DNA from: Paludibacter sp.
Lineage (GTDB): Bacteria; Bacteroidota; Bacteroidia; Bacteroidales; Paludibacteraceae
Direction: 5' to 3'
Length of the DNA stretch: 64,000 bases
NCBI GenBank assembly: GCA_028692715.1
Contig: JAQUWU010000002.1
Coordinates: 127,340-191,339 of the forward strand
Shown: positions 1 through 64,000 of the stretch, one piece after another
Layout: the number at the start of each line of letters is the position of its first letter
How positions within the stretch are numbered: the stretch's first letter is position 1
Notes under the pieces: generated by a model
The model's input: the letters and a program-made list of their open reading frames with translations, nothing else
Databases searched by the model: none
What the model was told of the DNA's origin: nothing
Made by a program: the position numbers and the translations under genes

Positions 1-877
1 AGAATTTCATTACAAACCCAATACGCTGGCGCTCAGTCTCCGCATGAGTAAAAACAACACTATCGGTGTAATTGTTCCTGAAATTAATAACTATTTTTTT
101 TCTTCAGTGCTTTCAGGTATCGAACAGGTCGCCAATCAGGAGGATTTTAATGTGATACTTTGTCAATCCAGCGAAAATTATGAAAAAGAAGTTCTAAATA
201 CAAAAGCTTTAATGGCAACACGAGTTTCAGGCGTTCTTGCTTCATTGTCAAAACAAACAACAAATTATGATCATTTTCAGGATATTGTTGAAAGTGATAT
301 CCCATTGGTTTTTTTCGACAGAATTTGTATTGATATTACTTCCGATAGAGTAGTCGTAGACGATTATGTGGGTGCCTTTGCTGCGGTTGAATACCTTATT
401 CAGACAGGCTGTAAAAGAATTGCCTTTTACAGTTCACCTTTTCATTTGGAGATTTCAAAAAATAGAAAAAACGGATACCTTGATGCTTTGCGAAAATATG
501 GATTGAAAGTGGATGATACATTAATCCGGGTTTGTGACACACGCGAAGAAGCCATTATTATTACTCCCGAAATATTAGACAGACCCAACAGACCTGATGG
601 ATTTTTTGCTGTAAATGATCATTGTGCTGCTGGTATTATGTATGCTGTAAAACTTGCAAAACTCAAAATCCCCGACGATATTTCCATTTTTGGTTTTTCC
701 GATGGCGAGTTAGCCAGAGCCAGCGACCCCATGCTCAGCACGGTTGAGCAGCATGGTTACGAAATGGGAAAAACTGCAGCAAAATTGTTGCTTGATAAAA
801 TTAATGGCATTACTCATGGACAGTATACTAATAATGTAGTTAAGACGAATTTGATTATCAGAGGTTCGACAAGATAA
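1..877 (+). CDS. LacI-family transcriptional regulator, 5' end outside the window
   Basis: The reading frame is open from base 2, ahead of the first ATG at 44. The upstream codons encode a tail of the form HYKPNTLALSLR, which is the hinge-helix region that follows a LacI DNA-binding domain. The gene therefore starts before the window and the ATG at 44 is internal. The visible part is the periplasmic-binding-protein-like effector domain, with NTIGVIVPEI at its start and a closing segment of the form TTVEQ...MG..A..LL. Such regulators bind a sugar and control nearby catabolic genes. The genes that follow (sugar transporter, GH65 remnant, two GH13 amylases) suggest a maltose or maltodextrin signal, which is inference. 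The family assignment is secure; the ligand is not. Confidence 0.93.
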   Translation, partial: EFHYKPNTLALSLRMSKNNTIGVIVPEINNYFFSSVLSGIEQVANQEDFNVILCQSSENYEKEVLNTKALMATRVSGVLASLSKQTTNYDHFQDIVESDIPLVFFDRICIDITSDRVVVDDYVGAFAAVEYLIQTGCKRIAFYSSPFHLEISKNRKNGYLDALRKYGLKVDDTLIRVCDTREEAIIITPEILDRPNRPDGFFAVNDHCAAGIMYAVKLAKLKIPDDISIFGFSDGELARASDPMLSTVEQHGYEMGKTAAKLLLDKINGITHGQYTNNVVKTNLIIRGSTR

Positions 878-1162
878 TAGATTACGCTAAGAAAATGAAA
901 TTATATAATGTCTCATTTAAAAGAATTAATAGAACGCTGATTTTGGCTGATTTAACTGAAAATGACGGATAAAAGAAAAAAGATTTTTCCCCGATAAATC
1001 GGGAAGGATTAAGATTCAAGTATCAGAATATCATATTGTTGAAAGCGATATATAAATCCGTTTACTGAATCCGTTGATTCAGCTTTAATTTGCGTTCCAT
1101 TTTTTATCTTTAATAAAGAAATCCGACTCCCGAATAGCTCTCGGGATTTAAATACCTTTAAA
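878..1162. other. Intergenic region upstream of the sugar transporter
   Basis: No coding region is supported here. A short perfect hairpin, CCCGAT-aa-ATCGGG, lies at 990-1003. A second weaker pair, cccga/tcggg, lies near 1131-1147, just before the transporter gene. Neither is followed by a clear T-run, so neither is a convincing terminator. A box close to the -7 consensus (TACCTTTA) occurs next to the ATG at 1163 but is too close to serve as that gene's promoter. Confidence 0.4.
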
Positions 1163-2692
1163 ATGAATAAAGTTAAACCAAAACTTACTTTTTGGCAAAT
1201 CTGGAACATGAGTTTCGGCTTTTTGGGAATTCAGTTTGGCTTTGCCTTGCAAAATGCAAATGTCAGCAGAATTTTTGAAAGTCTCGGTGCCAATGTTGAT
1301 GATATTCCGGTTCTATGGATTGCCGCACCTATTACCGGACTCATCATTCAACCCATTATAGGTCATTGGAGTGACAAAACATGGAATAAGTTAGGACGAC
1401 GGAAACCCTTTTTTCTCATAGGTGCTATCTTGGCAAGTATCGGATTAATATTCATGCCCAATTCATCTATGTTATGGATGGCTGCCGGAACGTTGTGGAT
1501 AATGGATGCATCTATTAATATTACGATGGAACCTTTCAGAGCTTTTGTCGGTGACATGCTGGCTTCTGAACAAAGAACCTTGGGTTTTTCCATGCAAAGT
1601 TTTTTTATCGGAATTGGAGCAGTAGCCGGTTCGGCATTACCATGGATATTAACGAATTGGCTGGGGTTTTCTAATATTCCACAGGGTGATTCCGCTATTC
1701 CTGAAACTGTAAAATGGTCATTTTATATTGGTGGAGCGATGTTTATTCTTACAATTTTAGTTACAATACTTACTACTAAAGAATATTCACCTCAAGAACT
1801 GGATTCATTTAATACAAAGGAAGAGTCCGAAAATATAAATTCAGCTGTTCAAAAGAGTGTTTCAGTAGGGAAGTTTTTAAAAAGTGGGATCTTATTTCTA
1901 CTTCTAGGATTGACTATATTAGTTCTTGTATATGAATTTAATGCAGACAAACAACTTTATATCTTAGGTGGGATTCTATTACTAATTGCCTTACTATTTA
2001 TTTTAGTAAGTGCTATGAGAGCAAAATTAGCGAAGAATAGTGTGGTAGAAATTATGACCGACCTGATGACTATGCCTAAAACAATGCTCGAACTGGCAGT
2101 GGTACAGTTTTTTACATGGATTGCATTATTTTCCATGTGGATTTATACTACACCATCGGTAACTGCTTTTCATTTCGGTTCAACTGATACAGCATCAGTT
2201 GCCTATAACAATGGTGCTGATTGGGTGGGCGTTTTATTTGGAGCATATAATTTATTTGCGGCTTTGGTTGCTTTTCTATTGCCGGTTGCAGCACGATATA
2301 TATCACGAAAATGGACTCATTTGATTTGTTTGTTATTGGGAGGGCTGGGACTTATTTCGATGTACTTTATTAAAAATCCGGATTTTTTGATTGTTAGCAT
2401 GATTGGTGTAGGAATTGCATGGGCAAGCATATTATCCATGCCTTATGCTATGCTGACAAGTGCATTGCCAGCTCGCAAAATGGGAATTTATATGGGGATT
2501 TTTAATTTTTTCATCGTATTACCACAAATTCTTGCGGCTACCATTCTGGGAAGTATTACAAAACATTTATTTCATGGAAATGCAATTTATACCTTGGTTT
2601 TTGGTGGTTGTTCAATGATTATTGCAGGCATATTAACTTTATTGGTGGAAGACAAAGATGATCCACGAAATATAAAAACAATAATTCCCTAA
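1163..2692 (+). CDS. MFS sugar transporter, SLC45/GPH type (maltose or maltodextrin uptake)
   Basis: This 509-residue inner-membrane protein has about twelve hydrophobic segments. A loop after the second segment reads GHWSDKTWNKLGRRKP (residues 67-82), the charged signature of major-facilitator proteins of the GPH/SLC45 branch. These carry disaccharides or short oligosaccharides, usually by proton symport. It lies between a LacI regulator and a GH65 phosphorylase remnant, a common Bacteroidota arrangement for maltose use, so maltose or a maltodextrin is the likely cargo (inference). The GH65 remnant starts about 20 bases after its stop, suggesting co-transcription. A hydrophilic stretch near residues 210-240 would be the central cytoplasmic loop. 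The gene looks intact. Confidence 0.88.
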   Translation: MNKVKPKLTFWQIWNMSFGFLGIQFGFALQNANVSRIFESLGANVDDIPVLWIAAPITGLIIQPIIGHWSDKTWNKLGRRKPFFLIGAILASIGLIFMPNSSMLWMAAGTLWIMDASINITMEPFRAFVGDMLASEQRTLGFSMQSFFIGIGAVAGSALPWILTNWLGFSNIPQGDSAIPETVKWSFYIGGAMFILTILVTILTTKEYSPQELDSFNTKEESENINSAVQKSVSVGKFLKSGILFLLLGLTILVLVYEFNADKQLYILGGILLLIALLFILVSAMRAKLAKNSVVEIMTDLMTMPKTMLELAVVQFFTWIALFSMWIYTTPSVTAFHFGSTDTASVAYNNGADWVGVLFGAYNLFAALVAFLLPVAARYISRKWTHLICLLLGGLGLISMYFIKNPDFLIVSMIGVGIAWASILSMPYAMLTSALPARKMGIYMGIFNFFIVLPQILAATILGSITKHLFHGNAIYTLVFGGCSMIIAGILTLLVEDKDDPRNIKTIIP

Positions 2693-2712
2693 ATTATCTC
2701 ACACAAATTGAT

Positions 2713-3681
2713 ATGGAAAATTATTTACAAACGTCGCCTATGCAGTTTATCGAAGAAGGTTTTCAGAAAGAAAATCAATCCGAAACTGAACTGAAATTTA
2801 GTCTGGGGAACGGTTATATGCAAAGCCGAGCACATTTTGAAGAATTCTATTCGGGAGAATCTGAACTTGGTTCTTATATCGATGGTGTTTACAAAAATAC
2901 GATTGAAGGTGAAGAGAAATGCTTGTCAAATCTTCCAAACTGGACTAGTTTACATGTTTTTTTGAATTCAGAAATGTTAGATTTAGCTCGCTGCGAAGTC
3001 TCTAATTATCGTAGGATGCTTGATTTGGAAAATGGGTTATTAGAACGAAGCTTTGAAGTAACGACTGAAGTAGGTCGACAACTGGAAGTAAAAATAACGC
3101 GATTTTTGAGTTTAGCACGTACAGAGATAGGTGCCATCCGATATACCATAAAATCATTGAATTTTGTTGGACGAATTGCATTTTTGCCGGTAATTGATGG
3201 AGATTTTAATGCAAAAAAATATCCCGATAAAGAGCCCGAATGGAATGTATTACAATCAAGAACGCAGAAAGAAGTTGCTCATCTCTGGATTCAGACCAGA
3301 AAAACAAATTTTCAGGTTTGCGGCGCCGTTTCCTACGAATTGTATAAAAATAACTCCCTTAAAAAAGTTATACCAACAAAAATTGAAAAACAAAAAATTG
3401 CAGGGTTCTCTGTAGGTTGCGATGTAAAAGAAAATGATACCGTGTATCTGAACAAATATTTTGCCGTTTTAAGTTCTTTAAATCATCCTTATCAGGAATT
3501 GACCGTTCGTTCGTGCGATAAGGTATTAGATGCAAGAAATATTGGTTGGGATGCTTTAATGGAAGAGAGTAAAATTGCCTGGAATCAAAAGTGGGATAAA
3601 CTTGGACTTTTACCCGGGAGTGAAACGAATAGTGATGACGTTTTGAAAGCATATAATGAATTTTTAATTAAACCCTCTTAG
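2713..3681 (+). pseudogene. Truncated GH65 glycoside phosphorylase (maltose/kojibiose phosphorylase family), N-terminal domain only
   Basis: The first 295 or so residues match the N-terminal beta-sandwich of GH65 phosphorylases: SLGNGYMQSRAHFEE, GSYIDGVY, NLPNW and a closing AWNQKWDKL that normally leads into the linker and the (alpha/alpha)6 catalytic barrel. After KWDKL (near base 3600) the family pattern stops. About 25 unrelated residues follow, and the frame ends at a TAG that forms the first three bases of an inverted-repeat element. Family members are usually about 750 residues; this one is 322, without the catalytic glutamate or the phosphate-binding site. I find no remainder of the barrel between 3682 and 4078. 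It should not phosphorolyse maltose. A beta-phosphoglucomutase gene, often its partner, is also absent from the window. Confidence 0.85.
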
Positions 3682-3782
3682 TACATGACAAAAAGTAAGT
3701 CGGGGTTAGAGGTGGAAACCCCTGTTATAAATCATTGTTGTACTGCATGATAATAGATTATTGTATTTTTTGTCATGTACTA
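3679..3782. repeat. 104-bp element with perfect 16-bp terminal inverted repeats (MITE- or REP-like)
   Basis: The left end TAGTACATGACAAAAA (3679-3694) and the right end TTTTTGTCATGTACTA (3767-3782) are exact reverse complements. An internal hairpin GGGGTT...AACCCC lies at about 3702-3722. The element encodes nothing. Its first three bases supply the stop codon of the truncated GH65 gene. I see no clear target duplication. Its form fits a miniature inverted-repeat element or a REP-type palindrome, but no matching transposase is in the window. Confidence 0.75.
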
Positions 3783-3880
3783 AATTCAATGGTTCGTTAT
3801 AAAACAATTTATTAGTTTAGTATTCAGGTAATTAAACCGATTAACCCTTTGAAAATATCAAATATATTTTTTTTAATTAA

Positions 3881-3974
3881 ACGCAAAGAACGCTAAGCAT
3901 AATAATTTTGTAATATACAGTACTTCAAATATATATGCAAAGAACGCAAAGAGAAAAACTTGAAGTTTTTCTTG
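3881..3974. repeat. Intergenic repeats of the CGCAAAGAACGC(A/T)AAG type with a palindrome
   Basis: Two copies of a motif, aacgcaaagaacgctaag (from about 3881) and atgcaaagaacgcaaagag (from about 3935), lie in a 397-bp gap without genes. The second runs into a palindrome, AGAAAAACT-tga-AGTTTTTCT. A reverse-oriented echo, cctttgcgttg, follows at about 3996-4006. From memory, similar motifs recur between genes in many Bacteroidota genomes. No function is evident. Confidence 0.5.
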
Positions 3975-4001
3975 GCGACTTAGCAAAACATAATACCTTT
4001 G
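3972..4001 (+). promoter_or_regulatory. Candidate Bacteroidota promoter for the GH13 amylase gene
   Basis: TACCTTTG at 3994-4001 matches the -7 consensus TAnnTTTG. A TTG at 3972-3974 lies 19 bases upstream, the usual distance for the -33 box. Transcription would start near 4008, giving a leader of about 70 bases. The -7 box overlaps the intergenic repeat, so it may be coincidental. Confidence 0.5.
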
Positions 4002-4078
4002 CGTTGAAAAATAAAATTTTATAACTAACTATTGAAATTAAACCCTGACCAAATTATCACTATACAAGATAAATATTT

Positions 4079-5923
4079 ATGAAGAATATAGTAATTACAT
4101 TTTTGTTTATTTCTTTAAGTCTACAATTGAATGCAATATGCAAACCTATTGTTGAAAGAGTTGAACCTGCTTTTTGGTGGGCGGAAATGAAAAATACCGA
4201 ACTCCAAATAATGTTGTATGGAAAAGATATCGCCTCAACGGAAATAACAATTAATACTCAAGGAATAAGCATTATAAAAAAGGAATATACCGATAATCCG
4301 AATTATATCTTTCTGTATCTCAATATCTCCAACAAAGCTAATGCCGGTAAATTTAATATTATTGTTAAAAAAGGAATAAGAAAACAAAGCTTGCAGTACG
4401 AATTGAAAAGCAGAAGAACAGCTTCTGCCGAACGAAAGAGTTTTACAGAAGCCGATGCGGTTTATCTGTTAATGCCCGATCGGTTTGTAAATGGAAATCC
4501 CCAGAATGATGCCGTAGAAGGTTATGTCCAGGGAGTTAATCGCACAAACGAAGGTGCGCGTCATGGTGGAGATATTGATGGAATTATTTCAAAAATTCCG
4601 TATCTCGAAGATTTAGGAATAACGACTTTGTGGACAACGCCACTTTTCGATAATAATGATTCTGTTTATTCATATCACCATTATGCCTGTTCCGATTATT
4701 ACAAAATTGATCCTCGTTTTGGAAAAAATGAAGATTATCGCCGCCTTTCCGATAGTTGTCATGTTCATAATTTGAAATTGATTATTGATGTTGTCCCAAA
4801 TCATTGTGGAGCTTCGCATTGGTGGATGAAGGATGTTCCTGCAAAAGACTGGTTTAACGTTTGGCCAAATTACACGTCGTCGAATTACCGAATGACAGCA
4901 TGGACCGATCCTCATGCATCAAAATCAGATTTGTACAAACTTACTCATGGTTGGTTTGCGCCCAATATGCCCGATTTAAATCTTCAGAATAAACTGCTTT
5001 TTGATTATCTGAAACAAGTTTACATTTTTTGGATAGAGAATGCCAATATCGATGGAATGCGTGTGGATACTTATCCTTATAATGATATTAAAACAGCCGC
5101 CAGGTTTATTCAATCTATTCGGGATGAATATCCGAACATGAATGTAGTGGGAGAGTGCTGGGTGAAAACGCCTGCCGAAATTGCGTATTATCAATCCGGT
5201 AATAACAACAAGGATGGTTTTGATTCCCGCTTAACCAGCGTGATGGATTTTTGCCTTAAGGATGTTTTTAGTGCTGCTTTTAATGAAAGGGAAAGTTGGG
5301 ACAATGGTATGGCGAAATTTTATTCGCTTTATGCACAGGATTTTGTGTATCCAAACAGCAATTTGATTATGAATTTTCTGGATAATCATGATATTGATCG
5401 TTATTCTACTGCTGTAAAAAGGGATGTAGCAAAATTCAAAATGGCGTTGGCCATGTTGATAACTGCCAGAGGTTACCCACAAATATATTATGGAACAGAA
5501 ATTATGTTGGATGGTATTCCGGGTAATTACGAAGGACATCGCTTCGATTTTCCGGGTGGTTGGGTAAGTGATAAACGAAATGCTTTTAGTCCGAAAGGAA
5601 GAACAAGTGACGAGAATGAAGTTTTTAATTACTTAAGAGAACTGTTAAATTACAGAAAAGCTCATCCTGTTTTACAAAACGGGGAAATGAAACAGTTTAT
5701 TCCAGAGAATGGTATTTACGTTTATTTCAGGTATAATGCTGACAAAACAATGATGATTATTTCGAACAATAATACAGAGACAAAAGAATTAAATACAGAC
5801 CGTTTTTCTGAAATGTTATCGGGTAAATCAACAGCACTGGAAATAACGACTCTAAAAAACTATAATTTAGCAGCACCTGTTTCAATACAAGGGAAAACGG
5901 TTTTAATTTTAGATATACAATGA
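4079..5923 (+). CDS. Secreted GH13 alpha-amylase / cyclomaltodextrinase-type enzyme (neopullulanase-like)
   Basis: This 614-residue enzyme hydrolyses alpha-glucan bonds. A signal peptide (MKNIVITFLFISLSLQLNA) indicates export; there is no lipobox cysteine, so it is probably periplasmic. A small beta domain (about 20-115) precedes the barrel. All four GH13 regions are visible: DVVPNH at 237-242, GMRVD with nucleophile Asp330, GE with acid/base Glu359, and DNHD ending at Asp438. The start of the barrel, VYLLMPDRFVNGNP, is typical of the cyclomaltodextrinase/neopullulanase subfamilies, to which SusA belongs. It is followed after about 20 bases by a DUF4153 gene. No catalytic residue is missing. 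The exact preference (starch, pullulan or cyclodextrin) cannot be read from the sequence. Confidence 0.93.
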   Translation: MKNIVITFLFISLSLQLNAICKPIVERVEPAFWWAEMKNTELQIMLYGKDIASTEITINTQGISIIKKEYTDNPNYIFLYLNISNKANAGKFNIIVKKGIRKQSLQYELKSRRTASAERKSFTEADAVYLLMPDRFVNGNPQNDAVEGYVQGVNRTNEGARHGGDIDGIISKIPYLEDLGITTLWTTPLFDNNDSVYSYHHYACSDYYKIDPRFGKNEDYRRLSDSCHVHNLKLIIDVVPNHCGASHWWMKDVPAKDWFNVWPNYTSSNYRMTAWTDPHASKSDLYKLTHGWFAPNMPDLNLQNKLLFDYLKQVYIFWIENANIDGMRVDTYPYNDIKTAARFIQSIRDEYPNMNVVGECWVKTPAEIAYYQSGNNNKDGFDSRLTSVMDFCLKDVFSAAFNERESWDNGMAKFYSLYAQDFVYPNSNLIMNFLDNHDIDRYSTAVKRDVAKFKMALAMLITARGYPQIYYGTEIMLDGIPGNYEGHRFDFPGGWVSDKRNAFSPKGRTSDENEVFNYLRELLNYRKAHPVLQNGEMKQFIPENGIYVYFRYNADKTMMIISNNNTETKELNTDRFSEMLSGKSTALEITTLKNYNLAAPVSIQGKTVLILDIQ

Positions 5924-5943
5924 TTTTCTTAAAGTGAATTGTT

Positions 5944-7677
5944 ATGAAAAGGATATCTTTAAAAGTATGGTTGGATAAAATCCAAAAGGTAGCAATACGC
6001 TTTCCTTTTAGCTTGTTTTTTTTGTTGGGATTAGCTTTTCTGTTGTTTTTGAAAATCAATAAACATGAAGTTGATATTAACCTGCGTATCTGGACTTTTT
6101 TCTCAATGGGTATTGCTGTGAGTGTTGCAATAAGTTTGTTTTCTGAAGAGTTTCATTCTAAAATTTACCGAGCAGGACTTAATATTCTTGCCATTATAGT
6201 TTTACTATTGTATAGCTATCTTTTGCCTCCTAAATTTGAGTCGGTAGATTTTTATCAAATCATTACTATTGTAATTTCGTTTGTTTTAGCAGTTTTTTTT
6301 GCATCCTTTTTTAAAAAAAATAATGATATTCCATTTTGGGAATTCAGCAAAAAAACGGTAGTACAATTAATAATTGCAGGTGTCTTTTCTCAGGTTTTAA
6401 TGCTGGGATTAAGTTTAGCCATTCTTTCGCTGCAGAAACTGTTTAACATAAATATTCAAAATGAAGTCTATTCCAATCTGGCGGTACTGTGCTATGCATT
6501 GTTTGGTCCCATTTACTTCCTTGCCAACCTGCCTGATGAAAATGAAAAACGAGAACAGATATACACATTTGATAAATTTCTGAAAGTGCTGGGTTTGTAT
6601 ATAATTTCTCCTATTCTGGCTCTTTATACGCTTATTCTATATGTTTATTTAATACAAATTATGGCTAAATGGGAATTGCCAAACGGATGGGTTTCCATGT
6701 TAGTTTCCATTTTAGGTCTGGGTGGTTTTCTGACCCTGTTTATTTTATATCCTCTCCGTCAGGAAAACGAAAATAAATGGCTTAGGTTATTCTACCGTAT
6801 TTTCCCACTAATATTAATTCCATTAATTGTTTTAATGTCAGTAGGAATTTTCAGACGTTTTTCAGATTATGGCATTACCATTAATCGTTGTTATGTTTTG
6901 CTGCTCAATGTATGGCTGTTTGCTCTAAGTGTTTACTTGTTTGTTTCTACATCCAAACATTTAAAATGGATTGTTATCACTTTTGCTGCTGTCTTGTTTC
7001 TTGCTTCCGTTGGTCCGTGGAGTGTGTATAGCGTCACCGAAAATAAACTTAGTACTCAACTTGCTGAACTATTTGCAAAAGCAGATATGCTCGAAAATGG
7101 TAAAATTCCGACGGAAATGAAAACGAATTTACAAATCGATTCTGTTTCTCAAAGCAAGATGATTGAAAATATTCGTTATCTATCAGATAATTATGGCAAA
7201 AAGTCTATTCAACCCCTTTTTCTAGATTCAATTGAAGATAAATCGGTAAATACAATTCTTAATAACTTACATCTCAACTATGAGTCATTATTTGCCGAAC
7301 AGGATTATGTTTCAGCTTTTCTTCCATCGGGGTATTTACTCGATATTAAAGGATACGATAACATGCTTGATATGAATATCAACAGAGACAATCAATCAAT
7401 TTTCAAAGATGAAAATGTAAAAGTATTTTCGAAAAAGAATGAAATATTTGTCGAATTTGCAAATCCTTTGAGTTTAGATTTCTCGATAAATTTAGACCCC
7501 AAGATTAATGAATTGAAAGCATTAGGACAAAAGAATAGTAATCGAGCATACAGTGTAACGGAACTTACTATTGATGGACCTAATTATAAATTGATTATTT
7601 CCAGTATAACTGCTCAATATTCGAAAGAAATCTCATCTTTAGTCATTACAGAATGTAGTGCCCGTTTATTTTATTAA
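5944..7677 (+). CDS. DUF4153 multi-pass membrane protein
   Basis: This 577-residue protein has about a dozen hydrophobic segments in its first 370 residues and a soluble C-terminal part of about 200 residues. The opening, IRFPFSLFFLLGLAFLLF, and the overall layout match the DUF4153 family, whose function is unknown. It lies between two GH13 genes on the same strand with gaps of 20 and 42 bases, so it is probably transcribed with them, but I see no link to starch breakdown. The soluble tail, rich in short beta-like stretches, probably lies outside the membrane (inference). Confidence 0.8.
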   Translation: MKRISLKVWLDKIQKVAIRFPFSLFFLLGLAFLLFLKINKHEVDINLRIWTFFSMGIAVSVAISLFSEEFHSKIYRAGLNILAIIVLLLYSYLLPPKFESVDFYQIITIVISFVLAVFFASFFKKNNDIPFWEFSKKTVVQLIIAGVFSQVLMLGLSLAILSLQKLFNINIQNEVYSNLAVLCYALFGPIYFLANLPDENEKREQIYTFDKFLKVLGLYIISPILALYTLILYVYLIQIMAKWELPNGWVSMLVSILGLGGFLTLFILYPLRQENENKWLRLFYRIFPLILIPLIVLMSVGIFRRFSDYGITINRCYVLLLNVWLFALSVYLFVSTSKHLKWIVITFAAVLFLASVGPWSVYSVTENKLSTQLAELFAKADMLENGKIPTEMKTNLQIDSVSQSKMIENIRYLSDNYGKKSIQPLFLDSIEDKSVNTILNNLHLNYESLFAEQDYVSAFLPSGYLLDIKGYDNMLDMNINRDNQSIFKDENVKVFSKKNEIFVEFANPLSLDFSINLDPKINELKALGQKNSNRAYSVTELTIDGPNYKLIISSITAQYSKEISSLVITECSARLFY

Positions 7678-7719
7678 TTACCTTGAAAATTTTAAATTTA
7701 CAACTAAACTTACTGTTTT

Positions 7720-10101
7720 ATGAATAAAAAAGTTTATATCCTTGTCTTGACGATATCGACATTATTTGCCTGTCAACCCAAGTTAGATTATCCGACGGAT
7801 GGTGATAACAATAAAAATCTAAACACATTAATGACCCTGAATGTCGGGGAAAATACTATTTTTTTGCAAGACTTTGTGTTGAATCCAACCGAAATCGATT
7901 CGATTACAAGTTTGTCAGAAAAACTGCTTTGCCGTATTGATAGTAGTAAAATGACTGCTACTTTCACTGTCTCGAAAGACATGGAACCTTTTGTAAATGT
8001 AAAACTATGGTTGAAGGATGTACCTTATTCGCTTCCGTGCAGAAAAACCGACAAAGTAGAAACAAATTTTACTTTTGATCCTCAGGGTAAAATCTACACG
8101 AAAGTACAGATTGCCGGACAAATGAATGACTGGACTGCTTCACGAATGCCCGATTTGAAGTTGAATGAAAAAGGTTTGTATGAGCTTACTATGCAACTTA
8201 GTCCCGGAACTTATTTGTATCAATTGGTGTTGGATGGTGATCAGAATGCCGATCCTGCAAATCCGAATAAAGTGGATAATGGTTATGGAAAATTTAATTC
8301 TTTGTTACAAATAAGAGGAAACGGCGACAAATATCCAGGTATTTATACTTCAAAATTTGGACAAACAAGCCTTGTTCTTAGTACTAAGAATGAAGTAAAG
8401 AATATCTATGTTTATTGGCAGAATTTTCTTTTGCCCGAGAAATTTGTTTCTTATGTAAATGGAAATATTAAGATAAGCATTCCAGAAGAGGCAACTAAGT
8501 TCGATCGTTCGTTTATTCGTGTTTGGGTAAGTAATGATATTGGAGTGAGTAATGATGTGCTGATTCCATTGAAAAATGGGAAAGTGTTGTCCAAAGCTGA
8601 GGATATTACCCGTGATGACAAACAGGCTCAAATTATGTATTTTGCATTGGTGGATCGTTTTTGCGATGGCGATTCAACGAATAATCATCCTTTGAATTTA
8701 CTCGATGTTAATAAGAAAGTAGATTTTTGGGGCGGTGATTTAGCCGGCATAAAAAAACAAATTGACAACGGTTATTTTTCTTATTTGGGAGTAAACACTT
8801 TGTGGATTTCGCCGTTGAATCAAAATCCGCTCGGACCTTATGGTTATTATGCACCCAAGAAAACAAAATTTTCAGGGTATCATGGATATTGGCCTATTTC
8901 ATCTTCGAAAGTAGATTTCAGGTTTGGAACAAATGCTGAATTTAAAAACCTTGTAGCTGATGCTCATGAAAAAAATATGAATGTGTTACTTGATTATGTT
9001 GCTCATCATGTGCATATTGAACATCCTTTTTACAAGCAACATCCCGAATGGGCAACGCCACTTTATTTGCCAGATGGGACGCTCAATACCGAAAAATGGG
9101 ACGAATATCGTTTAACAACATGGTTTGATACTTTTATGCCAACGCTCGATTTATCCAATCAAACTGTAGTGGATATGATGACCGATTCGGCTATGTTCTG
9201 GCTCAACGAATTTAAACTGGATGGTTTCCGACACGATGCTACTAAACACATTACCGAGAAATTCTGGCGTGAATTGACGCTTAAAATTAAAGAGGACAAT
9301 AACGGGAAAAACCTTTTTCAAATTGGCGAAACTTATGGAAGTCCAAATCTGATAAGTAGTTATCTTACTACCGGAATGCTCGACGGACAATTTGATTTTA
9401 ATGTGTACGATGTGGCAAATACCACATTTGCAGGAGTGGGAGGAAGTAATTTACAACAAGTTCAATCCATATTAAATTCCAGTTTATATACTTACGGAAG
9501 TCACAATTTGATGGGAAATATCTCCGGCAATCACGATAAACCTCGATTTATGGCATTAGCTTCAGGCGATTTGAAATTTGGCGAAGACTCGAAAGCAGCC
9601 GGTTGGAGTCGTGAAATTGGCATTACCGATTCCACTGCTTACGATAAATTGTTTCTAATGCAGGCGTTTAATATGACCATTCCCGGAATCCCGGTGATTT
9701 TTTATGGCGACGAAATTGGTTTGACTGGAGCAAACGATCCCGATTGTAGAAGAATGATGAAGTTCGATAAACTAAACAATCGTGAAATAATGCTACGCGA
9801 AAAAGTAGCAACTCTTGCGCATTTACGAAGTGCACAACCCGAATTTATTTACGGTGATTTTATCAATTTATCGACCACAAAAGATAGTTGGGTATTTGCT
9901 CGTAAGTATTTTGAAAAAGCAGCTATTGTTTTTCTGAATAATTCAGCTCAGAGTAAAATAATTGAAATTGATTTGCCAAAAGAATTAGAAACGAAAGAAT
10001 TCAAATCAACATTTAATCATACCTTTGTACTCGACAAAAATAATTTAAAGGTAGAACTACCTTCTTACAGTGTGGAAATTTTAATAAGCTTGAAATCATA
10101 G
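7720..10101 (+). CDS. Lipoprotein GH13 alpha-amylase with N-terminal starch-binding-like domains
   Basis: The 793-residue protein begins MNKKVYILVLTISTLFAC, a lipoprotein signal with the acylated cysteine at residue 18, so it is probably tethered to the outer membrane. Residues about 110-210 look like a CBM48/E-set glycogen-binding domain (QIAGQMNDWTASRMPDL...YLYQLVLDGD). The catalytic barrel starts at about 300 (IMYFALVDRFCDGD). Its conserved regions are DYVAHH from Asp425, GFRHD with nucleophile Asp506, GE with Glu537, and GNHD ending at Asp606. It closes the starch cluster. Its architecture differs from the upstream GH13 enzyme, which suggests a surface endo-acting step ahead of a periplasmic one (inference). 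No adjacent SusC/SusD pair is present. Confidence 0.92.
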   Translation: MNKKVYILVLTISTLFACQPKLDYPTDGDNNKNLNTLMTLNVGENTIFLQDFVLNPTEIDSITSLSEKLLCRIDSSKMTATFTVSKDMEPFVNVKLWLKDVPYSLPCRKTDKVETNFTFDPQGKIYTKVQIAGQMNDWTASRMPDLKLNEKGLYELTMQLSPGTYLYQLVLDGDQNADPANPNKVDNGYGKFNSLLQIRGNGDKYPGIYTSKFGQTSLVLSTKNEVKNIYVYWQNFLLPEKFVSYVNGNIKISIPEEATKFDRSFIRVWVSNDIGVSNDVLIPLKNGKVLSKAEDITRDDKQAQIMYFALVDRFCDGDSTNNHPLNLLDVNKKVDFWGGDLAGIKKQIDNGYFSYLGVNTLWISPLNQNPLGPYGYYAPKKTKFSGYHGYWPISSSKVDFRFGTNAEFKNLVADAHEKNMNVLLDYVAHHVHIEHPFYKQHPEWATPLYLPDGTLNTEKWDEYRLTTWFDTFMPTLDLSNQTVVDMMTDSAMFWLNEFKLDGFRHDATKHITEKFWRELTLKIKEDNNGKNLFQIGETYGSPNLISSYLTTGMLDGQFDFNVYDVANTTFAGVGGSNLQQVQSILNSSLYTYGSHNLMGNISGNHDKPRFMALASGDLKFGEDSKAAGWSREIGITDSTAYDKLFLMQAFNMTIPGIPVIFYGDEIGLTGANDPDCRRMMKFDKLNNREIMLREKVATLAHLRSAQPEFIYGDFINLSTTKDSWVFARKYFEKAAIVFLNNSAQSKIIEIDLPKELETKEFKSTFNHTFVLDKNNLKVELPSYSVEILISLKS

Positions 10102-10229
10102 ACGAATCGAATGTAACTTTAAAACAGTACTTTAAACCTCAAAATTTGAAGATGAGGGGAAATCCGATTACTTTTCGAATGGAATAAATTGATTTATTAA
10201 TGGTTATTTTTTCTCTGTTGATGTTAATC

Positions 10230-10274
10230 GCTTGCTGCTTACAGTTTACAGTTTGCTGCTTGCTGTTTACTGCT
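10230..10274. repeat. Short low-complexity repeat of TTGCTG/CAGTTTAC units
   Basis: The stretch is built from overlapping copies of gcttgctg and (a)cagtttac, between the amylase and the DUF4375 gene. It encodes nothing that I can support. Similar runs appear as intergenic filler in Bacteroidota genomes. Confidence 0.45.
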
Positions 10275-10302
10275 AAATATAAACTTCTCAAACATTTAAA
10301 AT

Positions 10303-10806
10303 ATGATAAAGATAAAAGACAATGCATTGGCACAAGCATCCGAAATAGGAATGGATGAATTTCTTCAGGTTTTTATAGATGCTTATCTTTTGGAAATAGG
10401 TGGGAAGCTCACCGCTGAAAATATGGAAAAACTGAACGGTTCGCAACATACTTTGCTTGCCTGGCATTTTTTTACTTCCGAAATGCGTGAAGGCGGTTTT
10501 GTACAACTTATCCAAAATGGTTACGGAGCTTATATTTTTATCAATCCATTTGCTAAAGCCATTAAGCAGTTTGGTGCGGTGGAACTTTCGAAACTCATTT
10601 ACAAAGCCCGTGAAATTTACGAACCCAATAAAAAAACATTGGAACGCGAAACTACCGACGAAGAATTCAATGCCCTTTATGTAGATTTCGAAGTGTTTGA
10701 CGAAATGGAAGAAATTTATTTTGATATTGAAGAACAACAAACGGCTTTAATTGCGGCTTATGTGGACGAACATATTGCAGACTTTGCAGAGATTGTGAAT
10801 GAGTAG
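10303..10806 (+). CDS. DUF4375 (DMP19-like) protein
   Basis: This 167-residue soluble acidic protein has a core of the form LAWHFFTSEMREGGFVQLIQNG...G.YIFINPF..AIKQFGA, which matches DUF4375. The family is named after the DNA-mimic protein DMP19 of Neisseria. The C-terminal third is very rich in Asp and Glu (FEVFDEMEEIYFDIEEQQ), in keeping with a DNA-mimic surface, but most family members have no tested role. It stands alone between the starch cluster and a small ABC-type unit, with a leader of low-complexity repeats. Family assignment is good; function is unknown. Confidence 0.75.
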   Translation: MIKIKDNALAQASEIGMDEFLQVFIDAYLLEIGGKLTAENMEKLNGSQHTLLAWHFFTSEMREGGFVQLIQNGYGAYIFINPFAKAIKQFGAVELSKLIYKAREIYEPNKKTLERETTDEEFNALYVDFEVFDEMEEIYFDIEEQQTALIAAYVDEHIADFAEIVNE

Positions 10807-10839
10807 AATCTCTATTAAATTTTTTTTTAAGTAAATGTT

Positions 10840-11169
10840 ATGCTAAAACTCAAATTTCATTGGGCGTATTTTAAAAGCACATTTATATTTAATATTTTTT
10901 CTTCTGTTCTATTAGCCTTTATAGTACACGCAGGATTAAAAATATTTCCTGATTCTCCTCCGCCATTATACCTCGTATATATTCAGTGTTGTATGTTTGG
11001 CGGACCTCTATTATGTTTCTTTTACAAAGAATTGTCAAGGAAGAATGAATACTATTTTTATTCTAATCGGGGAATCTCAAAATTAAGTCTATTTATAACG
11101 ACTTTGTCAACCTATATTCTTGTTGGTCTCATTCTAATATTCATGTTACATTATGCCAAACTTGCTTGA
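10840..11169 (+). CDS. Small membrane protein beside an ABC ATPase, probable permease-like subunit
   Basis: This 109-residue protein has three probable transmembrane segments (about 15-33, 42-60 and 84-105). I do not recognise a named family. Its end overlaps the ATG of the ABC ATPase gene at 11153 by 17 bases, so the two are translationally coupled and probably work together. It is too short for an ordinary ABC permease, so it may be a half-size subunit or an accessory protein. There are 33 bases between it and the DUF4375 gene. Confidence 0.6.
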   Translation: MLKLKFHWAYFKSTFIFNIFSSVLLAFIVHAGLKIFPDSPPPLYLVYIQCCMFGGPLLCFFYKELSRKNEYYFYSNRGISKLSLFITTLSTYILVGLILIFMLHYAKLA

Positions 11170-11823
11170 AATTGATAGTGTTGTAAAGTCATATGGTATG
11201 CATGTTGTGCTAACTGATATTTATTTAAATGTCAGACTGGTGATATTATTGGTATGTTAGGACGAAATGGAACTGGCAAATCTACCCTAATGAAAATTCT
11301 TTTTGGGACACTGTCGGCTGACAGAAAATTTATCAGAATTGATGGGAAAGTGTATAACCAGCCCTACAAGTCTATAAATGAAATATGTTATCTACCTCAA
11401 GACTCATTTCTGCCAAAGGATTTGACTGTAAAAAAAACAATTGAGTTATATTTAGGTAAAAATCGTGTAGATGATTTTTTGGATGATTCAATTTTATCGA
11501 AATTAAATACAAACAAAATTTCAATCTTGTCAGGTGGTGAATTAAGATATCTTGAAATTAAATTATTGTTGCATACTGATTGTAAGTTTCTATTACTTGA
11601 TGAACCATTTAATGGTGTGTCTCCAATTTTAGTTGGAGAAATTAAGAATCTGATTCTTAAAGCTTCTGAATCAAAAGGAATAATTTTAACCGACCATGAT
11701 TATAGAAATGTGTTGGCTGTTGCTAATCAATTTTGTATGATATATGATGGTGGAATAAAACGAATTAATGATAAGCAAGAGTTCGTAAGATGGGGTTATA
11801 TTCCTGAATCAAAAATTGATTAG
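11153..11823 (+). pseudogene. ABC transporter ATP-binding protein interrupted by a one-base frameshift
   Basis: From the ATG at 11153 the frame reads a normal ABC start (LEIDSVVKSYGMHVVLTDIYL) to about base 11227, then runs into a stop. The family pattern resumes one frame over at TGT 11230 (CQTGDIIGMLGRNGTGKST) and continues to 11823. Restoring one A in the AAA run at 11227-11229 would join the halves as DIYLKCQTGD. All motifs lie in the second part: Walker A GRNGTGKST, signature SGGE, Walker B LLLDEP and the H-loop histidine in LTDHD. Either the gene is inactivated or the base is a homopolymer sequencing error. A separate downstream start at 11254 would lack the first strands and is unlikely to be native. 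Confidence 0.85.
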
Positions 11824-11840
11824 TTTCCCCTCCAATAAAG

Positions 11841-11848
11841 TATCTTTG
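11841..11848 (+). promoter_or_regulatory. Candidate -7 box upstream of the SGNH esterase gene
   Basis: TATCTTTG fits TAnnTTTG. A TTG at 11816-11818 is the nearest possible -33 box, 22 bases away instead of about 19. The leader to the ATG at 11989 would be about 130 bases. The match is moderate. Confidence 0.4.
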
Positions 11849-11988
11849 TCCAATAAGTCTTTTGGTTCAATTACCCGCATTTCTGTATATATTTCTATGA
11901 ATTTGAACTAGTATTATGATAGTTTCGTATTGAAAGAGTTTCCTTTGTAATTATAAAAGTTCATACAATTCTCAGAAATCAAGTCATT

Positions 11989-14136
11989 ATGTTGAGTTAT
12001 AAAAATTCTCTTTTTAAAGTAGTATTTATACTTTTTTCTTTTCTCGTTTCTATCACAAGTGTAAATTCAACCACTTCCATAACCTATCCTATTGCTAACA
12101 GTATGGTGCTACAACGCAATATGCAAGTCCCAATTTGGGGCACGGCAACTGTGGGCGAAACTGTTCAGGTAACATTTAATAATCAGGTAAAATCCACACA
12201 AGCAGGAAACGATGGAAAATGGAAAATTTTTCTCGATCCTATGATCGCTGCAGGACCACTCACGATGACTATAAAAGGAAATAACACCATTACAGTTCAG
12301 GACGTTTATGTAGGCGAAGTATGGAATTGTGGTGGACAATCAAACATGGATACACGACTAAGTTATTATTCGAATTTAGCCGATACAATTTCAAGTGCCA
12401 ACAATAATTTATTAAGATATATCGATGTAAGGTATACGTCGATGAATAAAAATGTTGGCTGGCATTCTATTTCGCCTAGCACAGCCGGTGGATGTTCTGC
12501 TACAGCTTATTTTTATGGAAAGGAACTTCAACGAAAATTAGGATGTGCTGTTGGATTGCTGGTGACGGCTGTTGGTGGAACTTTCCTCGAAGGTTGGCTC
12601 GATCCGGCGACTATTGCTTCGAATCCAAATATGGTTTTACCCTCTGGATTTACTACACCGGGCTCACAGTACAATGAGTTTGTTGCTCCGGTAATTCCTT
12701 ATGCTATTAAGGGAACAATATTTATGCACGGTGAGCAAAATGCCGGAGATGTGGCAACAGCTCCTTTATATGGTGCAAGGTTTGAGCAAATGATAAAAGG
12801 ATGGCGGGATGCGTGGGGACAAGGTGATTTCCCTTTTTATTACGGACAAATTACTATGTATGATGCAGGTAGTTCTCCCGATACGATAAGCCCTATGATT
12901 CAGGTGCGTGAAGGTCAGCAATATGTTCAAAAAATGGACAATGTTGGTATGACGGTAAATATCGATTTAACGGCCAGTCAATGGCATTTTCCTAACAAAT
13001 ACGAAGCCGGACATCGGTTAGCATTACAGGCTTTGACAAAAACCTATGACTATACAGGTTTTGAATATTCCGGTCCTGTTTATAACACAATGGGCATTCA
13101 GGGTAAAAAAATACGGTTGTTATTTGATCATGCCGAATCAGGTATATCATCGTTTGATAATGCCACCCTGACTGGTTTTATGATTGAGGGTGCTGATAAT
13201 GTATGGTATTCTGCAACTACAACGATTGATGGTAATTGTGTGGTTCTTACAAATTCATCTGTCACATCACCAAAACGTATTTTTTACGCCTATGGTAAAT
13301 CACCTAAAGGGAACATGTCCAATAAGGATAATTTGCCCGCATCTCAATTCAGAACCGATAAAATTGAAGGGGATGGGATTAATCAAACCTTATCTTTCTC
13401 TGATCTTTTGTTGGTAAAATGTGGAATTTCTGATTTTGATCCGGGTGCAACAACTACCTCCGGATTGCCGATTACCTATGAATCAACCGATACTAACATT
13501 GCAACTATTACAGATGAAGGGTTAATACACTTGGTTGGATCGGGGAATTGTTATATAAAAGCTTATCAAGCGGGCAATTCGACCTACAGACCATCTATTG
13601 AATTAAATCTTAGACTAATAGTAAGTAAGGCAAAACAAGAAGTAGTTTTTGATTCAATTCCTGATCAGGTTTATGGTGGTGATGACTTTGTAGTCACTGC
13701 AACTGCAAGTTCTGAATTACCAATTAGCTATTCATCTAATAATGCAACTGTAGCAACCATTTCGGGCGATACAGTTCATATTGTTGGAGCAGGTAGCTGT
13801 ACCATTAATGCAGCTCAATATGGAAATTCATTTTATAGTTATACATCACAAAACAGAACCTTTCAAGTAGTGAGTGCTATGGATGTTAAATCTGTTGATG
13901 TGGTTGAAAATTTTGTTTTGCCTAATCCTATTCGAAACAAATTAATTGTAAAATCGAATAATCAAACGGAACAGAGAGACCTTTCGATTATAAATAATCA
14001 GGGAAGTGTTATTTATAATCAATCATTACAAAATAATAATACAACCATCGATGTAAGTTTCTTATTACCGGGAATTTATTATGTGAAAGTATCAAATAGT
14101 AAGAAAGTAGAAATCCAAAAAATTATAAAGCTTTAA
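11989..14136 (+). CDS. Secreted SGNH/sialate O-acetylesterase-like esterase with type IX secretion tail
   Basis: This 715-residue protein has a signal peptide (about residues 1-27) and then the DUF303/sialate O-acetylesterase layout: an N-terminal beta domain (SMVLQRNMQVPIWG...VGETV) and the GQSNM block with the expected nucleophile Ser118. A second block reads HGEQNAG, where the family usually has QGE.N. The terminal histidine block is WHFPNKYEAGHRLALQAL. Two Ig-like modules follow (about 450-640, repeating ITY.S....IATI), then a T9SS type A sorting domain ending GIYYVKVSNSKKVEIQKIIKL. It is thus exported by the type IX system and probably removes acetyl groups from a glycan. A bidirectional terminator follows. 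Confidence 0.88.
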   Translation: MLSYKNSLFKVVFILFSFLVSITSVNSTTSITYPIANSMVLQRNMQVPIWGTATVGETVQVTFNNQVKSTQAGNDGKWKIFLDPMIAAGPLTMTIKGNNTITVQDVYVGEVWNCGGQSNMDTRLSYYSNLADTISSANNNLLRYIDVRYTSMNKNVGWHSISPSTAGGCSATAYFYGKELQRKLGCAVGLLVTAVGGTFLEGWLDPATIASNPNMVLPSGFTTPGSQYNEFVAPVIPYAIKGTIFMHGEQNAGDVATAPLYGARFEQMIKGWRDAWGQGDFPFYYGQITMYDAGSSPDTISPMIQVREGQQYVQKMDNVGMTVNIDLTASQWHFPNKYEAGHRLALQALTKTYDYTGFEYSGPVYNTMGIQGKKIRLLFDHAESGISSFDNATLTGFMIEGADNVWYSATTTIDGNCVVLTNSSVTSPKRIFYAYGKSPKGNMSNKDNLPASQFRTDKIEGDGINQTLSFSDLLLVKCGISDFDPGATTTSGLPITYESTDTNIATITDEGLIHLVGSGNCYIKAYQAGNSTYRPSIELNLRLIVSKAKQEVVFDSIPDQVYGGDDFVVTATASSELPISYSSNNATVATISGDTVHIVGAGSCTINAAQYGNSFYSYTSQNRTFQVVSAMDVKSVDVVENFVLPNPIRNKLIVKSNNQTEQRDLSIINNQGSVIYNQSLQNNNTTIDVSFLLPGIYYVKVSNSKKVEIQKIIKL

Positions 14137-14163
14137 TTGATTTTTCGCTTTTAATTACAGCAT

Positions 14164-14198
14164 AAAAAAAACGATATGAAACCACATCGTTTTTTTTT
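14164..14198. terminator. Bidirectional rho-independent terminator between convergent genes
   Basis: AAAAAAAACGAT pairs with ATCGTTTTTTTTT across a 10-base loop, giving A-runs and T-runs on both sides. It sits between the esterase (ending at 14136, + strand) and pdxA (ending at 14219, - strand), so it can serve both. Confidence 0.8.
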
Positions 14199-14218
14199 GT
14201 ATTCGTATTGAATGAAAA

Positions 14219-15289
14219 CTATTCCACTCTACCGCCTCGTTCCACTCTTTGTTCTGTTTTAAGGGGATTGCGGGATATTTCATAACTAAATATGCGGTTC
14301 TGATAAATATCGTAAGCCATATACAAAGCCTGACGAAAAGAATCTTCCGATGCCAGATTCTTTCCAGCCAAATCGTAAGCAGTTCCATGAGCTGGTGAGG
14401 TTCTGATAATTGGTAAACCTGCCGTATAATTTACTCCGCTATCCATCGAAATAGCTTTAAAAGGTATTAACCCTTGATCGTGATACATAGCCAGCACTCC
14501 GTCGAACTTACTGAAATTTCCCGAACCGAAAAATCCATCGGCAGGATAAGGTCCTGCACAAATAATTCCTTGTTTCTCGGCTTGTTGCATGGCCGGAATT
14601 ATTACTTTCTTTTCTTCATCACCAATTACACCTTCGTCGCCTGCATGTGGATTTAAACCTAATACTGCTATTCGAGGACGAACAATGCGAAAATCTGTTT
14701 TTAATGATTCGTTCAATATCGTCATTTTTTCTAAAATAAGTTGCTCAGTCAATTCTTTTGAAACTTTATCAACCGGAATATGACCCGTAACTACCGCCAC
14801 ACGCATTACATCGTTTACCATCAACATCAATGCCGGTGTGCCATTTCCAAATTTCTTTTCGAGATATTCGGTATGTCCCGGAAAATGAAAATCGTCTGAT
14901 TGGATGTTTTTTTTGTTTATCGGAGCAGTAACCAAAGCATGAATTAATCCATCTTTTAAATCTTCAGTGGCTCTTTCTAAAGCAGCGAAAGCAGCTTTGC
15001 CGGCTTCTGGAGTTGAATTTCCCAACTCCACTTTTATTTCGTCATCAACACAATTAATAATATTTATCCGTTTCGAATTTATTTCACTAATCGAATTCAC
15101 TATATTCAAATTTATGCCTTGAATATCTAGTTGTTTTCGGTGATATGCAGCCACTTTGGGCGAACCATAAATGACAGGTGTAAATGTTTCCAGCATTCGT
15201 GGTTCAGCCAATGTTTTAAGAATCACTTCATAGCCAATGCCGTTTATATCACCGTGTGAAATACCAATTATTATTTTTTCAGCTTCCAT
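14219..15289 (-). CDS. pdxA: 4-hydroxythreonine-4-phosphate dehydrogenase
   Basis: This 356-residue cytoplasmic enzyme oxidises 4-phosphohydroxy-L-threonine in vitamin B6 (pyridoxal phosphate) synthesis. Family blocks are clear: IGISHGDINGIGYEVILKTL at the start, VTAPINK, FPGHTEYL with metal and substrate histidines, LNPHAGD, GPYPADGFF, and the late AMYHDQGLIPFK and TSPAHGTAYDLAGK. Length is normal. It is the last gene of a minus-strand run that starts with rlmN, 53 bases after the DUF4837 gene, and ends at a bidirectional terminator. Confidence 0.97.
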   Translation of the reverse strand: MEAEKIIIGISHGDINGIGYEVILKTLAEPRMLETFTPVIYGSPKVAAYHRKQLDIQGINLNIVNSISEINSKRINIINCVDDEIKVELGNSTPEAGKAAFAALERATEDLKDGLIHALVTAPINKKNIQSDDFHFPGHTEYLEKKFGNGTPALMLMVNDVMRVAVVTGHIPVDKVSKELTEQLILEKMTILNESLKTDFRIVRPRIAVLGLNPHAGDEGVIGDEEKKVIIPAMQQAEKQGIICAGPYPADGFFGSGNFSKFDGVLAMYHDQGLIPFKAISMDSGVNYTAGLPIIRTSPAHGTAYDLAGKNLASEDSFRQALYMAYDIYQNRIFSYEISRNPLKTEQRVERGGRVE

Positions 15290-15342
15290 TTTTTTAGTTC
15301 CAAATTATAATTTCAATTGTCAATGTTGACATATTCTTAACT

Positions 15343-16389
15343 TTATTTCTTTTTATTATCGTCTTTTTTTGCCACGATGGAGACTTCTTTTAAAGAATTA
15401 ATTTCCTGCGGTAATTTGGCAGAATAAATCATTGCTTCGAGTTGGCGAATTAAGTTGCGTTTTTTTGTTCCGGGAGCAAAAACAAATCCTTCCATAGTGA
15501 TAACCCGTTGATTTATTTCGTCCAATCTTGTATGGCTAAAAAATGGGCCACCCATTGCACCACCATTTTTCATTTTCCAAAGTCCACGAACTTCAGCACA
15601 ATAGCCATCGTTTACCCACACTTCTTTAAAAATTGGGGGTTCATATTTGTATTCTGTTCCCATGTGTGAACCTTCAAACTCACCGAGAATACCGGCTTTC
15701 ATTACTGAATCCCGTTTTTCAAGAATAAAATCTTTTGTAAATGTATTTTTGTCGGTGTAAGGATAAGAATAAATAACTATATCCTGACGTTTATCAGGAC
15801 TGTCATTCGAAAGCCAAAAGAAATCATTGGTCTTTTTTACGACTTTAAAGCCCTGAACAATATCTATTTGAATACCAAAAATACTATCAATTTGATTTTT
15901 GATAGTTGTATTTACATATTCTTTATTAAATGAAATTTGTCTGTTTCTTTCGCTATCCAAAAAATAATTTAAGATATTTTCGCCGTATTGTTTTATTGTT
16001 TCGGTAAATACCGAATCATTTGGAGCAACCACCTGAACAACAGTTTGAGGATATGCCCAACGGTCGGTTGAATAAATTACTTTTGGTTTTGTGTATTTTT
16101 CTGAAATGTCCGTTAACAAAATATTGCGGGTTGGCTTCAGAAGGTCAGAAAAATCCATTAATTTACATCTTGAAATGTTCATAATCGCCTCAGGTTGAGG
16201 TAGCTCTGGTGTGTTCTGATCGAGCAGTGCAACCAGCGACCTACCCGAAGGTGCTTTCCAGTTAGCATCGTTCATTACAACGAGTATTTCGTATTTTGTT
16301 CCGGTAACACTGGGTAAAGTTCTACTGCCATCACCGCACGAAAATAAAAATAAAGTAGAGAAAATGAAAATAATTACTTTTGATCTCAT
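15343..16389 (-). CDS. DUF4837 family lipoprotein
   Basis: This 348-residue protein starts with a lipoprotein signal, MRSKVIIFIFSTLFLFSC, with acylated Cys18. The mature part begins with a pattern typical of DUF4837 (TGTKYEILVVMNDANWKAPSGRSL) and keeps the late block GGPFFSHTRLD. Function is unknown; the family is confined largely to Bacteroidota. It lies 30 bases after the amidase gene and 53 bases before pdxA, in a minus-strand unit, so it is presumably co-transcribed. An envelope role is plausible from the lipid anchor and the amidase neighbour (inference). Confidence 0.85.
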   Translation of the reverse strand: MRSKVIIFIFSTLFLFSCGDGSRTLPSVTGTKYEILVVMNDANWKAPSGRSLVALLDQNTPELPQPEAIMNISRCKLMDFSDLLKPTRNILLTDISEKYTKPKVIYSTDRWAYPQTVVQVVAPNDSVFTETIKQYGENILNYFLDSERNRQISFNKEYVNTTIKNQIDSIFGIQIDIVQGFKVVKKTNDFFWLSNDSPDKRQDIVIYSYPYTDKNTFTKDFILEKRDSVMKAGILGEFEGSHMGTEYKYEPPIFKEVWVNDGYCAEVRGLWKMKNGGAMGGPFFSHTRLDEINQRVITMEGFVFAPGTKKRNLIRQLEAMIYSAKLPQEINSLKEVSIVAKKDDNKKK

Positions 16390-16419
16390 GTTCTTTAAAG
16401 TTTTGATTTATAGTGTATT

Positions 16420-19400
16420 TTATAGTGTTTTTTTTGATTGATGAATAGTGAAAAATAAAAGTATATCATCCATTAATTTTAATCTTTCCTTCTCAGATTG
16501 TATTGTTTCAAAAGGAAATCCCAGGGCACAAATTTTATAATTACCCGAATAAGCTACGCCTGCACTCAGGTTGTTTTCAGCATAACGAATTATTGTGTAA
16601 CAATCAGCATCATTTGGTTCAATCGCATCCGGCGATTCTACATAATACGATCGGAAATTTGGTTCGGTATAAAAACTAAAATCCGATTTTCTGAAAATTT
16701 TAAAAGGCGAACTTATTATCCTGACTTCGCCTCCGACACTGGCTTTATCAGAACGATATTTGTATTTCAAAACATTTTCAATAAACTTTTTGTCAGCAGC
16801 CGTCGATGTTTTACCCATAACTGCATCTGAACTTATAAATGAACCGCTTAGCATTAAGTTCCCTCCGCTATTGCAATAGGATTTGATTGTTTGTTGCAAA
16901 GCTAATGGAAAAGTTTTAAATTCAGGTGCTTTTTTAGCATTTCCTATGAATGTTTGCTTTTGTTTACCAAGAATCAAATCCACAATTTTATATTGATTCA
17001 TATCAATATCACCATTACAAACAGCTTGTAGGCTACATGAAACAAACGAGAAACCAAGTGATTTTATTGCTTTTCCATGTAAAGACGGATAATCAAAAGT
17101 GTTGCCGGCAATTTCTTCAGTCTCGTAGTTGGCATAACATGCTCCGAAACCCGGTGCATCATCGTCTACCCATGGCTTATCGCGTTTAAAATCATGTTGT
17201 TTGCCCGTAAAACTAATATCCGATAAATAAGGCACACCAGGGTCTACATCATTTAAGAATCCGGCATAGGTACTGTCAGTACTAAAATTTGCCGGTGCCG
17301 AAACTCTGTCGAAACCATTTACAATAAGTATTTCAGCTTTTTCGTTTGATGATCGGTAAGCTGATAATATCTCCGAATCAAAACTCTCGCCACCTTTATT
17401 AATGGCTGTTATTTTAAAACTATACATTTTTCCGACTGAAATGTTCATGCTGTATCGATTGCTGCCAACAATAATTCCGTTATTGAAATCACCATCATCA
17501 ATTTTTGTATAAACAACATATTTTTCAGCCGTTGCAGTAGGTTCTAAACTATCAATAGTTGATAACCAATGAAGTTCTACTTTGTTTTTCTCCGAAAAAC
17601 GACAACTGAATTGCTTTACAGGTAGCGGTTGAACTGCATAGTCAGTTCCATTTGTAGTACTCAAATATTTTAGAATGCCTTTGTAAATAGCACGACTCAC
17701 TGTGAATCTGAATCGAGGATCAAGACCGTAACGCATGTCAGCAAAATTTTGGTGCGAAAGCAATTCTAATAACATGGTTGGTATTTCCGGCACACGTGAT
17801 TCGCTGTACGATTTATCCCACATATTTCGTCTTGTCCATTCAGGTGCAAATTGTGTTTTTATATCATTCACAATTTGTGTCTGAACTATATCCGTCAAAT
17901 CACGTGCAGCCCAACGAGAAACTCCATTAATATAGCTTGTTCTTTTATAGGAATTTGGGATACTGAAAATTCCTAAAGTGCCAATAATAGAATCGTTTTT
18001 TGTAGTTCCGGCATCGGTGTGAAAAGCCAAAGCCAAATCAAGTGGTACTCCGAGTCCTTTCAAACCGGGAGCAACCGACGAACCTCCAACTAAGTAATTC
18101 ACCCACAATCCACGTGATTGAAAATCGTCGGTGTAATCATTCATTCCTTTATTTTTACTGTAAATACTGTCGGGCATACCTGCCCATTGTAACCAGTAAC
18201 GTGCACCTTCAGTAAAACGGGGATAGTTACTGATTTTCGGATCAAAAAGACAAGGTGGTTGTTCGTCCGTTGAATTTGTTGAGCTTTTTTGTTTTGCAGT
18301 CAAACCGGTATCGTAGGTACAACGAGCAATATTTCCCATGCCACCACCAATTTTTACCGCATCGGCAGTCACTATTTTATCATCTTCTGAACTAAAATTG
18401 GAAAGTGTTATCTTGTTTAGATTACTTCGGCCTTCTTCAAAATAAAAATGCCCAAGATAAAGCCATGTGCCGCCATTCATTGTTTGATTTACTGAGAATT
18501 CGGTTTTAATTCCTTGATGAAATACGGTATAACGGGCATCGGTAATGCTGTTTAAAAAAGATTTGTACGATATGTAAACAGCATAGCGTCCGGTTTCAGG
18601 AATATCAGGTGTCCACTCTACAGTACTTGTTTCATCTGCGTCGCTAATCGATTGGTTTTTGCGGTAAGTTCCAAATGTAAACGGATTTTCGCCCTGAATA
18701 TAAAATTTTTTAGTATTTCCAAACCCATTGAAATCTCCTGCTTCCCACGGATTTCTGTCGTTGTGTTCTCTGTATCTTGAGTTGCCTTGTTTCGTGTCAT
18801 TGTCAACAATTATTTCGTTTACTTGCGTGTCACGTTCTCTCGGAATGAAAACATTAGCTCCTGCTTTTTCAAGCATCGGAACTAAATACGGTATAACATA
18901 TGAATAGGTATATAAATCTTCGACGGTTTGTTCTACTCGTGCCCGTTGCCATTCCCAACGGGACAGTTTTTGGTCGTAATGCCAACCATGACTTGGCCAT
19001 ACTGCTATATGTTTGGTTAGTAGACCATTTGTTATGTCGAAATTGCGTGAAGTATTAGTAACCAAAGGAGGGGAAGAAAGTGAAACTTTAAATTTCCTTT
19101 GTTCATCTTTTTTATCCGTTCTGTAAATATTGGGAATTAAATCTTCAATATTTTTACTGTCGGTTTCACAAGAAATTTTATAATTGGAATATTTTGAAGA
19201 AACAATTTTTTGAATGGCATTATATATCCGTTGAACATTCTCGGGACGGAAAGGAACATAACTCAATCGATCACTTGCAACAACCTGGATTCTTCCGGAT
19301 TTGCTGTTTATATTGAATGAACTTACAGCTATTTTTCCAACAAACGAATAATAATTGGCAATAGCCGTTAGAGAATCGGAAATCAGGCTCTCTGTGCTCT

Positions 19401-19473
19401 TCTGTGCAGTTAATTGCTGTGCAAACAAAAGAAAAAATGCCACAAACGTGAACAAAAACCGGAGATGTTTCAT
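16420..19473 (-). CDS. Large exported N-acetylmuramoyl-L-alanine amidase-like protein with golvesin-type insert (often labelled xanthan lyase)
   Basis: The 1017-residue protein has a signal peptide (to about residue 23). An Amidase_3-like zinc peptidoglycan amidase fold is split: the first metal block is SHGWH with His162, and the later FHTDAG block has His485, followed by VPEIPTMLLELLSHQ. Between them sits an insert (about 240-380) of the golvesin C-terminal type (WTPDIPETGRYAVYISYKSF). A fibronectin-like module (about 630-710) and a long C-terminal domain follow. Database names for such proteins vary between amidase and xanthan lyase; the metal motifs favour amidase. It is transcribed ahead of the DUF4837 and pdxA genes. 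Residues outside the histidine blocks were not verified. Confidence 0.8.
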   Translation of the reverse strand: MKHLRFLFTFVAFFLLFAQQLTAQKSTESLISDSLTAIANYYSFVGKIAVSSFNINSKSGRIQVVASDRLSYVPFRPENVQRIYNAIQKIVSSKYSNYKISCETDSKNIEDLIPNIYRTDKKDEQRKFKVSLSSPPLVTNTSRNFDITNGLLTKHIAVWPSHGWHYDQKLSRWEWQRARVEQTVEDLYTYSYVIPYLVPMLEKAGANVFIPRERDTQVNEIIVDNDTKQGNSRYREHNDRNPWEAGDFNGFGNTKKFYIQGENPFTFGTYRKNQSISDADETSTVEWTPDIPETGRYAVYISYKSFLNSITDARYTVFHQGIKTEFSVNQTMNGGTWLYLGHFYFEEGRSNLNKITLSNFSSEDDKIVTADAVKIGGGMGNIARCTYDTGLTAKQKSSTNSTDEQPPCLFDPKISNYPRFTEGARYWLQWAGMPDSIYSKNKGMNDYTDDFQSRGLWVNYLVGGSSVAPGLKGLGVPLDLALAFHTDAGTTKNDSIIGTLGIFSIPNSYKRTSYINGVSRWAARDLTDIVQTQIVNDIKTQFAPEWTRRNMWDKSYSESRVPEIPTMLLELLSHQNFADMRYGLDPRFRFTVSRAIYKGILKYLSTTNGTDYAVQPLPVKQFSCRFSEKNKVELHWLSTIDSLEPTATAEKYVVYTKIDDGDFNNGIIVGSNRYSMNISVGKMYSFKITAINKGGESFDSEILSAYRSSNEKAEILIVNGFDRVSAPANFSTDSTYAGFLNDVDPGVPYLSDISFTGKQHDFKRDKPWVDDDAPGFGACYANYETEEIAGNTFDYPSLHGKAIKSLGFSFVSCSLQAVCNGDIDMNQYKIVDLILGKQKQTFIGNAKKAPEFKTFPLALQQTIKSYCNSGGNLMLSGSFISSDAVMGKTSTAADKKFIENVLKYKYRSDKASVGGEVRIISSPFKIFRKSDFSFYTEPNFRSYYVESPDAIEPNDADCYTIIRYAENNLSAGVAYSGNYKICALGFPFETIQSEKERLKLMDDILLFFTIHQSKKTL

Positions 19474-19505
19474 TCAAATGATAAAATTGTAATTAAACGA
19501 TAAAG

Positions 19506-20537
19506 TTAAGTTGGTAATTTGTCTTTTTCAGCGGATGACAACATTCCGCAAGCCGCAAAAATATCTTCACCACGCGACCTTCGAATCGTAGTTGTAATAC
19601 CATTATTGTTGAGATAATCTCTGAAGAAATTCATTTTTTCTGTTGAAGAGCTTTTTAGATGAACTCCGGGAATATTGTGAAACCGAATTAAGTTGATGCG
19701 ACAGTCAATCCCTTTCAAAATCTTAAGCAATTCCACAGCATGACGCATAGTATCATTTACTCCATCAAACAAAATATATTCGAACGAAACGCGTCTTTGT
19801 TTGCTGAAATCATGTTTTCGTAATTCGTCAAGCACTTTTGCCAGTGGATATGCTTTTTCAACCGGCATTAATTCCTGTCTGTCCTGCGAAAATGGAGAAT
19901 GTAAACTGATAGCCAAATGGCAATTTGATTTTTCGAGAAAAACTTTCATTCCCGGAATAAGACCTATGCTTGAAACGGTAATTCTTCTGGGACTCCAGGC
20001 ATAACCATAATCAGCTGTCAGGATATCCAGTGAGCGAAGCAATGCAAGTGTATTGTCAAAAGGTTCACCCATGCCCATAAATACAATGTTTGTAAGTTTA
20101 TCTGCCTCGGGAACCGACATAATTTGATTCAAAATTTCTGTTGGAGTGAGCTGTGCTGTGAATCCTTGTTTGCCTGTCATACAAAACATACAATCCATTT
20201 TACAACCTACTTGTGACGACACACATAAAGTTGCTCTGTCTTCTTCGGGGATATAAACAGTTTCGATAGTATGACCTCCATCTGTTTTGAACAAATATTT
20301 TTTAGTGCCATCCTCGGACTCCACTGTGGTTACCGGCAAGGATCTTCCAATTTCATATTTTTCAGCCAATAATTCTCTGTTTTTAGCCGAAATATTTGTC
20401 ATTTCATCAATCGTGAATGCTCGTTTCTTGTAAATCCATTCCGCCATTTGCTTCGCCGTAAAAGCCGGCATTCCCATTTCAGACACAATGACTTTCAGTT
20501 CATCGATAGTTTTGCCTGTAAGCGATATTTTATTCAT
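19506..20537 (-). CDS. rlmN: 23S rRNA (adenine-2503-C2)-methyltransferase, radical SAM
   Basis: This 343-residue radical-SAM enzyme methylates C2 of A2503 in 23S rRNA and A37 of some tRNAs. The iron-sulphur motif CKMDCMFC follows CVSSQVG, and the family blocks NIVFMGMGEPFDN, TVSSIGL, LAISLHSPF and FEYILFDGVND are present. The C-terminal GEDIFAACGML contains the cysteine that takes part in methyl transfer. Length is standard. It has its own -7 box and lies just upstream of the amidase gene, 32 bases away. Confidence 0.97.
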   Translation of the reverse strand: MNKISLTGKTIDELKVIVSEMGMPAFTAKQMAEWIYKKRAFTIDEMTNISAKNRELLAEKYEIGRSLPVTTVESEDGTKKYLFKTDGGHTIETVYIPEEDRATLCVSSQVGCKMDCMFCMTGKQGFTAQLTPTEILNQIMSVPEADKLTNIVFMGMGEPFDNTLALLRSLDILTADYGYAWSPRRITVSSIGLIPGMKVFLEKSNCHLAISLHSPFSQDRQELMPVEKAYPLAKVLDELRKHDFSKQRRVSFEYILFDGVNDTMRHAVELLKILKGIDCRINLIRFHNIPGVHLKSSSTEKMNFFRDYLNNNGITTTIRRSRGEDIFAACGMLSSAEKDKLPT

Positions 20538-20605
20538 ATTCTGATAGTTGAATGAAAAAAAGAGAAAAGATAAATGTCTTAAACTTTGTTGATTTTAGAA
20601 GCCCC

Positions 20606-20613
20606 CAAAGTTA
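20606..20613 (-). promoter_or_regulatory. Candidate -7 box of the rlmN unit
   Basis: On the minus strand this reads TAACTTTG, matching TAnnTTTG, about 68 bases before the rlmN start. The expected -33 position holds an imperfect box within the preceding terminator stem. Confidence 0.5.
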
Positions 20614-20632
20614 CACAAACTTAATCGAAAAA

Positions 20633-20664
20633 GAAAACGGAATGAATATATTCATCCCGTTTTC
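20633..20664 (-). terminator. Rho-independent terminator after the PpiD/SurA-like gene
   Basis: GAAAACGG and CCGTTTTC flank an inner perfect ATGAAT/ATTCAT pair, giving a long stem. On the minus strand the stem is followed by a T-rich run (TTTCTTTTTCG). It lies between the foldase gene stop at 20692 and the rlmN promoter. Confidence 0.7.
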
Positions 20665-20691
20665 CAATACATGTATTTTGTTTTTTTAGAA

Positions 20692-22806
20692 TCAATAAAA
20701 ATTCATTCTGTTATCAACAACATTAGCATTATCTTTCATGTCTTGAACTATTGAATATGACAATGAATAACTCAATCTGCTGTTAAGTTGCATAATTTCC
20801 ATTTTAGCATCGAATGGTTGTGGGTTTACCTGTTTGTTCGAAGTGCTAATTACAAAAACCCCGGCATTCCCTTTTATGGGTGCAGAAACTTTGTTTAATG
20901 CAATAACCGAAGATTTTCCAATAACTGCCGGTTCAAATCCGGCTATGCCAAATTGATACGAACCGAAATTTACTCCTTCGGCTACTTTTATCGAATCATT
21001 TAATGATGCTGCAAGTCCTTCCAATGTTGGAGTCTTCGTTAATTGTTCAGCTAAATTCTTAATCATTAATTCAGCTTTTTTATCTTTAATGATTTCAGCT
21101 TTCAACATATCCGAAACTTTTTCAACAGCGCTGTATCCTTTTTCGTTTACAGCATTAGTCATTGCAATAACGAATTGAGTTCCACAGTCGAAAACATCAG
21201 AAACATCTCCTTTTTCGCTTTTGAAAGCCCAACGTATAATTTGACGTGATTGAGGAATGTCGGCAATTTTCTCGGCAGTTTTCAACACGGTAGTTGCAGG
21301 ACGTACAATGTAGCCTTTTTCTTTTGCTTTGCTTTCAAATTTATCAGCACTTAGTTCGGCTGCAAATTCTTTTGCATCGTTATATATTCTGCTATATGTT
21401 TTACTGCTAGGAATAACTTTTCTTTCTAAGATAGCAAGTTTTACTTTTCTGCGAGCCGCTGTTTTATCCATTACCTGCATAATTTGAACGCCTTGAGTAT
21501 TTTTTATTGTAAATACTTCATTTACTTTTTTGCTGAAAGCAGCGGTTGTAATGTCCTTATCTACTCCCTGAGCGTCATCTTGTATCCAGCCAATTTCACC
21601 ACCATTTGCAGCTGTTTGTTCTACCGCCGAAAATTGTTTTGCCAATGCAGCAAAGTCAGCTCCTTTATTTATTGCATTTACAATACTGTCAGTTTTAGCT
21701 TCATCTTTTGCCAGAAGAAAAATGTGGCGAAGTTTTACTGAGTCGGACTGCATAATGCCCGATTCCATAATACGTGCCATTGTATAGGTATTATTTTCAA
21801 AAACAGGACCCATTGCATCGCCTGATTTACCTCCGAATGCGAAATCTTTCAAATTAAAAGGAACTGTTATTTCTGAATAATTTCTACCATCGTACATGAT
21901 ATCAGAATTTGAATTAACTAAACCAGCTACATCGTCGGTAGTTTTAAATTCATCAGTTAAACCATTAATCCATTTTTCAGCTTCCTGATAATCTTCCGGT
22001 AGAGGTTTAATATCGAAAGCAACATAATTTAAATCGCAATTTGCTTCTTGTTTAAATTGCTCTTTTTCTTTATTATAACGATCTTTGATGTCACTACTGC
22101 TTACTTTTATCAACGAGTCAGAAACCATATAGTAGGGTTGTACAACATAAGCAACATCTACGCTTGTTTTTTTGCTGTCAAAACTCATTTTTGCTTCCAG
22201 ACTGTTTGCTGTAACTGTCTTTGAAATAAGTGCGTTGTATTTTTCCTGTAAAATATTTGTTTTTACTGTTTTTTCCCAGAACATCCAATAACTTTTTGCT
22301 TGTGCAATTTGTTGTCTCATTTCTTCATTTGCAGGAGTTTGATCCAGACTATTTAAAAACTGAACTAGTTGTGAACGGCTAAATTGTCCATCCTTGCCCA
22401 TAAAAGCACGACGTTGTGTAATTAGCGGGTGAATATTTTTTCCGATTAAACGATCAGAAAGTTCATCTGCACTAACAGCCAGACCTATTTTCTTAGCTTC
22501 AGCGTTCAAAATTTTCTCATTTACCATGGCTTCCCATACTGAAGTACGAAGTTGAGAGCTAATTTCTTCTCCTAAATCCGTTTTTCCAGTTTCAATTTTG
22601 TACACTTCTGTCATTTGATCAATAGCAGCTTGATATTCTTTTATGTTGATATCTTCACCGGCAATTTCCGCAACTATTTCGCGCGATTGATTAAAGTAGG
22701 ATGATCCTGAATTCAGGAAATCGCCTACAATAAAGGCTAATAATGCAAGTCCCACTACTACTACCAGTAAAACCCCTTTACTTCTGATTTTTTCTAATGT
22801 TGCCAT
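20692..22806 (-). CDS. PpiD/SurA-like periplasmic peptidyl-prolyl isomerase
   Basis: The 704-residue protein has one N-terminal membrane anchor (VLLVVVVGLALLAFIVGDFL, about 14-33) and a large periplasmic part. An SurA_N-like chaperone region (about 40-200) is followed by a PPIC rotamase domain (about 345-450; VKLRHIFLLA, then GGEIGWIQD). PpiD proteins of this plan assist folding of exported proteins near the translocon. It stands between gldE and rlmN as a single gene with its own terminator. Assignment to PpiD rather than SurA rests on the membrane anchor. Confidence 0.9.
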   Translation of the reverse strand: MATLEKIRSKGVLLVVVVGLALLAFIVGDFLNSGSSYFNQSREIVAEIAGEDINIKEYQAAIDQMTEVYKIETGKTDLGEEISSQLRTSVWEAMVNEKILNAEAKKIGLAVSADELSDRLIGKNIHPLITQRRAFMGKDGQFSRSQLVQFLNSLDQTPANEEMRQQIAQAKSYWMFWEKTVKTNILQEKYNALISKTVTANSLEAKMSFDSKKTSVDVAYVVQPYYMVSDSLIKVSSSDIKDRYNKEKEQFKQEANCDLNYVAFDIKPLPEDYQEAEKWINGLTDEFKTTDDVAGLVNSNSDIMYDGRNYSEITVPFNLKDFAFGGKSGDAMGPVFENNTYTMARIMESGIMQSDSVKLRHIFLLAKDEAKTDSIVNAINKGADFAALAKQFSAVEQTAANGGEIGWIQDDAQGVDKDITTAAFSKKVNEVFTIKNTQGVQIMQVMDKTAARRKVKLAILERKVIPSSKTYSRIYNDAKEFAAELSADKFESKAKEKGYIVRPATTVLKTAEKIADIPQSRQIIRWAFKSEKGDVSDVFDCGTQFVIAMTNAVNEKGYSAVEKVSDMLKAEIIKDKKAELMIKNLAEQLTKTPTLEGLAASLNDSIKVAEGVNFGSYQFGIAGFEPAVIGKSSVIALNKVSAPIKGNAGVFVISTSNKQVNPQPFDAKMEIMQLNSRLSYSLSYSIVQDMKDNANVVDNRMNFY

Positions 22807-23004
22807 TTTTAAATATTAATTTGTATGTTTTTTTTGTTTAATTTTATGCTAAATTTGAGGGCACGAATATACAAAAAAAAAGTGTATGCTTAATCAAATT
22901 CTGTAAATTTTCAATTTTTTTGTCAGTATATGGTTTTCATTCTTTAGAAATTAAGCACTGATGCGACTTATTTTCCGGTTTTTATTGTTTTAAAATTGAA
23001 TGTT

Positions 23005-24258
23005 CTATTTTGATGTAACAAATCGAACTAACTCAATTCTGTTATTTGTCACTTTCGTACATTTTATTGTAAACTGATCAATACGTATAATTTCGTTTAC
23101 CTTTGGAAAATGTTGATGATTATGCAAAATAAAACCGGCAATCGTTTCATAAGCATCGGATTCAGGAATCTCCAGGTTGAACCGAGAGTTGACATTCTTT
23201 ATTTCTAGTCTCCCTGAAAAAATAAATTCATTTTCGGCAGTTTGTTCAGCAAGATAATCACGGTTGTCGTGTTCATCTTCTATTTCACCGAAAATTTCTT
23301 CCATAATGTCTTCTAAGGTGATAATACCGGCCGTTCCTCCAAATTCATCAACGACTACTGCAATACTCTTCTTTTGAAGCATAAATAGTTTCATGAGTTT
23401 TTGAGCTGCCATGTTTTCAGGCACAATGGGAATCTGGTTGATCTGTTTTTTCCAGTCCATTTGATGCTCAAACATTTCAGAGGAATGAATGTATCCGATA
23501 ATATTGTCAATATTGTCTTTATAAATAGGAATTTTAGAAAACCCGGTCTCAATAAATGTTTGTTTCAGAGTCTCAACATTGGTATTGTATTCAAGAGCGA
23601 TAATTTCGGTGCGTGGTACACAGCAATCTCTTAGTTTTACTTTTGAGAAGTCAAGTGCATTCTGAAAAATTTTCACTTCATTTTCAAGTTCCTTTTCACT
23701 TTCTTGATTTTCAAAGCTTTCCTGAAGAAGGTAATTCAAATCGATACGTGAAAAAACATTTTCTTGTGCTGTTTCACTTATTTTTACTCTGAAAGATTTT
23801 AAAATCAATAAAGAAATCCATGTGCTAAAACGCGAAATAGGATAGAGGAAAATATAGAAGAATAAAAGTAACCATGAAAATACACGCAACCACAAGTTGG
23901 GATTAATTCTGAAAATTGTTTTTGGTAAAAATTCACCGGTAAACAAAACCAGTATAGTTGCAAGAATAGTTTGTAAGAAAGTCATTAAAAACTGATTCTG
24001 GATAGGAGCAAGGATGGGAGTCAGAATTTTAGCCATCAGTAAACCGTAAATAACCAAACTCACGTTGTTACCAACGAGCATAGTGGAAATGTATTGCTGT
24101 GGGTTCCGGTAGAAAACGGACAAGATGGTTGAGGTCAGATTACGTTGCTTTTTATCCAGTTCAAATCGCAGTTTGCTGGATGACACAAATGCAATCTCCA
24201 TTCCGGAAAAGAATGCAGAAAAAAGCAAGGTCAAAAAAATAAAACTAAAACTATCCAA
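23005..24258 (-). CDS. gldE: GldE-like / CorC-HlyC family membrane protein (DUF21, CBS pair, transporter-associated domain)
   Basis: This 417-residue protein has a DUF21 membrane domain with about four helices (1-150), two CBS modules (about 195-320; VPRTEIIALEYN, VVDEFGGTAGIITLEDIMEEIFGEIEDEHD) and a CorC_HlyC C-terminal domain. This is the layout of hemolysin-C-like proteins, which in Bacteroidota include the gliding-associated GldE. CorC-type proteins are linked to divalent-cation export, whereas GldE acts with the type IX/gliding machinery. The only start codon that keeps the first helix is TTG at 24258; the next methionine is at residue 20. A -7 box about 23 bases upstream supports the TTG start. 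The symbol is given by architecture only. Confidence 0.8.
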   Translation of the reverse strand: MDSFSFIFLTLLFSAFFSGMEIAFVSSSKLRFELDKKQRNLTSTILSVFYRNPQQYISTMLVGNNVSLVIYGLLMAKILTPILAPIQNQFLMTFLQTILATILVLFTGEFLPKTIFRINPNLWLRVFSWLLLFFYIFLYPISRFSTWISLLILKSFRVKISETAQENVFSRIDLNYLLQESFENQESEKELENEVKIFQNALDFSKVKLRDCCVPRTEIIALEYNTNVETLKQTFIETGFSKIPIYKDNIDNIIGYIHSSEMFEHQMDWKKQINQIPIVPENMAAQKLMKLFMLQKKSIAVVVDEFGGTAGIITLEDIMEEIFGEIEDEHDNRDYLAEQTAENEFIFSGRLEIKNVNSRFNLEIPESDAYETIAGFILHNHQHFPKVNEIIRIDQFTIKCTKVTNNRIELVRFVTSK

Positions 24259-24280
24259 GTAATTAACGGTTAATTGCTTG

Positions 24281-24288
24281 CAAAGATA
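24281..24288 (-). promoter_or_regulatory. Candidate -7 box for gldE
   Basis: The minus strand reads TATCTTTG, an exact TAnnTTTG match, about 23 bases before the TTG start. No clear -33 box is visible. It supports a short leader and the TTG start over later methionines. Confidence 0.55.
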
Positions 24289-24486
24289 CTATATTTTGAG
24301 TTGTATTACACGTTTTTTGTAAAAAAGAGTGCTAAAATAAGCTTGAATTCTAAATAATAAATGCTTGTTTCGGGTTGTTGACTAAGTTGTTTTCAATCAA
24401 TGATAAAATTATTGTTTTGTAAGCTGCTGGATTTCTGTAAATTAAAAATTGTTTTTTAAATAAAGTACATTTAATTTGTGAGTGCA

Positions 24487-24517
24487 TTTGTGGTTTTGAA
24501 AAAAAACCGTATCTTTG
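24487..24517 (+). promoter_or_regulatory. Promoter of the tRNA-Lys pair
   Basis: TTTG at 24487-24490 and TATCTTTG at 24510-24517 are separated by exactly 19 bases, matching the Bacteroidota -33/-7 arrangement. The first tRNA begins 20 bases after the -7 box. This is the best promoter in the window. Confidence 0.8.
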
Positions 24518-24536
24518 CAACCGCTTTTGAAAAACC

Positions 24537-24609
24537 GATCTAGTAGCTCAGCAGGTAGAGCACATCCCTTTTAAGGATGGGGTCCTGGGTTCGAGCCCCA
24601 GCTGGATCA
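24537..24609 (+). tRNA. tRNA-Lys (anticodon TTT), copy 1
   Basis: The 73-nt gene folds as a standard cloverleaf. The acceptor strand GATCTAG pairs with CTGGATC, with a G-T pair at position 5-68. The anticodon stem CATCC/GGATG encloses the loop CTTTTAA, with anticodon TTT at 24570-24572. The T-arm is CTGGG-TTCGAGC-CCCAG. No CCA is encoded. It differs from copy 2 by one base in the variable loop. Confidence 0.97.
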
Positions 24610-24639
24610 CTCGTTTAAAAAGCAATATACAAAGTTGAT

Positions 24640-24712
24640 GATCTAGTAGCTCAGCAGGTAGAGCACATCCCTTTTAAGGATGGGGTTCTGGGTTCGAGCC
24701 CCAGCTGGATCA
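24640..24712 (+). tRNA. tRNA-Lys (anticodon TTT), copy 2
   Basis: This is a tandem duplicate of the preceding tRNA gene after a 30-base spacer, with one base change (C to T) in the variable loop. It is followed by a strong terminator, so both are expressed from one transcript. The 3' end of a tRNA gene is a common integration site, and accessory DNA follows. Confidence 0.97.
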
Positions 24713-24720
24713 CCGTTGCA

Positions 24721-24758
24721 AAAAGCTTTTCAGGTAAAACTGGAAAGCTTTTTTTTTT
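24721..24758 (+). terminator. Rho-independent terminator after the tRNA-Lys pair
   Basis: AAAAGCTTTTCAG and CTGGAAAGCTTTT form a 13-pair stem with one mismatch around a 6-base loop, followed by a run of T. It begins 8 bases after the second tRNA. Confidence 0.88.
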
Positions 24759-24978
24759 CAACACAATTTTAGAGTTGCAGCCCCAAAAACAAAACAATCA
24801 ATGTAATTACTAAAGAAGTTGCAAAGAGTTATAGTTCTGATAAACTGTTTTGGATAAAAAATATCACTTTAATCTACTTCTTTGTGTTTGATTAGCTACA
24901 AGAAAACATCCGTTAATAAAGAACAAAAAGGTTGAAAATTGTTTTTAAAAACAGACCAATAGTATTAAAATAAAATCG

Positions 24979-24986
24979 TATTTTTG
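24979..24986 (+). promoter_or_regulatory. Candidate -7 box upstream of the ORF6N gene
   Basis: TATTTTTG fits TAnnTTTG and lies 47 bases before the ATG at 25034. No good -33 box is seen at the expected distance. The rest of the gap from 24759 to 25033 shows no feature. Confidence 0.45.
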
Positions 24987-25033
24987 TATTCAAGTAATGC
25001 AATTTGTCCGATTTTCAATATAAAATGTGAGTA

Positions 25034-25600
25034 ATGGAATTACAAATCATACAGAATAAGATTTACGAGATTCGGGGTCAACGTGTTATGATTGATCGAG
25101 ATTTAGCAGAAATGTATGGAGTAGAAACAAGGGTATTAAATCAGGCAGTAAAACGTAACATCGAACGTTTCCCGGATGATTTTATGTTTCAACTCTCTGA
25201 AAGTGAATTTAAAAATTGGAAATCACAAATTGTGATATCCAATTCCAATACTATGGGTTTAAGAAAAAAACCTTTTGTTTTTACCGAATTGGGTGTGGCA
25301 ATGCTTAGTAGCGTGTTAAATTCAAAAACAGCAATACAAATCAATATGGGTATTATGCGAGCATTTGTAACTATTCGGCAAACACTGATGGTCGACCCAA
25401 TGCAAAGTGCAAATGAATTAAAACTCGAATTAAAAGAACTGAAAGCCTATATAGAAGATGTCTTTACCGATTACAATGATATTAACGAGGATACCCGAAT
25501 GCAAATAGAACTTATCAACCAATCATTGGCTGAATTGCATACCCACAAAATACAAAACACAAAACCTCGAAATAAAATCGGATTTATTTCTGAAGAGTAA
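25034..25600 (+). CDS. ORF6N domain-containing protein
   Basis: This 188-residue protein opens with the ORF6N pattern: IYEIRGQRVMIDRDLAEMYGVETRVLNQAVKRNIERFPDDFMFQL, with FVFTELGVAMLSSVL after it. ORF6N is a KilA-N-related DNA-binding domain found in phage and mobile-element proteins. A helical C-terminal region (about 125-165; MQSANELKLELKELKAYIEDVF) may mediate oligomerisation. It is the first gene after the tRNA-Lys pair and marks the start of accessory DNA. A regulatory role for the island is plausible, but no operator site is evident. Family assignment is firm; the role is inferred. Confidence 0.88.
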   Translation: MELQIIQNKIYEIRGQRVMIDRDLAEMYGVETRVLNQAVKRNIERFPDDFMFQLSESEFKNWKSQIVISNSNTMGLRKKPFVFTELGVAMLSSVLNSKTAIQINMGIMRAFVTIRQTLMVDPMQSANELKLELKELKAYIEDVFTDYNDINEDTRMQIELINQSLAELHTHKIQNTKPRNKIGFISEE

Positions 25601-25748
25601 ATTATACCAAGCTCAATATTAAAAAGTTAAATACCAAATACAATTATATAGTTAGCATACGAAAAATTATAAATTAAAACAGACAATAATAAACAAGACA
25701 ATAATTTAATTTTCAACATATTATAAATAGCATTCTGCTATTGTTCGC

Positions 25749-25879
25749 GTCCCCCTGAAACCTGAGAAATTTCTTTAGCGAACACACAGAAATAGAGTAA
25801 TAAGCAAAATGCCTATGCCGATCCGGCGTGGGCTTTTGACTTATCATTTCTGTGTAGCCTTCTCAGGGGCTAGGGGGAC
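25749..25879. repeat. 131-nt multi-stem inverted repeat (structured RNA or palindromic element)
   Basis: Four nested pairings close over the whole span. GTCCCCCT (from 25749) pairs with AGGGGGAC (to 25879). CCTGAGA (25761-25767) pairs with TCTCAGG (25861-25867). ACACAGAAAT (25784-25793) pairs exactly with ATTTCTGTGT (25846-25855). ATAAG..AAAA.GCC (25800-25813) pairs with GGC.TTTT..CTTAT (25831-25844), capped by GCCG-atc-CGGC (25817-25827). An alternative left hairpin, TTCGC/GCGAA, is also possible. The region has no supported reading frame. It may be a noncoding RNA, a palindromic repeat or a folded mobile element. It occupies a 524-bp gap between the ORF6N gene and the helicase gene. Confidence 0.65.
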
Positions 25880-25990
25880 GGGTAGGGATTTAGTCCACGC
25901 TTTTTGCATCTGGGCTTTTCTTATCAGACCAATGGCAGCCGCTCGGCAAGCCATGATACAAAACACAATAATTAATATTATACACTATAC

Positions 25991-26023
25991 AATAAGGGTT
26001 TCACTTTAAGTGAAGCCCTTATT
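25991..26023. repeat. Near-perfect hairpin upstream of the helicase gene
   Basis: AATAAGGGTTTCACTT faces AAGTGAAGCCCTTATT across almost no loop, with one G-T pair. It lies about 100 bases before the helicase ATG. It has no T-run, so a terminator is doubtful; an operator or leader structure is possible. Confidence 0.5.
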
Positions 26024-26124
26024 TGCATGCAATACTGCATCAAACGAAACTGCAACTGCCTTACCACGAAGAGTATTTGATGGCAAGGGGTGTGAAGAAT
26101 GGGAAGAATTAAAATCAATAAACG

Positions 26125-29100
26125 ATGAAAAACACCTTAATCGACAATTCTACGGAAGCACTGAAAATGGATTCGGTGTTGAAGAAATGCATTGCTGACG
26201 AGAAATTTACTGAAATATTAATCGCTACCGGTTACTGGGATTTACCGGGAATGGTGGTTGTTTATGATGAACTTAAAGCATTTTTGGACCGCGAAAACAC
26301 AGTTCTCCGTTTGATAATAGGCAAAGAACCAATGATAAGGCATTACCAACAAGCAGAACCATTAGAAAGAGATGATTTTCCAGGTCAATACCTTAAAACT
26401 GATATTAATAAGCTGGCACTTCAAGATAAATATCAGAAAGTAGTTGACTTATTACTTCAATACTGTAATGCTGAAAACGAAAATTCCAAATTCCAAATCA
26501 GAATATACGGTCAAGGTACTATAGAGCAGTTTCTACATGCAAAATGCTACATTTTTAAAGGAATAGATGATGCCTGTGGTTTAATTGGCAGCTCTAATTT
26601 TACCTTTAAAGGACTGGATGATAATGCAGAACTGAATTACTTAGAAACTGATCCTACACGTGTTACAGCCACTCAAATAGCTGTAGCAAATCAAAAAAGC
26701 CATCTAATGTGGTTCAATGAAAAATGGGAACAAAGTGTAGCTTGGAATCAAGTTTTTTTAGAAGAAGTGCTGAAACCTTCACCGATTGGAAAGAAAGCAA
26801 TTGAGAAAAAAGAAGCTGAACTTACAAAAAAACTTACACCCTACGAAGTGTATATCAAATTCCTCCAATGTCAATGGGGCGATTTTATTGACGAAGAGTG
26901 GACTAATGCCTTGGAAAGTATATTGCCACCAACCATAAAGCGACTGAAATACCAATTATTTGCCGTAAATCAGGCTTATTCAATTATGCATCACCATCAT
27001 GGAGTGATGATTGCCGATGTAGTAGGTTTAGGTAAAACCATGGTGGGCATTATGCTGTTGAAACGGTTCCTTACCGATGCCGACCCCGAAGGTCGCAACC
27101 GAAATATACTGTTAGTAACTCCACCCGCCATTAAAAAATCATGGGTAGAAACTATTGCACTTTTTGACAAAGATCAGGATGATAAAATAGGCAATCATAT
27201 TGAGTTTATTACTACAGGTAGTATAGGTAAATTGACTGAAACTATTGTTGAAGAAGATGAGGAAGACATTGAAAATGAATCCGGTGAGTTTGAAGGAAGT
27301 TTTGACAACAGCAAAAACTACGGGCTGATTTTGATTGACGAAAGTCATAAATTTCGGAATAGTAACACCCAAATGTATCAACAATTGGATGAACTGATTG
27401 GAAATACCTATCCACAACCTTATGTAGTTTTACTTTCGGCAACACCTCAAAATAACAGTCCGGAAGATTTAAAAAACCAGATTTACTTATTTCAACGTGA
27501 GCACAATAATACTACGCTTGAAAAAATTGATGGACGCAAATTAGAAACTTTTTTTGCTGATAAAAACCGAATTTTTAAAGAACACATTAAAAACCGTCAA
27601 TCAAACAACCACGCCTTGATTGAAATGTCGAGAGATATTCGGGAGCGTGTACTTGATTCGTTGGTGGTGCGTCGTACCCGAACTGATATTCGTAAGTTTT
27701 ACGGAGATGACATGCAGGAACTGAAGTTCCCTGAAATAAACGGACCCAATGTATTGAGATACGAAATGGACGAACAATTGAGTCAGTTATTTTTCAAAAC
27801 TATGAACCTGATTGCTTCTTATGACACCGAAACAGGTAAACTGAACTTTGATGATAAACATGGGTTGGGTTTTTATAGGTATCGTGCTATCGAATACATT
27901 GTCAATTCCGAATACAAAAAAAGATACGAAAAACGCAATTTGACTGCTGAAGCGACATCCAAACGGCTTGCACGTATCATGCAAATTTTATTGGTAAAAC
28001 GCCTGGAAAGTAGTTTTAGCGCATTTAAAAGTTCGTTACACAACCTTCAACGCTACACACAAAACATGATTGACATGATTGAAAACAATTGTGTCTTTAT
28101 TTGTCCGGACATTGATGTAAACAAAGAGCTGAATACGGAATTAAAAAACAAAACATTTGATGAATGCTGCGATGATATTCGTTTCAAAATAAAAAGAAAA
28201 GGTGGAAATAATTTTGAATATATCACCAAAGATTTAGATGATGAATATCTAAAAAAACTGAAAGCTGATAAAAAATTGATTGACAAACTTTGTATGGAAT
28301 GGGATGGTACCACTTACGACCCAAAACTCATCAAATTCCTCGATGAATTAGACAAAACACTTTTTGGCGAAATTAATAATCCACACGGGTACGACCCGAA
28401 AAAGTTAGTCATTTTTACCGAAGCCATTGACACTGTAAAAGAACTAAAAAGACACATTGAAGGCAGAACGAAATATAGGGTGATGGCTATTACTGCTGAG
28501 AATCGCGATGCGATGAGCGATAAAATTAAAGCCAACTTTGATGCCAATGCCGATATAAAACAAGATGATTATGACATTATAATCACCACCGAAGTATTGT
28601 CCGAAGGTGTAAACTTACACCGAAGCAATGTAATAGTTAATTACGATACGCCATGGAATTCTACCCGATTGATGCAACGTATAGGGCGTGTAAACCGGAT
28701 AGGCTCTAAAGAAGATTTTGTACATGTGTTTAATTTTTTTCCTACGGCACAAAGCGATGCACAGATTGATCTTGTACACAAAGCTCACACCAAATTACAG
28801 GCATTTCACAGCCTTTTCGGCGAAGATAACCGCGTGTACAGCGACAATGAAGAAGTAGAATCCTATGGACAAGATCCGCTGACCCTTCAACATTTGGTGG
28901 AGGGAGAAGAATCTCCGCTTGAAAAATACATTGCTGAGCTCAAACAATTCAAACTTAACTATCCCGAAGAATATGAAAGGATAAGTCAACTCAACGAACA
29001 TTTGTTTGTAGGTAATGCTTTCCCAACCGATGAATCGCTCTTTTTGATTCGTGGACTTAGCAATAATGGCTTATGTGTTTCGGTGAATAAAAATGGAATC

Positions 29101-29580
29101 CCAAAAGATATCCCCGTAATTGAAATGGCTGAGAAAATTCAATGTACGCCAGATACTGTTTCAACCACTTTACCTGAAAATTGGGACGTAATCCAACAAA
29201 AAGCATTGGACGAATTCAACAATTTTTTCAATAAAATGCGTACCGGAAGAGAACAAAAAAGAATCACTAAGGAAGCATTAGAAATTGTACAAAAAAAATT
29301 ATTACGCCATTACGATTTCAAACCAGAAGTAAAGGAATTGCTGGTGAAAGCCGATAAACTTATCCGAAAGGGCGATTTGCATCTGTCCCGAAAAATTATA
29401 CGATTTTACGAGTTAACGGTGAATCCACAACTAACGCTTTTTGATACAAATCTGGAAGAATTGGAAGCCCTACTTGAAAAAGAGATGGAAGCTGTTCGAC
29501 AACGGGTTATTATCGACTTAAACGGACAACCAACGATTACATTGGGAGTAGGAATGAATGTACTGCCCCAAACCTCCTAA
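26125..29580 (+). CDS. Phospholipase-D-like nuclease fused to SNF2-type helicase (defence/restriction)
   Basis: The 1151-residue protein has two parts. Residues 1-190 form a PLD-like domain with HAKCYIF (His138, Lys140) and GSSNFT; there is one such motif, so a dimer would be needed for a full active site. Residues about 270-950 form a superfamily-2 helicase/translocase: Walker A VGLGKT (from Val300), DESH (405-408), LSATPQNN, and a C-terminal lobe with EVLSEGVNLHRS and the arginine block MQRIGRVNRIGS. The C-terminal 200 residues are unassigned. The adenine methylase gene follows after 117 bases. The pair resembles DrmD plus DrmMI of class 1 DISARM, with a DrmC-like nuclease fused. Restriction of unmodified DNA is inferred. 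Confidence 0.85.
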   Translation: MKNTLIDNSTEALKMDSVLKKCIADEKFTEILIATGYWDLPGMVVVYDELKAFLDRENTVLRLIIGKEPMIRHYQQAEPLERDDFPGQYLKTDINKLALQDKYQKVVDLLLQYCNAENENSKFQIRIYGQGTIEQFLHAKCYIFKGIDDACGLIGSSNFTFKGLDDNAELNYLETDPTRVTATQIAVANQKSHLMWFNEKWEQSVAWNQVFLEEVLKPSPIGKKAIEKKEAELTKKLTPYEVYIKFLQCQWGDFIDEEWTNALESILPPTIKRLKYQLFAVNQAYSIMHHHHGVMIADVVGLGKTMVGIMLLKRFLTDADPEGRNRNILLVTPPAIKKSWVETIALFDKDQDDKIGNHIEFITTGSIGKLTETIVEEDEEDIENESGEFEGSFDNSKNYGLILIDESHKFRNSNTQMYQQLDELIGNTYPQPYVVLLSATPQNNSPEDLKNQIYLFQREHNNTTLEKIDGRKLETFFADKNRIFKEHIKNRQSNNHALIEMSRDIRERVLDSLVVRRTRTDIRKFYGDDMQELKFPEINGPNVLRYEMDEQLSQLFFKTMNLIASYDTETGKLNFDDKHGLGFYRYRAIEYIVNSEYKKRYEKRNLTAEATSKRLARIMQILLVKRLESSFSAFKSSLHNLQRYTQNMIDMIENNCVFICPDIDVNKELNTELKNKTFDECCDDIRFKIKRKGGNNFEYITKDLDDEYLKKLKADKKLIDKLCMEWDGTTYDPKLIKFLDELDKTLFGEINNPHGYDPKKLVIFTEAIDTVKELKRHIEGRTKYRVMAITAENRDAMSDKIKANFDANADIKQDDYDIIITTEVLSEGVNLHRSNVIVNYDTPWNSTRLMQRIGRVNRIGSKEDFVHVFNFFPTAQSDAQIDLVHKAHTKLQAFHSLFGEDNRVYSDNEEVESYGQDPLTLQHLVEGEESPLEKYIAELKQFKLNYPEEYERISQLNEHLFVGNAFPTDESLFLIRGLSNNGLCVSVNKNGIPKDIPVIEMAEKIQCTPDTVSTTLPENWDVIQQKALDEFNNFFNKMRTGREQKRITKEALEIVQKKLLRHYDFKPEVKELLVKADKLIRKGDLHLSRKIIRFYELTVNPQLTLFDTNLEELEALLEKEMEAVRQRVIIDLNGQPTITLGVGMNVLPQTS

Positions 29581-29662
29581 TGGGATTTTAAAGAGTGGTT
29601 TACATAATACTCCTTAATTAAAGAAATTCTAAGAAAAAATATAAAATAGTAGTAACTCACAT

Positions 29663-29683
29663 CTCCTTCAGGGGCTTGGGGCG
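29663..29683. repeat. Half-copy of the right arm of the 25.8-kb inverted repeat
   Basis: CTCCTTCAGGGGCTTGGGGCG resembles the right arm of the large hairpin at 25858-25880 (CCTTCTCAGGGGCTAGGGGG). It lies 15 bases before the methylase ATG. No matching left arm is nearby. The two copies bracket the helicase gene. Confidence 0.4.
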
Positions 29684-29697
29684 AATAAATCAACAAT

Positions 29698-32600
29698 ATG
29701 GAAGATTTCAAGACGTTTTTTGAACATGACTATCAAGGCATTAATGCATTTGTTGAGAAAATAATAATACCGGTATTCGGGAACAACTTTGCAACTAACG
29801 ACGAAGATATTTTACATTCCAATCCCAATTACAAAGCGGCAGCCGACCGTGCCAATATCGTATCTATTAAACGATTTGGAACTTGCCACAATCTGGATGT
29901 CCCTATGGATTTTTTTGATATTACTTTGTCCGAATCAGTTCGATTGGCTTATTCACGTGTCAGCATTCAGGCATTAGTGCGTCAACTGATGGAAACTTAT
30001 TCGGCAGCACTGATTGTTTTCCATTATCCTGATAATAAAGGAGATTGGCGGGTATCGTATGTATCAAAAGGAAGTAATGTTACTGATTCAACAACTGCAA
30101 GACGTTACACCTATCTATTAGGTAAAAATCAAACTTGCCGTACGGCAGCTTTGCGATTTGAGGAACTTAAAAAGGATGAAAAAACACACGAAAATATTAC
30201 ATCTGCCTTCTCTGTAGAAAAACTCAGCGATGATTTCTTTGAAAAATATCGGGACATTTATGCTGACTTTGTACAATTTATTACCGGAAAAAGGTACGAA
30301 AAGGAAAAAGGTAAATGGGTAGAAAATATTATTAAAGAACCAGATGAACAATTGAATAGTTCATTTGAGGGGAATGAAAAAGTTGTACGTGACTACGTAA
30401 AGAAAATGTTGGGCCGATTGGTTTTTTTACAATTCCTACAGAAGAAAGGGTGGTTAGGTGTACCTTTAGAAAAAGCCTGGGGTGAAGGTGATCAACATTT
30501 TCTTCAAAATCTTTTTAAAAATAGTGAACAGCAAGATGATTTTCTGGATGCTGTATTGGAACCTTTGTTATTTGAAACATTAAACGATGGTGAACGTCCA
30601 AACGAAATAGCACATTCAAGTTTAGGTGAGAATATTAAAATACCCTACTTGAATGGTGGGTTATTCGAAAGGGATGATTTAGATAAGAAAAGAGTTATTT
30701 TCCCAGCATATTTGTTCGCAAGATTGTTTCAATTCTTTAGCGAATTTAACTTCACCATTGACGAAAACGATCCGAATGATGCTGAAGTTGGTGTTGACCC
30801 TGAAATGCTTGGGCGAATTTTCGAAAACTTACTGGAAGATAACAAAGATAAAGGTGCTTTTTATACTCCAAAGGAAATTGTACAATACATGTGTCGTGAA
30901 TCGTTGATTGCTTATCTGACAACCGATAACGAAGATCTAAATAAACCAATAAAAGAATTAGTTCTACAACACAATACAGAGCAACTTAAAGAAGAGCAAA
31001 AATTACTCTTAGATCGCAAACTTAAAGAAGTAAAAGTGTGCGATCCGGCTATTGGTTCAGGTGCTTTCCCTATGGGTATGCTGAATGAAATTTATAAATG
31101 CCGCATTGCTATAGAAGGTAAAACCGAAAATGCTGTTGATATCAAAAAACATATTATTCAGCAAAGCATATACGGAGTAGATATAGAAAAAGGTGCAGTG
31201 GATATTGCTCGACTTCGATTTTGGTTAGCATTAGTGGTAGATGAAGAAAAACCACAACCACTGCCAAACCTTGATTATAAAATAATGCAAGGAGACAGTT
31301 TAATAGAAAAATTTGAAGGTGTTGATCTAAGTAAGATTACAATAAAAAACAATAAAGAGACTCTCAAAGATTTATTTGGAAATATAGTAAATCCGCAAAT
31401 GACATTATCGTGGACAGAGGACGAACAAAAACAAGATGACATTTTACTATCTATGAGAGATTATTTCAATACGAATAATCATGATAAAAAGGATGAATTA
31501 AGACAACAAATTGACAAACAAATATCCGAATATATAATTTCGTATTGCTCAGGAAATATGGATATTGCATTGAAAGTAAATAAATTAAATTTAAACAAAA
31601 AGCCATTCTTTCTTTGGCATTTATATTTTGCAGATGTTTTTAGTTCTATTAAAAACGGATTTGATATTGTAATTGGAAATCCACCTTATGTTGAAGCAAA
31701 GAAACTTAAAACAATATCAAGTAAACTTAAGAACTATGAAGTGTATTCAGGTACAGCCGACTTAAGTTTATATTTCTTCGAAAAAGGCCTAAATCTGTGT
31801 ACAGCAAAAGGATATTTGTGTTATATAAGTACGAATAAATTCTTTAATACTGGTTATGGGAAACCTTTAAGGGGCTATTTATTGAAAAACAAAATTGAGC
31901 AAATGATTAATTTTGAGCAAGTAGAAGTATTCGACAAAGTATTGGTGTCGAGTGTCATTTGTGGTATTTCAAAAAAAGAACCTAAAAAAACAAATAAATT
32001 TATTTATAAGAAATTTTATAAACTTAAACACAAGGAGTTTAAAAAGAAATTTCTAGAAGGTATAGAAAATCCTACTTTTTACAAACAATCCAATCTAGAT
32101 GCAAATGAGTGGTCTTTTGCAGATAACGTAGGATTATCATTAAAGCTAAAAATTGAAAATAGTGCAAAAGTCTTGAAAAAAGTAGAAGGTATTATTGTAA
32201 ATAGAGGTGTTACAACGGGATTTAATCCAGCATTTATTATTGATAATGTGACAAAAGAAAATTTTAGTAACAAAGATACTTCAAGCGAATCTATAATAAA
32301 AACACTACTTCAAGGTCGGAATGTTAGAAAGTGGTATTTTAATAAAAGTACCGAGAATCTGATATTTACAAAACAAGGGATTGATATAGATTTACATAAG
32401 CCAATTAAAGAGCATTTATTTAATTATTTTGAAGATTTAAATCCCAGAACAGAAGATGATATTGATAGCAAAAGGGGAAGAAAACCGGGATCATATAAAT
32501 GGTATGAAATCCAAGATAATACAGCATATTACAAGGAATTTGAAGTAGCTGAAAAAATAATTTGGGGCTTAACAGCAGATAAATGGGCATTTGCATATGA

Positions 32601-32994
32601 TGCTGAACAACATTATTTACCAAGCAATGGCTATATTTTAACTTCTAAAACAATACCAATCAAATACTTACTTGCTATACTCAACAGTAACCTTATGAAG
32701 TATTATTTTGGGTTTATTGGTATTATGACAGCTGGCGGAGCTTATACACTTAAACATGCTACAATTTTACAATTACCGATTAAAATTGCAAATAATCAAA
32801 ATAAGTTTATTGAAATTGTAGACGAAATCCTCTTATTGAAAAATCAAAACATTGAACACGAAACTTTTAAACAAGAATTAGAATTAGATGCATATGTTTA
32901 CAAACTCTACGAATTAACTTATGCTGAAGTAAAGACAGTAGATCCTGAATTTGGGTTGAGTGAGGAGGAGTATGCAGCTTTAAAAATCGAATAA
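29698..32994 (+). CDS. Eco57I-class N6-adenine DNA methyltransferase (type IIG/DISARM-like)
   Basis: The 1098-residue protein has an N-terminal domain of about 330 residues typical of large defence methylases (YVSKGSNVTDSTTARRYTYL). A catalytic core follows: GAFYTPKEIVQYM, SAM-binding motif DPAIGSGAF at 449-457, GVDIEKGAVDIARLRFWLAL, and catalytic NPPY at 661-664. The C-terminal third, with WGLTADKWAFAYD and the GGAYTLKHATILQLPI block, is TaqI/Eco57I-like and probably recognises the target. It should methylate adenine in a specific site to protect self DNA. I see no PD-(D/E)XK nuclease motif in the N-terminal part, so the partner helicase's PLD domain may be the nuclease (inference). The next gene starts after one base. 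Confidence 0.9.
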   Translation: MEDFKTFFEHDYQGINAFVEKIIIPVFGNNFATNDEDILHSNPNYKAAADRANIVSIKRFGTCHNLDVPMDFFDITLSESVRLAYSRVSIQALVRQLMETYSAALIVFHYPDNKGDWRVSYVSKGSNVTDSTTARRYTYLLGKNQTCRTAALRFEELKKDEKTHENITSAFSVEKLSDDFFEKYRDIYADFVQFITGKRYEKEKGKWVENIIKEPDEQLNSSFEGNEKVVRDYVKKMLGRLVFLQFLQKKGWLGVPLEKAWGEGDQHFLQNLFKNSEQQDDFLDAVLEPLLFETLNDGERPNEIAHSSLGENIKIPYLNGGLFERDDLDKKRVIFPAYLFARLFQFFSEFNFTIDENDPNDAEVGVDPEMLGRIFENLLEDNKDKGAFYTPKEIVQYMCRESLIAYLTTDNEDLNKPIKELVLQHNTEQLKEEQKLLLDRKLKEVKVCDPAIGSGAFPMGMLNEIYKCRIAIEGKTENAVDIKKHIIQQSIYGVDIEKGAVDIARLRFWLALVVDEEKPQPLPNLDYKIMQGDSLIEKFEGVDLSKITIKNNKETLKDLFGNIVNPQMTLSWTEDEQKQDDILLSMRDYFNTNNHDKKDELRQQIDKQISEYIISYCSGNMDIALKVNKLNLNKKPFFLWHLYFADVFSSIKNGFDIVIGNPPYVEAKKLKTISSKLKNYEVYSGTADLSLYFFEKGLNLCTAKGYLCYISTNKFFNTGYGKPLRGYLLKNKIEQMINFEQVEVFDKVLVSSVICGISKKEPKKTNKFIYKKFYKLKHKEFKKKFLEGIENPTFYKQSNLDANEWSFADNVGLSLKLKIENSAKVLKKVEGIIVNRGVTTGFNPAFIIDNVTKENFSNKDTSSESIIKTLLQGRNVRKWYFNKSTENLIFTKQGIDIDLHKPIKEHLFNYFEDLNPRTEDDIDSKRGRKPGSYKWYEIQDNTAYYKEFEVAEKIIWGLTADKWAFAYDAEQHYLPSNGYILTSKTIPIKYLLAILNSNLMKYYFGFIGIMTAGGAYTLKHATILQLPIKIANNQNKFIEIVDEILLLKNQNIEHETFKQELELDAYVYKLYELTYAEVKTVDPEFGLSEEEYAALKIE

Positions 32995-32995
32995 A

Positions 32996-33220
32996 ATGCA
33001 AAATATGGAAATTCAGAACAAAGAACTTTATCAACAAATAACTGACTATATTTTAGGGAGATATAGTTATTTAATCAAACATGAAGATTATATATGGTTT
33101 GGCAAAGCGTCATTTAGTGTAAAAATGCTAGCGGATTGCTCTTATGAAACTTTACATAATAATCCAACAAAAAAGATGGAGGAAATAGTTGCTTTTACAT
33201 TTGATTATCTATGCACTTAA
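32996..33220 (+). CDS. Small hypothetical protein in the defence operon
   Basis: This 74-residue frame begins one base after the methylase stop and ends 19 bases before the ATG of the next gene. It reads MQNMEIQNKELYQQITDYILGRYSYLIK, a likely amphipathic helix, then a Trp- and Phe-containing segment. I do not recognise a family. The tight spacing on both sides supports a real gene. A second in-frame ATG at residue 4 is an alternative start. Confidence 0.6.
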   Translation: MQNMEIQNKELYQQITDYILGRYSYLIKHEDYIWFGKASFSVKMLADCSYETLHNNPTKKMEEIVAFTFDYLCT

Positions 33221-33239
33221 TAAAATACAAAAAAATATC

Positions 33240-33875
33240 ATGAGCAAACTTGAAACCCTGTACAATTCCATAGAAGGATTGAAAGAATTAGGTTTACCGC
33301 TAAATGAAGAAACCCTGAAAGCGGTAGATAATCTGGAAGAAGAACTAATAAAGAATGAAGTAATTCCACGTCTATCTAGCAGTATAGAACCTATTATTAC
33401 ACAGATTCAACGGCCAATCGTACTGGTGGTAGATTATGTACCAGGAGAGTCGCTAAGCGTTCGCCTTACCCGCAAGCGTGTAATCATGGACGAGAGCGAA
33501 ACCAAAGAATACTCCTTAGCTCCCAAAACTAAAGAGCATGAAAAGAAAACGGATAAAACCATTACCTCTTCACCCAAATCGGCATGGACGGGGCTAATGG
33601 TTACTTTCCCCAATGGCAAAGTTATTAATAACCGTTATGCTTATGAAACATTGATTGAAGTAGTAGAAAAAGTGGGAGTTCAGAAAGTAGAATCATTAGG
33701 ATTAAAACATCTTGGTTTGGATTTCATCTCTAAAAAACGTGATGATTTCTACAATCAGCACGAACTTCCGGGTGGTTACCTTATTCTAACCCATTCCTCC
33801 ACCGATAAAAAGAAAAGACAGATTGAAGAAATATCACAGAAATTGAATCTTGAATTAAAAGTAGAAGTAGTTTAA
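33240..33875 (+). CDS. Hypothetical protein with a conserved basic C-terminal module, defence operon
   Basis: I choose the ATG at 33240 (MSKLETLYNSIEGLKELGLPLNEE), giving 211 residues. The frame extends upstream to 33189, but that would overlap the previous gene. An N-terminal helical part (1-55) precedes a beta-rich stretch and a hydrophilic linker (about 105-135). A compact C-terminal module follows: AWTGLMVTFPNGKVINNRYAYETLIEVVEKVG, then GGYLILTHSSTDKKKRQIEEISQKLNL. I have an impression of similar modules next to restriction genes, but I cannot name the family, so treat it as unassigned. The cationic, order-rich C-terminus is compatible with DNA binding (inference). Confidence 0.75.
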   Translation: MSKLETLYNSIEGLKELGLPLNEETLKAVDNLEEELIKNEVIPRLSSSIEPIITQIQRPIVLVVDYVPGESLSVRLTRKRVIMDESETKEYSLAPKTKEHEKKTDKTITSSPKSAWTGLMVTFPNGKVINNRYAYETLIEVVEKVGVQKVESLGLKHLGLDFISKKRDDFYNQHELPGGYLILTHSSTDKKKRQIEEISQKLNLELKVEVV

Positions 33876-33885
33876 ACTTAATAGT

Positions 33886-34374
33886 ATGGAAGAATTTTTA
33901 TTTAATATTTGGTTTATTGTTGATATTGGTACAAACCTATCAACACATTGCTATATAAGACCATACAATTTAAGTGGAGATGATGAAGAAAAACTAAAAG
34001 TATTGCATATTCTTGCTGAAACAGATTTCAAATCATGCGAAAGAATAAGTTTTTCTGAAAAAATGAATGCAATATATGGCAACGGTCAGGCTTTAGAAGG
34101 TTATGGTCACATATCAGTAATTAAGAATTATTTTGAATTAAATTTTGAGTTTTTTGTACGTAAAGCTGAAGAGCAACTTCCAGTTTTAGTCAAGTTTGAA
34201 GGAGATGGTAATGGAAAAAATGAAACAATAAAACAAACCTTACCAGAAAGCCCGCTTTTTGTGATGACAATGCTTTTCGAAAATGAATATGGTGAAATGA
34301 AACCATACACATCAAACGAAAATATTACATGGATTGAGTTAGAAAAAATCCGATTGAATGTGAAACGTGAATAA
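33886..34374 (+). CDS. Hypothetical protein, last gene of the defence operon
   Basis: This 162-residue acidic soluble protein starts 10 bases after the preceding gene, so it belongs to the same operon. It opens MEEFLFNIWFIVDIGTNLSTHCYIRPYNL and has no signal peptide or membrane segment. I do not recognise a family or motif. The fold looks mixed alpha/beta from alternating hydrophobic stretches. A 711-bp gap follows. Confidence 0.65.
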   Translation: MEEFLFNIWFIVDIGTNLSTHCYIRPYNLSGDDEEKLKVLHILAETDFKSCERISFSEKMNAIYGNGQALEGYGHISVIKNYFELNFEFFVRKAEEQLPVLVKFEGDGNGKNETIKQTLPESPLFVMTMLFENEYGEMKPYTSNENITWIELEKIRLNVKRE

Positions 34375-34388
34375 TACGAATAGATTAA

Positions 34389-34496
34389 ATGTCGGAATGT
34401 AAAAGTTTTTCAGAAAAAATGGCAGACTACCGTTTACAGGTAGAAAACATTTCGAATACCTTACTTGCCCAAATGCAGCAAACCAATGAAGGTTAG
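34389..34496 (+). CDS. Short reading frame, possible gene remnant
   Basis: A 35-codon frame starts at ATG 34389 (MSECKSFSEKMADYRLQVEN) and ends QMQQTNEG. The amphipathic helix and codon composition look coding, but the length suggests the 3' end of a decayed gene or a very small protein. It lies 14 bases after the defence operon. No family is recognised. Confidence 0.35.
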   Translation: MSECKSFSEKMADYRLQVENISNTLLAQMQQTNEG

Positions 34497-34717
34497 GAAG
34501 TGCCTTGTAGTAAAGGTTTATGGCTGAAAACACATTTAGCGGCAAACAATCGAATCCAAATATCTGAAATCTAAAAAAAATAACCAACGGCATATCATAG
34601 GAAAGTGATACAAAGATATATTTTATTTTCAGATACTCAAAACACCCCTAAAATAGAGTATAAAAAATCTATTCTTACCATTATTCTTACCATAATACCA
34701 AAAACGCCTGACTATCT

Positions 34718-35074
34718 ATTTGATAATCAAGCGAATTAGTTGATAACTACGTTGTCTTACTAAGGTGTGAGACTGATTTTATATTTTGATTAAAGAAAGC
34801 TTTAATTTATTTGATTATCAAATATTTAATCAAATCCCCCTACTCTACCAAACCCTTTGACTTGCTCTAAAATCAGCTTTAAAACCCGAAAATATTGAGC
34901 AAGTTTTGAGCAAATATTTTTTTTACTAATTATAAAAATTATTTCTTTTGATTTGAATTTTTCTTAATTCCTTCCTTATTTCTTAATAACTGCTCAAAAA
35001 TCCTAAAGAATGCCAGATCTGTTTCATTCAATGAGCAGCTTTAGAAATTGTCTCTTACTTTAGCTCAAACTAAA
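34718..35074. promoter_or_regulatory. Repeat-rich leader of the recombinase genes (possible recombination or operator sites)
   Basis: The gap upstream of the first recombinase carries several ordered repeats. ATTTGATAATCAA (34718-34730) is an exact inverse of TTGATTATCAAAT (34811-34823), and a near copy, atttaatcaaat, follows. TTGAGCAA occurs at 34895-34902 and 34906-34913, 11 bases apart, with related GAGCA/TGCTC words around 34862, 34990 and 35033. CTTTAG-ctcaaa-CTAAAG lies just before the ATG. Such layouts fit arm-type or core sites of a tyrosine recombinase, or a repressor's operators. None is proven. I see no gene between 34497 and 35085. Confidence 0.4.
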
Positions 35075-35085
35075 GAAAAAAAGTC

Positions 35086-36447
35086 ATGACAAGTATCAAA
35101 GCATATATAAGAACTCAGAGCAAAAACAAACTATCAGTTAAAGTACGATTTCTTCTTATCGAAGGAAAATTCAATCTGAGTTATGTAAGTGATTTACTTG
35201 TCAATCCACTTTATTGGGATGCTAAAAAACAAGGATATGGTGCTTCAAAACAAATATCTCAACTTAATAGGAATGAACTTGACATACAAATTCAACATAT
35301 TAAATATTTAATGTTGAATATTTATAATACTGATTTTTCCAATGGAAATCTAACTTCTGATATACTGAGCAAAATTATCAACGAGCAACTTCACCCCTCA
35401 TTAGAATTAGCAAAAGAAAAAATAGAACTAAAAAATCAATCAAAGAAACAACCTACTAAACAACCAAAGATAAATATATCGTTGCTTGACGCAATAGATT
35501 TTTCTCTAAAACACAATGAAATTAGTTACAAAAGGAAACAAACCTATCTTGTGGTCAGACACTCTATTGAGAAATACATTTACTATAAAAAAACAAATAA
35601 CAAAAGTTTTTCTATTACCCTTGAAAATACAAGCATCGATATACTATGGGAACTGGAAAAATTCTTTACTAATGAAGCAGATTTATTGAAATTAAACCCA
35701 AATATCAAAAAAATATTCCCCAAATATTTGAAACCATCCGTTAGAGCAAAAAATACTGTAATCGGTTTTATGCGCATTCTACGTGCTGTATTTAATTTCT
35801 GTATCAAACACGATATGACTTTGAATTATCCGTTTCGGAAATTTAAAATGAAAGAACAAGTATTTGGTAGTCCGTTTTACCCTACCCGGGAAGAATTGAA
35901 GGTACTTTACGAAATTTCTTTTGATAACAAAACCATGCAAGAACAAAGAGACATATTCCTATTTCAATGTCAGGTAGGTATGCGTATCAATGATTTATAC
36001 AATCTGACAAAATCGAATATTAAAGATGGTATTCTTGAATATATTCCTACTAAAACAAAACGGTATCGGGTTAAAACAGTGTCTATTCCACTTAATACGG
36101 TTGCAATGGAAATTATTAATAAATATACTGATAGTGATCAACTACTCCCGTTTATCAGTCAACAGAAATACAATGATTATCTCAAGAAAATATTTACACT
36201 TGCAAAAATAACAAGAACAGTTACTCTTTTAGATCCGGTCACCAATACAGAAATTGTGAGACCTTTGAATGAAATCATTCACAGTCATGCTGCAAGAAAG
36301 TATTTTTGTGCTAATCTCTTTGAGCAAGTGAAAGATCAAAGTATTGTTGCTGAAATGTCAGCACATTCTCCCAATTCTATTGCATTTCAACGTTATCGGA
36401 ATATTTCCAATGAACTAAAAAAATCTTTAACTGATAATCTATTTTAG
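35086..36447 (+). CDS. Tyrosine recombinase (site-specific integrase) 1
   Basis: This 453-residue recombinase has the Bacteroidota layout: an arm-binding N-terminal domain (1-90; YIRTQSKNKLSVKVRFLLIEGKFNLSYVS), a SAM-like core-binding domain (about 130-240) and a catalytic domain. Active-site residues are visible: Arg300 in GMRINDL, His401 and Arg404 in HAAR, His427, and the nucleophile Tyr437 in RYRNIS. Such enzymes move transposons and genomic islands by strand exchange. A second recombinase starts 82 bases later. The gene looks complete. Confidence 0.92.
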   Translation: MTSIKAYIRTQSKNKLSVKVRFLLIEGKFNLSYVSDLLVNPLYWDAKKQGYGASKQISQLNRNELDIQIQHIKYLMLNIYNTDFSNGNLTSDILSKIINEQLHPSLELAKEKIELKNQSKKQPTKQPKINISLLDAIDFSLKHNEISYKRKQTYLVVRHSIEKYIYYKKTNNKSFSITLENTSIDILWELEKFFTNEADLLKLNPNIKKIFPKYLKPSVRAKNTVIGFMRILRAVFNFCIKHDMTLNYPFRKFKMKEQVFGSPFYPTREELKVLYEISFDNKTMQEQRDIFLFQCQVGMRINDLYNLTKSNIKDGILEYIPTKTKRYRVKTVSIPLNTVAMEIINKYTDSDQLLPFISQQKYNDYLKKIFTLAKITRTVTLLDPVTNTEIVRPLNEIIHSHAARKYFCANLFEQVKDQSIVAEMSAHSPNSIAFQRYRNISNELKKSLTDNLF

Positions 36448-36529
36448 AATATTCTTCAACTTTTTTTTCATTTTGATATAAAATAGAAGTAGAATCAGTT
36501 TTGATTCTCAAAAAACAATTTTATTATGA

Positions 36530-37969
36530 ATGATTTCAGTAAAAAAATACATTCGACATGAAACAATTAAGCTAAAGAAACTGGTTAATGTTAGATTCAG
36601 AATTTATGAAAAAGGAATGCATCTGTCTTACACGTCGAATATTAAAATAATTCCAACATTGTGGGATTTTGATTCGCAATTGTATGGTTTTTCTAACCAG
36701 TACATTGATCCGCTATTCAAAGTAGTGAATGAACGACTTAATCTGGTACATAGCATTATCCTTGAAGTGTGTAAGAAGTATGATAATTCAGAATTGTCTT
36801 CTGAATTTTTGACAGTTGAGGTGAATCGGGAATTAAATATACATGATACTGAAGATGATTTATTGAATAAACCATTTGCTGACTGCTTCCTGGATTATGT
36901 TTTGAATCATAAAATGAATGAAAAAAGAAGAAAATACTTCAAGGTGGTATTAAAATCCTTTCTTGCATTTGAAAGTTATTTAATGATTATTGATAAAAGA
37001 ACTAAACAGATTACATATAATTCAATCACACATAAACTATTGAACCAGTTTGCTGATTTTATTATAAAAGAAAAGGAAATTGCTGAAAAATATCCCGAAA
37101 TACATGCTGGTGAAAAACGCAAATTACAGGAAAGGTGTTCTGAAACAGGTGATAACTACCTTCGGTATTTTCGTTGTGTAATAAACAAAGTGCGTGAAGA
37201 TGCTGGTACAGATTTTTACCCCATGAAGAACTTTCGTATTAAATCTGCTAAAGTAAATAAACCTGTTGCATTAACAACTTCCGAAATCAAACTTTTATAT
37301 GATTTTAAATCGGATAATGAAATGCTAAATCTGGTTAGGGATAACTTTCTGTTGCAGTTATGTACTGTTGCTCGGATCGATGACTTCTATCATATTCAAT
37401 ACAATAGTATTTTATTTAATAAGACAGAAGGAATTAATTACTTATGTTTCACTCCAAAGAAAACTGTTGAATCATCTGGAAAACAGGTTGAAATACCCTT
37501 CAATAACCTTGCACGGGAATTGATTGTAAAATATAAGGGTTGTACGGATTTGCTTATTTCACATTATTCTGAGCAGTACTACAACCGAAAGTTGAAAGTA
37601 TTATTTGAAGCAGCAGGTTTGGATAGGATCATTGTACAATACGACAAGGTCAAAAAGACTGATGTTCATAGACCACTTTATTCCCTTGTAACAAGTCACA
37701 CTGCACGTAAAACTTCAATTTCAAGATTGTACAATGCAGGTTGTCCGCTGGATATGATAAATGATATTTGTGGTCATGTTGGGGATGATATTAAATCTCG
37801 TTACGCTGAATTTGATATTTCTGCTAAACTTGAATATATGAATCAACTCTGTCCCTGGTATATGGTTGAACAACCACTGATTGATGTAAAGAATGATATT
37901 ATTATTGAAAGTAAAATAATTGATAACAAGAAATTTATTCCATTTGTTGCGAATAGAATGGTTATTTGA
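36530..37969 (+). CDS. Tyrosine recombinase (site-specific integrase) 2
   Basis: This 479-residue protein has the same three-part layout as its upstream neighbour but is clearly diverged. Catalytic residues are Arg282 in VARIDDF, His390 and Arg393 in HTAR, His416 in GHVGDD and Tyr425 in SRYAEFD. I take the ATG at 36530 (MISVKKYIRHE); an ATG three bases earlier is in a different frame and stops early. A strong terminator follows the gene. Tandem recombinases of this type occur on Bacteroidota mobilizable and conjugative elements, but no mobilization genes are in the window. Confidence 0.9.
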   Translation: MISVKKYIRHETIKLKKLVNVRFRIYEKGMHLSYTSNIKIIPTLWDFDSQLYGFSNQYIDPLFKVVNERLNLVHSIILEVCKKYDNSELSSEFLTVEVNRELNIHDTEDDLLNKPFADCFLDYVLNHKMNEKRRKYFKVVLKSFLAFESYLMIIDKRTKQITYNSITHKLLNQFADFIIKEKEIAEKYPEIHAGEKRKLQERCSETGDNYLRYFRCVINKVREDAGTDFYPMKNFRIKSAKVNKPVALTTSEIKLLYDFKSDNEMLNLVRDNFLLQLCTVARIDDFYHIQYNSILFNKTEGINYLCFTPKKTVESSGKQVEIPFNNLARELIVKYKGCTDLLISHYSEQYYNRKLKVLFEAAGLDRIIVQYDKVKKTDVHRPLYSLVTSHTARKTSISRLYNAGCPLDMINDICGHVGDDIKSRYAEFDISAKLEYMNQLCPWYMVEQPLIDVKNDIIIESKIIDNKKFIPFVANRMVI

Positions 37970-37995
37970 TATTCTATTGTAGTTGCTTAATACTT

Positions 37996-38039
37996 AAAAC
38001 TCACCAGAATATTATTTAATCTCGTTCTGGGGAGTTTTT
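37996..38039 (+). terminator. Rho-independent terminator after the recombinase pair
   Basis: AAAACTCACCAGAA pairs with TTCTGGGGAGTTTT with one mismatch around a short loop, and a T-run follows. It lies 27 bases after the second recombinase stop. Confidence 0.78.
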
Positions 38040-38138
38040 ATCTCGGAACAGTACATTTAGCAAAACCTCCTGAAAACGAGAAAATCAGTCTTGATTATTT
38101 AGTGTGACTTGATATTCGTAAAATATTTAAGAGTTTAA

Positions 38139-38321
38139 TGGTTTATATTATTTTACGTGAATTATATTGCAGTAGAATTCTCTACAAAGATTGTTTAAAA
38201 CAATTATTACAAAGCTAATGAGAATATTGAATTTTCATTTTTAAGAAACGTTGGATTAACAGGGTCTGTTATAGAGATTAATGATATTGCTGAAATGGAG
38301 GTTGAAATTGAATGGTATTAA
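38139..38321 (+). pseudogene. Decayed 3' end of a gene beside the insertion sequences
   Basis: One frame ends with a protein-like stretch, NENIEFSFLRNVGLTGSVIE continuing to a TAA at 38319-38321. The same frame upstream is broken by an in-frame TAA at 38196-38198. No in-frame ATG starts the open part. It looks like the last quarter of a lost gene, of unknown family. The 53-bp target duplication of the outer IS copies its last 12 codons, so its 3' end was not removed by the insertion. Between 37970 and 38138 I see only the recombinase terminator. Confidence 0.4.
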
Positions 38322-38334
38322 ATAGAATATTTTT
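38282..38334. repeat. 53-bp target duplication of the outer IS, left copy
   Basis: This 53-bp stretch (tgatattgctgaaatggagg to ...aatattttt) is repeated exactly at 41705-41757. It directly abuts the left terminal inverted repeat of the outer IS, and the right copy abuts the right one, as expected of a target duplication. Confidence 0.93.
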
Positions 38335-38343
38335 CCTGACTTC

Positions 38344-38413
38344 CGCGATTTAACACCCAAATTGAAGAAATTCGTTTAATTTTTTTTGCTCTTGGTTTAC
38401 TAATAGAACTTTT
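38344..38413. repeat. 70-bp target duplication of the inner IS, left copy
   Basis: This copy is identical to 40059-40128. It spans the left inverted-repeat edge of the outer IS and the codons for the C-terminus of the outer transposase, and it abuts the left end of the inner IS. Confidence 0.93.
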
Positions 38414-40058
38414 CCTGTTTTCCGCATTGGGACACCCTATAAAAATTTTACGATATTATAAATTTCCGCTTGCTCTTCATCCATTTTCAAAAGGTTTGAT
38501 TTAGTAAGTTTAGATTGCGGGAGCATATACGTTATTTGATACATATTATGAGTTAATTCAACAGACCTTTTAACTGATAAATTTGATTTGGCTTGTTTCA
38601 ATAGCCTCTCCAACTCCTTGTAAATACAATATGCAGTGAACGAGATACAAATATGAGCCTCTATTCTACTTTTTAGCCGGTGATATATTGGGCGTATTCG
38701 TAAATCTGTTTTTGACATTCGAAAAGCACGTTCAATATTCCAAAGACTTTTATAATTCTCGATTACTTCATCGTTTGTCAGTTTGGTATTAGTTACATAG
38801 CCCTTCAATCCATCCCATATTGCATCTGTATTGAATTTTTCATAATCTATTTGAATACTAATCTCACCGTCCATTTTCAAATATTTGTTGTAACCCCGGT
38901 TGTTTATATTTGATTTAGTCAATTTGCCTGCCCTGATTTGTTTTTCGAGCCTTTGTAAACCTCTTTTACGATTGTGCTGGTCTTTGGTCGCCCGTTTATT
39001 AGAAAATGCAACAATCAGTCTTGTTGTTTCTGACTTATTGATACAGATGGTTTGTCCATTGGAAAGCTCATGTTGAAAGATTTGCTTCTTTATTTTATCA
39101 GGTTCATTTTTTATTCTTGCTCCCAGTATATATTCGTATTGCTTGGCTTCTAAAGCTTTTATGTTTTCAGTTGACAGCAAACCGGCATCGGCAACGACAA
39201 TTGGTTTGTCCAAATTAAACTTAGCACTTATTTTTTCAAGAAATGGAATCAGCGTATGTCCTTCAAATATATTTCCTTCATAAATATCATATCCAATGGC
39301 ATAGCCTCCTGTTCCGACCAATAAACCAAGATAAATCTGTGGATTACTGTGTTTGCCATCTTTGCTAAAGCCCGTTTTACGTAAATCATCCTCATCTTCC
39401 GCTTCAAAATACAAAGTAGTCATATCATAAAATACAACACTAATTTTACCATCCAAAACTTTCAGTGTATGTGCAAATGAAATCTGCTCTACTTGTTCTT
39501 TGAGTTCCTTATTCAGTTTATCTAAAAAACGATAAACCGTGTCTACATCGAGCGTTAGCCCTTGATAACGATATAAATAATCAACTGTCTTTAATTTGCT
39601 CAATGGATAAGCGATACGAGCAATTACCAAATGTCGAAAAAGCTCCTGTTGTATTGATCCAAATCCAATCTTATCATACAATTTTCCAAAAACAAGTTCG
39701 GGACCGACAATACGAATGCTTGCATTACTTAAATTCGAAAATATCTGTTCAATCTGTAAATCATTTTCCCAAACAAACAATTCTGGCTGGTTTGACAATC
39801 GATCTATCTCTTGTTTTCCTAAATAATTGAGTTTGATTAGTTCCTGTTCTGTCCGACCACTACCAATGGTTTGCAAAACCTTGTATTTACCTCGCAACTT
39901 CTGGATTATTTGAACACTGACACTACCTGATTTATTCTTTTTTTTTCGTAAAAACATGACCTTTGTATTATGGGACACCCAAAATTACAAAATATATTTT
40001 ATTACTGATTGATTTACTGCATGTTGTAAGTGTTAATAATTAATATGCGGAAAACAGG
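38414..40058. mobile_element. Inner IS1634-like insertion sequence
   Basis: The ends CCTGTTTTCCGCAT (38414-38427) and ATGCGGAAAACAGG (40045-40058) are exact 14-bp inverted repeats; the element is 1645 bp. Identical 70-bp direct repeats directly abut both ends. It carries one transposase gene on the minus strand. Its ends resemble those of the outer IS (CCTG..TTCCGC), which shows that the two are relatives. It inserted after the outer element. Confidence 0.93.
38437..39957 (-). CDS. IS1634-family transposase, inner element
   Basis: This DDE transposase cuts and joins its own IS ends. I start it at ATG 39957 (MFLRKKKN...), 506 residues; an upstream GTG would add seven residues, but the ATG aligns with the start of the related outer transposase. 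Likely catalytic acids lie in VVFYDMTTLYFE, in IVVADAGLLS and in the WNIERAFRMSKTDL helix. The frame is intact, so the element may still move. Its residue pattern parallels the outer transposase along the whole length. Confidence 0.9.
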   Translation of the reverse strand: MFLRKKKNKSGSVSVQIIQKLRGKYKVLQTIGSGRTEQELIKLNYLGKQEIDRLSNQPELFVWENDLQIEQIFSNLSNASIRIVGPELVFGKLYDKIGFGSIQQELFRHLVIARIAYPLSKLKTVDYLYRYQGLTLDVDTVYRFLDKLNKELKEQVEQISFAHTLKVLDGKISVVFYDMTTLYFEAEDEDDLRKTGFSKDGKHSNPQIYLGLLVGTGGYAIGYDIYEGNIFEGHTLIPFLEKISAKFNLDKPIVVADAGLLSTENIKALEAKQYEYILGARIKNEPDKIKKQIFQHELSNGQTICINKSETTRLIVAFSNKRATKDQHNRKRGLQRLEKQIRAGKLTKSNINNRGYNKYLKMDGEISIQIDYEKFNTDAIWDGLKGYVTNTKLTNDEVIENYKSLWNIERAFRMSKTDLRIRPIYHRLKSRIEAHICISFTAYCIYKELERLLKQAKSNLSVKRSVELTHNMYQITYMLPQSKLTKSNLLKMDEEQAEIYNIVKFL

Positions 40059-40128
40059 CGCGATTTAACACCCAAATTGAAGAAATTCGTTTAATTTTTT
40101 TTGCTCTTGGTTTACTAATAGAACTTTT
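40059..40128. repeat. 70-bp target duplication of the inner IS, right copy
   Basis: This is the exact second copy of 38344-38413, adjoining the right end of the inner IS. It includes the stop codon and last codons of the outer transposase gene, so that gene stays complete despite the insertion. Confidence 0.93.
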
Positions 40129-41579
40129 CGTACAATTTCTTGTGATTTTGCTGCTTTGATTTCGATTTGAAATATACTTTTTGCAATTTCAATAACTTTT
40201 GTAGCGCTGTAAGGTACTTGCTTTTCTTTTAATTGTCTTTCTAGTTCCTTATATACTTTATAAGCGGTAAATGTTAGACATATATGGGCTTCGATTCGCC
40301 GTTGTAACCTGTGAAAAATAGGTCTAATTTTAAGGTCGGTCTTAGCAATTCTAAATGCCTTTTCAATTTTCCATAAATGATGGTAGTTTTCGAGTATCTC
40401 ATCTTTTGTGAGCGAAGAGTTTGTGATATATCCTTTTAGTCCATCCCATTGTGCATCTTGATTGAATTTTTCCAAATCAATCTTAACGTTTAACTCTCCT
40501 TCCAACTTTAAATATTTATTGTATCCTCTGTTGTTGATGCTTGATTTGGTCAATTTGCCAGTTCTTACCTGCTTTTCAAGCTTTCTCAACCCTTTCTCCC
40601 TGTTATACTTGTCTTTCTTTGCCCTATCATCAGAATAGGTGATAATAAGCTTCAAATCATCGGTCTGAATCAATTGACTTTCGCCATTTTTGAGTTGTAG
40701 CTTTAAAATCTTTTGTTGAACTGTATGCTTCTGATTTTTTATTCTGGCTCCTAATATAAATTCGTAATTTTTGGTTTGTAGCTCAATTATATTTGATTGT
40801 GATAAAAGTCCTGAATCTGCGATTATTGTCAGCTTTTCAATCTCGTATTTTGATTTAAATGAATCAACTACGGGCAATAATGTATGTCCCTCAAATTTAT
40901 TACCTTGATAAATATCATAAGCTAGTGGGTAACCATTCTTACTGACAAGCAGCCCTAAAATAATTTGTGGGTTTTGATGTTTACCTTCCTTTGAAAAACC
41001 TGTTTTTCGAAGATCATCTTCCTGGTCTATTTCAAAATAGAGTGTGGTAACATCATAAAAAACAACATTGATTTGCCCTCCTAATACCTTTAATGAGTGT
41101 GCGTAACTTATTTGCTGTACCAATTCCTTTTGCGTTGAATACAATTTATCCATATATCGATAAATGGCATCTTCGCTCCATTCTTTTTGTTCGTAGCGAT
41201 ACAAATACTCCGTTGTTTTTAATTTGCTTTTAGGATAAACCAATCGATATAAAACTAAACTTCGAAATAACTCATCATTTATTTTATTAAAGCCAATTTC
41301 ATCAAATATCCGACCAAGTACAAGTTCAATTCCAGCTAATTTTAATTGAGTTACTCCACTTAGCATTTGTTCTATTTGAGCAGTTTCACACGTAAAATCA
41401 ATTTCTCGAACACCTTGATGCTCATTGACCCAAATTGTTGCCAATTTCTTCAATTCAAAAACACCTTCGCTTGTCAAAGACGACCCAAAGCTTTTGAGGA
41501 CTTTGTATTTTCCAGAGCTTTTATCTACTACCTGAACGTAGATTTTACCGTTTTTATGTCGCAATTCTCTTATAAACAT
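40065..41579 (-). CDS. IS1634-family transposase, outer element
   Basis: This 504-residue DDE transposase parallels the inner element's enzyme from start to end (MFIRELRHKNGKIYVQVV...). The likely acids sit in VVFYDVTTLYFE, IIADSGLLS and WKIEKAFRIAKTDL. Because the inner IS inserted beyond the gene's stop codon and duplicated 70 bp, this frame remains whole. The element's left inverted repeat now lies 1.7 kb away, at 38335, so its own mobility is doubtful. Confidence 0.9.
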   Translation of the reverse strand: MFIRELRHKNGKIYVQVVDKSSGKYKVLKSFGSSLTSEGVFELKKLATIWVNEHQGVREIDFTCETAQIEQMLSGVTQLKLAGIELVLGRIFDEIGFNKINDELFRSLVLYRLVYPKSKLKTTEYLYRYEQKEWSEDAIYRYMDKLYSTQKELVQQISYAHSLKVLGGQINVVFYDVTTLYFEIDQEDDLRKTGFSKEGKHQNPQIILGLLVSKNGYPLAYDIYQGNKFEGHTLLPVVDSFKSKYEIEKLTIIADSGLLSQSNIIELQTKNYEFILGARIKNQKHTVQQKILKLQLKNGESQLIQTDDLKLIITYSDDRAKKDKYNREKGLRKLEKQVRTGKLTKSSINNRGYNKYLKLEGELNVKIDLEKFNQDAQWDGLKGYITNSSLTKDEILENYHHLWKIEKAFRIAKTDLKIRPIFHRLQRRIEAHICLTFTAYKVYKELERQLKEKQVPYSATKVIEIAKSIFQIEIKAAKSQEIVRKVLLVNQEQKKLNEFLQFGC

Positions 41580-41704
41580 AAAAACAAAGATAAATTTTTA
41601 GTAATTAACACCCAAACTTATCATTCGAATTTATATAAAATGCTAGTATTCTGACATATATATTCTACAAAACGTGATTTAACATTTTTTGCGCGGAAGT
41701 CAGG

Positions 41705-41757
41705 TGATATTGCTGAAATGGAGGTTGAAATTGAATGGTATTAAATAGAATATTTTT
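41705..41757. repeat. 53-bp target duplication of the outer IS, right copy
   Basis: This is the exact repeat of 38282-38334, directly after the right inverted repeat. It carries the last codons and stop of the decayed gene on the left side. Confidence 0.93.
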
Positions 41758-41770
41758 AGTGAATTGATTC

Positions 41771-41813
41771 AAAAAAAAAAGAATGTCCGACTTTTATTCA
41801 TCAAACATTCTTT
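41771..41813 (-). terminator. Probable terminator of the galK transcription unit
   Basis: AAAGAATGT (41778-41786) pairs with ACATTCTTT (41805-41813) around an 18-base loop. On the minus strand the stem is followed by a run of T. It lies about 65 bases after the galK stop, outside the IS duplication. Confidence 0.55.
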
Positions 41814-41878
41814 CTGACCTTAAAAAACTAATTGAGAAAACACAGTGAATGTAATCTTATAAGAAAAAAACAATTATT

Positions 41879-43039
41879 TCAATCTATTTCACAAGCTCCA
41901 TCACCAATTTCGGCAATGTAAAATTCAGGTTTGATGCCGATTTTAGCTTCGTAAGCAGCTCCTACTTCTTTGATGAATGTGTCGATAGCTTCGTCTTTTA
42001 CTAGCGAAACGGTGCAGCCACCAAAACCGCCTCCAGTCATACGTGAGCCGATAACACCATCAATCTTCCAAGCCTCAGAAGCCATACAATCCAATTCAGG
42101 ACCAGTTACTTCGTAATCGTCGCGCAACGATACGTGAGAAGCATTCATCAATTGTCCAAACAATGTCAAATCGCCAGTTTTTAATGCTTTTACAGCATCC
42201 GAAGTACGTTGAACTTCTCCAACTACGTGGCGGGCACGTTTTTGAGCTACCGGGTCAATAATAGCCGATTCGATTGATTTGAATTCAGCTTCTGTCAGTT
42301 CTGCTAAATATTTCAATGGACGAACTGTGTTTAGTTGTTTAACAGCTAACTGACATTCAGCCACACGTTGGTTGTAGGCTCCTGAATCTAATTTATGTGG
42401 ACTATGAGTATTTGAAATTAGAATTTTTACGCCTTCTAATTTTACAGGAACCAATTCGTATTCCAAAGTATCGCAATTCAAGTGGATGGTATGATCTTTT
42501 GCACCATTGGCTGAAGCAAACTGATCCATTATTCCACAATTTACCAAGGCAAATTCGTGTTCTGATTTTTGTCCGATTTGAGCCAACACAGTGCGATCAA
42601 AATCTGTTCCCAATTGGTCGTTGAAAGCAAAAGCAGTTACAACTTCCAAAGCCGCAGAGGAAGAAAGACCAGCTCCGTTAGGAACATTCCCCCAAATCAA
42701 TATATCGTATCCCTGTGTGATAGCAATGCCACGTTTTACAAATTGTGCTATTACACCTAGTGAATAGTTTACCCACGATTTATCAAGTGGAGTAGTCAAT
42801 TGGTCAAAACCAAGAGTGATAACTTCAGGTTGATTCAATGATTTGAAATTCATCACATTTTTATCATTTTTTGCCATCAAAAGATAAGTGCCAAAACTCA
42901 ATGCACACGGAAATACTGAACCACCATTGTAGTCGGTATGTTCACCAATTAGATTCACACGACCCGGAGAGAAATATACTTCTTCAGCAGTTTTGCCATA
43001 AATGGTTTCAAAAGCTGATTTTAATTCTTGTACTGTCAT
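41879..43039 (-). CDS. galK: Galactokinase
   Basis: This 386-residue GHMP kinase phosphorylates galactose to galactose-1-phosphate in the Leloir pathway. The galactokinase signature GRVNLIGEHTDYNGG is at residues 26-40, the ATP-binding loop is NGAGLSSSAALEV, and the C-terminal GHMP loop is GSRMTGGGFGGCTV. Length is standard. It lies 22 bases after a nucleotidyltransferase gene and downstream of a GH2 beta-galactosidase on the same strand. I see no galT or galE in the window, so how Gal-1-P is used further is open. Confidence 0.97.
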   Translation of the reverse strand: MTVQELKSAFETIYGKTAEEVYFSPGRVNLIGEHTDYNGGSVFPCALSFGTYLLMAKNDKNVMNFKSLNQPEVITLGFDQLTTPLDKSWVNYSLGVIAQFVKRGIAITQGYDILIWGNVPNGAGLSSSAALEVVTAFAFNDQLGTDFDRTVLAQIGQKSEHEFALVNCGIMDQFASANGAKDHTIHLNCDTLEYELVPVKLEGVKILISNTHSPHKLDSGAYNQRVAECQLAVKQLNTVRPLKYLAELTEAEFKSIESAIIDPVAQKRARHVVGEVQRTSDAVKALKTGDLTLFGQLMNASHVSLRDDYEVTGPELDCMASEAWKIDGVIGSRMTGGGFGGCTVSLVKDEAIDTFIKEVGAAYEAKIGIKPEFYIAEIGDGACEID

Positions 43040-43061
43040 GATATTATTTTAAGATAAATTT

Positions 43062-43967
43062 TTAATTGAATAATTTTTCTGGATAAGTTCCCAAATCAAT
43101 AAGATTTCTAATGTCTTCCACCGTTTGTGCACGATCTTCTGCATAAGTCACTCCAAACCATTTCGAAGAAGTATCTAATACCTTGCATGTTGCTTTTTTA
43201 TCGACAATAAGTTCATTAACTGCTAATGGAATGTAGAATTCCGATTTCAATTGTTCTCCGTTTTCAGCAAGAAAGGCTTTGAAAATCTCTTCGGAGTATT
43301 CAAAATAGTCAGGAGTGAAACCCCACATATTCATTGAAACTGGTGTATTGAAAGGAATAGCTACATCAGTACCATTTTCATCTAAATAAACTATTTCATC
43401 ATTTTTACTTTCAATATGAGTACGTTCCACTACATTTTGTAATAGGTTATTTTCGTCTACAACGCAAATACCACGACTTACCGCACCACTTTCCGACAAA
43501 GTATTACCAACACGGTAACCTACCATGCAATATTCATTTTTCTTGCCTTCTGCATTTTTGAGAAAGTTTGCCAAAATTTCATACGATTCTTTGCCGTAAA
43601 AATCATCGGCATTTATTACTGCAAATGGTTCTTTGATTGCTTTTTTTCCCATTAAAACAGCATGATTTGTTCCCCATGGTTTTTCACGCTCTGAAGTATA
43701 AGTTGATCCAGAAGGAACTTTTGTAATATCCTGAAAAACAAAATCAGTTTCAATAAGTCCATCAAATTTATTCAAAACAATGTTTTTAAAATCATCAGCA
43801 AAGCTATCACGAATTACAAAAACTACTTTCCCAAATCCGGCTCTGATTGCATCGTAAATGGAATAATCCATAATTGTTTCGCCACTAGGACCAAGACCAT
43901 CCAATTGTTTTAACCCTCCATAGCGGCTTCCCATTCCTGCTGCTAAAATAAATAAAGTTGGTTTCAT
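43062..43967 (-). CDS. Sugar-phosphate nucleotidyltransferase (UDP-sugar pyrophosphorylase-like)
   Basis: This 301-residue protein has the nucleotidyltransferase start FILAAGMGSRYGG (GMGSRYGG at 11-18) and later FAVINADDFYG, which provides the metal-binding aspartate. Such enzymes join a sugar-1-phosphate to UTP or another NTP. It is directly upstream of galK. A role converting galactose-1-phosphate to UDP-galactose, bypassing GalT, would fit the neighbours, but this is inference; a glucose-1-phosphate substrate is equally possible. A 220-bp gap separates it from the GH2 gene. Confidence 0.82.
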   Translation of the reverse strand: MKPTLFILAAGMGSRYGGLKQLDGLGPSGETIMDYSIYDAIRAGFGKVVFVIRDSFADDFKNIVLNKFDGLIETDFVFQDITKVPSGSTYTSEREKPWGTNHAVLMGKKAIKEPFAVINADDFYGKESYEILANFLKNAEGKKNEYCMVGYRVGNTLSESGAVSRGICVVDENNLLQNVVERTHIESKNDEIVYLDENGTDVAIPFNTPVSMNMWGFTPDYFEYSEEIFKAFLAENGEQLKSEFYIPLAVNELIVDKKATCKVLDTSSKWFGVTYAEDRAQTVEDIRNLIDLGTYPEKLFN

Positions 43968-44187
43968 TTTCTATTTTATTAATTATATGTTTGCATTATA
44001 CTGCCAAAGCAAATTAAAATAATTATATTTTTCGCACAATGTAATATTACTTCCCATTTGCACTTTGTCAACTTTCCATTTATATATTATTATTCTGTAT
44101 ACTTATACAAATCATTGAATATTTATATGATCACTTAAATAAAAGTTTATTTTTCCAACTCATGAATTATCAATTTCTTATCAATTA

Positions 44188-47319
<3,132 letters not shown>

Positions 47320-47401
47320 TTATTATTGTTTAGAATATTTTGATATCAGATTTAAACTTTTACGATTTATAATCATAAAGAAATAGAATGTCTTATATCT
47401 T

Positions 47402-47433
47402 CCAAGTGCTTTCTTAAGCGAAAAAACACTTGG
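47402..47433 (-). terminator. Inverted repeat after the downstream SusD gene, possible terminator
   Basis: CCAAGTG (47402-47408) pairs with CACTTGG (47427-47433). It lies 74 bases after the SusD stop. On the minus strand no clean T-run follows, so termination may be partial, or the repeat may instead act on the GH2 gene. Confidence 0.35.
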
Positions 47434-47506
47434 ATAATTTAAATAAATTTGTTGATTTGTTTATTTTATATCGAATTGGATATACTTCCAAATTAGCTTT
47501 TGTATA

Positions 47507-49252
47507 CTATTTTTTTATATACCAATTAGCACTATTAGTTAAATCAACAGTTATAGTATGCTTGGCAGCAATTTTATTCGCCAAATATGCTGGGTCTGTA
47601 TCTTTTCTTCTGATAGCAATACGCATCAAATCCTGAAAACGATTTCCTTCAAAAGCTGTTTCTAATGCTAACTCTTGTTCTATCATGTCTTCAACATATG
47701 TTATCGAATCAGTATGTAGTATGTTACTCAGGTTGTCTTGAGTAGGGATAATGTAATTAACAGTATCTGTATTTACATTTCCACAACCACGCATTCTGAT
47801 ACCAATATTTGAACTAAAGCGGGTATCGCTAAAATTCATATAATTTGGTAGTGGGTCAGAAAGCTCATTTTTTGGAATGATCGTACTATCTTGCATATTA
47901 ACACTATTCAGTCCGTTTTTCAAAACAGCAAATGCTAAATTTGGTTTTCCTAATCTATTTACAGCTTCCGCATAACGTAAATACAGCAACGGAACCCTAT
48001 AAGGCGTTATTTGCTTGTCAGTTTTTTTTGTGTTCGTTGGGATGTTCAACAAAATATATTTATATATATAATTATAGGATGTTGAAGTAATTTTCTCTGA
48101 GAGAATATTAGAATTAGGTAGAGATAAATAAGTTAATGTCGGATCTGATAATGCGATTGCAGAACTTTTAATTCTTAAGTCACCCACCGTATCGAGTGTT
48201 TGTGAATAAAAATACATTTGTTTTTGCCAATTGTTAATAGCTACATCTGATGGAACAATCATTCGGTTCAATGTTAAACTATCCAAGTGAAATTTTGTTC
48301 CATATTGATTAGTGGCAGCAATGTTAGTTATATTCTCTGAAGTTTGTACAATATAGTAACAAATCTGATCTCTATATAATTTGCCTGTAAAGGAAACATT
48401 CTGTGTGGTTGCATTGGTAATCACATCCCAGGTAGTTCTGTTTATCAGCACGCTACCATTAGACAAAGTAGCATTATTATTTATGGTATATCTGTTTTTA
48501 AACATCAAATCATGATATTCATTGGCGGCAGCCTCATATTGCCCTGACCAGAGATATAAATCGCCTAACAAAAAGCGTATAGGGAAAAAAGAATTAGAAA
48601 TATTATGAGTAAACAGAGAGCCCAGAGAAGGTATATCTACATCCTTCCATGGTTTTAAATCATCAATTAAAATGGGTGTTAATTCAGCCAAATTAATAGG
48701 TGTTTGGTTTTGTACATCTTTAGCATCTTTTTGGCTCAGAATTGGTTTGTCGTAATAGATGGCATTTCCGTAATTAAATACTATTTGCATATACGTCCAT
48801 GCACGTATAGCTTTACAGGCAGCATATTCTTTGTACATTACCTTTATTCCTGCTGTTACTTTAGACGTGTCAATATTATGAATAACGTAATTGCAATTAT
48901 TAATAACCGAATAATAATCTTTAATGTTATTGGTAAAAGGATTATCATTACTTGGAATCTCAAAGTTATTGATCTCTTTCAGGTACTTACTCGATTTGTC
49001 AGTAACTGTCATTAAATCGCCGCGCAACTCACCCAAAAGCACATAGCTATCTGCAAGTTTTTCGACTTGAGAAAAAATTGCAAACATCGAATACAAAGTA
49101 TCATTAGATGCATTAATATTATATTCATTGGGGAAAACCAGTCTATTTGAATCCACATCCAATAAGTCACTACAACCTACCAATGTAAAAGAGGATATAA
49201 ATAGGAATAATATTATTTTACTGATTTTTTTCATATCATTTTTTTTAATCAT
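47507..49252 (-). CDS. SusD/RagB-like outer-membrane lipoprotein (second pair)
   Basis: The 581-residue protein has a lipoprotein signal ending LVGC, followed by SDLLDVD, acidic residues typical of surface-exported Bacteroidota lipoproteins. The body shows SusD features: TPR-like helices in KAIRAWTYMQIVFNYGNAIYY and PIRFLLGDLYLWSGQYEAAANEYHDLM, and a C-terminal block FEGNRFQDLMRIAIRR. SusD proteins bind glycan on the surface and act as a lid on the partner SusC. It directly follows a SusC gene. An alternative ATG at 49234 (MKKISKI) would drop six residues. The ligand is unknown. Confidence 0.92.
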   Translation of the reverse strand: MIKKNDMKKISKIILFLFISSFTLVGCSDLLDVDSNRLVFPNEYNINASNDTLYSMFAIFSQVEKLADSYVLLGELRGDLMTVTDKSSKYLKEINNFEIPSNDNPFTNNIKDYYSVINNCNYVIHNIDTSKVTAGIKVMYKEYAACKAIRAWTYMQIVFNYGNAIYYDKPILSQKDAKDVQNQTPINLAELTPILIDDLKPWKDVDIPSLGSLFTHNISNSFFPIRFLLGDLYLWSGQYEAAANEYHDLMFKNRYTINNNATLSNGSVLINRTTWDVITNATTQNVSFTGKLYRDQICYYIVQTSENITNIAATNQYGTKFHLDSLTLNRMIVPSDVAINNWQKQMYFYSQTLDTVGDLRIKSSAIALSDPTLTYLSLPNSNILSEKITSTSYNYIYKYILLNIPTNTKKTDKQITPYRVPLLYLRYAEAVNRLGKPNLAFAVLKNGLNSVNMQDSTIIPKNELSDPLPNYMNFSDTRFSSNIGIRMRGCGNVNTDTVNYIIPTQDNLSNILHTDSITYVEDMIEQELALETAFEGNRFQDLMRIAIRRKDTDPAYLANKIAAKHTITVDLTNSANWYIKK

Positions 49253-49310
49253 TATATCAAATCATGAAGAAAGTATTATAAAAAATAGAATTATTTTTGC
49301 CTATATAATT

Positions 49311-52300
49311 TTACAAATTGATTTTAATTCCAAGATAATAGCTTTTAGTTAAAGGAACTAAACCGTTATCAACGCCCTGATAATATATCGAATTATTAGT
49401 TGAGACTTCCGGATCTAATCCTAAATAACGAGTTATAGCAAATAGATTATTTGCAGATGCCCAAACACTAATTCCTTCAATAAAATTACTTTTAATCGGA
49501 AGTTCGTACGATAATGTTACTGCCTTCAATCGAATATAAGAACCATCTTCAATCCATCTATCTGAGAAACGCGCATTTCCCATAGGATCGCCAAAAATAG
49601 CCTTCGGTTGATCAGTTATTTGTCCATCTGCTGTCCAACGTCTATGCATAGCCGATGTTTGGTTACTGAAGTCGACTCCCGCTTCCAACATACTACGTTG
49701 GTAATTGTAAATTTCATTTCCGTACGAATAGGTAAACAAGGTGTTTAATGTGAATTTTTTATATGAAATTTTACTTGAAAAAGTTCCATATAATTGGGGA
49801 TTAGGATTACCTATTACTTGTTTATCATTTGAATCGATTAATCCATTTCCATCTTTATCAGTAAAAATAATATCCCCTGCACCGAAATTACTAAAGCTAC
49901 CATCAACATTTTGAATCTTGAGGTAATCTTTTACTCCGGTAGTTGGATGGGTATAAGCCGTAGATGCCTGATCTTCTGTTGCAAAAACACCATTTGTAAG
50001 GTATCCGTAAAATACACCTGCTGATTCTCCAACTTTAGTAAGCACTTCGCCCCCATAAACTGAAGTTGTATATTCGCCATTGGGTAAAGAAGTAATAAGA
50101 TTAGTGTAATGTCCGGTGCTTACACCGAGTTCCCACTTCAGATCTTTAAAGTTAATCATTTTCCAATTTGCCGAAATTTCATATCCTTTATTGCTCATAG
50201 TTCCTCCATTATCCCAATAAACACCTAACCCTGTAACCTCGGCCATGTTCTTCAACACCAAAAGATCTGAGGTATTGCTTGTGAAATAATCAAAGCTTAA
50301 AGACAATCTGTTTTTAAACAAACTCAAATCGGCACCAACATTAAATTTACCAGTAGTTTCCCACTGAATGGTAGGATTTTCCAAATTAGAAATAAGCAAT
50401 CCATTTGCTTTATCCATATAATTAATTGCAGAAAAATAGGCCATTGATTGATAGTCTTTAATTCCATCATTTCCTGTAACTCCATACCCTGTTCGAATTT
50501 TAAAGAAGTTCACAAAATCAATCTGCTTCATAAACTTTTCTGAAGAAACTAACCAAGCTCCGTTAATTGATGGAAATATTCCCCAACTATGTCCGAATAA
50601 GGAAACTCCACCCAATGTTTCTTTCCCAAATCTTGAAGAACCATCCATAGATACTGTTCCAGTTAAGAAGTATCGGTTATCAAAATCATAATCAACATTC
50701 ACATAATTTGAAACGGAATTTGTTGTATTATTAATACCATTTACTTGTAAAAAGTCATAATTGCCTGTAATAGTAGTATTGTTGTTTGAACCGGAATTGT
50801 GTTCTTCGGCATAATCGGATTCATAATAATTATTGATATATCTCCAACCCAATATTGCCTTTAAATGATTAAACGTATCAAATTTCTTATCAAAAGTCAA
50901 TCTAGTATCGTCATAATAAGCAGTATTACGCATCACTTGGCTGCTTATTTCGTTTTGAGAATATCCGTTATCTGGAATATATTGTTCCGGAGTATAAAAC
51001 ATAGGAACGTAACGTCTTTCAATGGATTTATCTAAACTATAATTAAACTGAGAACTTAGTGTCAAATCAGGAGTAAGCTGAATGGAAGGAAGTATACCCA
51101 TATTAAATCGATACTTTTTCAAATTATTTAAGGAATAGTCAATAATTCCTAATGGATTGGCAATTCCAAAACTATCGGTTTGAGCATAATCAGTTGTCAA
51201 TTGTCCGGACGAAGTATAATTGTAGGGACTTAAAAACGGAGATTTTATTTTACTTACCCAGGTTGGCGAAGAAAAATTCACTCCATCATCCAGTAAAGTT
51301 CTTTCAATGCGAGTATAACCGATATTTATTCCCATTGAGAATGTATTTGTCAGTTTAACATCCGCGTTCCCCCGGAAATTCATACGAGATAAATCCGTAG
51401 TCTTAACAACTCCTTTATTATCAGTCATTCCTAATGACAAATAATATAATGCTTTTTCATCACCACCACTAGCACTGATAGCATAGTTATTCGTTACACC
51501 GGTCTGATAAACCTGCTTTCCCCAATCGGTAACATTATGATTCATTTGATAAACCTGTTTTTGGGTAGGATCAGTTAGTAGAAATTCATATTTTGAAATA
51601 TCGTTTCCTACATCACCTTTCGAATTTATCAAATCACTGGCATACACTCTAAAATCTTCACCATTCATCATCGGCAACGAACCCGGTTGAGTTGTCATTC
51701 CCATAAAATAGTTTAAGCTGATTTTAGTAACCATCGATTTTGCTCTTTTGGTTTTTATCAGGATGACACCATTAGAAGCCTTACTTCCATAAATAGAAGA
51801 ACCATCCTTTATAACCGAAATACTTTCGATATCATTAACATCAATATTATCCAACGGATTTGAAAAGAAACCTTCATGTATTGATTGAATATCATACAGA
51901 TTATTCCAAACAACTCCATCCACTACAAATAAAGGCTGTGCATTGGCATTTAAGGAGTTTATTCCTCTGATAAATGACGAAGCTCCAATTCCGGCAACAC
52001 CTGATCGACTAATAGATCTTATATCGCCTCCAAATGCGGATTGTAGAAGCTCATTGGCAGAAATAGCTCCTGATTTACTAAAATCATCTATACTCTTTAC
52101 AGAATAAGATGCTGATGAATTATTTACAATACCTGAAACTCCTTCAACTGTTTTGAAATAATTGCTAAATTGATTCGAATAAAGTTCTATAATCACTGAA
52201 TCTTTTCCTCGCAAAGGCACTTCATTCAAATTGTAATCATATGCTGAAACATGGAGTACATCTTCCAAAGAAGAAACGTTAAATGAGAATTTCCCTTTTT

Positions 52301-52547
52301 CGTCAGAAACGGTAGATATATTCTTATTAGGTACTGAAATTTGAGCAGCTGAAATCGGTTGTTTGGTATGTGCATCGCGTACCAAACCAATTACAAATAC
52401 TTCTTGCTTCTTATCTGATGATATGTTTTCAGACATTACGAAAGTTGAAGTTAGTAACAAAATTATTACCAACATATCATTTCTAAGTTTAAAACAGAAA
52501 GTACCCCTATTCATGCATACTATGTTTAAAATATTTTTCTTCTTCAT
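49311..52547 (-). CDS. SusC/RagA-like TonB-dependent outer-membrane transporter (second pair)
   Basis: I start at ATG 52547 (MKKKNILNIVCMNR), giving 1078 residues; an upstream GTG adds six. A signal segment precedes a CarboxypepD_reg-like domain (about 60-140; IGLVRDAHTKQPISAAQISV). The plug follows, with GVAGIGASSFIRGINSLNA and a PLFVVDGVVW block, and then a long beta-barrel ending in YYLGIKINL. It would import oligosaccharide through the outer membrane with TonB energy. It lies between an FAS1 lipoprotein gene and its SusD partner. Confidence 0.93.
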   Translation of the reverse strand: MKKKNILNIVCMNRGTFCFKLRNDMLVIILLLTSTFVMSENISSDKKQEVFVIGLVRDAHTKQPISAAQISVPNKNISTVSDEKGKFSFNVSSLEDVLHVSAYDYNLNEVPLRGKDSVIIELYSNQFSNYFKTVEGVSGIVNNSSASYSVKSIDDFSKSGAISANELLQSAFGGDIRSISRSGVAGIGASSFIRGINSLNANAQPLFVVDGVVWNNLYDIQSIHEGFFSNPLDNIDVNDIESISVIKDGSSIYGSKASNGVILIKTKRAKSMVTKISLNYFMGMTTQPGSLPMMNGEDFRVYASDLINSKGDVGNDISKYEFLLTDPTQKQVYQMNHNVTDWGKQVYQTGVTNNYAISASGGDEKALYYLSLGMTDNKGVVKTTDLSRMNFRGNADVKLTNTFSMGINIGYTRIERTLLDDGVNFSSPTWVSKIKSPFLSPYNYTSSGQLTTDYAQTDSFGIANPLGIIDYSLNNLKKYRFNMGILPSIQLTPDLTLSSQFNYSLDKSIERRYVPMFYTPEQYIPDNGYSQNEISSQVMRNTAYYDDTRLTFDKKFDTFNHLKAILGWRYINNYYESDYAEEHNSGSNNNTTITGNYDFLQVNGINNTTNSVSNYVNVDYDFDNRYFLTGTVSMDGSSRFGKETLGGVSLFGHSWGIFPSINGAWLVSSEKFMKQIDFVNFFKIRTGYGVTGNDGIKDYQSMAYFSAINYMDKANGLLISNLENPTIQWETTGKFNVGADLSLFKNRLSLSFDYFTSNTSDLLVLKNMAEVTGLGVYWDNGGTMSNKGYEISANWKMINFKDLKWELGVSTGHYTNLITSLPNGEYTTSVYGGEVLTKVGESAGVFYGYLTNGVFATEDQASTAYTHPTTGVKDYLKIQNVDGSFSNFGAGDIIFTDKDGNGLIDSNDKQVIGNPNPQLYGTFSSKISYKKFTLNTLFTYSYGNEIYNYQRSMLEAGVDFSNQTSAMHRRWTADGQITDQPKAIFGDPMGNARFSDRWIEDGSYIRLKAVTLSYELPIKSNFIEGISVWASANNLFAITRYLGLDPEVSTNNSIYYQGVDNGLVPLTKSYYLGIKINL

Positions 52548-52571
52548 ACTAGATAGTTTATTCACTCAATA

Positions 52572-54164
52572 TTATTGAACAGGTTCAAGAATTATACAAT
52601 CAATTCGCAAATCCCTATTAAAATTAGCTGTTTCAGCCCCGGTTACACCAGTGGCATTTTCAACTTTCAAAGCCACTGTCAGGGAACTGCTTATGTCTAA
52701 ATTATTACTATATATTAAGTTACAGTAGGGAAATACAAAATCTTTAGCTACAAGCATTTTAGTTATTTGAGTGCCATCAGTTGTGAAAATGGCACTCCTT
52801 TTTGGAATTGCTGTTGACAATACATTGTTGTTTTCATCAATATTTGCATAATTAACCTGATTTCCGGCACTATTCATATAAGTCAAATAAAATCTGACTT
52901 TATTGGGTCTTACATCCGTTGGAGATACAATAGTTGTCGGAACAAATACACAATAAATATTGTATTTCGCAGATAATGTATATGGAATAGGGAAATTAGC
53001 ATATAGCATTGCTGATGCAGCTTGCGTTGTTGAGCGAAGTGTCAAATAGTTACCGTTTGATATATCAAGACCACTACCAATACTTGCAACAGCACTTGGA
53101 GCAAAGTTTAATACTGATCTGCCAAATTGAGTAGATTCAGCTTCGACTTTAATTGTTTTAAACCAAGATTCAGTTGCGGGATATTTTAATATGTCGGTTA
53201 CATAACTATAACCATTACTCATCTCGTTAAGCTGAGAATTTGCAAAAAGTCTTGATGGATCTGCAAATGAATTTCCACCTGTCGACTTTAAGCTATCTTC
53301 AACTATCGGAAGTGTTTTTTTACCCCTGAAAAATAAATCCTGCACTAAAGTCTGTTTCGTTAACAGCCGTTGTACAAAAACTCCTCCATCTGCATTCAAT
53401 GTATTATAGTAAAGTTTAATACGATTATATGCTTCGGTCCAGGCTGAATTATCAGGAAGAATTGCAGTATAAATACTATCTTCCTTATTTAAAGCTGCCA
53501 AATTATCAAAAACATAATTAGTAGACATCATGACTGAGTCAACAAAAACTCCATTATGATAACTTTTACTATTATCAAGCATAAGTATCGTTAATGAATT
53601 AATATAGTTTTTCAAAGAATCAACCCCATTTGCTTCTTTAATAAATTCCCATAAATTCTGTTTATAAGGCACATATTCACTTAACATATGAACAATGCCA
53701 TTTGAAGTAGCTATATCTGATTCCACCTTTATAATCGGTTTCTCACCAAAAGTATAGCTGCTACCATTTTTTGTAAATGGAATCAGCTTATTATCCATCA
53801 TAAGAATCATCTTGTTGCTAATACCAGATGTTGGAAAAGAAAATCGAGCAATATGATTCGTTACAATATTTTTGACTAAAGTCAAATCGGTTGTATCTAC
53901 ACCAAGTAATGCTGAATCGTTTGGTGCCCAGACAGTAAAAGTTTGTGACGAATTAAGAATTGAATCATATCCTACCTTTTTAAGCATTTTTGCAAATGTG
54001 CTCAACTCCTGGCGGGATTCAATATATTCGTACAAATTCAGCTCACTTTTATTAGCTGCCGGGGAATTATAATGTTTGTCCCATTCATCTGCAGTACATG
54101 ATACCATGAATACAATTAACGTGAGTATGGAAATAATGGGAATTCCGTAATATTTTAATCTCAT
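52572..54164 (-). CDS. FAS1 (fasciclin) domain lipoprotein 3
   Basis: I choose the ATG at 54164 (MRLKYYGIPIISILTLIVFMVSC), which gives a clean lipoprotein signal and avoids overlap with the preceding gene; the 530-residue protein carries acidic residues after the cysteine (TADEWDKH). FAS1-like blocks are at about 45-180 (FAKMLKKVGYDSILNSSQTFTVWAPNDSAL, then NGIVHMLSEYVPY), with a diverged second one after that. A C-terminal beta domain (about 370-530) resembles a carbohydrate-binding module. It is probably surface-exposed and works with the SusC/SusD pair. No catalytic motif is seen. Confidence 0.82.
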   Translation of the reverse strand: MRLKYYGIPIISILTLIVFMVSCTADEWDKHYNSPAANKSELNLYEYIESRQELSTFAKMLKKVGYDSILNSSQTFTVWAPNDSALLGVDTTDLTLVKNIVTNHIARFSFPTSGISNKMILMMDNKLIPFTKNGSSYTFGEKPIIKVESDIATSNGIVHMLSEYVPYKQNLWEFIKEANGVDSLKNYINSLTILMLDNSKSYHNGVFVDSVMMSTNYVFDNLAALNKEDSIYTAILPDNSAWTEAYNRIKLYYNTLNADGGVFVQRLLTKQTLVQDLFFRGKKTLPIVEDSLKSTGGNSFADPSRLFANSQLNEMSNGYSYVTDILKYPATESWFKTIKVEAESTQFGRSVLNFAPSAVASIGSGLDISNGNYLTLRSTTQAASAMLYANFPIPYTLSAKYNIYCVFVPTTIVSPTDVRPNKVRFYLTYMNSAGNQVNYANIDENNNVLSTAIPKRSAIFTTDGTQITKMLVAKDFVFPYCNLIYSNNLDISSSLTVALKVENATGVTGAETANFNRDLRIDCIILEPVQ

Positions 54165-54201
54165 AATATAATAATGTTTAAAGCTAGTTCTAATGAATTT
54201 G

Positions 54202-56154
54202 TTAGTATATATCTTCTTTCTCAAGAATACTCGTTGGTACAAACTCCAGATAATCAAACATAAATTGACCGGCACTTAAACCAGTTACTCGCAATGTATG
54301 GTTTCCAGCTTCAGCGAATGTATAAATACCTAAAATCTTTCGTAATTTTCCACTTGCATATCTTGCGCTTTCAATGTTTCCATCGTAACCGTTTTTTACC
54401 GGTTTAAATGAAGACGGACCTTTCATATATCCGCGGTTACGCATCATTTTATCATTTTCATATCCGTCAGGATCACTCTCATCAGACCCTGGCAATACCC
54501 AACCAATAGAAACATCGGTACCAGACTTAGTTAAGTTAAGCGGCACTCCACAAGCTACATCATCAAAATACAACTGAGCCACGTCGCGATTCCCATTCTG
54601 ACCATACCCAAATCTTACTTCGTAAGTTCCTTTCGGAACCACAGGCGTTACAACTGTAAAATCATATAAGTTTCCGCGACCAGGGTCCAAAAATATTTCG
54701 TCTCCTTGATAATCACAATATTGATCATTTGGTGACAGATAATACATACTGGTTGTTTCTGAACTTGTAATTCTATCAACATATCCCCTTGGCAACAAAT
54801 ATTCCCAGTTTTTTAAAACAGTTGTGGAAGTTGCTGAAGGATGCATAGGTGTACCCCGCATGTCATTATTAGTTAATTCGGGGAAAAAGCTAGATGCATC
54901 AAAGCGAAGGCGTTTACCAGATAATTCGTCATCTACTTCTTTACTATACTCCAACATACCATCTATTTCATAATACACCCCATTTGTAGCATCATTTTCA
55001 TATTTACCTTCATTATTCTTGACTAAATTAATAGATTTACCTGACTGAGATAAAAAGTTAATAAGAAATGTGGAAGGCAAAGACCGATCTTTTTTAATTT
55101 CAATTAATGTGTTGGGGCACAACGGCTCAAGATATTCGTACATATTATAAAGAGTACTGGTTTTAATCATATGATCAGTATCATACGCATCTATAAAATT
55201 TGAATACCTAAGTTGCTTATTAATTATATGATATGCGACAAAACGATTTAGACTATTCTTGCGATTACTAAGATCAGTAATATTAGCATCATCTGGATAA
55301 ACCTGATCATAAACAGATTTAGCATAAGCTTTCAATCCATCCAAATCAATAATACCATTTAATGCATTAAGGGTAGCATTGCTTTCCATCAATACAGTAT
55401 AACCATATTTTCTTGAAATAGGTATTTTAGGTTCAAACTCTCCGGCTCCCTTTGGAAATGCCCAATCTGTGTAAAGATTTGGGTCATAAGAAACATCTTT
55501 AGTATTCGGATTAATTAACCCTGCTAACCCTGTTGCATTTAATGCCTGATAAAACACAGAAAACAGAGAATCACCTGAAATAGCTTTTATAATTCCCGAG
55601 TTCGTTGGATCTAATACTTCATTAATTGAATGAATTACACCATTGTGTACTAATATATCTTTTTCTATAATTTGAGAGGTATTCACTTTTCCAAGTTCGG
55701 CTGGATTAGGAAATGAAATAGTCAAATACCTGTCACTCATTGTCGTATTGGGTAAACTACCATCTTTTTTAAAACTTGCATACATAAAAGCCTGATCTAG
55801 TATAATATGATTATAGGCTATTATCTTTAAAGAGTCAAGTGTAAAATCTGCAAGAGTTGTTTTCCCTTTAGATAAGTAAAATTTTTGCATCGCTGCATTA
55901 TCCGGAGCAAAGCAGGTTACCGAACCATAAGTGTTTAAAAGTCCCATTACCTCAGTAGTGTCCAACAGAGCTGCAAATTCGGAGAAATTTGTAGTGTCTT
56001 CAATAAATTGGCCCATCATTTTATCTGTGAAAGTGTACAACGGGGCTCCATTATCAGGATCACAAGACGAAAAAAAACCTGTTGCGGATAGTAATATAAC
56101 TAAACCGGCAATTAAATGCTTTTTTAAAAATACTTTTGAACTATATCTTTTCAT
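54202..56154 (-). CDS. FAS1 (fasciclin) domain lipoprotein 2
   Basis: The 650-residue protein has a lipoprotein signal ending FFSSC followed by DPDNG. FAS1 repeats occupy about 45-185 (FSEFAALLDTTEVMGLLNTYGSVTCFAPDNAAMQ, HNGVIHSINEVLDP) and about 190-405 (diverged). The last 200 residues (RFGYGQNGNRDVAQLYFDDV, AGNHTLRVTGLSAGQFMFDYLEFVP) form a beta-sandwich, carbohydrate-binding-like domain. It stands between a SusD gene and another FAS1 gene with gaps of 21 and 37 bases. A glycan- or matrix-binding accessory role is inferred. Confidence 0.84.
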   Translation of the reverse strand: MKRYSSKVFLKKHLIAGLVILLSATGFFSSCDPDNGAPLYTFTDKMMGQFIEDTTNFSEFAALLDTTEVMGLLNTYGSVTCFAPDNAAMQKFYLSKGKTTLADFTLDSLKIIAYNHIILDQAFMYASFKKDGSLPNTTMSDRYLTISFPNPAELGKVNTSQIIEKDILVHNGVIHSINEVLDPTNSGIIKAISGDSLFSVFYQALNATGLAGLINPNTKDVSYDPNLYTDWAFPKGAGEFEPKIPISRKYGYTVLMESNATLNALNGIIDLDGLKAYAKSVYDQVYPDDANITDLSNRKNSLNRFVAYHIINKQLRYSNFIDAYDTDHMIKTSTLYNMYEYLEPLCPNTLIEIKKDRSLPSTFLINFLSQSGKSINLVKNNEGKYENDATNGVYYEIDGMLEYSKEVDDELSGKRLRFDASSFFPELTNNDMRGTPMHPSATSTTVLKNWEYLLPRGYVDRITSSETTSMYYLSPNDQYCDYQGDEIFLDPGRGNLYDFTVVTPVVPKGTYEVRFGYGQNGNRDVAQLYFDDVACGVPLNLTKSGTDVSIGWVLPGSDESDPDGYENDKMMRNRGYMKGPSSFKPVKNGYDGNIESARYASGKLRKILGIYTFAEAGNHTLRVTGLSAGQFMFDYLEFVPTSILEKEDIY

Positions 56155-56175
56155 TTTTCTTTCAGTATTACAAAA

Positions 56176-57768
56176 TTATTTAGTTATAGAACTTGATTCT
56201 TTATAAAATGGATTCTGTTTCAAGTTCGGATTCGCTTGTAATTCAGATGTTGCTATCGGCATATACATTGCATCTAATACCAAAGCACCAAGTGTGGCAG
56301 AATTCCCAGAAGACTTGTTGTTGACATACATATTTAAATTATCTGTCGAATTATCGCGTCGAGCCATTCTTACCAAATCATACCAACGTTTTCCTTCGAA
56401 AAGAAATTCCCGCTGACGTTCACGTAATACCAAATCTTCCATAGCAGTCTGTGTTCCATAATTGGTTATATTGAGTGAATCTTGTCCTGTATTTGATCTT
56501 AAATATGTTTGATTAACCAACAGAAGTGCGTTTTTCAGATTAGAATTACCCCCTAACTGAACCAATGCCTCAGCTTTCATTAGCATAACATCCGAAAGCC
56601 GGTAAATAATCCAATTAGCAGTATTTGTTCGCCATATATCTCTGCCGGCTAATGTCTCATCAGGTAACATGCCTGCATACTTGAATATAAAATATTGACC
56701 TCCATACAACTTATATGAATCTATAGATCTAATATCATTCGGACTTTCAGTAATCGTACTTGAAATTGGATAGGCAAATGGGCAACTATAAGTTGTTCCG
56801 CCTCTAACTTTTAATTTAGGATCATAAGCCAATGTAGCGGGAAAACCAATTTCTCCTAATATATTTGCACTAGATCCATATAGTTTAGCTACAGGATTAT
56901 TTACCTGAACGTTCTCCTTAAACTGAAGTTCAAAAATACTCTCAGTTGAATTTCCTGTATAAAATACAGAATAATAAGCACTCACCGGTGGTTGAACCAG
57001 TTTAAGCTTTTTGTCGGCAAGTACAAAGTCGCACGCTTGAACACATTTATCGTAGTCTTGATTCCATAAATAAACATCGGCCAAAAGTGCATTTACAGTA
57101 TTCAATGTAATACGACCTTTATTATAGTCTGTTCGGCCAAAATCAGTCTGTGCATATAATCGTGCCGTATCCAGATCGGCAATAATATGATTAATTAAAT
57201 TCGCTTCTGTTTCCTTAGAAAGCAAATATTTCTGAGTATTATCAATACTTGCTTCTTTTATCCATGGTACTTCCTTGAAACTTCGCACTAAATAAAAATA
57301 ACAAAGAGCCCGTATCGTCAAAGCTTCAGCCTTAACCCGGTTCAAATCACTTTGGGTAAAATTATAATCCCGTTGCATTACAATGGGGGCATAATACAAT
57401 AATGTATTGCAATAATTAATGACTGTATAAAACGAACCCCATGAGCAATATTTATTTTCTGAAGTTATACTCCCAATCAATATTTTTTGCATGTCAGATC
57501 TATCTGAAGCGAAACCACTCCCAATAGTCATATTGTCCGAGCGTAATTCACCCCAAACTATCATGCTATAGATATTATCATCTTGTGTGAGTCCCCTGTA
57601 ACAAGAAGCAAGAACTGATTGTACATCGGTGGCCGATTTCCAATACTCATCCAATACAATTTGACTTTCAGGTTTTGGACTCAACCAATCGGTCACCGCT
57701 GTACAACTTGTTATTCCCACTAATGACAGTACAAATAAACCTATAATAATAAATTTTCTTTTCAACAT
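56176..57768 (-). CDS. SusD/RagB-like outer-membrane lipoprotein (first pair)
   Basis: The 530-residue protein has a lipoprotein signal ending VGITSC. The SusD pattern includes TIRALCYFYLVRSFKEVPWI, TVNALLADVYLWNQDYDKCVQACD and the C-terminal FEGKRWYDLVRMARRDN block that is common in SusD/RagB proteins. It binds glycan at the cell surface with its SusC partner, whose gene ends 12 bases upstream. An FAS1 lipoprotein gene follows after 21 bases. The ligand is unknown. Confidence 0.93.
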   Translation of the reverse strand: MLKRKFIIIGLFVLSLVGITSCTAVTDWLSPKPESQIVLDEYWKSATDVQSVLASCYRGLTQDDNIYSMIVWGELRSDNMTIGSGFASDRSDMQKILIGSITSENKYCSWGSFYTVINYCNTLLYYAPIVMQRDYNFTQSDLNRVKAEALTIRALCYFYLVRSFKEVPWIKEASIDNTQKYLLSKETEANLINHIIADLDTARLYAQTDFGRTDYNKGRITLNTVNALLADVYLWNQDYDKCVQACDFVLADKKLKLVQPPVSAYYSVFYTGNSTESIFELQFKENVQVNNPVAKLYGSSANILGEIGFPATLAYDPKLKVRGGTTYSCPFAYPISSTITESPNDIRSIDSYKLYGGQYFIFKYAGMLPDETLAGRDIWRTNTANWIIYRLSDVMLMKAEALVQLGGNSNLKNALLLVNQTYLRSNTGQDSLNITNYGTQTAMEDLVLRERQREFLFEGKRWYDLVRMARRDNSTDNLNMYVNNKSSGNSATLGALVLDAMYMPIATSELQANPNLKQNPFYKESSSITK

Positions 57769-57780
57769 AATTCTTTCTTT

Positions 57781-60700
57781 TTACAATCCTACTGATATTC
57801 CAAGTGTAAAGTCTTTTGTTCGTGGAGAACTTGCTCCATCAACACTTAATCCATTATTGGATGATAATGAGCCATAACCAACTTCGGGATCTACCCCTTT
57901 ATATTTTGTCAAAACAAATAAGTTGTTAAATGTCAAGTAGAGATTTAATCTATTCAACTTAAAACTTTTTAGTAATTTTACCGGAACCGAATAATTAAAT
58001 GTAAGGTATTTAAAACGCAAGAATGATCCATCCTCAACAAAGCGATCGCTACCGAGCCAATTATATCCTCCACTACCATCGTAGTTACTCAATGCTCTTG
58101 GCATTCTTGTAATATCTCCATCATTTGCCCAACGCCAGTTTACTGCTATGCTTTGATTGTTATCATCGTACATGTTTTCTGCATACATACGTGCCTGATT
58201 AATAATCTTATTTCCGTATCTGAAATTAAAAAACATTTTACATGAAAAGTCTTTGTAACGAAAGGTTGGACCAAATCCACCATTTACCTTAGGATTACTA
58301 TTACCTAAATAAACGATATCAAGAGCATCGATACTACCATCGTGATTAATATCCTCGTAAATTGCATCTCCACCTCTGAACTCATATTGACTTGTTGTGC
58401 CATAACCAAAATACATAGCTTTCGGCTTTCCATTTTGATCAACAACAACATTACCATTAGCATTTTTTGCAACCGGAGCATTGGTATGTTCTGTAGTATA
58501 TTTATCGTACTGGTAAACACCCAAAAATTTGAATCCAAAAATAGATCCGAAAGAGTTACCCTCTTGTACCCGGGTTAAATACGAACCATTTTTATAATTA
58601 AAATCACCATTATAACTATTCAATAAACCTTGATCTAATTGAACTAATGTATTGGCATAATTTGACACATTAAAGCTAAAGTCTATACTGAAATCTTTCG
58701 TTTTAAACAATCTATTCGCATAAAAATTCACCTCCCAACCAACATTGTTCATCGTTCCTCCATTTATATAAGAAATCTCAGAAAAACCTGATGTACTTGC
58801 GAAAGCAACTTTAGGAAACAACAAATCTTTTGTCTGTTTACTGTAAAAATTAATATCGAAGATATATTTATCATCAAACAATCCTAAATCGATACCATAA
58901 TTGAAAGAAGTTGTGGTTTCCCATTTGAGATTTTTAAGTTGCAAAGTAGATGGCTTAACAGCAGTTATATCAATATAGGATCCAAAAGTTTCGTATCTGC
59001 TTAAATACAGATATTCCGCACCAGGCTGGTTACCACTAATCCCCCAGGCAGGACGAAAAGCCAACATACTTAACCATTTTTGTGTGTTTTTCATAAATGG
59101 TTCATCCGAAATAATATACTTCAATGAAACGCCCGGAAAATTTCCGAACTTATTGCCATTCCCAAATTTGGTACTTCCATCTCTACGAATTGTAGCATCT
59201 ATAATGTATCTTGATTTGTAAGAATAGTGTGCGCGCATCATAACTGCCAACGATCTCCATTGAGACGTACTTGTACTTGATTTGTCCAGGTATTCAACAG
59301 CTGAAGCATCTGTAGCATAAACGGAAGGAGCTGAGTAACCTATAATACTTTGTCCTGAAGAATTACCTGCATTAATTTGAAACGAACCATATAATAATAA
59401 ATTATGATCTGTGTTATCAAATTTTGGTTGCCAAGCTATATTTTCATCTGAATATATAGTCAAATCTTCAGTATCATAATTTTCTATTCTGTTTACAGCT
59501 TTATCTGACCAAACAAGATTTGAAACATCTTGTGGTAAAAACATGTTAGTTTTATTATTGCTGATATCGAAAGAAACGTAAGAGCTAAATCGCAATAGTT
59601 GTTTATCTGGGTCCAATATATCGTATTGCAATCTGAATGTGGGTGTAATACGAAATGATAGCAACTCATTAGTAGCAAGATTAGCTAAGGCAACCGGATT
59701 TACCAAATTCCGTTGGTTGGAAGTTAGAGAAGAGGTTTGTGAAATAGTATAATACTGATTCGTATTATTACCGTTACGATCTTGTGAAAAAACGCTTACA
59801 TTAGGCATCTTTTGATACGCAATTGCCAGTATGGATTTGTCTTCATTGGCACCTCCATCATTAAAATTAAAAGTGTAATTTCTATAATTATCGGAATTAG
59901 TCAATGAAATTTCTGAAATAAATTTTATTCTATCCGAAACTTTATATTCAAAATTGGCACGGGAAGAAAATTTAGAGTATTTCTGCCCAATAATTGTTCC
60001 GGTTTGATTTAAATAGCCACCGGAAACCCGATAGGTTGCACGGTCACCCCCGCCTGAAAGCGTCAAATAATGGTCATTAATATTACCTACCTGAGTTACC
60101 GCTTTTATCCAATCTGTATTATTATTAAAATCCTCATAATCAGGAAAATTCTGATTGTAATTGTACTCATTTATATCTGAAGCAGTCATGTCTTGAGTTG
60201 GATTAAAATATGCTTCTTTCATTAGCATGGTGAAGTCACCACCACTAAGCATATTTAATCCTTTAGGCTGAATAGTATTCGTATAACGATATGAATACTC
60301 AACCCTGGTTGGTCCGGAAATACCTTTCTTAGTGGTAATCATGATTACACCATTAGCACCCTTCGAACCCCAAATTGCAGATGCAGCTGCATCTTTCAAT
60401 ACTGAAATTTCTGAAATGTCGTCAGGATTAATACTCAACATATTAGCATATTGCTCTTGATTGGAATTTGCATAGTCAAAGTTAGGATCAATTTGAACTT
60501 CAAATGGGACACCATTCACAACAATTAAAGGCTCACTATTTCCATTGATTGATGTAATACCACGTATACGCATAGAAGTTCCACTTCCGGGATCACTTGA
60601 ATTTGACACAATATCCAATCCTGCAATGCGACCTTGAAGTGCTTCATCTACAGACGAGACTTGTAGACCTTCAAATTCTTTTGCATCAATTGTTTGCATA

Positions 60701-61122
60701 GCCGTACCAATTTCTCTTGTCGGAATGCTGTACCCACCCTGACTTTGCCTTTTTGTAGCTACAACTTCAATTGCTTTAATGGTTTGGGTATTTTCCTCCA
60801 ATGCAATATCTACTATTTTTTTATTATCAATTTGCTTTACTTGTTTTAAATATCCTACATAACTAATTGATAGTCTATTGTTAATGTCCTTTACACGTAA
60901 AACATAATGTCCATCAAAATCCGTAACTGTTCCGCTAACAACTCGATTATTAGCATCAATCTCCGTGACATTAACTCCAATCAGAGTCTCATGATTAGTA
61001 GATGAGGTAATTTGTCCTTGAATAATAATCCCTTGTGTATTTTGTCCAATGCTCTTTAATGGTGAAAGTATTAATGACACTAGGAGCATTACTTTAATCG
61101 TCGATTTCATATTTTTTCTCAT
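57781..61122 (-). CDS. SusC/RagA-like TonB-dependent outer-membrane transporter (first pair)
   Basis: I start at ATG 61122 (MRKNMKSTIKVMLLVS), one base after the preceding gene's stop; a TTG upstream would overlap that gene. The 1113-residue protein has a signal peptide, a CarboxypepD_reg domain (about 35-110; GQITSSTNHETLIGVNVTE), a plug with RIRGITSING and EPLIVVNGVPF, and a barrel ending in KDFTLGISVGL. It should import an oligosaccharide with TonB energy. SusD follows after 12 bases. It differs substantially from the second SusC, suggesting related but distinct ligands (inference). Confidence 0.94.
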   Translation of the reverse strand: MRKNMKSTIKVMLLVSLILSPLKSIGQNTQGIIIQGQITSSTNHETLIGVNVTEIDANNRVVSGTVTDFDGHYVLRVKDINNRLSISYVGYLKQVKQIDNKKIVDIALEENTQTIKAIEVVATKRQSQGGYSIPTREIGTAMQTIDAKEFEGLQVSSVDEALQGRIAGLDIVSNSSDPGSGTSMRIRGITSINGNSEPLIVVNGVPFEVQIDPNFDYANSNQEQYANMLSINPDDISEISVLKDAAASAIWGSKGANGVIMITTKKGISGPTRVEYSYRYTNTIQPKGLNMLSGGDFTMLMKEAYFNPTQDMTASDINEYNYNQNFPDYEDFNNNTDWIKAVTQVGNINDHYLTLSGGGDRATYRVSGGYLNQTGTIIGQKYSKFSSRANFEYKVSDRIKFISEISLTNSDNYRNYTFNFNDGGANEDKSILAIAYQKMPNVSVFSQDRNGNNTNQYYTISQTSSLTSNQRNLVNPVALANLATNELLSFRITPTFRLQYDILDPDKQLLRFSSYVSFDISNNKTNMFLPQDVSNLVWSDKAVNRIENYDTEDLTIYSDENIAWQPKFDNTDHNLLLYGSFQINAGNSSGQSIIGYSAPSVYATDASAVEYLDKSSTSTSQWRSLAVMMRAHYSYKSRYIIDATIRRDGSTKFGNGNKFGNFPGVSLKYIISDEPFMKNTQKWLSMLAFRPAWGISGNQPGAEYLYLSRYETFGSYIDITAVKPSTLQLKNLKWETTTSFNYGIDLGLFDDKYIFDINFYSKQTKDLLFPKVAFASTSGFSEISYINGGTMNNVGWEVNFYANRLFKTKDFSIDFSFNVSNYANTLVQLDQGLLNSYNGDFNYKNGSYLTRVQEGNSFGSIFGFKFLGVYQYDKYTTEHTNAPVAKNANGNVVVDQNGKPKAMYFGYGTTSQYEFRGGDAIYEDINHDGSIDALDIVYLGNSNPKVNGGFGPTFRYKDFSCKMFFNFRYGNKIINQARMYAENMYDDNNQSIAVNWRWANDGDITRMPRALSNYDGSGGYNWLGSDRFVEDGSFLRFKYLTFNYSVPVKLLKSFKLNRLNLYLTFNNLFVLTKYKGVDPEVGYGSLSSNNGLSVDGASSPRTKDFTLGISVGL

Positions 61123-61123
61123 A

Positions 61124-63835
61124 TTATTCAAATGTCAAAACATTATCAATTTGGTGAATAACCGTTGATGACGATGATGTAATACCCGAAGCGTTAAATA
61201 ACGCAGATGCAGTACCCGTACCACCTGTTCCATCAATATTTTTATATTCGGATGGTAATTTATCAAATATATAGTCTTTTACAATAATATTATACAATCT
61301 AGAACCGGTACTTGGATCAGCAGTTAACACATGAGCTTCGCGAATAGGTGCTAATCCAGTGATTGGATCTCTTTTTGAATCCATAGTTAAAGTCAAAGAA
61401 CTCCCTGTTCCAGAAACACCTATTTTTAAATACTTAGTTATTGTAGTACCATATTTAGATGGAATATTATCTGTTTTGATTGTTGCTGATTGATATTGTT
61501 TATCAAGAGTTTGTCCAAAAAATACTGCATTATCCTGAAAGTGGTATTTCAAAAATTGAATCAACTTATTTATCGCAACCCCCTTTGCCGGATCAGTGTC
61601 AGCCATTGCGTTTATAGTTTCCCAAGGCGTAATGGCATTCTTTGCTATCGCAGCTTTTATGGCACTATTGGTAGGTACATACACTGTGTATCTAAAAGCA
61701 TTAAAAAATTTAATCCTATAGTCCACACCTTGTTTTGTGAAAATTTGTGTAACATAATCTGTTGGCACTCCATTGAGCAGATTAAAGAATTCGCTAAACT
61801 CAGGGGTTTCACTTAAAAGCTTATATACCGATGTTAAAGACGGTTGAATTGGCTTATCGATAAAATAAGTGTTACCATTTGATTGATTAAATACATTAGT
61901 TACTGTAGAATGAGATTTTTTGAATACATTGCCACCTCCCTGTATTCTCATAGAATTAGACTCCGATATACGAATAATATCGTTCTCCTTTGTAATACAG
62001 TATTTGTAGCTAGTATTGTCATAAGGATCACTTACTGTAATACTATCTAAATTACCTACTACTATATGGCTGTCTAATATGCTCGTTAATCTATTCTGAA
62101 GGAATGAAGCATCCGTAATTGAATCTACAATGTTAGTACCTACAACACCAGTAGTTTTATCATACGTATAAACTAAAGCAGTTACATGTGCTGCAGCATT
62201 AGTTATAGGATTAGTTTCCCTAAACCTAAACTTTAGAACACCTGGTTTATCTTGTCCGTAAGCAATCGGATCAATATAAGTATCAAAAAAATCGTCTGTT
62301 GGAATAAATAAATTATACCTGCTATATATTGAATTTAAATATAATTTATAAAATGCAAATTTAGATCCATCATAGGCTGCGGTTTCAGTAATATTGATTG
62401 CCCAATTCATGATTTTTGTATTGTCACTAAAAAGAACCGGACTATAAACAGATATATAATCAACAGGAGGATATACAGTATTTGTTACATAAACTTCTCC
62501 ATTGACACCAGTATATGTTTTATATTCTCCTGTAGATGTTTTTACAATTTGGCTGATTTCAACAGGCAACTTATAGTTGTCACCATCAACCATTTTACTA
62601 AACTTACTTGGAACAGAAGCTATAAATGAGTTTCTCATGTGTCTCTTTAGAAAAGGAAGAATTATTACATCTGGGATATTTTCCCATGAATGGAAACGAT
62701 TTTTCAAAATTAGACCAACCCCACTATTAAGATAGGCATTCATTGCATCATCAGTAGGAACAAACATTGTTGCCATATCAGCTTCCAAAGCGGTTGTGCT
62801 GTATCCGTTCCATCCCGGATCAAACGGCAACAAATTTGGAGCCGGAGTAGCAGATTCTAAATGATCAGAAGTTGGGAGGAATTTGACACCTCCATTATTG
62901 GCAAAATACTTTTTGACAAATATTGAATCTGTAAATTCAGGATTATTTATTTTATATAGCACCGTATTGTTTGCATCATAGTAAGGTGCGGAAAAACGAT
63001 CCAATAATTTAGAGAAGATTGATGTCCTTGAATTGCTTGGAATATTGGGATTTGAATTTTCTTCAATGTATTGAGCCATATTGGTTGGTGGCACTAAAAC
63101 GCTTTTCAATACATGTATATACCCATTTTTACATCTAATATCACGCTTAATTATTTTGTTGTTAAAAATATAAACGTCATCTGGTAAACGTGTTTGTCCC
63201 CCGGATAAAATATTAAAATCCTCATCTGTCAATGAATACTTAGTTAAAAATTCTTTAGTGAAATATACAATCGGTTTTGCCGAATTATCTTTCAATATGT
63301 GTATTCCCTTCAAATTATAATAGTTCCAGTATTTACTTGCCGGTAATTGATCGCCTGAATCAAATGGAATACTATCAAGAGGCGAAAAGGCTGTTCTCTG
63401 ACGCATAGCCGTTCCCTCATTTAAAACTCCCCCAGAATTATAATTAGAAAGTTTTTTAACTGTAAATGGATTATTTATCATTGAAAAATTAAACAATGAC
63501 TTCTTTTGGGCGAGGCTTAATTCATCATAACTTGTTACCCCCCAAATATTGTTTTTGTAAAACTCATTAAATGAACTATCACTAGCTACAAATAGAGTTT
63601 TACTTCCAGTCAATTTTAAAACTTCAGTATAACCCAAATCATCTATAAGCTTTATAGTGTTTGTAAAATGACCGTTCAATTCCAAAGAATCATATATATT
63701 GGGTCCTAACCAGCTTGGTTCAATTTTGTCATAATTATAATCATCGACACAGGAAGTAAGCAGTGAAATTCCAATTATTGAAATTATCAGCAATTTATCA
63801 AGGCGATAAAAATTTTTTATAAAATGATTTTTCAT
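61124..63835 (-). CDS. FAS1 (fasciclin) domain lipoprotein 1, first gene of the SusCD operon
   Basis: The 903-residue protein has a lipoprotein signal ending ISLLTSC followed by VDDYNYD, an acidic run fitting surface export. Several FAS1-like blocks occur: about 50-250 (NTIKLIDDLGYTEVLKLTGSKTLFVASDSSF), about 270-420, about 480-620, and a clear late one (about 690-870; SVYKLLSETPEFSEFFNLLN, then TVYVPTNSAIKAAI). No enzyme motif is seen. It is the longest of three FAS1 proteins here and lies at the 5' end of the seven-gene run, almost touching the SusC start. It probably binds glycan or matrix on the cell surface (inference). Confidence 0.84.
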   Translation of the reverse strand: MKNHFIKNFYRLDKLLIISIIGISLLTSCVDDYNYDKIEPSWLGPNIYDSLELNGHFTNTIKLIDDLGYTEVLKLTGSKTLFVASDSSFNEFYKNNIWGVTSYDELSLAQKKSLFNFSMINNPFTVKKLSNYNSGGVLNEGTAMRQRTAFSPLDSIPFDSGDQLPASKYWNYYNLKGIHILKDNSAKPIVYFTKEFLTKYSLTDEDFNILSGGQTRLPDDVYIFNNKIIKRDIRCKNGYIHVLKSVLVPPTNMAQYIEENSNPNIPSNSRTSIFSKLLDRFSAPYYDANNTVLYKINNPEFTDSIFVKKYFANNGGVKFLPTSDHLESATPAPNLLPFDPGWNGYSTTALEADMATMFVPTDDAMNAYLNSGVGLILKNRFHSWENIPDVIILPFLKRHMRNSFIASVPSKFSKMVDGDNYKLPVEISQIVKTSTGEYKTYTGVNGEVYVTNTVYPPVDYISVYSPVLFSDNTKIMNWAINITETAAYDGSKFAFYKLYLNSIYSRYNLFIPTDDFFDTYIDPIAYGQDKPGVLKFRFRETNPITNAAAHVTALVYTYDKTTGVVGTNIVDSITDASFLQNRLTSILDSHIVVGNLDSITVSDPYDNTSYKYCITKENDIIRISESNSMRIQGGGNVFKKSHSTVTNVFNQSNGNTYFIDKPIQPSLTSVYKLLSETPEFSEFFNLLNGVPTDYVTQIFTKQGVDYRIKFFNAFRYTVYVPTNSAIKAAIAKNAITPWETINAMADTDPAKGVAINKLIQFLKYHFQDNAVFFGQTLDKQYQSATIKTDNIPSKYGTTITKYLKIGVSGTGSSLTLTMDSKRDPITGLAPIREAHVLTADPSTGSRLYNIIVKDYIFDKLPSEYKNIDGTGGTGTASALFNASGITSSSSTVIHQIDNVLTFE

Positions 63836-64000
63836 TTCTATTTATATATTTAAACTATTACTATATATTAAGAATGCGAATCAGGAGTTGAAAACTCCAT
63901 AATTCATTTTGTTTTTATTATGTTGATTATCAATAAATTAAATATATAATTTATCTTAAAATATTTTATTAATTCTCTGGAAATCAGTATCTTAGAAGAA
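63836..64000. other. Upstream region of the SusCD/FAS1 operon
   Basis: This very AT-rich stretch should hold the operon promoter. I find no exact minus-strand -7 box (CAAAnnTA on the plus strand). No gene or regulator is visible before the window edge. Confidence 0.3.

Follow-up and report, generated by a model that had tools for sequence, protein, structure and literature searches.

Pattern-wise, the locus that we describe from Paludibacter sp. holds two genes, for a PLD-SNF2 nuclease-helicase and for an Eco57I-type adenine methyltransferase, which likely form the core of a predicted ATP-dependent restriction-modification system. We consider it probable, for the explanation as a whole, that this pair sits in a variable region beside tRNA-Lys, that it is joined by an optional 211-aa accessory protein, and that it lies behind a conserved structured leader which probably controls its expression. 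Domains and motifs, gene pairing, co-divergence confined to the methyltransferase core, leader covariation and the position of the leader before restriction genes in the genus were established by computation, starting from the window, i.e. the whole stretch of 64,000 nucleotides analysed. The range that the earlier note had assigned to the system, 26125..34374, does contain five real genes with the spacing given there (intergenic gaps, in order, of 117, 1, 19 and 10 bases, the last three after the methyltransferase), but it misses the structured element directly upstream, at 25723-25935 (Table 1). Synteny with a genome of the same genus (G1013) stops at 24763, beyond the tRNA-Lys pair.

Table 1. 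Features of the locus, in window coordinates
Feature	Position	Strand	Evidence
Two tRNA-Lys genes	24537..24714	+	Rfam
ORF6N-domain protein (PADLOC PDC-S05)	25034..25600	+	Pfam, PADLOC
Structured leader element: long hairpin, then conserved GTYCACGC-T-run	25723..25935	+	RNA fold, covariation, model R1
Remaining leader tail and ~170 extra bases up to the helicase ATG	25936..26124	+	sequence, ORF offset
PLD-SNF2 nuclease-helicase (predicted), 1151 aa	26125..29580	+	ORF call, Pfam, PADLOC, alignment
Eco57I-type adenine methyltransferase (predicted) with TaqI-like C-terminal specificity domain, 1098 aa	29698..32994	+	ORF call, Pfam, PADLOC, alignment, co-divergence
74-aa ORF, probably cargo	32996..33220	+	no relative found
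211-aa restriction-associated accessory protein (predicted)	33240..33875	+	family absent from Pfam/PADLOC/NCBIfam; neighbourhoods of relatives
162-aa ORF, probably cargo	33886..34374	+	single good relative, Persicobacter plasmid
Two adjacent tyrosine recombinase genes, past the operon	35086..37969	+	ORF call, Pfam

A predicted nuclease-helicase paired with a predicted methyltransferase

The first protein had been described as a phospholipase-D-like motif joined to an SF2 helicase, and Pfam agrees, placing PLDc_2 at residues 30-178 (E 3.9e-8) in one chain with SNF2-rel_dom, ResIII and Helicase_C. Its best PADLOC model is C3a139 (HKD+Snf2; 1.6e-45), which covers residues 120-930 with positions 99-796 of a 948-position profile and is also the best model for L139 and L159. 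The second protein, read as a 1098-residue adenine methylase of the Eco57I class, indeed carries Eco57I (3.4e-36) together with TaqI_C (8.8e-15), and its best PADLOC model is REase_MTase_IIG (5.6e-124). A conserved D...ExK nuclease signature was not seen at residues 56-240 of 30 aligned methyltransferases, and no column before residue 145 holds D or K at 80% in an alignment that includes one wrong row (L042). Given this, and given that every one of the 36 helicases aligned keeps HxK...GSSN, the PLD domain is likely the predicted nuclease of the system, the role already proposed for it. It should be noted that the strict HKD aspartate is absent from its usual place (HAKCYIFK), in the aligned relatives as in the window, which counts against our explanation.

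The helicase is present in 34 of 395 genomes of the phylum, its own included (E <= 1e-40). At 31 of the 34 other helicase places an Eco57I methyltransferase follows downstream (30 detected by phmmer, some of which run off their contig, plus a 72-aa stub at a contig end that BLAST clustering picked up); the exceptions are one locus with the methyltransferase upstream (L042), one with none (L044) and one cut by a contig end (L045). No gene intervenes at 21 of 33 mapped places, where the distance runs from -8 to 74 bases; the 117 bases in the window, as against overlap or near-touch in most relatives without an intervening gene, again speak against our explanation. Distances between helicases correlate with those between methyltransferase cores (r 0.80, reached by 0 of 5000 permutations; 30 loci) and not with those between recognition regions (r 0.05, reached by 1184 of 5000; 30 loci). 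Across 36 mapped loci no third gene is fixed, the commonest third family, whose one tested member is SMC/ABC-ATPase-like under Pfam's cut-off, being found at nine. Neighbourhood and co-divergence thus support the view of helicase and methyltransferase as one predicted system.

The presumed logic of Type I and Type III restriction-modification systems is a methyltransferase with a recognition domain and a translocating restriction subunit; the window differs in having a PLD in place of a PD-(D/E)XK nuclease, two genes, and a motor of the SNF2 family. We propose that the methyltransferase would recognise its sequence through the C-terminal TaqI-like domain and methylate adenine in host DNA, while the PLD-SNF2 protein, as restriction subunit, would be driven by ATP along DNA, probably that of invaders, which the methyltransferase has recognised as unmethylated, the cut being made by the PLD domain. 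A dimer would be the most likely active form of the subunit, given the single HxK half-site in each chain. Relatives hold spare methyltransferase 3' ends on the opposite strand, adjoining resolvase-type genes (two confirmed by Pfam) and with inverted repeats in four of five tested loci, as expected if specificity resides in the methyltransferase C-terminus. On our reading, the pair would be a minimal, widespread restriction system whose proteins score under the curated cut-offs of those named systems that were tested.

A predicted optional accessory and probable cargo

The 74-, 211- and 162-aa proteins have no match in Pfam, PADLOC or NCBIfam. The idea that all five genes make up a single system was rejected, as the three small genes were all missing from the 34 other helicase places, and the one good relative of the 162-aa gene lies on a Persicobacter plasmid with no restriction-modification gene recognised nearby. 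No relative of the 74-aa gene was found, and both it and the 162-aa gene are probably cargo. The proposed tie between the small genes and restriction survives for the 211-aa gene, for which four other loci were found (one truncated); all of them adjoin restriction systems that depend on ATP, and three kinds of such systems are represented. Because these systems are of several types, the 211-aa protein is predicted to be a rare portable accessory, optional and exchanged among restriction systems, a reading partly supported by the gene neighbourhoods. A phage origin of the family was not supported: searches gave neither a phage record nor a viral contig, and a single plasmid record. The ORF is counted here from its ATG; an upstream TTG start would give 228 aa.

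A structured element, probably a leader, before restriction operons of the genus

The element upstream of the helicase gene folds with a z of -6.6, covariation is seen in an alignment of 20 copies, and the window copy scores 205.9 bits with our model R1. The only Rfam families above the gathering cut-off in the window are two tRNAs, none at the leader; within 25650-26130 the best permissive match reaches 25.1 bits against 49. The leader was found in 24 of 48 genomes of the genus, its own included, and was absent from the other 24 at the threshold used. From these we assembled 55 full-length copies in 22 genomes, the window among them; four of 56 fetched stretches had no full copy, and some edge and weak places were left unfetched. 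Its own genome holds a single copy together with weaker methyltransferase matches on three other contigs (E 9e-16 to 8e-5), so not every methyltransferase locus carries the leader, a further point against our explanation.

Restriction-system genes (Types I, II, IIG, III, DrmD-like or PLD-SNF2) follow 43 of the 55 copies, cluster members being assigned from tested representatives; in L156 a protein similar to the window methyltransferase comes directly after the leader. As to the other 12, six precede small genes of HTH or HTH-like type (one of them tested), two a protein of 235-238 aa, for which the one member tested gave no family at the thresholds applied, one a 793-aa protein without a match, and three remnants or other genes. 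When the downstream ORF is taken as the longest one starting within 450 nt, it begins 0-54 nt past the model's 3' end in 45 copies and further away in 10, including the window, where the offset is 190 nt as against 19 nt in L142; because of some 170 extra bases before the start codon, the window operon may have escaped the action of the leader, which again counts against our explanation.

Beyond the genus the link appears weaker: restriction-type genes were read after about 11 of 20 copies, taken from high in the match list and with only L200 and L206 Pfam-tested, and secreted, surface or other genes after nine. In 44 other loci (among them the helicase loci of other families except L035, and L100-L103 of the window's own family) the model hit only L038, at chance level (E 0.76), so the stretch beside tRNA-Lys in L100-L103 lacks the leader too. 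A 17-base piece of it in 13 viral contigs was judged to be chance, as those contigs gave no match to the element as a whole. In L139, L166 and L168, too, a relative of the ORF6N protein is encoded upstream of the leader (L166 by Pfam).

We favour the view that the element is a cis-acting leader common to these operons, and possibly an attenuator, through which transcription would run and which would probably limit or time expression. The element could instead work at the DNA level, for example as a site of recombination or insertion by which restriction genes travel as cassettes, a reading that we hold to be rather unlikely but that has points in its favour: several copies can share one contig in the same orientation, about 0.7-3.7 kb apart with small genes between them, the leader tail is alike up to the start codon before several unrelated genes, and the window has tyrosine recombinases close by. 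Against it stands the short distance to start codons, an ORF of at least 230 aa beginning at most 60 nt past the 3' end in 40 of 55 copies and in none of 55 on the divergent side, where room for such an ORF existed in 51. A T-run is also conserved after a segment able to pair with the hairpin in 20 of 20 aligned copies. An integron attC reading was set aside, as attC-type end motifs were not noticed by eye.

Returning to the RNA leader, we tentatively suggest, at somewhat less than even chances, that structured leaders of a single family, which probably act as transcription attenuators, are common to restriction-modification operons of the genus from Type I, II, IIG and III to DrmD-like and PLD-SNF2. 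The two states would be the inner hairpin and, alternatively, its 3' arm paired with the conserved GTYCACGC-U-run segment. The inner arm GCGTGGGC pairs with GTYCACGC in 160 of 160 cells, with no double changes and not above shuffles, which leaves this alternative pairing possible, not proven. A nearby terminator helix built from the outer stem's 3' arm was rejected, since its 66.9% of paired cells do not exceed what shuffles give; in single copies it folds well.

How a newly arrived restriction system avoids cutting its own host is an old question, usually answered system by system with dedicated control proteins or promoter tricks. If our suggestion is right, horizontally acquired restriction systems would all answer to a single control element of host type, holding the nuclease back or delaying it until some signal, and the shared leader could explain how new arrivals are tolerated. 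The leader counts for more than the pair itself, since it would make the self-cutting question testable for unrelated classes with one reporter construct.

Relation to known systems

The helicase also matches DrmD and BrxHII models, and the methyltransferase DrmMI and PglX models, in PADLOC and NCBIfam profile searches. The pair might accordingly be what is left of a DISARM- or BREX-like system, a helicase-methyltransferase core whose other partners were lost and whose action may not involve DNA cleavage; an excerpt of PMC12458937 describes the same combination, a BrxHII- or SNF2/RapA-like helicase with a PglX-like methyltransferase, in DISARM class I and ARMADA. We regard this as improbable. 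Scores fall far under the NCBIfam cut-offs (DrmD equivalog, 126 bits against 610; PglX, 100.7 against 500), no third gene is fixed, and the window differs in its helicase-fused PLD nuclease and in that no YprA-type helicase (DrmA/ArmC) or DrmB was found. The reported absence of drmA and drmB was confirmed in 13 window proteins, where the PADLOC matches listed (the best 25 of 46 families for the helicase and 25 of 37 for the methyltransferase) include no DrmB and no DrmA except the helicase's own match (5.9e-15). Slightly less probable still is a complete Type IIG methyltransferase acting alone beside an independent Type IV-like PLD-SNF2 nuclease, which would suit the best PADLOC model and the L156 arrangement but not the methyltransferase alignments, in which no conserved D...ExK was seen, nor the near-constant pairing or the co-divergence.

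The window pair also has counterparts among fused nuclease-helicases. PADLOC C3a139, known here from its profile name alone and a string not found in the literature searched, has by its description the domain order of the window helicase. An HKD/PLD nuclease fused to a Swi2/Snf2 helicase is described, in excerpts, with a DNA methyltransferase, DUF499 and DUF3780 in Type-2 BREX-related (Hma-like) systems (PMC12839542), and with a DNA methyltransferase and a DUF499 protein in archaeal COG1743-DUF499-SWI2/SNF2-nuclease operons (PMC7641849). The window resembles the former in its HKD domain N-terminal to the Swi2/Snf2 helicase; Pfam found neither DUF499 nor DUF3780 among nine window proteins (25034 to 39978). 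Part of PMC10853773 reports an HKD nuclease-SF2 helicase fusion, in some cases accompanied by a methylase and a small protein, in CxC ABC-ATPase/PbeABCD systems. No ABC ATPase or DndE was recognised beside the window pair; the SMC/ABC-like ATPase family (one member tested) is present at nine of the 36 mapped loci.

A probable two-protein restriction core

The five open reading frames match the description in the earlier note in number, length and spacing (see the table of features). Pfam places a PLD domain at residues 30-178 of the first protein, fused to an SNF2-family helicase, and identifies the second as an Eco57I-type adenine methyltransferase whose C-terminus carries a TaqI-like specificity domain. 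Two tRNA-Lys genes immediately precede the locus, and synteny with the same-genus genome G1013 ends just past them; on the far side lie two tyrosine recombinases (Pfam) and two transposase genes, one identified by Pfam and the other by eye.

Features of the locus (window positions)
Feature	Position	Remark
End of synteny with G1013	24763	
ORF6N-domain gene	25034-25600	PADLOC PDC-S05
Leader	25723-25935	structured element
Folding segment	25735-25960	226 bases
PLD-SNF2 nuclease-helicase	26125-29580	1151 aa
Eco57I-type methyltransferase	29698-32994	1098 aa
Small ORF	32996-33220	74 aa
Small ORF	33240-33875	211 aa
Small ORF	33886-34374	162 aa

The helicase is present in 34 of 395 genomes of the phylum sample, its own included, and at 31 of 34 other places the methyltransferase lies downstream of it; in the remaining three, the methyltransferase is upstream (L042), missing (L044) or beyond the contig end (L045). 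Helicase distances follow those of the methyltransferase core (r 0.80, 0/5000 permutations, 30 loci) but not those of the recognition region (r 0.05, 1184/5000 permutations, 30 loci), as would be expected if the two proteins cooperate while specificity is swapped. The helicase and methyltransferase are thus, on comparative grounds, predicted to form one system, as the earlier note had held. At five loci (L042, L043, L049, L052 and L059) there are, close to resolvase-type genes (two confirmed by Pfam), spare methyltransferase 3' ends encoded on the opposite strand, with inverted repeats between spare and gene in all but L043. These arrangements likely reflect specificity switching by inversion; no spare 3' end was seen at the window copy.

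Both HxK and GSSN occur in 36/36 aligned helicases, in which the helicase motifs are also conserved. In the methyltransferase the SAM-binding and NPPY motifs are retained, and no conserved D...ExK was found in its residues 56-240 across 30 aligned proteins. This combination of domains suggests that the PLD domain of the helicase protein is the likely cutter, a role already proposed for it, and that the methyltransferase would read and mark the DNA.

Among open-licence papers, the closest systems are those that combine HKD-Swi2/Snf2 and an N6-methyltransferase with DUF499 and DUF3780 (PMC12839542) and the COG1743-DUF499-SWI2/SNF2-nuclease operons of archaea (PMC7641849). Also close are DISARM class I and ARMADA in their helicase-methyltransferase core (PMC12458937), and systems in which HKD-SF2 occurs alongside an ABC ATPase (PMC10853773). 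In titles, abstract openings and some passages of the open-licence literature, we found no paper on a bare PLD-SNF2/Eco57I pair, and that literature yielded none for the PADLOC model C3a139 (HKD+Snf2).

A putative optional accessory gene

The three small ORFs had no match in Pfam, PADLOC or NCBIfam, and PHROGs matches only at E 0.1 or above. None of them was found at the 34 other helicase places, so the proposal that all five genes make up one system is not supported. As a partner of restriction systems more broadly, the 211-aa gene fits; for the other two no linked relative was found. A relative of the 211-aa protein (68% identity) lies directly 3' of a divergent PLD-SNF2/Eco57I pair in G394 (L070), another (49%) about 1.7 kb past genes judged by eye to be a Type III system in G269 (L071), and one more (41%) occupies the third position behind a PLD-SNF2/Eco57I pair on a Parabacteroides plasmid (L072), with a TIR gene between. 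A 57-residue remnant sits about 11 bases past a Type I HsdR in G699 (L076). Two fusions involve the C-terminal half of the 211-aa protein: with a ResIII-HNH helicase in L206 and, outside any recognised restriction-modification cluster, with an HSDR_N nuclease domain in L077. The family is rare, occurring in 3/395 phylum-sample and 4/395 class-sample genomes (two partial), its own included in each. We read the 211-aa protein as a putative portable, optional restriction accessory, and the locus as a whole is, judged by its genes, a predicted minimal PLD-SNF2/Eco57I restriction system with that optional addition.

For the 162-aa gene there is a single good relative, on a Persicobacter plasmid where the neighbours were not recognised as restriction-modification genes, and one further weak match carrying a stop; no relative of the 74-aa gene was found. 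The L072 plasmid (Parabacteroides distasonis, NZ_OY725763.1) carries, in order, the PLD-SNF2/Eco57I pair, a 304-aa protein matching phrog_37995, the TIR-domain protein, the 211-aa relative and an SF1-type helicase with DUF2726.

A probable structured leader shared by restriction genes

The surprising part of the finding is the leader. The folding segment folds far better than its shuffles (z -6.6), and in 20 aligned copies 93.6% of cells are paired, with compensatory change at 17/44 pairs. Double-change cells number 79, compared with 24.6 (sd 4.3) when shuffled and at most 12 when slid. The element reached no Rfam family and had no match in the plasmid collection, and no paper on a structured RNA before restriction genes was found in the open-licence literature. 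The leader occurs in 24/48 same-genus genomes, its own included; a profile run on 56 fetched genus stretches and the window gave 80 matches, 55 of them full length, in 22 genomes.

Taking the longest same-strand ORF starting within 450 nt as the downstream gene, and assigning cluster members from tested representatives, restriction genes follow 43/55 full-length leaders, window included.

Restriction genes following full-length leaders
Class	Leaders (of 43)	Members
EcoRI-like Type II methyltransferase	9	
Other Type II	2	
C5 methyltransferase	1	
Type III Mod	8	
Type III Res	1	
ResIII proteins	2	
HsdM	5	
HsdM-S fusions	2	
HsdR fragment	1	
IIG	2	
SNF2	6	PLD-SNF2: window, L139, L142, L159; DrmD-like L138 and fragment relative L165
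TPR genes	4	next gene PLD-SNF2 in L169, L177 (Pfam); window-helicase match in L173 (phmmer only); HSDR_N-SNF2 in L131

An ORF of at least 230 aa starts within 60 nt of the leader 3' end in 40/55 cases and diverges within 60 nt of its 5' end in 0/55, with room for such an ORF downstream of 53 and upstream of 51, which argues for the element being a 5' leader. Among the loci compared, L142 has the helicase most closely related to that of the window; relative to L142 the window has about 170 extra bases between leader and helicase, making the leader's present action on the window operon uncertain. A conserved GTYCACGC stands 5' of a U-run, and in 20/20 copies (160/160 cells) its pairing with the inner arm GCGTGGGC is possible; this pairing showed no double changes in those copies, so an attenuator is a candidate role only.

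A covariance model places the leader in 92/140 genomes of the family, across 27/33 genera, a single genome having as many as 15 copies. The link to restriction is weaker at this level: 11/20 fetched copies read as preceding restriction-type genes, and the other nine precede secreted, surface or other genes.

Some recurring neighbours may be recorded. The ORF6N-domain gene recurs 5' of leader and restriction genes in L139, L166 and L168, and in G1070 (L134) a leader copy lies near a CNNM gene and a gene resembling its window neighbour. In L169, L173 and L177, the leader is followed by a gene for a TPR protein (about 658 aa) and then by the PLD-SNF2-related helicase, the TPR assignment coming from Pfam for the L131 member. 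Full-length leaders also precede a small HTH_17-type gene (Pfam, one of five) in L128, L130, L135, L137 and L180. In many cases a partial leader copy comes after that gene; partial copies occur in these five loci and also in L129, and in L128 the HTH_17-type gene and partial leader are followed by a restriction operon.
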